From assembly GCA_030064795.1 (NCBI GenBank), contig JASJEI010000299.1:1-28253 (forward strand): DNA of 28,253 bases. The letters run 5' to 3'. A model generated the notes under the pieces. It did no database searches. It was not told the DNA's origin and saw only the letters and a list, made by a program, of their open reading frames with translations. Source of the DNA: Pleurocapsa sp. MO_226.B13 (lineage in GTDB: Bacteria; Cyanobacteriota; Cyanobacteriia; Cyanobacteriales; Xenococcaceae). Both the position numbers and the translations under genes were made by a program. Below are positions 1 through 28,253 of the stretch, piece after piece. Within the stretch, counting starts at the first letter, position 1. Each line of letters starts with the position of its first letter.

Positions 1-1
1 G

Positions 2-205
2 ATGCCTCTTGATGTTCGCACTTGGGATTGTCCTAGTTGTGGGACTACAGGCATCGATAGAGACATCAATGCTGGGAAGAATATACTCGCCGCAGGGCTT
101 GCGGTGATTGTCTGTGGAGCGGACATAAGACCTGATAGACATAGTTCTAGAGGGCAGTTGCGAAAAACTTCTACTGGAAGAAAGAAACAGAAACCTAAAT
201 CGTGA
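2..205 (+). pseudogene. tnpB: TnpB (IS200/IS605 OrfB) C-terminal end, cut by the window edge
   Basis: This is the C-terminal end of a TnpB-type RNA-guided nuclease from an IS200/IS605 element. The visible 67 residues carry the second half of the treble-clef zinc finger (W-D-C-P-S-C-G) followed by the family block D-R-D-I-N-A-x-K-N-I-L. In TnpB proteins this block contains the last RuvC aspartate. A basic tail (RKKQKPKS) ends at the TGA at 203-205. TnpB proteins are usually about 350-400 residues, so most of the gene lies to the left of the window and whether it is intact cannot be judged. I list it as a partial or broken gene only because of the edge. The first ATG in view is probably an internal methionine. 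The right end of the element follows immediately. Confidence 0.85.
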
Positions 206-276
206 GGTTTAGGAATCCCCCGTTAGACCGCTCAAGCGGTTAACGGCGGGAGGATGTCAATAACTAGGATATTTTG
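120..276 (+). ncRNA. Probable omega RNA (reRNA) overlapping the tnpB 3' end
   Basis: TnpB nucleases use an RNA whose scaffold overlaps the tnpB 3' end and the right end of the element, with the guide read from the flanking DNA. Here the hairpin at 220-246 fits the scaffold. If the element ends at 260, the guide would begin at 261 (taactaggatattttg for the first 16 bases). The 5' limit given is a guess. Presence of the RNA is inferred from family knowledge, not from a promoter signal. Confidence 0.4.
206..260 (+). mobile_element. Right end (RE) of an IS200/IS605-type element with subterminal hairpin
   Basis: Directly after tnpB is an imperfect palindrome. CCGTTA and ACCGCT (220-232, with one bulged G) pair with AGCGGT and TAACGG (235-246) around a two-base loop. 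It is followed by GGCGGGAGGATGTCAA. IS200/IS605 elements end in such a subterminal hairpin, and the final TCAA matches the right cleavage tetranucleotide known for IS608, so I place the boundary near 260. The exact boundary is inferred. There are no inverted terminal repeats or target duplication, as expected for this single-strand 'peel and paste' class. Confidence 0.65.
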
Positions 277-383
277 TTAACCAATTTTCCAAAACCCATA
301 ACTCAGTATTATAGTTAGGTAAAAAAATACCTATGTTGGTAGCAGTGTAATAGTTTAGATTTTAGTTAAGTTTTATATTACCC

Positions 384-1397
384 ATGATTACTTGCCCCAG
401 TTGCAATCATCAAAATCCAGAAGGATCTTTGCAATGCGAAAATTGTTATACTCCCCTGCCAGCCAGCACTAGCTGTCCTAATTGCGGAGCATCTGTACAA
501 ATTGATGCTACTTTTTGTGGTCAGTGTGGTTTTAATTTACAGGCAGAAAATCCACTTAGTGCGACTTCTCTGGAAGAAACAGCGGTTGGCTCTTTGCCAG
601 ATACCTCTTTTGAGGAACTACCTTCGACTGGTGAAATTCCCATGGCTAGTACTGAATCTGATATCTTACCTGAAACCTCAATGTCCTCCCCAATTGCTAG
701 TCCTTGGGACGAGGAAGAGGAAGATCTCACCTTTGGACAACCACAACCAGTATCCAATACCGAGCCTACAGAAATGATGGATCCCATGGCTTCTGTCCCA
801 GATTTTGATTCATTGACATCAGAGGCAAATGAAATGCCCAACGCGGTACAAGAGTCTGTCATGCCTTGGGAAGCAGAATCTCCAGATCTAGATTCAGACT
901 TTGAGCCGACTCAAGTTCCACCAGAAGATTTGGAATCAGCCAGTTTTACAATACCAGAAGAACCAGAAGTACCTGTAAACAATAAAGTTCCAGAACCTCA
1001 ATCGGTTCCCGCTTCTAAACCAAAGAGGGCTGCGGTAAGTAATGTCAGTGGAGCAACTCAACTACAGATACAGACAGCTAGTCTACTCCATCTACAAAGC
1101 AATACTACCATCGAAATCCCCGACAATTTGGATGTGGTTCACATTGGTAAACCCAATGGTCAAATTCCGCCAGATATCGATGTTGCTGGTTTTCCCGATT
1201 CTGAGGTAGTCTCGCGAGTTCATGCGGATATCAGAATTGAAGGAGATGCTTTTTATATCGAAGATATGGGTAGTTCCAATGGAACTTATATCAATCACGC
1301 CCCCCTACTTAGGGGGAATCGCCATCGACTACGACCGGGCGATCGCCTGGCTTTAGGTAAGGGCGATCTAGTAACTTTTATTTTTCAGCTTCATTAG
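384..1397 (+). CDS. Double zinc-ribbon and FHA-domain protein
   Basis: The protein has 337 residues. The N-terminus holds two zinc ribbons: C4/C7 with C18/C21, and C31/C34 with C45/C48. A long acidic, proline- and serine-rich linker without clear fold spans about residues 52-235. A C-terminal FHA domain covers about residues 245-337, with the hallmark S-R-V-H-A near 275 and S-S-N-G-T-Y-I-N near 297. FHA domains bind phosphothreonine peptides, so a role in Ser/Thr kinase signalling is likely; the partner is unknown. The usual first-strand G-R is G-K here, in the stretch H-I-G-K-P-N-G-Q-I-P-P-D-I-D-V, which I recall as typical of cyanobacterial FHA proteins. No Shine-Dalgarno sequence is evident before the ATG. 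The IS end lies 123 bp upstream. The gene converges on the secreted-protein gene at 1438. Confidence 0.85.
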   Translation: MITCPSCNHQNPEGSLQCENCYTPLPASTSCPNCGASVQIDATFCGQCGFNLQAENPLSATSLEETAVGSLPDTSFEELPSTGEIPMASTESDILPETSMSSPIASPWDEEEEDLTFGQPQPVSNTEPTEMMDPMASVPDFDSLTSEANEMPNAVQESVMPWEAESPDLDSDFEPTQVPPEDLESASFTIPEEPEVPVNNKVPEPQSVPASKPKRAAVSNVSGATQLQIQTASLLHLQSNTTIEIPDNLDVVHIGKPNGQIPPDIDVAGFPDSEVVSRVHADIRIEGDAFYIEDMGSSNGTYINHAPLLRGNRHRLRPGDRLALGKGDLVTFIFQLH

Positions 1398-1437
1398 ATA
1401 ACAAATCATTACAAGAAAATAAAAATTTTCTTAAGTA

Positions 1438-2136
1438 TTAGCGTAAAGCTAAATTGGTTTGTAGAGTCAGGTCTAAATCGTTGTTGGGGTCGATGGAAAC
1501 AAGTTCTGCTTCGTTTCCGCCCAGCAACAAGCCAGCGACTGCGCCAGCCCCAGCCCCGCCTAAAACTTCTATAAAGTCAATATCGCCAAAGATTTCCGAA
1601 AGAACCGTAGCAGCAGCAGCACCGATCGCTGCTCCCTCTAAAATATCTCCTGCGTTCGCGCCTTTTTTGACCGTTTCTCTGCGAGTTATCACATCAGAAA
1701 CAGCATCGATCGGTTGGGTCGTACCGTCAGGAAAGACTAATTCTTCAGCTTGGAAAAAAGAACCAAATTCGCCTTCATTTGGTTGAATTTGACCATCAAT
1801 TTCGCTGCCGTAGGGAATTAGGGTATTACCTCGGTTATCCCTGACGTTTGCTGCTACATATAAGGTAACAGGAACGGTTTCTTCAGGGGTAACTAAGATT
1901 TTTTCTTCGTCGTATTCTACAGGAATCACAAAACCCCTGGGAACAGTATTAGGAGCAACGTCGAAATTGCGATTTGGTTGTCTGGGTGGTTCGTAGGTTC
2001 GTCCTCTACTTGGTTGCGGGGGAAAAAGTTGTGCTTGGGCAGGAGTTATATTAGCAAAGTTAACAATTGTTGCTGCCGAAGCAGTCAGGGTCATGAAGAT
2101 AGAGGTGGTTATTTTAGAGTATTTTGCGTTAAACAT
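1438..2136 (-). CDS. Secreted glycine-rich protein of unknown function
   Basis: The 232-residue protein begins with a Sec signal peptide: a basic start, a hydrophobic stretch at about 11-29, and A-Q-A before a likely cut at residues 35/36. The mature part has a proline- and arginine-rich segment (about 38-62), then a beta-rich region with Y-G-S-E-I-D-G-Q-I and P-D-G-T-T. Next is a Gly/Ala stretch (about 165-210, containing GAAIGAAAA and GGAGAGAVAGLLLGG) resembling a glycine-zipper membrane or oligomerisation segment. The layout loosely recalls the periplasmic beta domain of TrbI/VirB10-like proteins, a label such cyanobacterial proteins sometimes receive, but no conjugation genes are nearby. 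I do not recognise a specific function. An outer-membrane or periplasmic location is inferred. It is transcribed divergently from the lytic transglycosylase. Confidence 0.75.
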   Translation of the reverse strand: MFNAKYSKITTSIFMTLTASAATIVNFANITPAQAQLFPPQPSRGRTYEPPRQPNRNFDVAPNTVPRGFVIPVEYDEEKILVTPEETVPVTLYVAANVRDNRGNTLIPYGSEIDGQIQPNEGEFGSFFQAEELVFPDGTTQPIDAVSDVITRRETVKKGANAGDILEGAAIGAAAATVLSEIFGDIDFIEVLGGAGAGAVAGLLLGGNEAELVSIDPNNDLDLTLQTNLALR

Positions 2137-2276
2137 AACTAGGCAAAAATATTTCTCTTAATGGATATTGGTTATGAGCAATTGACGCAAAGCTTTTAAT
2201 TAGAGTTCCAAATTCAAGCTATCCCCGTTCTTGGTAAGCATTTCCTTATTTTCGGTACAAAAGAACAGAATCACCC

Positions 2277-4496
2277 ATGTTAGAATCCCACGCACACTCT
2301 CAACAAAAACTCAATCAGCATAAAGTCAAGGTTTGGTTGTTACAGCGCAAAAAGTTAGTTTTATTTGTCTTGTTAGGTGGTAGCTGTTTAATTTGGCAAG
2401 GTTATCATAGTTGGTTTTTTCAGTCAAAAACACAGTCAGAATCAATTCCAGAATCATCGGCTTTGCTCGATTTGCGGACTGTTACTGCTACGGCTAGAGC
2501 ATCCCAACTCAAGGCTATGGTGGAAGAAAATAAGCCAGTAGACAAAAAACAGCCAACATCAATACGCGATCGCTACCGCGCCCGTTATTTACTAGGTTCG
2601 GATCTGGTGCAACAACAACAGGGAAAGTTAGCCCTTACTTATCTTCAAGGGTTGGGCAAAGATTATCCTTTGCTACGCCCTCAAATTCTGTTCAAAATTG
2701 CCCAGGCTTATCAACAAAACCAACAAGAAAATGCTGCCCAAAGAACCCTTAAGTATTTAATTCAAAGCTATCCCCATCATCCAATTACAGCTAACGCCTT
2801 GTTGTTAGTCAGAGAAAATAAAGCGCGACATCAAGCTAGACTAATTCGAGAATTTCCCGCCCATCCCCTCACTCAAAAACTTGCCCGTCAAGGTTTAAAG
2901 CAAAATCCCGATCGCTTTGAGCTATTACTGCTATTGGCAAAATACAGTCGCGACTCTGACTTAAATCCAGTTCGCGATCGCCTGGTACTAGAATATCCAG
3001 CCCAACTAACTCCTCAAGATTGGGAAGCGATCGCTGATGGTTACTGGCGAGAAGCAGAACATCGTAAAGCTGCCGATGCCTATCTATATGCGACTCCTAC
3101 ACCCCGCAATTTATTTCGTGCTGCCAGGGGGTTTCATCGCAATGGCAATTTTGCTACGGCCAAACGAGCCTATCAAAGATTACTCAGAGAATATCACGAT
3201 GCCAGAGAAGCAGGAGAGGCTTTAATCCATTTAGCCAGTATTTCTAGTGGTGACGAAGCAATAGTCTATTTAGAAAAAGCGATCGCCAAATTTCCCCAAA
3301 CTGCCCCTGAAGCTTATCGTTCCAAAGCGATCGTTCACGAACGTTTTGAGAAGAATCTAGCAGCCGATCGTGCCCGCAATAAATTATTAAATCAACATAG
3401 TAATTCCAATGCTGCTGCCGAATATCGCTGGAAAATTGCCCAAAAACTAGCAACAAACGGAAATAAACAGGAAGCCTGGCAATGGATGCAACCTGTAGTT
3501 CAATCTAGCTCCAAATTAGAACCAGATTTTGCTCCCAAAGCCCTTTACTGGACGGGAAAATGGTCAACAGAAATTGGTAAATCGGCTGCTGCCAAGACGG
3601 TTTTTAATCGGGTAATCGAGCAATATCCTCAATCATACTGGGCATGGCGATCGGCAGTAATGTTGGGTTGGGATGTCGGCGATTTTGAGCAATTGCGTCC
3701 TCTGACTCCTTCTTTAGATTTGGCACAAATTTATAGTCCTTTACCCATCGGTTCGCCAGCCTTACAAGAACTGTATTTACTAGGGCAATATCATGATGCC
3801 TGGTTGATGTTGCGATCGGAAATAGAACAACCGCAACAGCTTTCTGTTAAGGAACAATTTACCGAAGGCGTATTAAGAATCGCGCTCGGTCAATATAGCC
3901 AGGGAATGCAAGAAATCTGGGACTTAAAGAAAAGAGACAATCCTACCGAAAGGAAACAATGGCAAGCCTTGCGCCAGACTACTGCTTATTGGCATAATTT
4001 ATTTCCTTTTCCCTATCAAGACTACATTCTCAAATATGCTCGACAAGAAGAAATCAATCCCCTGTTAGTTGTGTCTGTAATGCGTAAAGAATCTACTTTT
4101 GACCCAGAGATCGATTCCGTGGTCGGTGCAGTAGGTTTGATGCAAATTGTACCCCCCACTGCTAGTTGGGTTGCTCGACAAATACAGTTACCAGAATATT
4201 CTCTGACCGACCCCGAAGATAATATCAAAATTGGTACTTGGTATCTCAAACACAATCATCATCGTTATCAAGATAGTTCTTTATTGGCGGTAGCTAGTTA
4301 TAACGCTGGAACGGGTAACGTTAATACTTGGTTAAATAGATATGACCTCAAAGACCGCGATCGCTTTGTCGAACAAATACCCTTTGCCGAAACCAAAGAT
4401 TACGTTGAAGGGGTATTTGGCAACTATTGGAATTATCTACGACTCTATAACCCTGAAATTCGTCAGCAAGTAAATTCAATTCTCAACGATGGATAG
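2277..4496 (+). CDS. slt: Soluble lytic transglycosylase (Slt70-like) with TPR-like repeats
   Basis: The protein has 739 residues. One N-terminal hydrophobic span (about 27-45, after a basic stretch) should anchor it in the inner membrane with the rest in the periplasm. Residues about 100-560 form alpha-helical TPR-like repeats such as A-x-x-x-Y-x-x-L-x-x-x-Y-P, the superhelical part of Slt70 enzymes. The C-terminal SLT domain (about 580-710) has R-K-E-S-T-F with the predicted catalytic acid E605, then G-A-V-G-L-M-Q-I-V-P-x-T-A, and A-S-Y-N-A-G-x-G-N-V. These enzymes cleave the MurNAc-GlcNAc bond of peptidoglycan with formation of 1,6-anhydroMurNAc. The length is close to that of the family. 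No ribosome site is obvious. A heptameric repeat cluster starts two bases after the stop. Confidence 0.93.
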   Translation: MLESHAHSQQKLNQHKVKVWLLQRKKLVLFVLLGGSCLIWQGYHSWFFQSKTQSESIPESSALLDLRTVTATARASQLKAMVEENKPVDKKQPTSIRDRYRARYLLGSDLVQQQQGKLALTYLQGLGKDYPLLRPQILFKIAQAYQQNQQENAAQRTLKYLIQSYPHHPITANALLLVRENKARHQARLIREFPAHPLTQKLARQGLKQNPDRFELLLLLAKYSRDSDLNPVRDRLVLEYPAQLTPQDWEAIADGYWREAEHRKAADAYLYATPTPRNLFRAARGFHRNGNFATAKRAYQRLLREYHDAREAGEALIHLASISSGDEAIVYLEKAIAKFPQTAPEAYRSKAIVHERFEKNLAADRARNKLLNQHSNSNAAAEYRWKIAQKLATNGNKQEAWQWMQPVVQSSSKLEPDFAPKALYWTGKWSTEIGKSAAAKTVFNRVIEQYPQSYWAWRSAVMLGWDVGDFEQLRPLTPSLDLAQIYSPLPIGSPALQELYLLGQYHDAWLMLRSEIEQPQQLSVKEQFTEGVLRIALGQYSQGMQEIWDLKKRDNPTERKQWQALRQTTAYWHNLFPFPYQDYILKYARQEEINPLLVVSVMRKESTFDPEIDSVVGAVGLMQIVPPTASWVARQIQLPEYSLTDPEDNIKIGTWYLKHNHHRYQDSSLLAVASYNAGTGNVNTWLNRYDLKDRDRFVEQIPFAETKDYVEGVFGNYWNYLRLYNPEIRQQVNSILNDG

Positions 4497-4497
4497 A

Positions 4498-4532
4498 GGA
4501 ACAAGGAATAAGGAACGAGGAATAAGGAATAC
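4498..4532 (+). repeat. Heptanucleotide tandem repeat, five units of GGAAYRA
   Basis: Five consecutive 7-base units read GGAACAA, GGAATAA, GGAACGA, GGAATAA and GGAATAC, starting just after the slt stop codon. Short tandemly repeated heptamers (STRR sequences) are known from cyanobacterial spacers. The same unit recurs at 10490-10531. Confidence 0.85.
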
Positions 4533-4595
4533 AGCCTTTTGCACGACTAAGAACGTAGATTGAGCAAATTCAATTTGTGGAACAGCCGATCCATC

Positions 4596-4625
4596 CATCT
4601 GCGTTCATCCGCGTTCATCTGCGGA
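4596..4625 (+). repeat. Decamer tandem repeat, three units of CATCYGCGTT
   Basis: Three successive 10-base units read CATCTGCGTT, CATCCGCGTT and CATCTGCGGA, followed by a HIP1-like GCGATCGC. They lie in the spacer between the convergent slt and surE genes. The motif resembles a widely dispersed 'ATCTGCGTTCATCTGCGG' intergenic repeat. No function is evident. Confidence 0.7.
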
Positions 4626-4675
4626 CGCGATCGCCAGTTACCTCAGAGATCCAAGGTACTCCGCTGTATTTCCTT

Positions 4676-5485
4676 TTAATCTAAATTGACATCAAATAGA
4701 TCTTGTTGATAGAGATGTTTGACGATAGTCACATCAGTCAGATTGTATTGTAGAGGGGTAATGGTGATATAGCGATCGCGGATAGCTTGGACATCAGTCA
4801 AGATATGAGGCGGTAAATTAAGATCTTCTGGTTGTTCGATATCTTCAATGATTTCTCCCTCCAGCCAATAATAACTTTTGCCCCTAGGATCGAATCTTTT
4901 CTCAAATTTTTCGATATAACGTCGTAAACCCTGGCGGGTAACTAATACTCCTGCTATTTCTGAAGCTGGTAAAGAAGGAATATTGATGCTTAATAATGGT
5001 GCTTGGGGATAATCTATACCCGATAGTTTTTCCACTAATTTACAGGCAAAATCTGCTGCTGGTTGAAATTCAAATTCCCTAAAACTTGCCAGACTAAACG
5101 CCACACTGGGAATGCCTTCTAATACCCCCTCCATGGCAGCGGATACCGTTCCCGAATAAAGTACATCAGTACCTAAGTTGGGACCGTGATTGATCCCCGA
5201 AAATACAAAGTCGGGGCGAGTTTTCAAAACGGCACTGAGAGCAAATTTTACGCAGTCTGCGGGAGTCCCCGAACAAGACCAAGCGGTGACGCGATCGTCA
5301 AAAACAGAATCAACCTCTTTAGCTCTGATCGGTAGATGTAGAGTTAAACCATGTCCCGTAGCAGAACGTTCGCGATCGGGACAGACAACCGTTACCTGAT
5401 GACCAGCCTGGGCCAAAGTATTAGCCAATGTACGAACGCCCAAAGCAAAAATACCATCATCGTTACTAATTAAGATATTACTCAT
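4676..5485 (-). CDS. surE: 5'/3'-nucleotidase SurE
   Basis: SurE is a metal-dependent phosphatase that removes phosphate from nucleoside 5'- and 3'-monophosphates and short polyphosphate. The 269-residue length fits the family. The N-terminal I-S-N-D-D-G (D9, D10) and E-R-S-A-T-G-H-G with S41 are the metal and substrate motifs, and F-S-G-I-N-H-G-P-N near residue 100 supplies the conserved Asn. [11 protein letters not shown] follows, as in other SurE proteins. The start at 5485 gives the canonical M-x-I-L-x-S-N-D-D-G beginning, so it is secure although no strong ribosome site precedes it. The gene stands alone on the minus strand. Confidence 0.96.
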
Positions 5486-5781
5486 CGATCGAGAAATTTA
5501 TTCTTTAATGAATGTCAAGAAACTTGAGTTATTACAAATATATTTTTAAACTAATGTTAATAGCTCAGCGATAAATTGAGATTAGCTAAATCCCTAGGTA
5601 GATTACATTCTAAAATTTTAAGTAGTGCATATAGCAATGCATAAATTACTAATTTTGCTCTTAAACAAATAATGAACTGTAAAAGTTTAAGCTGCAAACC
5701 TATTTTCGCCAGTCGGCAAAATTCGTCTTGAGCAGAGCAAAACTTAATCCTCAACCAAATTTTTCTCTGGAGCGCGTAGCA

Positions 5782-6339
5782 ATGATTAAATCAAATTTAT
5801 TCATCTCAACCATAACAGGGTTAGGCATATTGCTTGGAACTTTCTGGATAAATACTCGACCCAGCAATGCTCAAGATCGCTTCTTTTGTGACGAAAAGGG
5901 AATGTTTACCACAGTTCATACCGAAAGAGGCTCATTACCTTTGATTCATTGGATAGATCGTTCTTTTCCCCCGCCTTTTACCCCCGCTCAACGCTGTCAA
6001 ATTGTCTCCCAGCGATTTCAGAAATTTGATAACAATGGAACACTTAAATATATCAAGGCAGATATAATTAATAATCTTCCCGCACTTTGTGTAGCAGCTT
6101 ATCCAGGAGGTTCTTGTTTGCCCGATGGACTGCTAGTCACCTTTAAACCAGGAACAGACCCCAATAAAACTCTAATCAAGCTTTTAGACCAAAGAGTTTG
6201 GGCTACAGGAAGCGATCCAATTCGTTTGAGTAGCGGTTCTAACCAGTCAGCCTCAAGCGAGGAAACCATAATTTCTGAGGTAAATGGAGAAACCTACGTC
6301 AACATGGAGATGTTTCTCAATTGGAACGGTCAACAATGA
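5782..6339 (+). CDS. COP23-domain secreted protein
   Basis: I chose the ATG at 5782 over an in-frame upstream start because GGAG sits at 5769-5772, nine bases before it, and because it yields a normal signal peptide: a Lys near the N-terminus, a hydrophobic core at about 6-22, and S-N-A before a likely cut at residue 30. The 185-residue product matches the COP23 family, named after a 23-kDa circadian oscillating membrane protein of a unicellular cyanobacterium. Family features seen are F-x-C near the mature N-terminus, the hydrophobic segment around P-L-I-H-W, A-Q-R-C-x-x-V-S-x-R-F near residue 70, and a C-x-A...G-G-S-C pair. Biochemical function is unknown. The gene ends 72 bp before a secreted protease-WD40 gene on the same strand, so co-transcription is likely. 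Confidence 0.85.
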   Translation: MIKSNLFISTITGLGILLGTFWINTRPSNAQDRFFCDEKGMFTTVHTERGSLPLIHWIDRSFPPPFTPAQRCQIVSQRFQKFDNNGTLKYIKADIINNLPALCVAAYPGGSCLPDGLLVTFKPGTDPNKTLIKLLDQRVWATGSDPIRLSSGSNQSASSEETIISEVNGETYVNMEMFLNWNGQQ

Positions 6340-6411
6340 GCATTTAGTCGCCAGCTCGCCATCTATTAAACCAATAGACCAATATATTTAAATTTTTATT
6401 GACAAGCTTCT

Positions 6412-8193
6412 ATGAAATTTCAGCAGCAACTTTCAGTCGCGATCGCTTCAGTCGCGATCGCCTTAATGCAGCCAATGAAAGCGGTAGCTCTCAACGCCAG
6501 AGAAATTAGTACTATTGCTAGAGATATTACCGTCAAAGTAATTCAAGCTCAAACAGGTAACAATGGCTCTGGAGTAATTATCGAACGTAAAGACGATGTT
6601 TACTCAGTATTAACTAACTACCATGTTGCTGGAGAAGATGGAGTGTATCGGGTACAGACTCCTGATGGTACAAAACATCCAGTAGCTGATAAACAAGAGC
6701 TTCCTGGTTTGGACTTGATGATTCTTACCTTTGAAAGTGAGGAAAAATACGCGATCGCCGATTTGGGTAATTCTGATGAAGTTGTTCCCCTACAAACAAT
6801 TTTTGTGGCTGGTTTTCCTGCAATTCAAAATGACTTAGATCTAGTATCGGGACAGGTTAGGAGTATTAGAGAGGATGTTTTAATTAATCCAGAAGAAAAT
6901 GAAGGCTATGCTCTAGTTTATTCCAATCAAACTTTACCAGGAAGTAGTGGTGGTGCAGTAGTAGACGAAGATGGGCGTTTGGTCGCAATTAACGGTGAAA
7001 CAGAAAGAGATCCGATCACGGGGAGAGATCTTAGCCGAGGCATCCCGATTAATATCTATCTATCTGCTATTGAGGAACTAAGACAAGAAAATGAAATAGC
7101 AGAAGCAGAAAAACAACGGATTGCCGAAGAAAAACGGATTGCAGCCGAAGAAGCGAGACAAAAAGCGGCGATCGCCGAAGAAAAACGGTTAGCAGAGGAA
7201 GAGGCAGCAAAAGAAGCAAGAGAACGCCAGGCAGAAGAACGAGAACGCCAGGCAGAAGCAAACAACGATAAGGTAGCTATTTTACCCCCCAATAATTTTC
7301 CGACCAAATATCTATTAGCCAGCGATCTCGAAGGGCATAAAGACATCGTACATAGCGTAGTCCTAAGTTCGGATCGACGACGAGTAGTGACGGGTAGCTG
7401 GGATAACACGATCAAAGTTTGGAATGCCCAGACTGGTGAGTTGGAGCAAACTCTGGTGGGACACGAAAGCGTAGTTAACAGTATCGCCCTTAGTTCGGAT
7501 GGCAATACTCTAGTTAGTGCTAGTGACGATACCACCCTCAAAGTTTGGAATCTAGAGACAGGGGAATCAAGACAAACTTTGACTGGACATAATGATGTGG
7601 TCAATAGCGTGGCAATTACTCCTGATGGGAAAACCGCCATTAGTGCCAGCGATGATGAGACTATTAGAGTTTGGAATTTAGAAACTGGCAAATCAGAACT
7701 CACCCTTACAGGACACGAAGATTGGGTTAATAGTGTTGCTATTAGTGCTAATGGGCAAACTCTAGTAAGCGGTAGCAGTGATGAAACGGTTAGAGTTTGG
7801 GATTTAAATAGTGGCAAATTAGAGCGGACTCTTCAAGGTCATACCGATGTCGTTTCTAGCGTTGCAATTAGCCCCGATGGAACGACCATTGTCAGTGGCA
7901 GTGATGATGAAACTGTCAAAGTTTGGCATTGGCAAACCTGGGAACTAAAGCATACTTTTGATTCTCCGTCAGGATGGGTTAATAGCGTGGCAATTAGTCC
8001 CGATGGCAAAAAGGTCGTCAGTGGTAGTGATGATTCGATAATACGAGTCTGGAGTCTAGAAGACTATCAACCCCTGGCCGTGCTTGAAGGTCACAGTGAG
8101 ATGGTAGCTAGTGTGGCATTGAGCTTCGATGCTTCAACTATTGTTAGCGTCAGTGGTGACAAAACCGTTAAAATTTGGCAATTGCAGAATTAG
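6412..8193 (+). CDS. Secreted trypsin-like serine protease fused to a seven-blade WD40 propeller
   Basis: The protein has 593 residues. An N-terminal signal sequence contains the duplicated block SVAIA-SVAIA. Residues about 30-205 form a trypsin-like protease domain with a visible triad: H71 in T-N-Y-H-V, D101 in G-L-D-L-M-I-L, and S179 in G-S-S-G-G. A charged, Glu/Arg/Ala-rich coiled coil follows (about 220-288). Seven WD40 repeats fill the C-terminus, with G-H-x-x-x-V-x-S-V and V-W-N marks; the sixth has lost its G-H. Seven blades make one closed propeller, probably a protein-binding platform that presents substrates or anchors the protease. All catalytic residues are present, so it should be active outside the cytoplasm. 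It probably forms a transcription unit with the COP23 gene upstream. Confidence 0.92.
   Translation: MKFQQQLSVAIASVAIALMQPMKAVALNAREISTIARDITVKVIQAQTGNNGSGVIIERKDDVYSVLTNYHVAGEDGVYRVQTPDGTKHPVADKQELPGLDLMILTFESEEKYAIADLGNSDEVVPLQTIFVAGFPAIQNDLDLVSGQVRSIREDVLINPEENEGYALVYSNQTLPGSSGGAVVDEDGRLVAINGETERDPITGRDLSRGIPINIYLSAIEELRQENEIAEAEKQRIAEEKRIAAEEARQKAAIAEEKRLAEEEAAKEARERQAEERERQAEANNDKVAILPPNNFPTKYLLASDLEGHKDIVHSVVLSSDRRRVVTGSWDNTIKVWNAQTGELEQTLVGHESVVNSIALSSDGNTLVSASDDTTLKVWNLETGESRQTLTGHNDVVNSVAITPDGKTAISASDDETIRVWNLETGKSELTLTGHEDWVNSVAISANGQTLVSGSSDETVRVWDLNSGKLERTLQGHTDVVSSVAISPDGTTIVSGSDDETVKVWHWQTWELKHTFDSPSGWVNSVAISPDGKKVVSGSDDSIIRVWSLEDYQPLAVLEGHSEMVASVALSFDASTIVSVSGDKTVKIWQLQN
6432..6461 (+). 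repeat. Perfect 15-bp tandem duplication containing HIP1
   Basis: TTCAGTCGCGATCGC occurs twice head-to-tail (6432-6446 and 6447-6461). Each copy carries a full HIP1 octamer and encodes S-V-A-I-A in the signal-peptide core of the protease-WD40 gene. Confidence 0.9.
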
Positions 8194-8243
8194 AGATTTT
8201 AGAGATTAACGATCTCAAATATTAACTTTAATCTGAAACAATC

Positions 8244-8271
8244 AAAAAAATAGACTGGGTATACCCAGTCT
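8244..8271 (-). terminator. Rho-independent terminator of the IscA/SufA-type gene
   Basis: AGACTGGGTATACCCAGTCT (8252-8271) is a perfect 20-bp palindrome. On the minus strand it is followed by a run of seven T (complement of 8244-8250). It lies 48 bp beyond the stop of the minus-strand Fe-S gene, so it reads as that gene's terminator. On the plus strand there is no T run. Confidence 0.8.
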
Positions 8272-8318
8272 GTCTCAATGTCTAATTATTTGGTTTTGCT
8301 AAGTTATGTCTATTCCTT

Positions 8319-8678
8319 CTATACGCCGAAAGACTTACCACAGCCACAAGTTTGAGCAGCATTGGGATTAGTAAAATCAAATCCGCCACCAATCATCGCG
8401 TTGCTATAGTCCAAAACTAAGCCATATAAATATAAAAGGCTTTTGGGATCGCAGACAATTCTAAATCCATCGTAGTCAAACACTTCATCGTTGTCTTGAA
8501 TTCGGTCTGGTGATTCAAAGTCCATCATATAGGACATTCCAGAACAACCTCCCTGACGAACTCCCACTCGGAGGCAAAGCTCTTTATTCCCCTGTTGTTC
8601 TTTCAGCATTTTGATATGCTTATAAGCTGCGGGGGTTAGCTGAATACCTCTTTCAACAGTTTTAGTAGCTTCTGTCAT
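8319..8678 (-). CDS. IscA/SufA/ErpA-type iron-sulfur cluster assembly protein
   Basis: The 119-residue A-type carrier has the three conserved cysteines: C45 in G-G-C-S-G-M-S-Y, and C111 and C113 in T-C-G-C-G-K-S-F near the C-terminus. These bind iron or a [2Fe-2S]/[4Fe-4S] cluster for delivery to apo-proteins. The segment L-Y-L-Y-G-L-x-L-D-Y-S-N-A-x-I-G-G-G-F is typical of the cyanobacterial branch. The sequence alone does not tell me whether it should be called IscA or SufA. An AAGGAG ribosome site lies about 12 bases before the ATG (AAGGAG as complement of 8692-8697). It is monocistronic, with its own terminator, converging on the protease-WD40 gene. Confidence 0.94.
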
Positions 8679-9132
8679 CTGTGTCGATAACTCCTTCTAG
8701 ATTTATAGTGAATCAGTAAAATAGATAACTTTTTAAAGTTGCCAAAAATTTACTATGAGATTTATATATTCTATATTTTAAGTTTTTTTACTGTCGACCA
8801 CACTCATGGGGTGGTAGTTTGGTAGCAGCCGAGATAGAGCTGGATATCGTTTCAAAGAATCTAGAGGCTTTGTAGCTTTAGAGCCATCTGAGGCAATTTG
8901 AGAGAAAATAAGCTACTCGATCGCAAAGGCGATCGTTATTGAAACGGATTAAAAACACTGCACCTAAACATTCAACACTCTACTTTCTAAGAACTTAATC
9001 GGATTTTCGCGCTCTAAAACAGGATTGAATAATTGAGATATCTAGCTATTTGGCGGAGAATCAAGAAGTTTGAGTAATCTAAAACAATAGAAAATAAATG
9101 CTCGCCTTCTCAATTCTCCTACCAAGAAAATT
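8679..9132. other. 454-bp spacer without a gene
   Basis: This spacer separates the minus-strand Fe-S gene from the stop of the ribbon-helix-helix gene. It holds the Fe-S gene's ribosome site (8692-8697) and presumably its promoter. It also contains a small HIP1-derived palindrome, CGATCGC-aaag-GCGATCG (8918-8935). I see no reading frame with coding character, no tRNA and no clear terminator. Confidence 0.5.
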
Positions 9133-9468
9133 CTACTCAGTTACACTATTGACGCTCAGAGGCACTAAATCGCCGTAAATAGTAAATCCTAAGAGCATTG
9201 GTTCATTCTCTTGAATTAACTTACCAGTTAGGGCGCAGCTTTCGTCCTTACGAGCAGTTGCTTCGACAGTAGCGCGAATATCAGAACGAGCAAATTGGGG
9301 ACGATAATCACCAGATTTCTGATGAACGTAGTTCCAAAGAATATCTCTGATTAGAGCTTGATAACCTTGATTACCAGACAATTCTTTAAGTTTGTCTTTC
9401 AGACTGCGTTCCAAACGAATACTGGTAACTTCCATTTCGGTTGTAGATGTGCGAGTTAGGGTTCGCAT
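9133..9468 (-). CDS. Ribbon-helix-helix-like small protein, probable DNA-binding regulator
   Basis: The 111-residue protein has an N-terminal segment with the pattern of a ribbon-helix-helix (CopG/Arc) fold: a short strand V-T-S-I-R-L-E (about 15-21), then a helix with L-K-D-K-L-K-E-L-S-G, a turn, and a second helix Y-Q-A-L-I-R-D-I-L-W-N-Y-V. The C-terminal half, with A-R-K-D-E-S-C-A-L-T-G-K and E-P-M-L-L-G-F-T-I-Y-G-D-L-V-P-L, is not a fold I can name. AGAGG precedes the ATG by about eight bases. A 34-bp imperfect palindrome (9484-9517) sits over the likely promoter, which suggests autoregulation. The target genes are unknown. It could instead be an antitoxin-like protein, but no toxin gene neighbours it. 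Confidence 0.7.
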   Translation of the reverse strand: MRTLTRTSTTEMEVTSIRLERSLKDKLKELSGNQGYQALIRDILWNYVHQKSGDYRPQFARSDIRATVEATARKDESCALTGKLIQENEPMLLGFTIYGDLVPLSVNSVTE

Positions 9469-9483
9469 TTTTTTTTCCTCTAG

Positions 9484-9517
9484 ATACTAGACATATACGG
9501 TAATATAAGTGTAGTAT
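9484..9517 (-). promoter_or_regulatory. Candidate operator upstream of the ribbon-helix-helix gene
   Basis: ATACTAGAC (9484-9492) and GTGTAGTAT (9509-9517) are inverted repeats with one mismatch in nine, separated by 16 A+T-rich bases. The arms lie 15-49 bp upstream of the start codon at 9468, where a promoter is expected. Binding of the gene's own product is inferred from position. Confidence 0.45.
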
Positions 9518-9567
9518 TAAAGATGCAGTTTGAAAACCCTCTTCAAGAAATTTAATGTTATTTTTAT

Positions 9568-9637
9568 CACTTTGGCAACCGATCTCCAATATAGCGCGTC
9601 GTAATGGTGGATTGCGGACGGTACTTGGTTCAAAGTG
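9568..9637 (+). other. Long imperfect hairpin, possible part of a structured RNA
   Basis: CACTTTG (9568-9574) pairs perfectly with CAAAGTG (9631-9637). Inside it, ACCG (9578-9581) can pair with CGGT (9619-9622), and CAAT (9587-9590) with ATTG (9611-9614), closing a loop of about 20 bases. No convincing protein is encoded here. I read it as a possible structured non-coding RNA, or leader, on the plus strand. I do not recognise the family. Confidence 0.35.
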
Positions 9638-9766
9638 TCTGTTTTCCCAACGCAGTAACAGAAAAGCATATTTACCAGCAATCAAACATATAAAAACCTG
9701 TAACTATGAATCTGCAAGGGATTGCAAGTTAGGGCGAAATAATTTTCAGTCGAAATCAAAACTAAA

Positions 9767-9857
9767 TAGCAGGGTTATAGCAATTTTAAGCTAGGTCGTT
9801 ATCTTAACAAAAATTAACTTTACCCTGCTAGGAAGAGAGCCGATAGCAGGGTTTTTT
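9767..9857 (+). terminator. Intrinsic terminator with a competing upstream pairing arm
   Basis: ACCCTGCTA (9822-9830) pairs perfectly with TAGCAGGGT (9844-9852) around a 13-base loop and runs into TTTTTT (9852-9857), a strong plus-strand terminator. A second identical copy of the 3' arm, TAGCAGGGT, lies at 9767-9775 and could pair with 9822-9830 instead, preventing the terminator hairpin. This is the geometry of an attenuator. No annotated gene ends just before it, so it must end a non-coding or leader transcript from the 9469-9820 stretch. Confidence 0.7.
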
Positions 9858-10043
9858 ATTGTCCATTTTGAATCCTGCTGGGCAGAAAAGAACAATTGAA
9901 ACGTGATTTGCATCAATGCGGATAGGGCAGAAATAGGAAACATTTAGTTATGAAGCTATTTAAACAAAAGAAAGACAAAAAATAAAAGGTCTATGTGGGC
10001 TTTTTGCTGGTTAAAACTCTATTTTTAAGGAGAAAGGTATCTC

Positions 10044-10424
10044 GTGTTAAAAATTACCTATTTAGAAGACGGAATCTATTTAGAACAACTACAAGAAACC
10101 GTAGAAGCTTGGAAAAATGACAGAATTCTGGTTAGTTTGAGAGCAGCGATTAATATTTACGTCGAAGCTAGTATTGCTTGTTTAGTGCTTCCTCTAGATG
10201 TTTTTTATTTACAAGGATTAGCAGAACTAAAAGCAAGAGAACTAGTTGAAGTTACTCCTTGTGACGAAGAATATATCGAAGTTTCTTTGTCTGGAACTTG
10301 GATCGCTCAAAGTCAAAATAGCGAAGAGGGAGTATTTGTCTGCGAACTCGACCAAAACAGCGAATATTTTCTCGCTCGACTATGGCAGGAGTCTCAAATT
10401 GGCACTTCTGTGATTAGTGAATGA
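10044..10424 (+). CDS. Conserved cyanobacterial protein of unknown function (126 aa)
   Basis: The start is a GTG at 10044, supported by AAGGAG at 10027-10032, eleven bases upstream. The soluble, acidic 126-residue product begins L-K-I-T-Y-L-E-D-G-I-Y-L-E. It has a helix-rich middle (V-S-L-R-A-A-I-N-I-Y-V-E-A-S-I-A-C-L-V-L-P) and a beta-rich C-terminus (I-E-V-S-L-S-G-T-W-I-A). I recall similar small proteins in many cyanobacteria but no assigned function. There are no membrane spans, signal peptide or recognisable catalytic motif. It is followed by an 11-bp inverted repeat likely to end transcription. Confidence 0.75.
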   Translation: MLKITYLEDGIYLEQLQETVEAWKNDRILVSLRAAINIYVEASIACLVLPLDVFYLQGLAELKARELVEVTPCDEEYIEVSLSGTWIAQSQNSEEGVFVCELDQNSEYFLARLWQESQIGTSVISE

Positions 10425-10429
10425 TAACT

Positions 10430-10470
10430 AGGTGACTAATAATTTTACGAGTTGCTATGATTAGTCACCT
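10430..10470 (+). terminator. Probable terminator after the 126-aa gene
   Basis: AGGTGACTAAT (10430-10440) and ATTAGTCACCT (10460-10470) form a perfect 11-bp inverted repeat with a 19-base loop, six bases after the stop codon. The following CTTATTTAAG is only moderately T-rich, so the terminator role is likely but not certain. Confidence 0.55.
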
Positions 10471-10489
10471 CTTATTTAAGAAGGAAGGA

Positions 10490-10531
10490 GGAATGAGGAA
10501 CAAAGAACAAGGAACAAGGAACAAGGAATAA
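10490..10531 (+). repeat. Heptanucleotide tandem repeat, six units of GGAAYAA type
   Basis: Six 7-base units are read: GGAATGA, GGAACAA, AGAACAA, GGAACAA, GGAACAA and GGAATAA. This is the same unit family as at 4498-4532 and again lies 3' of a gene. Confidence 0.85.
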
Positions 10532-10635
10532 CATCAAGTGCGGATAATTACTTTAAACAAAGTTATTTCCCAATCCCCTAAATCCCTAAGTCAAAACATT
10601 TAACTTCTACATCGAACCTGATATAAGGGAGTTTA

Positions 10636-11595
10636 TTAAGTATTTTTGTTTAAACAAAAAAAATCGATTAATTCTGCCAAGCTAGTATGCTCATCTGTAG
10701 GTACGGTGGCGATAATTTTTTCAATATTTTTCCGATTGAGATAAACAAATATTTGCGATCGCAAAATCTGACGGGCTTGAGGAGAAAAATCAGCAATTTC
10801 TAATTCTAATCTAGCTTGTCTTTCACGGGCCAAATTAACCATAAACCGAGCCATATTCAGTAATCTGGTTTTAACAGTTTCCGTCGCCGAAAAAGCGGGG
10901 CGATCGCAGTTTAAGATTAAATCTTTAAGATCGAGATTATCTTCTAAGAAAATTAAAATTCCTTCTTTGAGATATTGTTCTACCCCATCCATTCCCAATG
11001 TTCCCAAATCCGCCAAGGCAATAATGTTGCCCACAATTGAAATTTTTGATTCGGAATTATAGAGATAGGGCTGATAAATAGAATAGGGAGAAAAACTATA
11101 GCTGGCTTTTCCTGCTTGAGGATCGCGATCGCAGATCGTCGCCAAAATTGCCTCTTCAATAATTGCCAGATCGCGATCGTTAAAGAGAATAGAAGCATCA
11201 AGACCGCGTTTTAAGAGTCTTTGGTTTAATTGTTGAATATATTTAATTAATTTAGCAACCGTGGCAGTTTCGCTAACTCCTGGTGTGCGTTTGCGAGGCA
11301 TCTGAATCTCGGTAGGGACGGAAAACTGCTGCACCAGATCGTGAGCGATCGCACAAAGACCGAGCAGACATTCTAATCGCTCTAATTCAATTGGAAGTTG
11401 ATTTTTTGGTATAAAGGACTCGATCGCCTGGAAAATAGTATTAGCGCGACGTTTAACAGCTAAGGCATGATCGAGAGTGTGATAGTAAAGCTGTTTATCT
11501 TTGGTTTCTCTGGTAATTTCTTGTCTGACGTAATTTTCTACTAGCTGAACTGTTTCAGCAAACGATCTCGGTTCTTCCCAACTATTTTGTTTCAT
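10636..11595 (-). CDS. HD-domain protein (putative metal-dependent phosphohydrolase)
   Basis: I use the ATG at 11595, two codons inside a possible TTG start. The 319-residue product has an HD-like set of ligands: Y-Y-H-T-L-D-H (H39 and H43) followed by A-I-A-H-D (H85, D86). A helical stretch with E-x-A-I-L-A-T-I then follows, and I-I-A-L-A-D-L-G-T-L-G supplies a possible last Asp. HD proteins hydrolyse phosphate esters or cyclic nucleotides with bound metal, but the substrate here cannot be told. The remaining C-terminal part (about 215-319) is helical and charged. No partner gene is adjacent; the neighbour upstream is a glycosyltransferase whose gene lies 190 bp away. Confidence 0.75.
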   Translation of the reverse strand: MKQNSWEEPRSFAETVQLVENYVRQEITRETKDKQLYYHTLDHALAVKRRANTIFQAIESFIPKNQLPIELERLECLLGLCAIAHDLVQQFSVPTEIQMPRKRTPGVSETATVAKLIKYIQQLNQRLLKRGLDASILFNDRDLAIIEEAILATICDRDPQAGKASYSFSPYSIYQPYLYNSESKISIVGNIIALADLGTLGMDGVEQYLKEGILIFLEDNLDLKDLILNCDRPAFSATETVKTRLLNMARFMVNLARERQARLELEIADFSPQARQILRSQIFVYLNRKNIEKIIATVPTDEHTSLAELIDFFCLNKNT

Positions 11596-11705
11596 GAGCA
11601 ATAGCTCAGTTGCTTAAAAATTCTGCTTATCCATACAAATTTATCAATATATTTTGTTTATGTGTCTCCTCAGATTTTAATTTGTAGTGGTTTTTTATTT
11701 AGAGA

Positions 11706-11781
11706 GTCAGAAGTCAGAAGTCAGGGGGAGCAGGAGAAATGACCAATGACTAATAACTCCGAATTCCGAATTCCGAACTCC
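11706..11781. repeat. Two different heptamer repeats in one spacer
   Basis: GTCAGAA occurs twice followed by GTCAGGG (11706-11726). Thirty bases later ACTCCGA, ATTCCGA, ATTCCGA and ACTCC (11756-11781) form a second 7-base tandem series. They are unrelated in sequence but share the seven-base period, in the spacer between the GT9 and HD genes. Confidence 0.8.
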
Positions 11782-11785
11782 TCAA

Positions 11786-12742
11786 TTATCCTTGCCACAT
11801 TTGTTTGATAACTGTGTCTGGTGTAATGTCCGATAGATTTTCTGTTGTAGATTCGATACCAAGACAATTTTCGCCCTGTGGAGGAATTACCTGATTCTCC
11901 TGACTGGTTAATAAAGCAAAAGTATAAGTATTCGCAGCTATAGCCAACTGCAATGCAGCATTGTTGTTACAGACAATTAAGTTCGCCCCCGCAACGATCG
12001 CTGCCACTTTACCGATGTCGGGAGGAGCGATCGCTTTAAGATTGTTGTTTGCTGAAATTATCTCTGTTACCCATTCTTGATTTGTATCTGTCTGTAAAAC
12101 TAAAATAGACAGTCCTGTTTGTCTTTGTTCGATGTCGTCAATGATTTTTTGCCAACTGTCGATAGGATAAGCACTGATACTTTGCCCTATAGACTGTATG
12201 GAGCGATCGTCGCAAAGAACTATATAACCGCTATCTTTAATTAATAGTCGTTGTTGTTCGACTTCTGCCCAGTCGATATCTTCCGTGGGTACGTTGATCG
12301 TAATTGGGGGACAGGCAGCTTTAATGCCAAATCCCGTTACCAAATCGTGATACATCTCGGCAATATATTGCTCTGATTTAGAAGTAACAGGATTAGAAAG
12401 TAAAAAAGCGGAGTCGTCCTGATAACCTATTCTGGTGGGTATACCGTTAAGCCACAAAACTAATTTAATCCGCCAACTGGTTCTGAGACTGACTAGGGCA
12501 TCATATTCGCGATCGCGTAAAATCCCTAAGAGATTGAGGTAGTCGGCAAAGCTATTACGGTCTTGGAAATCGAAGACTAAGACTTCATCAACATTTTTAC
12601 AAACTCGGTAAGCTTTTTTGGCGCGAGGTTCTACCAGTACATCAATTGGAGCTTGAGGATACTGCTGTTTTAGAGTTTCTAAAGTGGGAAAAAATAGGAG
12701 TTGATTGCCAATTCCGCCAGGGACGAGAGCCAGTATACGCAT
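11786..12742 (-). CDS. Glycosyltransferase family 9 protein (heptosyltransferase-like)
   Basis: The 318-residue protein opens with M-R-I-L-A-L-V-P-G-G-I-G-N-Q-L-L-F-F-P-T-L, the GT9 (ADP-heptose:LPS heptosyltransferase) N-terminal signature. L-R-x-R-x-Y-D-A-L-V-S-L-R near residue 80-95 and R-I-G-Y near 120 follow, as in the GT-B fold of this family. The C-terminal Rossmann half has L-V-L-Q-T-D near 215 and A-A-I-V-A-G-A-N-L-I-V-C-N-N-N-A near 250-265, where the usual D/N-S-G-x-x-H of LPS heptosyltransferases is changed. Cyanobacteria generally lack classic heptose cores, so the sugar is probably different. A role in cell-surface polysaccharide is inferred. It is divergent from ispD with a 98-bp shared spacer. 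Confidence 0.88.
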   Translation of the reverse strand: MRILALVPGGIGNQLLFFPTLETLKQQYPQAPIDVLVEPRAKKAYRVCKNVDEVLVFDFQDRNSFADYLNLLGILRDREYDALVSLRTSWRIKLVLWLNGIPTRIGYQDDSAFLLSNPVTSKSEQYIAEMYHDLVTGFGIKAACPPITINVPTEDIDWAEVEQQRLLIKDSGYIVLCDDRSIQSIGQSISAYPIDSWQKIIDDIEQRQTGLSILVLQTDTNQEWVTEIISANNNLKAIAPPDIGKVAAIVAGANLIVCNNNAALQLAIAANTYTFALLTSQENQVIPPQGENCLGIESTTENLSDITPDTVIKQMWQG

Positions 12743-12840
12743 TCTAGGAAGAAGATATAGTCTTTAATTTTATCTGAGGACAATTTTAGTAGATGATAGA
12801 GCTAAACCAACTTAATTTTTAAGAAAACATCGCAAATTAA

Positions 12841-13551
12841 ATGCACTTACTGATTCCCGCTGCTGGTATGGGTCGTCGTATGAGTAGCGAATTTGCTACG
12901 CGGGGAATACGCCAGCGTAACAAACTTTTATTAAATCTATTAGAAAAACCCTTGCTAGCTTGGACTTTATTGGCTGCCGAACAGTCTGAGAGTCTTAACT
13001 GGATTGGTATTATCGGTCAGCCTGAAGACTTTAGTGATTTTAAAGATATCCTCAGCCAGCTAAATTTGACCAAATCCCTTGAGTTAATTGTTGGAGGTAG
13101 AACACGTCAAGAATCTGTTTATAACGGCTTACAGACCCTTCCAGATAGTGCTGAGAGGGTTTTAATTCACGATGGGGCAAGATGTCTGGTAACTCCTGAG
13201 TTATTCGATCGCTGTAGTGATGCTCTCAATACTTGCCAGGGTTTGATTGCTGCCGTACCAGTCAAAGATACGATTAAGATAGTTGATGAACGGGGAATTA
13301 TTACCGATACTCCAAACCGTAGTAATCTCTGGGCTGCCCAAACTCCTCAAGGTTTTGCCGTGGAATTATTAAAAAAATGCCACTCCCAAGGAAAAGAATT
13401 AGGGTGGCAGGTAACCGATGATGCAGCACTATTTGAAAAATGTAGACTCCCCGTCAAAATTGTCCCAGGAGAAGAGACCAATCTCAAAGTAACAACTCCT
13501 GTAGATTTAGCGATCGCTGAATTTATTTTGCGTCAAAGAAGTAATTGTTAG
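12841..13551 (+). CDS. ispD: 2-C-methyl-D-erythritol 4-phosphate cytidylyltransferase
   Basis: IspD makes CDP-methylerythritol from MEP and CTP, the third step of the MEP isoprenoid pathway. The 236-residue protein has the nucleotide-binding P-A-A-G-M-G-R-R-M (6-14), followed by R-N-K-L-L with the conserved Lys. Further on are G-G-x-x-R-Q-E-S-V-Y-N-G-L near residue 88-100, V-L-I-H-D-G-A-R-C-L-V, A-V-P-V-K-D-T-I-K, A-A-Q-T-P-Q-G-F, and V-T-D-D-A-A-L, all in family order. The start is the first possible ATG, and no ribosome site is visible. The stop codon's last base is the first base of a 22-bp inverted repeat. Confidence 0.97.
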   Translation: MHLLIPAAGMGRRMSSEFATRGIRQRNKLLLNLLEKPLLAWTLLAAEQSESLNWIGIIGQPEDFSDFKDILSQLNLTKSLELIVGGRTRQESVYNGLQTLPDSAERVLIHDGARCLVTPELFDRCSDALNTCQGLIAAVPVKDTIKIVDERGIITDTPNRSNLWAAQTPQGFAVELLKKCHSQGKELGWQVTDDAALFEKCRLPVKIVPGEETNLKVTTPVDLAIAEFILRQRSNC

Positions 13552-13615
13552 TAGGGGCGGTTCCCTAAAGGACTCGCTTTATGCGAAGCGGTATCCTTTA
13601 GGGAACCGCCCTTAC
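13551..13615. repeat. REP-like palindromic element between convergent genes
   Basis: A 22-bp left arm (13551-13572, core GGGCGGTTCCCTAAAGGA) is inversely repeated at 13594-13615 with one mismatch that would be a G-U pair in RNA. The 21-base loop holds a further 5-bp stem, CGCTT (13575-13579) with AAGCG (13586-13590). No T run follows on either strand, so it looks like a dispersed palindromic repeat. It may still stop transcription from both sides. Confidence 0.8.
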
Positions 13616-13638
13616 AGTTCGGGGTTGTCGATGACCGA

Positions 13639-14391
13639 TTAGGCTAATCCAGGAAAACGACGATATTTGACCAAAAAACCCAATAGCATCAGAAAAATAA
13701 TGATTACCGTGCCGATGCCAATCGGACTAGGTAGCCAGAATACCGCTCTAATATGGTTAATTTCTCCTGGATGGAGTTGCCAAACTAAACTTTTGTTCGG
13801 AATCTTGCTAATCGGCTGGAGATATTCCGAACCAGAGAGGCTAGAGGCAATCCAAGGCGTATTTAACTGAAACTTTAAATTAGCTAGAGAATCTGGTTCG
13901 ATGGTAATTTTATCTTGCTGAGTCAGAACTGCTAAAGCTCTCAAGTCAATCGTCAGATCGATACGGTTACGTTCGACAAAAATTAAATTGCTTTGAGCCA
14001 AATCCACCTGGGAATTAAGTTGAATTAATTCTGCTTGCTCATCGGGTAGAGTGGTATCGGGAACAATACTAGTCTGAAACAGCTGATTAAACTTCTGGGC
14101 TAATTCCTTACCATCGCCAAAAGGAATAGTCAGTAAAAGTTCCTGAGAATTTAATTTTTTAACTTTGCCTTTTAACTGTCGCGATCGCTTTTCGATACTG
14201 TTTAACCATTTTCTGGTTTCCGATGCAGCCAGAATAGTCAGTTTTTCGTCAACTTTAATCTGTTGGACAATCTCACCCCGATAAGGAGTAACAAAATTTA
14301 CTCCCACATCATAATCGACGCAGCCAGTTAACAAAGTTGCCAGAGATAACACCAAAGGTAACAACCATCTCGCCAATCTCTTTCTGTTCAT
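13639..14391 (-). CDS. DUF3153-type lipoprotein
   Basis: The 250-residue protein has a lipoprotein signal peptide with lipobox L-L-T-G-C (C24), preceded by an R-K-R-x-x-R basic start. It has a mainly beta periplasmic part and one C-terminal membrane span (about 222-243), followed by the basic K-Y-R-R-F. This architecture and the V-D-Y-D-V-G-V-N-F start of the mature chain fit the cyanobacterial DUF3153 family, whose function is unknown. The likely location is membrane-bound, facing the periplasm or thylakoid lumen. The start codon is preceded, two bases away, by heptamer repeats of GGGAAAG that also provide the purine-rich ribosome site. It lies 60 bp downstream of pmbA on the same strand. 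Confidence 0.85.
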   Translation of the reverse strand: MNRKRLARWLLPLVLSLATLLTGCVDYDVGVNFVTPYRGEIVQQIKVDEKLTILAASETRKWLNSIEKRSRQLKGKVKKLNSQELLLTIPFGDGKELAQKFNQLFQTSIVPDTTLPDEQAELIQLNSQVDLAQSNLIFVERNRIDLTIDLRALAVLTQQDKITIEPDSLANLKFQLNTPWIASSLSGSEYLQPISKIPNKSLVWQLHPGEINHIRAVFWLPSPIGIGTVIIIFLMLLGFLVKYRRFPGLA

Positions 14392-14393
14392 GA

Positions 14394-14421
14394 CTTTCCC
14401 CTTTCCCCTTTCCCTTATTCC
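14394..14421 (-). repeat. Heptamer repeat forming the ribosome-binding region of the DUF3153 gene
   Basis: On the minus strand GGAATAA is followed by three copies of GGGAAAG and then TC-ATG. The repeat thus supplies the purine-rich 5' leader next to the start codon. Change in copy number would shift or duplicate the ribosome site. Confidence 0.75.
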
Positions 14422-14451
14422 AACGTGTTAATAGTGATTTGTACTGCTAAT

Positions 14452-15756
14452 TTATCCCCTAGCTGCAACTCCCAACTGAGCAAAAAGAATATGGGGAACA
14501 TAGGCACTGCTACCTACCCATTCTGGGCGATCGCTGAGATCGACTAAATTATTAAAAGCTTCAAAAATATTTCCCGCCACCATGGTATCTTTGACTCTGC
14601 CGACAATTTTGCCCCCTTCGACTTTATAACCCAAATCCACATTGACAGAAAATTCTCCTGCCAAGACATTTGATTGACCAGCACCCAAAACTTGATCGAC
14701 AATAATCCCTTCTTCTATTCCCGCAATTAAATCCTCTACGGTAGTCGTTCCAGGAGTAATGCCAACATTAGCTAAGCTGGGACTAGGACGGGATATACCG
14801 CCCCGAAAACCGTTGCCACTAGATTTTACTCCTTGACGAGCAGCCCAACGCCTATCCCAATAAAATTGCTTGACAACTCCTCGATCGATCAGATTCTTTT
14901 TACTAGTAGGAACACCTTCATCATCATACTCGCAGGCGGACACTCCAATGGTTGGATCTTCAAAGACCGTAATTCGTTCGTCAACAATCTTTTCTCCCAG
15001 CTTATCGGTTAGAGGTGAGGCTTTCTGCACTATGGATTGACCAGAAAAAATTGTGCCAAACATTCTGCCCAAAGTGCTACTGACAGCACTAGGAGTAAAC
15101 AAGACTGGATAAGTCCCGCTAGAAATGTTGGCCCTAGTTTCAGCACGCTGATATTTTTGAATTAATTTTTGTAAAATTGCTTGATAATCGGGCTGGCGAT
15201 CGCGAGTGACTTCGTAGCTATAAGCCTGCAAAAAGTCTTCTCCCCGCACTAAGTTGCCAGACAAAATCGCGCTCAGATCTTGGCTATTTTGCTCGGTATA
15301 GACGTTAGTTGTGGTTGCCAGTTTAACCAAACTCGAACGACTGTGAAAACTGACATCTACTAGAATATCGGAGTTGTATTGATGTACTTTGCCAATCAAG
15401 TCTTCCCCTACCTCTACTAATTTTTCAGTTTTGGGGGGGTGATAATCGCTTTTGTCTTCGATGTAATTAACATCTTTAGTAAAGTCGAACTCTACTGGAT
15501 CGCCAATTTCGGCAGTCGCGATCGCAGCTTCAACCAAATCCTCTAAACGAGTTAAGTCTGTCGAACTAGCAAAACCCAATTTGTTATCGGCAATTACTCT
15601 TAGAGCGATTCCTTCTGATGCCTTAGTTTCTAAGGACTTCAAACGATTATTAGCAAACTCAATCGGCGTATCCTGACTAGAGACATAGTAAACCTCCGCC
15701 TCGATCCCCTTTTGGTTAGCAAGCTCGATCGCCCGCTCAATTATTCGATCTTTCAT
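14452..15756 (-). CDS. pmbA: PmbA/TldE-type metalloprotease subunit
   Basis: The 434-residue protein is a TldD/PmbA-family member. Family segments seen are E-V-Y-Y-V-x-S-x-x-T-P-I-E-F-A-N-N-R-L-K near residue 20-40, G-I-A-L-R-V-I near 50, and a C-terminal G-x-T-T-V-E-D-L-I-A-G-I-x-x-G-I-I-V, then A-G-E-F-S-V-N-V-D-L-G-Y and A-G-N-I-F-E-A-F. No HExxxH zinc site is visible, which marks it as the PmbA (TldE) partner. In the known heterodimer TldD carries the zinc and cuts unfolded peptides, for example during maturation of modified peptides in E. coli. TldD is not in this window. It is transcribed in line with the RNase II-like gene 132 bp upstream. Confidence 0.9.
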   Translation of the reverse strand: MKDRIIERAIELANQKGIEAEVYYVSSQDTPIEFANNRLKSLETKASEGIALRVIADNKLGFASSTDLTRLEDLVEAAIATAEIGDPVEFDFTKDVNYIEDKSDYHPPKTEKLVEVGEDLIGKVHQYNSDILVDVSFHSRSSLVKLATTTNVYTEQNSQDLSAILSGNLVRGEDFLQAYSYEVTRDRQPDYQAILQKLIQKYQRAETRANISSGTYPVLFTPSAVSSTLGRMFGTIFSGQSIVQKASPLTDKLGEKIVDERITVFEDPTIGVSACEYDDEGVPTSKKNLIDRGVVKQFYWDRRWAARQGVKSSGNGFRGGISRPSPSLANVGITPGTTTVEDLIAGIEEGIIVDQVLGAGQSNVLAGEFSVNVDLGYKVEGGKIVGRVKDTMVAGNIFEAFNNLVDLSDRPEWVGSSAYVPHILFAQLGVAARG

Positions 15757-15850
15757 TTGTTTATTAATTTTTAAATTAATTTAATTAATCTTTCAAGGCT
15801 TGGTTGAAGGGTAAGGAAAAAGAATTTAGCAGAAAAATTGCTACTTATTG

Positions 15851-15885
15851 CTTCCTTCATCCTCCTTCCTTGCTCCTTCTTCCTT
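15851..15885 (-). repeat. Heptamer repeat between the RNase II-like gene and pmbA
   Basis: Five 7-base units on the plus strand read CTTCCTT, CATCCTC, CTTCCTT, GCTCCTT and CTTCCTT (AAGGAAG type on the minus strand). They start four bases beyond the end of the RNase II-like gene. Confidence 0.75.
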
Positions 15886-15888
15886 ACT

Positions 15889-18147
15889 TTACTCCTCTTC
15901 CCAATCACTGTTACTGGCTTCACTACCACCACCAACGGTAACGAGGTCGATTTGTTGACGATAGTAGTCAACGCTTTTAACTTCTACTTCCACGCGATCG
16001 CCCAAACGATAGGCGGTACGATTTTTTCTGCCTACCAGACAGCTATTACGGGAACGATATTCATACCAGTCATCTTTGAGAGAACTAACGTGAACTAAGC
16101 CTTCGACGAGTAAGTCTTCAATTTCGACAAAGAAGCCATAGGACTGTACCCCTGTAATTAGACCTTCAAAGATTTTACCCGTACGTTCTTTCATTTGTTC
16201 CGCTTTTTTCAAACCAGCCAGGTCTTTTTCGGCATCTTCGGCTTGTTTTTCGCGGTCATTGAGGAAAGGCAACATAGTTTGAATTTCAGTTTCTATTTCC
16301 TCTTGGATGTTAGGAGGTAAAACCTTCCAGTTAATTTGTCCGTGACAACTGCTACTAGTCAGGTCTACTCCGTGCTTAGTTCGGCTATGACGGCGATCGC
16401 GTCCGTGTTCAAATACTGCTTTTAAGATGCGTTGAATCACGAGGTCGATATATCTCTGACCGGGAGAAAGACAGTGAGTATAGCCATCGTCATAAGCCAA
16501 GCCAAAGTGTTTGCCTGGTTCGGTAAGATACTTGACTGGTTTAAAAGTGCTTTGTAGCAAATAGTTTAAGACCATTGCTGCCGATGAGGTAGAAAACTGC
16601 TCGGTTAGTCGTTGATAGTCTTGAGAGGTAACGCTTTCTTCTGCGTTAACATCTAGTTCCAAGCCTAAATTATTACCTAGCTTAAGTAAGTCTTCTAATT
16701 CTTCTATGTCTGGTTCGGCTTGAGTGCAATATATGCCTGGCAATTCTAGAGCCTGTAGATGTTCGGCAACTACTTTCCCTGCTAAAATCGTTAACTCCGC
16801 TAGCATTGAATGTACGGGCAAACTGCTGAGATTGAGAATTGTTCCTACTCGTCCCTCATCTTTGTAGAGACTATTGATTTCTGGAGTACTAACTTCTAAA
16901 CCACCCCGTTGTAGACGTTGAGCTTTAACTAGCGGACTCAGGGTAAAAAATAGCTCTTTAAGCAGGGGAACGAGTTTGGCATACTTTTTGCCTGGTTTTT
17001 TCTCGTCGCCGATCAGTGCTTGAGTTTCTTCATAGGTCAATTGATGATCGACAGAAATTACCGTTGGTGCAATTGTATATTCGACAATATTACCTTGCGG
17101 ATCGATAGTGATAGTTACGGAGATTGCCAAACGGTTTTTGCCTGGAATTAACGAGCAAAGTTTACTCACCTTTTCAGGAAACAAAGGCAAGACTTTTTTG
17201 CGGAGATTAACTGCTGTACCGCGCTTGCGGGCAATGCGGTCTAAAACGCTATCGGTTTCTATATAGTGAGCTACGTCTGTGATGTGAATCCCTAACTGCC
17301 AATTGTCTGTCTCGGTTTTTTCTAAACTAAAAGCATTTTCGATCCAAGAAGTATTTTCTAAATTAGATTCTGCTTCGATCGAAAAAGTCAGCAGTTCGCG
17401 TAGGTCTTGACGACGTTTAATTTCAGCTGCGGGAATCCGCGCGGTGGGTAGTTGAGCGGTAGCAGCGATCGCCTTTTCAGGAAATTCTTGAGGTAGATCG
17501 TGTTTGCAAGAAACAATATCGACATCCTCTGCTTCTTCGGCATCACTTCCCAGAACTTTGGTGACTTTTCCTAAAGGGGGATGTTGCCCCAAAGGATAAC
17601 GTAATACCGATACATGAACTAGATGTTCTAAAGCCGCCTGGAGGTCTTGACCGTTTTCTTTAAGGTCTAATTCAAATAAAAGACGGTCATCCAAAGGTAT
17701 GGCTCGATATCGTTCTTCTTTGGTAGTGACTGTAGCCAATAAAGAAGGATTCGCCCGTTCTAAAATTAATTTTACTTCCCCTTCAGGAGAGCGACGACGA
17801 CTGCCTTCTTTAACAATCCTGACAAAAACGCGATCGCCATTCCAGGCATTACTTAGATGACTTTCTCTGACATAGATATCATCTGCATTTTCTTCATCTT
17901 GAATCGCAAAGCAAAATCCCTTACTAGAACATCTTAATTTAGCTTCTACTATATCTTCCTCGTAGACACGGCGATATTTACCCCTTTCTTTGACCAAAAC
18001 GCCAATTTTCTCTAGGGCATCTAAAGTAATCTGTAATTTGAGCATGCTCTCTTGGTCTTCACAACCAAGTTTCTTTTCGAGATTTTTGCCCGCGACTAAT
18101 TTATCGTCAACGAACTGAGCGAGTAGTGTGGCGATTGAAAATTCCAT
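15889..18147 (-). CDS. RNase II/R-family protein with degenerate catalytic site (Zam-like)
   Basis: The 752-residue protein has the RNase R layout: an N-terminal winged-helix-like part (1-60), a cold-shock domain (about 65-125), an RNB domain (about 245-590) and a C-terminal S1 RNA-binding domain (about 655-735). The fold motifs are kept: G-I-H-I-T-D-V-A-H-Y-I, R-K-R-G-T-A-V-N-L, L-C-S-L-I-P-G-K-N-R-L, Q-R-G-G-L-E. The catalytic stretch, normally T-I-D-x4-6-D-x-D-D-A, reads S-I-E (256-258)...W-I-E-N-A (268-272), so the four aspartates become E258, W268, E270 and N271 by my alignment. The usual S-P-I-R-R-Y is S-P-G-Q-R-Y (561-566), losing the conserved arginine to Q564. I infer RNA binding without normal exonuclease activity. 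Cyanobacteria have an RNase II relative named Zam, linked to acetazolamide resistance; this may be its orthologue. Confidence 0.85.
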   Translation of the reverse strand: MEFSIATLLAQFVDDKLVAGKNLEKKLGCEDQESMLKLQITLDALEKIGVLVKERGKYRRVYEEDIVEAKLRCSSKGFCFAIQDEENADDIYVRESHLSNAWNGDRVFVRIVKEGSRRRSPEGEVKLILERANPSLLATVTTKEERYRAIPLDDRLLFELDLKENGQDLQAALEHLVHVSVLRYPLGQHPPLGKVTKVLGSDAEEAEDVDIVSCKHDLPQEFPEKAIAATAQLPTARIPAAEIKRRQDLRELLTFSIEAESNLENTSWIENAFSLEKTETDNWQLGIHITDVAHYIETDSVLDRIARKRGTAVNLRKKVLPLFPEKVSKLCSLIPGKNRLAISVTITIDPQGNIVEYTIAPTVISVDHQLTYEETQALIGDEKKPGKKYAKLVPLLKELFFTLSPLVKAQRLQRGGLEVSTPEINSLYKDEGRVGTILNLSSLPVHSMLAELTILAGKVVAEHLQALELPGIYCTQAEPDIEELEDLLKLGNNLGLELDVNAEESVTSQDYQRLTEQFSTSSAAMVLNYLLQSTFKPVKYLTEPGKHFGLAYDDGYTHCLSPGQRYIDLVIQRILKAVFEHGRDRRHSRTKHGVDLTSSSCHGQINWKVLPPNIQEEIETEIQTMLPFLNDREKQAEDAEKDLAGLKKAEQMKERTGKIFEGLITGVQSYGFFVEIEDLLVEGLVHVSSLKDDWYEYRSRNSCLVGRKNRTAYRLGDRVEVEVKSVDYYRQQIDLVTVGGGSEASNSDWEEE

Positions 18148-18735
18148 CTAAAAATTATCCTTATCCAATTTTAATTTAGTAACATACGACAGAAGCGAAG
18201 ATGACTATAGTAACTCGTATGATTTGTTTGCACTAGGTGCTTTTTTTCCCTTTGACCAGAGTATTCTGAGACGGAAACTACCTGTTTCGCGGTTTGGGTA
18301 TCCCTGGAATGGAAATTAAGGGCTTTGCTGTACAACAGAGATTGAGATAAACGACCGAGAAACTCTTTGGACTTGATACTCTAAATTTTTTTAGAGATGT
18401 TATTAGAGTTGTGAGCTATATAGTTCCCTAGCAACGGTTACAGAATACTTGGCTCCATAACGGCGTAATAATCTGTGACTCTAGGGGCAGGGCCAAAACA
18501 ATTAAGATGTACTAACTAGATATTTTTGCTCTCTGTAGTCTAATTGTTTTATCTCGTGTCGCTCGACCAAAAAATTGATGGTGAATCTGAGGAACGCAAA
18601 AATTACGAGCTAATTTATAGCCAATTTCAGTATCTATTGTAAATTCTCAATGCTTATTGGCAAATTTCTTTTGGCAAAAAAGCAATAAACAGTAAATTAA
18701 TACTAATCTATATACTAGAAATAAACTAAAAAAAG
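18148..18735. other. 588-bp spacer between divergent genes
   Basis: This is the longest gap in the window, between the RNase II-like gene and the 292-residue gene. It must hold both promoters. A TATACT hexamer at 18711-18716 could be a -10 element for the plus-strand gene. CTCTAAA-tttt-TTTAGAG (18379-18396) is a small A+T-rich hairpin. A 28-codon GTG frame at 18556-18642 looks protein-like but has no ribosome site. I see no RNA family that I can name. Confidence 0.45.
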
Positions 18736-19614
18736 ATGGTGCTAGCTAAATTTCGTCAACATTATCCTCAAGGAAGTTTGGTGGGTGAACTAGTTGATAT
18801 AGACAGAGGAACGTACATTGTCAAGGTTTCAATAGAAGTAGAAAATGTGGTTTTGGCTACTGGTTTAGCAGCAGCAGAGCGAGTAGAAACTGCCGAAGAT
18901 GCTGCCAGAGAAAGAGCGATCGCCGCTTTGGTTTTAGATCGCCATCAACCAGTTGTCCGAGAAAACCCTGTTGCTCTTGCCGACAGTGATACCCAGATTA
19001 ATCCTCCTCAAACTAAACCTCAAGCGACTGAATTGGTTTCAACCCTCGAAGAATCAATCCCAAAAGCTCACAATGGTAATGCTGATAATAATGCCGAGTT
19101 TATCGACTCAGAGCCAAAAGAGCTATCACCTATAGATTCTCCATCATACAGTGGAATCAACTCGGAATTTGCCAATTACCCAGAAGAAATAACAGTTCGA
19201 CCGAGTGTTTCGCCTACCCAGGTTTCAGACCCCGCTCTATCCCAGCCAGTTTTCGCGCCAGAAACTAAGCCAGAATCTCAGCCACAAATTGGAACTTCTA
19301 ACAGTGCGGGAAATTTATTTGAGGGAACATTAGACTCAGTAGTGGAAGAAAATAGCCCTATGGTTGAAAATGAAGCTGCGGTTCGGCAAAACTCGAATTC
19401 AGCGATCGCTCATGAGTCAACAGAAGCGATTGACTTTGATTTTAATGAAGTCAAACAAAAAACCGATCTAGAAATCAGACGACTGGGCTGGACAAAAGAC
19501 GAGGGACGAGAATTTCTCAAAAGCCGTTATGGTAAACGTAGCCGTCTTCATTTAACCGACCGACAACTGCTAGAATTTCTTCACTATCTAAAAAGTCAGC
19601 CCAACCCTAGTTAA
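18736..19614 (+). CDS. Cyanobacterial protein of unknown function with conserved ends
   Basis: The 292-residue protein has two conserved-looking ends joined by a disordered middle. The N-terminal 65 residues (Y-P-Q-G-S-L-V-G-E-L-V-D-I-D-R-G-T-Y-I-V-K-V...V-V-L-A-T-G-L-A-A-A-E-x-V-E-x-A-E-D-x-A-R-E-R-A-I-A-A-L) form a beta-beta-beta-helix pattern, roughly that seen in small nucleic-acid-binding or Rad52/ERF-like folds, though I cannot claim homology. Residues about 70-225 are Pro/Ser/Glu/Asn-rich. The C-terminus (D-L-E-I-R-R-L-G-W-T-K-D-E-G-R-E-F-L...Y-G-K-R-S-R-L-H-L-T-D-R-Q-L-L-E-F-L) is a short helical module I recall in cyanobacterial proteins. The function is unknown. Confidence 0.75.
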   Translation: MVLAKFRQHYPQGSLVGELVDIDRGTYIVKVSIEVENVVLATGLAAAERVETAEDAARERAIAALVLDRHQPVVRENPVALADSDTQINPPQTKPQATELVSTLEESIPKAHNGNADNNAEFIDSEPKELSPIDSPSYSGINSEFANYPEEITVRPSVSPTQVSDPALSQPVFAPETKPESQPQIGTSNSAGNLFEGTLDSVVEENSPMVENEAAVRQNSNSAIAHESTEAIDFDFNEVKQKTDLEIRRLGWTKDEGREFLKSRYGKRSRLHLTDRQLLEFLHYLKSQPNPS

Positions 19615-19748
19615 ACTTAAATTAACTAGCTGGTATTTGTTAAGATTGAAGATCTAAAGTCAGTTGACCGACATATCTAGTACGAAGAAATTGCCCCCAG
19701 ATATTTCGTTATTGAAGGGAAAAGTAATTTCTAACTCTTGTGTCCGAA

Positions 19749-19779
19749 TTGTCAAAATGGCAATAATATATACTATAAA
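19749..19779 (+). promoter_or_regulatory. Possible promoter of the 109-residue gene
   Basis: TTGTCA (19749-19754) and an A+T-rich -10 zone (TACTAT at 19771-19776 with a 16-base spacer, or TATAAA at 19774-19779) stand about 45 bp before the start codon. This is judged by consensus only. Confidence 0.3.
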
Positions 19780-19822
19780 GCTTTGAAAAAGTTCTAGGAG
19801 TTACTCGCAACAGGAGAAACCC

Positions 19823-20152
19823 ATGCTACACCGCAAGATTTATCAACTCTGTCAAGATGGTCGCGAAGTTTGTATTTTCTTGCGGGATCAACAACGCTGG
19901 ATCGAAGGAGGTCGTATTGTTGATTTCGAGGGGGATATTGTCACCATTCGCTATGAAACAGAAGAAGACGATGAAATTAGTTCTTGGGAAGAAATGGTAC
20001 GTCTAGAAAGCATTGGTGCTGTTACTCAAAAACTAGCATCAGTTTCTAAGTCTAATACAGATATTTCGGTTTCTGACGATTGTCCAGAAGCAGAACAAAT
20101 TCATCCTCCATCATCAGAACAAAATCAAGAATTAAAAGATGAAGGGCTGTAA
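19823..20152 (+). CDS. Small conserved cyanobacterial protein (DUF6679-type)
   Basis: The protein has 109 residues. A strong AGGAGAAA ribosome site (19811-19818) fixes the ATG. The first 75 residues are dense in conserved-looking positions: L-H-R-K-I-Y-Q-L-C-x-D-G-R-E-V-C-I-F-L-R-D-Q-Q-R-W-I-E-G-G, then V-T-I-R-Y-E-T-E-E-D-D-E-I-S-S-W-E-E-M-V-R-L-E-S-I-G-A-V. This gives a small beta-barrel-like domain with an acidic surface. The tail (about 76-109) is hydrophilic and probably disordered. I associate it with the DUF6679 family from memory. The function is unknown. There are no membrane segments, and it is a single gene. Confidence 0.8.
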   Translation: MLHRKIYQLCQDGREVCIFLRDQQRWIEGGRIVDFEGDIVTIRYETEEDDEISSWEEMVRLESIGAVTQKLASVSKSNTDISVSDDCPEAEQIHPPSSEQNQELKDEGL

Positions 20153-20239
20153 AAGCAGACAAGAGCAAAAAACCAGGAACAAAGATCGACTGCTATTATT
20201 GCTCGACTTAAAATCTTTAATTTAAAAATAATTTAATAA

Positions 20240-21892
20240 TTAATTATTTTCTGGTTTGGCTTCAAAAACAGGGCAATAGCCTTCGGGAATTACCTTGAAA
20301 CCATACAAAGGCGAGGCCGGATTCCAACAACGCCGATCGCTGTAATGTAAACAGCGGTTACAACAATCTAAATCGGAGGATAAGCGAGCTTGATTATTGG
20401 TGGTTAAGAGTTCTCGCTGAGATAATCCTCTAATTACTAATTCGTCCCCTTGCCAGCGAGCTTGAATAATGCCCGTATCGGCAAGATTTTTCCAGCGCGG
20501 ATCGCTACTGATGGTGTCGGGTAGATTTATGGCGATCGCACCAGCAATTTCATTTAGTTCTCCCTCGTAGTAAATAGGCTGGGGAGCTTTTGGCTGGACA
20601 AAGCGATCGCCAATGGGCAGTTTTACCAAGATTCCCTGCATAGGAGAATGAATTTGGTAACGGTTTCTTAGCTCTTCTAAGCTAGCTAGCTCCAGAAGAT
20701 AGTTGAGAGAACCATGGACGAAAATAACGTGCTGCGGTCGTAAATTGTGAATTAACTGGGTCGTATTGCGTCCATCGCTGTGTTCTGCCAATAGATAGGA
20801 TTCGATCGTTACGTTGGTTAAGTTTTGTAATAGATCTAAAGTTGAGCTATCTGGATCTAAAAATTTTTGGGGATGTTCTGCCAGTAACACCAGCCATTCT
20901 TCTGTTTCGGTGTTGAGATACTGCCAAAGATTACTACGATAATCTACTAAAAAAACTTTGGGCTTTTGGTTGGCGATCGAGGTGTCCCAGTTATCGAGCC
21001 TCATCATTCGAGGACAAATCCGCTCATCCCAAAATAGAGACTGATGTTTGGCGAAATTTTGCACCGATAAAGGGAATTGTGACAAAAGCTCTAGATAAGT
21101 ATCACAGGTAACTGCAACTAAATCATCAACCCAAATATCGAGATCTCTTCCCGTAAACTGATGATGAGAACGCAAGAGCTTGAGTATTTCTTGTCCCAAC
21201 CCAATAGGAGGAACGGGGAGCAAAACATTTTTGCCTCGAACTAAAGCACCATCGATCCGCTCCATCAACTGTTTTTCCTGAAGACGGCGATGGGGATGAC
21301 GGACCGTACCAAAACTACCTTCTAAAATGAGTACATCAGGTGCTAGTCCTCTGAGGTTTTCGATCGACATTCCTTCGACTAACTGAAAGTTAGAAACCGA
21401 AAAGTCTCCCGTGTACATTACTTTGTAGCTACGCTCTGGAGTGGTATAGGTAATTATAATCGCAGCAGCCCCAGGCAAGTGTCCCGCAGGTACTAGTTCG
21501 ATTTGCAAATCGGGGGCAATTGACCATGGCGATCGCCATAACAATATTTGACACCAATCGAGATTTTCAGCAATAGCTTCGCCAAGCCAATAAAACGGTA
21601 ATAATTTAGCGGTTACTTCGCTAGTATAGATTGGCAGTTCGGGAAAAGTACGATGTAATTGCCATAAACCCCGACAGTGATCTTCATGAGCATGAGAACA
21701 AAAAACAAGATCTGCTGGTGGCTGATTCTGCTTGGATAAAACTCCTAGATCTGCCAGACCACAATCGAGTAAAATACGGTATTTGCCAATTTGTAATAGT
21801 AAACAGACACCTTCATCTTCGTGACCTGCTCCATAAACAAAGCAGGACAAAGGCAGGGAACTAGATATAGTTTTTCCCTGTCTTTTTTTCAT
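20240..21892 (-). CDS. Beta-CASP metallo-beta-lactamase nuclease with a Cys-rich C-terminus
   Basis: The 550-residue protein is of the metallo-beta-lactamase/beta-CASP class, whose members (CPSF73, RNase J and relatives) cut or trim RNA with two zinc ions. Motifs in order are: S-H-A-H-E-D-H (H67, H69, D71, H72); A-G-H-L-P-G-A; M-Y-T-G-D-F-S; motif A at L-E-G-S-F-G (E191); P-V-P-P-I-G-L-G-Q-E-I-L; motif B at A-E-H-S-D-G (H371); and motif C at F-V-H-G-S (H393). All metal ligands seem present, so it should be active. The C-terminus adds a cysteine group, C510, C511, C514, C522 and C540, resembling an extra metal site. It is distinct from RNase J, which has another C-terminal domain. An RNA substrate is inferred from the family. 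Confidence 0.88.
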   Translation of the reverse strand: MKKRQGKTISSSLPLSCFVYGAGHEDEGVCLLLQIGKYRILLDCGLADLGVLSKQNQPPADLVFCSHAHEDHCRGLWQLHRTFPELPIYTSEVTAKLLPFYWLGEAIAENLDWCQILLWRSPWSIAPDLQIELVPAGHLPGAAAIIITYTTPERSYKVMYTGDFSVSNFQLVEGMSIENLRGLAPDVLILEGSFGTVRHPHRRLQEKQLMERIDGALVRGKNVLLPVPPIGLGQEILKLLRSHHQFTGRDLDIWVDDLVAVTCDTYLELLSQFPLSVQNFAKHQSLFWDERICPRMMRLDNWDTSIANQKPKVFLVDYRSNLWQYLNTETEEWLVLLAEHPQKFLDPDSSTLDLLQNLTNVTIESYLLAEHSDGRNTTQLIHNLRPQHVIFVHGSLNYLLELASLEELRNRYQIHSPMQGILVKLPIGDRFVQPKAPQPIYYEGELNEIAGAIAINLPDTISSDPRWKNLADTGIIQARWQGDELVIRGLSQRELLTTNNQARLSSDLDCCNRCLHYSDRRCWNPASPLYGFKVIPEGYCPVFEAKPENN

Positions 21893-22026
21893 ACAATAAA
21901 CCTCTAAACCCCCAAACTGCTATTACCAAGACAACAATTAATGCCTTTGTTAAGATCTTAGGTTATTGAGCGACCAAGTTTAGCTTCATCTCAAAAGAAA
22001 TTAAGTTTAGTTCTCTGCTTGAAACC

Positions 22027-22052
22027 AAAAATTATGCCCTTGTCCCAAGGCA
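22027..22052 (-). terminator. Intrinsic terminator downstream of the 40-residue gene
   Basis: On the minus strand TGCCTTG-gga-CAAGGGCA (complement of 22035-22052) makes a hairpin with one bulged G, followed by TAATTTTTGG. It lies 77 bp after the stop of the 40-residue gene and before the beta-CASP gene, so it separates the two transcripts. Confidence 0.55.
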
Positions 22053-22128
22053 GTGCAGGGAGGAGGTACTACTTCCAAAAGCTACACATCAAAATTTCAG
22101 TAATGTTAAGATAACTTAATATTTACAC

Positions 22129-22251
22129 CTAGTGTGCCGAACCATTACCATCGTATTTATCAGTATCGTAATAGCCCCCTTTCGTACCAAAAAATAGGCA
22201 AGCAACTGTAAAAATCCCTGTTAAAACCAGCACAATTAATTTGACATCCAT
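22129..22251 (-). CDS. 40-residue single-span membrane protein
   Basis: An ATG at 22251 opens 40 codons ending at TAG (22129). The product starts M-D-V-K-L, has one hydrophobic span (about 5-21, L-I-V-L-V-L-T-G-I-F-T-V-A-C-L-F-F), and ends with a polar tail, G-T-K-G-G-Y-Y-D-T-D-K-Y-D-G-N-G-S-A-H. This amphipathic layout, with a short clean membrane helix and a Gly/Tyr/Asp-rich tail, resembles the tiny subunits of photosynthetic or NDH complexes, and I have an impression of similar cyanobacterial sequences, but I cannot assign it. A terminator follows on the same strand (22027-22052). No clear ribosome site precedes it. Confidence 0.65.
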   Translation of the reverse strand: MDVKLIVLVLTGIFTVACLFFGTKGGYYDTDKYDGNGSAH

Positions 22252-22301
22252 AATTATTGAGGTAAGTATTATTTACTAAATTTCTTTTAATCACATAATA
22301 A

Positions 22302-22319
22302 TGCCTTCGATAGAAGGCA
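22302..22319 (-). terminator. Small hairpin after the antiporter upstream of the 40-residue gene
   Basis: TGCCTTC-gata-GAAGGCA is a perfect 7-bp stem, 67 bp beyond the stop of the antiporter gene. On the minus strand it is followed by ATTATTATG, only weakly T-rich. It could be a weak terminator or a processing site between the antiporter and the small gene. Confidence 0.35.
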
Positions 22320-22385
22320 ATTCTGCAAATAATCTATTAATTGAATAATTGAAGCTTCAATTTCGACGCTTAGCCCTAGGAGCAG

Positions 22386-24308
22386 CTAAATTGCTTCTTC
22401 AACAGTTTCTGAAGAGGTTTGGGGGATAGGTGCAGCCAGGGGAATTTCTTCAACTTCAGGCAATTTTTCTAACACTAGACGAGAAGATTGATTGCCTCCA
22501 GATAAGCGTTTCAAGAGTTTTGGTCTGGGGTCATGAATTAAATAATAAATCTCATCCCCAATTTGCCATTCTTCTTTCGCAGTTGCTACCTGAATATTAC
22601 CATTGCGTTTGACCAATAAAGGTAGCATTTCCCCCGCACGAATTAACGCTCTTAAATGAGCCAATTTAAACGAAAAGTCAGGTTCTTTTAAAATTGTCCA
22701 GCCTAACTTAATTTGTCCATCATCGATGTAACTATTCCAAGTTTTTACTTTTAATTGAGGAATCAAGGCTTGATTGACCTTAGTTTTACTGTTTTCAGCC
22801 GAGCTATTTTGGGGAAATACAGCTAGCACCCTCGGAGGTTGAAATTCTTCTACCGCTCTTTGAGCCAAGACCAAATTAACTTCACCATTATTGGTGAGAG
22901 CTAAAAATGTTCCCGTAGATTCGATTCCCGCTTCGGCTAGAACCTCTGTATCTAGCGCGCTGCTTTGAAATACAGTCAATCGATCTGCTTCGGCTTTCTT
23001 GCAGGCTTCGGGATCGGTATCGATCATGACCACCGACTCTCCCAACTGTTGAAACAAACGACCCATAAAACGACCCAAGGCATCACAACCAATAATCATC
23101 GCGCCTTTAGCCTCGCTAGAAGTAATTTTCAACCAACTAGCTACCCACCGTGCAGTCAAACCCTGAAAAAACACCGTCATCAAAATAGTCAAGAAAACTA
23201 ATGCTTTGATTGCATCTCCACCGTTAATGCCTTTTTCGGTCAGCAAAATCGCAAATAAAGAAGCAACCGAAGCAGAAACAATACCTTTAGGAGCGACCCA
23301 AGCTAAAAATAGTTTTTGTCGCCAGTTCATGTTGCTATTCCAGGTGCAGAAAGCCACACTAATAGGTCTGACAACCAGCATCAGGACAAAAACTGCTAAA
23401 ACACTACCCCAACCCAAGGCAAAGACACTATCTATAGAAAGATCTGCTGCTAGGAGTATAAACAAGACGGAAACACAAAGAACGGTAAGCTGACCCTTAA
23501 ATCTTTTGAGCAATCTTTCTTCAGGAATCGCCGAAGCTTTGAGAACAATTCCTGCAATGACAGTTGCCATTAAACCCGATTCACTACGTAAGCTTTGAGA
23601 AAGCCCAAATAGTCCCCAAACAGCAGCTAAAACAACCAAGTTTTTTAGCTCTTCTGAGAGTTCATTAGCTTGTTTGAGGAACAAACCCAGTAGCCAGCCC
23701 CCTAGTCCACCTACCACCGCACCAATTCCGAGGCGTAACACCAAGCCACTCATAATGTCTATGGGTGCAGCATTGGTACTGAGGATAGTATTAAGTACTA
23801 CTACTGCCAAAATCGCTCCTACGGGGTCAATGAGAACTCCTTCTCCTTCTAAAAGGGTTGCTACCTGACGGTCTACTCTGACTTGTTTGAGGAGAGGCCC
23901 AATTACCGTAGGGCCAGTTACTACTACCAAGGAGGCATAGAGAAAGGCAATTGACCAAGGAAATTCGGCTAACCAGTGGGCGGCCATACCACCACCGATT
24001 AAAGTAATTAAAGTACCAATTGTCACTAGGTTACGCAAACTACCCGATACTTTCCCCAAGTCTCGTAGTTCTAGATTTAGTCCGCCTTCAAAAAGGATAA
24101 TTGCCACAGACAGAGCGACCAAAACCTCTAATCCTATGCCTAAATTATGGGGATGGAGTATGTTTAATGAATCTGCTCCTAATAAAATACCAAACAGCAA
24201 CAAAAAAACAATGCTAGGTACTTTAAAATATTCTGCCACTACTTGTGCGCTAATACCTGCAAGAACGGCAATAACTATTTGTAGAGTAATTTCAAAAGAT
24301 CCTTCCAT
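22386..24308 (-). CDS. CPA-type cation/proton antiporter with TrkA-N domain
   Basis: The 640-residue protein has about 12 hydrophobic spans in residues 1-395, including the CPA segments F-L-L-L-F-G-I-L-L-G, F-E-G-G-L-N-L and L-E-G-E-G-V-L-I-D-P-V-G-A with the buried Asp. A TrkA-N nucleotide-binding domain follows from about 402 (M-I-I-G-C-D-A-L-G-R-F-M-G and V-V-M-I-D-T-D-P), and a TrkA-C-like end near 575-610 (W-Q-I-G-D-E-I-Y-Y-L). Such proteins exchange Na+ or K+ for H+ across the plasma or thylakoid membrane, and the TrkA part can make transport respond to NAD(H) or nucleotides. The exact Nha/Kef subtype is uncertain. It is a single gene; a weak hairpin lies downstream. Confidence 0.9.
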   Translation of the reverse strand: MEGSFEITLQIVIAVLAGISAQVVAEYFKVPSIVFLLLFGILLGADSLNILHPHNLGIGLEVLVALSVAIILFEGGLNLELRDLGKVSGSLRNLVTIGTLITLIGGGMAAHWLAEFPWSIAFLYASLVVVTGPTVIGPLLKQVRVDRQVATLLEGEGVLIDPVGAILAVVVLNTILSTNAAPIDIMSGLVLRLGIGAVVGGLGGWLLGLFLKQANELSEELKNLVVLAAVWGLFGLSQSLRSESGLMATVIAGIVLKASAIPEERLLKRFKGQLTVLCVSVLFILLAADLSIDSVFALGWGSVLAVFVLMLVVRPISVAFCTWNSNMNWRQKLFLAWVAPKGIVSASVASLFAILLTEKGINGGDAIKALVFLTILMTVFFQGLTARWVASWLKITSSEAKGAMIIGCDALGRFMGRLFQQLGESVVMIDTDPEACKKAEADRLTVFQSSALDTEVLAEAGIESTGTFLALTNNGEVNLVLAQRAVEEFQPPRVLAVFPQNSSAENSKTKVNQALIPQLKVKTWNSYIDDGQIKLGWTILKEPDFSFKLAHLRALIRAGEMLPLLVKRNGNIQVATAKEEWQIGDEIYYLIHDPRPKLLKRLSGGNQSSRLVLEKLPEVEEIPLAAPIPQTSSETVEEAI

Positions 24309-24721
24309 AAGCTGTGTAAAAGATTAGCGTTCTCGTGCAGGTTGCCAGTTAAATTACAGGAGAAAATAATTTTCTCGGATTTTTTAACTTTATTAATAGT
24401 TAACTTGGTTTATCTGGTCTATTTTTGGTGATAAACGAGGATGATTTTTGTCTGAAACAGACTGACAAATAAGTGGTTAGACTAGATCGTCACTGTTTTC
24501 TTGGGTCATATTTTAACATCTGAGCTAAAAATCAAAATTGGTTGCCACTTGATTCAAAGTACCATCTTGAGGAAGATAAAGAGATAGACTTAGGAAGATA
24601 AATATATTGACGAGTGAAAAGCTAGATTGAAGATCGAGACCATTGCTTAACAACTGTCTTTAGATAACCATTTGCTTTACTGACAACACCAATATTTGCA
24701 TTTTTTAAATTGTCCCAACTT
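24309..24721. other. 413-bp spacer between divergent antiporter and GT39 genes
   Basis: It holds the two upstream regions. GAGAAAA-taa-TTTTCTC (about 24361-24377) and GTCTG-aaa-CAGAC are small inverted repeats near the antiporter side. I see no coding frame or named RNA. Confidence 0.4.
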
Positions 24722-26356
24722 ATGCCATCTCATCCTACATCTATCTGGAGACGTTCTCCTAACAAACTACGCCAAAGCGAAATCTGGCTGGAGTGTTTTT
24801 ATTTTACTAGTCTATTTCTCGCAGCATTAATTTTATTTTTGGTTAATTTGGGTAAACCGCCTCTATTGGATTTTAATGAGGGGATAGTCGCTCAAGTCGC
24901 CAAAGAGATTTACCAAGGAGCGCAGAGTGTATCGGACTGGATCTTTCCTACTTTGCAGGGCGAACCATATCTCCAACAACCACCATTAGTACACGATTTG
25001 ATTGCGATCGCCTATAAAATTGCTGGAGTTAGCGAATTTACAACTCGTTTACCAGGAGCATTATTGGGCGCTATTTCGGTGATTTTGGTTTACAATGTCG
25101 GTCGCGAAATTTTTGTGGCTCGTTTTCCCGCTTTATTTTCGGCACTAGTCTATCTTACCTATTTGCCTGTAGTGCGGTTTAGTCGCTTGGCAATGTCTGA
25201 TGGTCCTCTGTTTTGTTTTGAATTGTTAACTATTTGGGCAGTTTTGCGATCGCGCAGAGACCTGAGATGGTCTTGGGTTGCTGGAATGGGTTTGGGGCTA
25301 ATGGGTTTGATTAAAGGAATTGTCAGCCTGCAAATCTTAGTGGTAGTAATCGTATTTTTGCTCTGGGATACTCCACGTTTGATTACTTCTGTTTATTTTC
25401 TCAGAGGAATAATTTTAGGAGCAACTCCTGGAGTAGCTTGGTATATTGGTCAATGGTTTTACTATCGCGACCTTAATACCATCGGTGGTTTTTTTAGTTT
25501 AATTTTGGGTCAACTTGCTACCCCTCAATTGGAATCCGAGCTATCTATTCAATACTCTTTAATCGGGGGTCTTCAGTATTTTTTACCTTGGTTCTTAATC
25601 GTGTTAGCTGGCTTAAGAACGGCGACTCATCATCTTCACTGGGGATGGGGTAGGCTGGCGATCGCTTGGGTGGGAATCTATTTAGCCCTGGTTGTCTTGC
25701 TCTTCGACCGAGAATATGTCTCTTGGCTACCTTTATATCCTGGATTGGCTTTGGCAGCAGGAAGGCAACTGGATTTGATTCGCGATTTGCCCAGTTATGT
25801 TAATTACCCTAAGCTTTGGGCTTATAGTTTTGCTTTAATGGCTGCTCTTGCTGCTTTTGCTGGTTTGCACTGGGGGATTCGCGATTATATCGATTTTTAT
25901 TTGCCTTTTATTTGTGGTTCCTTAACCATTACCTTTACTGCCACCGCTATTGCCATCGCTCAACAGGAAAAACAGTTTATCCCTTTGTTGTTTTGGGGTC
26001 TTTTTGTCTCTATTTTTTTATTGTTTATCTCTCCTCATTGGCTTTGGGAGCAAAAAACATTAGAGCCAGTTAAGCCAATTGCAGAGCTAATTAGGCAACA
26101 CGTTCCCAAGACACAAATAATCTATACCTCCATGACTCAAAAACGACCTAGCTTAGATTTCTATAGCGATCGCCAGGTGGTGATGCAAACAATTGTGGAT
26201 TTGAAATCTCACTGGCATCGCGATGCCGATGTTTATTTACTAGTAGATTTAGCAACTATCAAACAATTGAATATTCCTCCAGAAATGCTCGTTAAAGATC
26301 CTCAATTTGACTCTCTTAACTGGATGCTAGCTATTAAAAAATCTGACCTTCAGTAG
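24722..26356 (+). CDS. GT39/ArnT-like membrane glycosyltransferase
   Basis: I prefer the ATG at 24722 to an in-frame TTG four codons earlier. The 544-residue product has a first membrane span (about 20-40) and then a first loop with N-L-G-K-P-P-L-L-D-F-N-E-G-I-V-A-Q-V-A-K-E-I, the place of the D-E motif in PMT/ArnT enzymes. It continues with Q-P-P-L-V-H, R-L-P-G-A-L-L-G-A and R-F-S-R-L-A-M-S-D-G-P-L, with ten or so further spans. The family uses polyprenyl-phosphate sugars to glycosylate lipids or proteins outside the membrane. Here the usual D-E is N-E. The C-terminal part (about 435-544) is soluble. The acceptor and sugar are unknown. Confidence 0.88.
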   Translation: MPSHPTSIWRRSPNKLRQSEIWLECFYFTSLFLAALILFLVNLGKPPLLDFNEGIVAQVAKEIYQGAQSVSDWIFPTLQGEPYLQQPPLVHDLIAIAYKIAGVSEFTTRLPGALLGAISVILVYNVGREIFVARFPALFSALVYLTYLPVVRFSRLAMSDGPLFCFELLTIWAVLRSRRDLRWSWVAGMGLGLMGLIKGIVSLQILVVVIVFLLWDTPRLITSVYFLRGIILGATPGVAWYIGQWFYYRDLNTIGGFFSLILGQLATPQLESELSIQYSLIGGLQYFLPWFLIVLAGLRTATHHLHWGWGRLAIAWVGIYLALVVLLFDREYVSWLPLYPGLALAAGRQLDLIRDLPSYVNYPKLWAYSFALMAALAAFAGLHWGIRDYIDFYLPFICGSLTITFTATAIAIAQQEKQFIPLLFWGLFVSIFLLFISPHWLWEQKTLEPVKPIAELIRQHVPKTQIIYTSMTQKRPSLDFYSDRQVVMQTIVDLKSHWHRDADVYLLVDLATIKQLNIPPEMLVKDPQFDSLNWMLAIKKSDLQ

Positions 26357-26553
26357 CATTATTTGTCGCTACTACTTTGGCTGATTCAGAGGAGCCAATC
26401 AATCGAGCTGCTGTCTCCCAAATTTTGTAGAACAAATTGAGGATGAACGGTCTACTATTTAGATGCTCGACCGAACCCCTCGTATAAGTCTTTAATGTTT
26501 TCACTGAGAAATATTCTCTCTAATTGGGTAAATATCCCCAGTTTCCTAGACTC

Positions 26554-26940
26554 TTATTCATCATCATCTGCACCAATTTGTCGCAGATGAATATGTTTTC
26601 TACCGAGGGTAATTTCAAATTCATCCCCCTGCTTTAATCCCATTTTCTTGGTATAAGCAGAACCGATCAACAAGTTACCATTGGATTGAACACTAATACG
26701 ATAACTAGCGGAACGTCCGCCTCTACCTTGACCGTTGGCAGTACTGTCTAATTCAATTCCTTCTGCATCAATTAGTGCATTGAGGAACTTCATCATGTTA
26801 ACTCGTTCTACACCATTTTTGGTGACTGTATAGTAGCCACATTCTCTGGCTTTTTCCTCTTTAGAGAGATTACCTAGCTCTTTTACTTTATCGATTAATG
26901 TTGAACCTACTAAAGGTTGTGGTTGGGTTGCTTTTGCCAT
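26554..26940 (-). CDS. Cyanobacterial AbrB-type transcription regulator, cyAbrB2
   Basis: The 128-residue protein has the cyAbrB layout: a conserved N-terminal part with L-S-K-E-E-K-A-R-E-C-G-Y-Y-T-V-T-K-N-G-V-E-R-V-N, and a C-terminal AbrB-like DNA-binding domain (about 80-122) with Y-R-I-S-V-Q-S-N-G-N-L-L-I-G-S-A-Y-T-K-K-M-G-L-K-Q-G-D-E-F-E-I. The V-E-R-V-N-M-M-K-F-L-N-A-L-I-D-A-E-G-I-E-L segment and Q-S-N-G-N-L-L-I-G fit the cyAbrB2 branch (Synechocystis Sll0822), which regulates carbon, nitrogen and hydrogenase genes, rather than cyAbrB1. The gene stands alone, with 330 bp of A+T-rich upstream DNA shared with the Rrf2 gene. Confidence 0.92.
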   Translation of the reverse strand: MAKATQPQPLVGSTLIDKVKELGNLSKEEKARECGYYTVTKNGVERVNMMKFLNALIDAEGIELDSTANGQGRGGRSASYRISVQSNGNLLIGSAYTKKMGLKQGDEFEITLGRKHIHLRQIGADDDE

Positions 26941-27272
26941 TAACTTGAAACAACTAAAAATTTATTTGGTTTACAATTTTGCTTATAGCTAAAGTTAGTC
27001 AAAGTCACTCTGTTTTACTTTGCTATCTTCATCTAAAACTATATTACACTTATTAAGCATAATTAAATAAATAAAAATTTAAATTTTAGCTGCAAAGATA
27101 CAGTTGACACTATAAAAAATTAATATTTTAAAGTTTGTCAAAAAAAGAACGAGTTATATATCCAAGTTTAAACTAGTTCTAGTTTAGAAAACAGTAGATG
27201 AAACTAGTCTCTGGTCACCGTGTAAGCTTAACGCTAGTACATTGACTATTTAGCAAAGAATTAGACAACAAA
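26941..27272. other. 332-bp A+T-rich spacer between two regulator genes
   Basis: It contains the divergent upstream regions of cyAbrB2 and the Rrf2 gene. It is strongly A+T-rich with several TATA-like hexamers, so no single promoter can be picked by eye. No gene or RNA is seen. Confidence 0.4.
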
Positions 27273-27716
27273 ATGAAATTAACTACTCGCGGTCATTATA
27301 GTGTTAAAGCATTATTAGATCTTAGTTTACAGCCAGGATATCGACCGGCATCAGTAAAGACGATCGCCCAAAGACAAGATTTACCCGCACCTTATTTAGA
27401 GAAATTGTTGATTGAAATGAGAAGAGCGGGCATAGTTAAATCGGTTCGGGGAGCAAAAGGAGGCTATCAGTTAGCCCATAAACCCGAACAAATTTCTTTG
27501 GGCAAAATTTTAGAAGCAGTAGGAGAAACTATTGAACCTTTAGCGAACTACTCTCCTGATAACAACCTAGCAGAAGATTGGGTCACATTTAGTTTGTGGC
27601 AAAGGCTACATCAAAAATTAAAAGAAGCTTTGTATAGTATTACCCTGGCCGATTTATATTACGATGCTCGTAGTTGGCAAGCAGCCCAGGGAGAAGAAAA
27701 CAATTTTGTCGTTTGA
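27273..27716 (+). CDS. Rrf2-family transcription regulator without cysteines
   Basis: The 147-residue protein is an Rrf2 winged-helix regulator: M-K-L-T-T-R-G-H-Y-S-V-K-A-L-L-D-L, the recognition segment T-I-A-Q-R-Q-D-L-P-A-P-Y-L-E-K-L-L, and the wing G-I-V-K-S-V-R-G-A-K-G-G-Y-Q-L-A. In IscR and NsrR three cysteines around residues 92-104 hold an Fe-S cluster. Here that region (E-P-L-A-N-Y-S-P-D-N-N-L-A-E-D-W) and the whole protein contain no Cys, so a Cys-ligated cluster is excluded. Its stop (TGA 27714-27716) is inside the ribosome site of the GFA gene, so the two are probably co-transcribed. Confidence 0.92.
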   Translation: MKLTTRGHYSVKALLDLSLQPGYRPASVKTIAQRQDLPAPYLEKLLIEMRRAGIVKSVRGAKGGYQLAHKPEQISLGKILEAVGETIEPLANYSPDNNLAEDWVTFSLWQRLHQKLKEALYSITLADLYYDARSWQAAQGEENNFVV

Positions 27717-27732
27717 GGAGGCAAATTTATTT

Positions 27733-28134
27733 ATGACCAAACCACAAGAACCTTATCTTAGTGAGGGTGGTTGTCACTGTGGTGCAGTTCGTTATCAAGT
27801 ACTAATCGACCGCGATACAGTATATGACTGTAACTGCTCTATTTGTCGCAAAAAAGGCTTTTTACATTTAATCGTTCCACCAGAAAATTTTACTTTACTT
27901 CAGGGTCAAGATTGTTTGACTTATTATACTTTTAATACCAAAATAGCACAGCATACATTTTGCTCGGTTTGTGGTATTCATTGTTTTTATCGCCCCCGCT
28001 CTCATCCCGATAAAATCGATGTCAATATTCGCACTCTGGATCTAGATTGGGAAAATAAATTTGAAATTAAACCTTTTGACGGTCAAAATTGGGAAAGTAA
28101 CGTCGATCTTATTCGAGAGCGACCACAAGTTTAA
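27733..28134 (+). CDS. GFA-family (CENP-V/GFA) zinc protein
   Basis: The ATG at 27733 is chosen because GAGGAGG (27715-27721) lies about 11 bases before it; a longer in-frame reading from 27664 would overlap the Rrf2 gene. The 133-residue product has the GFA cysteine pattern: C14-H-C16, C33-N-C35-x-x-C38 and C77-x-x-C80, which bind two zinc ions. GFA proteins were named for glutathione-dependent formaldehyde activation, but most members have unknown chemistry. The gene begins 16 bp after the Rrf2 gene, so the regulator and this protein probably respond to the same signal. Confidence 0.9.
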   Translation: MTKPQEPYLSEGGCHCGAVRYQVLIDRDTVYDCNCSICRKKGFLHLIVPPENFTLLQGQDCLTYYTFNTKIAQHTFCSVCGIHCFYRPRSHPDKIDVNIRTLDLDWENKFEIKPFDGQNWESNVDLIRERPQV

Positions 28135-28208
28135 TTTGTCGATTGTGAATCTAAACTAAACTACGCTTGAAAAATTATTAAAACCCTGCAATTAGAAACT
28201 TTTGATTT

Positions 28209-28253
28209 TTATCCGACGCTCTTGGCTGCTTTGGTGACTAGCCCAACTTCTTC
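28209..28253 (-). CDS. Possible C-terminal end of a minus-strand gene running off the window
   Basis: Reading the minus strand from the right edge gives E-E-V-G-L-V-T-K-A-A-K-S-V-G and a TAA (28209-28211). Fourteen codons are too few to prove coding; the composition looks protein-like, and the frame is open to the edge. No family can be named. Confidence 0.3.
   Translation of the reverse strand, partial: EEVGLVTKAAKSVG

Follow-up and report, generated by a model that had tools for sequence, protein, structure and literature searches.

Our analyses revealed that the RNB protein encoded by the zam gene of the window, by which we mean the whole 28,253-nucleotide stretch of Pleurocapsa sp. MO_226.B13 DNA that was analysed, is the Pleurocapsales orthologue of the cyanobacterial protein Zam and, judging from its aligned residues, has lost the canonical RNase II/R catalytic site. 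We consider it probable that Zam is a noncatalytic descendant of RNase R whose OB folds dock RNA and/or RNase E, with gating by the cysteines C73 and C79. The loss of the site and its interpretation as a pseudo-exoribonuclease are well supported, but both were already published in 2022, when Zam was described as an RNB clade of its own with a degenerate site, redox-active C73 and C79 and photosynthetic phenotypes (PMC9145284). Among the papers listed in a search for later work, we found no further one on the mechanism of Zam.

The window protein has the domain order of RNase R, that is, two cold-shock domains, an RNB domain and an S1 domain, and its predicted model has an RNase R-like fold. 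Pfam matches to OB_RNB (residues 70-127), CSD2 (163-223), RNB (246-579, 273.2 bits) and S1 (655-735) confirm what a reading of the sequence alone (hereafter the sequence-only reading) had claimed, namely that the cold-shock, RNB and S1 domains are all kept. The features of the gene are as follows:

15889-18147, minus strand: zam open reading frame, 752 residues from ATG, an RNase R-type RNB protein without a canonical active site
18061-18063, minus strand: codon of the conserved cysteine C29
17767-17940, minus strand: CSD1 (OB_RNB, residues 70-127), first cold-shock domain, from Pfam
17911-17931, minus strand: C73-S-S-K-G-F-C79, the redox cysteine pair known for Zam (placed by residue position; function from PMC9145284)
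17479-17661, minus strand: CSD2 (residues 163-223), second cold-shock domain, from Pfam
17506-17508, minus strand: codon of the conserved cysteine C214, within CSD2
16411-17412, minus strand: RNB domain (residues 246-579), from Pfam
17332-17382, minus strand: degenerate metal-site loop S-I-E-AESNLENTS-W-I-E-N-A (residues 256-272), from motif positions and alignments
16450-16467, minus strand: S-P-G-Q-R-Y (residues 561-566), with Gln at the catalytic Arg500 position, from motif positions and alignment
15943-16185, minus strand: S1 domain (residues 655-735), from Pfam, with low dN/dS

The degenerate motifs lie exactly where the sequence-only reading had placed them (S-I-E at residues 256-258, W-I-E-N-A at 268-272 and S-P-G-Q-R-Y at 561-566), and the "about four" extra residues that it had noticed between the first two are exactly four, the spacing of the D201 and D209 positions (RNase II numbering) being 12 rather than the 8 of canonical rows. 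When the protein was aligned with RNase II, RNase R and cyanobacterial paralogues, as that reading had proposed, the canonical metal acids and arginine were found to be absent. Active RNase II/R enzymes carry four metal ligands, D201, D207, D209 and D210, with a D201-D209 spacing of 8; the window Zam has E, W, E and N, the W being the residue two before D209 and hence in the register of D207. A second alignment placed a glutamate of the loop in the D207 column and again gave N at D210. The Arg500 of the active enzymes (SPIRRY) is a glutamine (SPGQRY). These residues, SIE, WIENA and SPGQRY, are particular to the window copy and vary between lineages. In RNase II, the D209N substitution alone abolishes activity and leaves RNA binding unaffected (PMC3293843). 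The metal-binding acids and the catalytic arginine are also what separate the window Zam from RNase R (TIGR02063; E. coli rnr; 8cdu). With 486.7 bits it does not reach the equivalog cut-off of the NCBIfam RNase_R model TIGR02063 (597.85), and it barely passes that of the VacB/RNase II superfamily (370.6 against 368.6).

The sequence-only reading had guessed that the protein might belong to the Zam family, and this proved correct. In a 78-row tree, made by a quick method, left unrooted and flagged for long branches among the outside rows, the protein stands beside that of Pleurocapsa (L001) inside a 63-row Zam group with a branch support of 100, and the Zam rows are separate from RNase II, RNase R and Rnb. 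It has in common with Zam of Synechocystis PCC 6803 (sll1910) and Synechococcus PCC 7002 the domain order, the degenerate RNB site and the C73/C79 numbering (PMC9145284); we found no family-defining difference, the site residues of the window being its own. Of 3193 homologues found, the 120 listed are 75-100% identical to the window Zam, and the organisms named among those listed are cyanobacteria, including Pleurocapsa, Chondrocystis, Stanieria and Myxosarcina. Identity is 54-90% for the loci kept from species genomes, the best 80 of 327, of which 79 have cyanobacterial titles, and some deep Zam rows are 27-37% identical. The remaining locus, L012, has a 66% identical Zam, and its contig bears the title Candidatus Gracilibacteria; wrong labelling or contamination of the bin is a likelier explanation than a true Gracilibacteria gene. 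The placement of Zam relative to RNase R could not be taken from the tree because the long branches of the outside references (E. coli RNase R and RNase II only) join, so the RNase R origin of Zam rests on HMM score and fold likeness.

Zam shares genomes with a canonical relative. The cyanobacterial Rnb proteins (Sll1290-type RNase II) belong to the same RNB superfamily and occur in the same genomes, but they are only 24-28% identical to the window Zam over the matched part, are mostly ~670-710 residues long, have a canonical site and form a separate group. A canonical RNB paralogue was present in all 12 related genomes reached through named Zam loci, which bears on the proposal of the sequence-only reading to compare the substitutions across genomes that also have a canonical RNase R. 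Third RNB proteins were seen at L105, L157, L158 and L159, with a canonical site and frames of 471-740 residues; all are apart from Zam, and in the tree L105, L157 and L159 make up a separate group. For PCC 6803, a 2012 paper on Synechocystis Rnb counts only one RNase II-family member (PMC3293843), whereas a review lists two, sll1290 and sll1910 (PMC10989914).

Across the phylum, 47 of 98 genomes had an RNB match. A search for the photosystem II family PF00421 that covered 80 of these genomes, namely all 51 without RNB and 29 of the 47 with it, found it in 0/51 and 25/29, respectively. Each of the four RNB-bearing genomes without PF00421 holds one protein of the canonical, Rnb-like kind (L146, L148-L150). 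Of the 25 photosystem II genomes, 23 gave a Zam row; in G034 and G072, the remaining two, there is an RNB frame as long as a Zam (793 residues), and G034 also has a match to the Zam model. Zam and photosystem II go together in this sample, which shared ancestry alone can explain, because the genomes without both probably represent different classes within the phylum. Among 116 genomes sampled across the class, of unstated completeness, the Zam model was matched by 111 at an E value of 1e-57 or better; the other five (G322, G365, G380, G390 and G397) gave hits of Rnb strength only.

To follow the site across the family we compared 161 distinct Zam rows (114 distinct rows, the window and 46 more, identical sequences being counted once). 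These rows are not a random draw: one source is the best 80 of 327 relatives, the 116-genome set contributed 20 regions picked for low scores, and the 192-genome set contributed only regions taken up through other searches. Three truncated copies (L106-L108) were removed, L169 and L175 (piece of split Zam, G285) were dropped, and broken or partial matches (G293, G294, G300, G304, G312, G340, G361, G363, G370, G388 and G402) were left out. Acids at all four aligned metal positions were found in none of the 161 Zam rows and in 23 of 23 other cyanobacterial RNB rows, all of which keep the full site set with D or E at 207. The change in the window is therefore not a sequencing slip. D201, D209 and D210 are kept together in five Zam rows (L061, L068, L079, L109 and L110), D209 and D210 in 14, and R500 in 45; 96 have E in place of D209. 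D201 and D209 are 8 apart in 25/25 canonical rows (the 23 cyanobacterial RNB rows and two E. coli enzymes) and in 7/161 Zam rows, among which the length of the site loop varies widely, depending on the alignment. The D207 position also depends on the register. Without gaps, the position two before D209 holds E in 12 of the 161 Zams and D in none; the first alignment puts non-acids opposite D207 in the commonest Zam patterns, and the second puts loop residues there, D in 27 and E in 21 of the 161. Under both alignments and the gap-free register, no Zam row has all four acids.

On a 106-row tree built without the site columns, the fewest changes required were 11 for R500, 7 for D209, 4 for D201 and 1 for D210, counts that cannot tell gain from loss. 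From these aligned rows, several site residues appear to have been lost one by one, the pattern to be expected once activity had disappeared. The "two independent active-site losses" of the sequence-only reading are too simple a description of at least 11 changes at R500 and at least 7 at D209 over 106 rows; drift at a site that no longer works would produce such repeated changes.

Conservation along the protein points the same way. The mean majority-residue frequency over 115 Zams was 0.873 in CSD1 (residues 65-128), 0.863 in S1 and 0.597 in RNB; of the RNB stretches measured, the site loop had the lowest value, 0.486. Over 15 Rnb rows it was 0.807 in RNB and 0.867 in the site loop, a comparison that leaves out eight other RNB rows (L105, L146, L148-L150 and L157-L159) and the three truncated copies L106-L108. 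By this measure conservation is inverted in Zam, the cold-shock and S1 domains being kept and the site loop drifting. Thomas et al. showed this contrast (PMC9145284), and it is repeated here on more sequences. Compared with L001-L003, dN/dS is 0.042-0.047 for the whole gene and 0.003-0.010 for S1, rough values because synonymous sites are near saturation. The site loop was scorable against L001 (0.177) and L017 (0.217) only; the whole-gene dN/dS of L017 is 0.113, a value inflated by a frame break close to residue 580. Purifying selection acts on the gene, as the sequence-only reading had supposed.

The cysteines of the window Zam lie at exactly residues 73 and 79. In PCC 7002 Zam this pair is redox-responsive and needed in vivo (PMC9145284). 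Both cysteines are present in 153 of the 161 Zam rows; the eight rows without them all belong to one deep-branching order (that of G089, L162-L178), so a redox switch cannot be universal in Zam. This order has eight genomes: the pair is absent from 8/8 rows from the seven genomes read, the RNB domain is further reduced in six of those seven, and zam is split in the eighth (G285). Two further cysteines, C214 in CSD2 (142/161) and C29 (133/161), are conserved; neither is named in the available portion of PMC9145284.

Taken as a mechanism, our preferred reading is that Zam, an old RNB protein of the RNase R type in photosynthetic cyanobacteria, would have lost the RNase II/R metal site and been kept as a noncatalytic regulator of RNA turnover, perhaps acting through RNase E. 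CSD1, CSD2 and S1 would dock RNA and/or RNase E, and a C73-C79 disulfide would switch this docking with the photosynthetic redox state; a redox switch acting on RNase E is the model of Thomas et al. (PMC9145284). Of this, the present sequences show membership in the Zam group, the site loss in all Zam rows read, strong constraint on the OB folds and relaxed constraint on the dead site, and the predicted model shows the RNase R-like fold. The case for RNase E draws on Anabaena Alr1240, whose reported RNA degradation conflicts with a dead site. Deletion of zam in PCC 7002 lowers phycocyanin synthesis and shifts PSI:PSII (PMC9145284). The sequence-only reading had also offered a lead to tolerance of carbonic-anhydrase inhibitors; here it is deletion of or insertion in zam that gives resistance (PMC9145284).

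Zam might instead be a stand-alone RNA-binding protein that, like Ssd1, controls the translation or stability of chosen mRNAs, with any RNase E contact secondary or RNA-bridged; this seems possible, though doubtful. The fungal pseudonuclease Ssd1 (7am1) is also an RNase II family protein that has lost catalysis and conserved its cold-shock domains, and Zam shows the same combination of an RNase II fold without catalytic acids and conserved cold-shock domains. The likeness is one of kind and not of common descent; Ssd1, unlike Zam, derives from Dis3L2 (PMC8097288). With its internal path closed off, Ssd1 binds RNA at the surface instead (PMC8934651). Against such a role, purified PCC 7002 Zam, which is aggregation-prone, showed neither nuclease activity nor RNA binding on Rnb substrates (PMC9145284), and no target RNA of Zam was found reported in the partial texts of the literature searched. 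The same result bears on the sequence-only reading of an RNA-binding pseudo-exoribonuclease, of which the site loss and the constraint stand, whereas RNA binding was conjecture.

That Zam is still an exonuclease, with the loop acids (E258, E260 and E270) or a relocated metal site weakly hydrolysing single-stranded RNA, we regard as unlikely, even though the published candidate for such an activity, Anabaena Alr1240, is reported to degrade only unstructured RNA and to bind and stimulate RNase E (PMC10989914). Thomas et al. call Alr1240 Zam (PMC9145284). The E at D209 in 96 of the 161 Zams and the D209 and D210 kept in 14 would suit residual activity. A site loop that is variable in length and the least conserved part of RNB is unlike an active site, and the loss of activity in RNase II D209N and the lack of activity seen with PCC 7002 Zam speak against it, as does the lethality of PNPase or Rnb deletion in PCC 7002 although Zam is present (PMC9145284). 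At the Nostoc locus L060, zam is followed by ubiX, a 235-residue gene (LapA-like by eye, passing no family cut-off), a 577-residue gene, a shikimate-kinase-like gene and argB; at L094 of the same genome, Rnb lies downstream of L33 and S18 genes, as read by eye. In PCC 7120 we take argB to be alr1245, and the S18 and L33 genes to be asl4451 and asl4452; on that numbering alr1240 would be Zam and all4450 would be Rnb. The L060 order is compatible with a transcription unit alr1240-alr1241-alr1242, which appears in a list without products (PMC10287535). The L060 Zam site reads TIAGVNGDSKVIENA, with APLRRY, and the reported activity of Alr1240 is hard to square with it because D209N is inactive in RNase II (PMC3293843). 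An antisense noncoding RNA of PCC 7120, TU00785, lies opposite alr1240-alr1241-alr1242 and rises after nitrogen step-down (log2 3.56 for 9-0 and 2.96 for 24-0; PMC10287535, Table 2); if alr1240 is Zam, this rise may mean less Zam during nitrogen stress.

That Zam is a paralogue in decay and bound to be lost is very improbable, and already disfavoured for the window Zam: drift of the site loop with at least 11 changes at R500, split or stop-bearing Zam matches in five genomes (G285, G293, G300, G370 and G388) and deep rows of 27-37% identity would fit it, but the whole-gene dN/dS and near-invariant S1, the retention of Zam in 111/116 genomes and the deletion phenotypes (PMC9145284) argue against it.

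The surroundings of zam offer one recurrent neighbour, given here with the intergenic region:

18736-19614, plus strand: slr1353-family gene, 292 residues (NF058667, 171.1 bits, cut-off 100)
18148-18735, no strand: region between the divergent zam and slr1353-family genes, 588 bp, with short blocks conserved among close relatives

An slr1353-family gene is divergent from zam within 3 kb in 45 of 63 loci. Its protein has no Pfam family, and its weak matches in Pfam and PHROGs were not used as evidence. Predictions give it an N-terminal fold that is dsRBD-like or RAD52-like (marginal score), a long disordered middle and a small helical C-terminal domain. The last ~60 bases before the zam start codon are alike in 4/6 aligned sequences, and the conserved blocks upstream of zam are possibly its promoter and leader. 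The genes downstream differ between lineages; the pmbA/tldD and DUF3153 genes that follow in the window were considered as a conserved zam operon and rejected, PmbA coming after zam in only 2 of 68 loci with enough sequence. An Rfam scan of the window returned no family at gathering score. At 20240-21892 (minus strand) the window encodes a Beta-CASP-like metallo-beta-lactamase protein, similar to the aCPSF1/RNase J families and far below their cut-offs; of 80 loci searched with flanks of up to 8 kb, 3 have a match to it near zam. Speculatively, and we think it quite unlikely, Zam and the divergent slr1353-family protein could act as a redox-gated pair that regulates RNA turnover in oxygenic cyanobacteria, the dead RNase R positioning RNA or RNase E and the partner serving as a flexible adaptor, with another input replacing the cysteine switch in the order without C73/C79.

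The inverted conservation, the stepwise erosion of the site and the order that lacks the redox cysteines are comparisons that can be tested directly. Among the matches listed, public records name Zam homologues ribonuclease R or VacB/RNase II exoribonuclease, and it is unlikely that the product of this gene, which occurs in most of the cyanobacterial genomes sampled, works as an exonuclease. Reports on the orthologues conflict: the Anabaena protein is said to degrade RNA and activate RNase E, and the PCC 7002 protein showed no activity. If Zam is a cofactor of RNase E, it would link the photosynthetic redox state to RNA decay.
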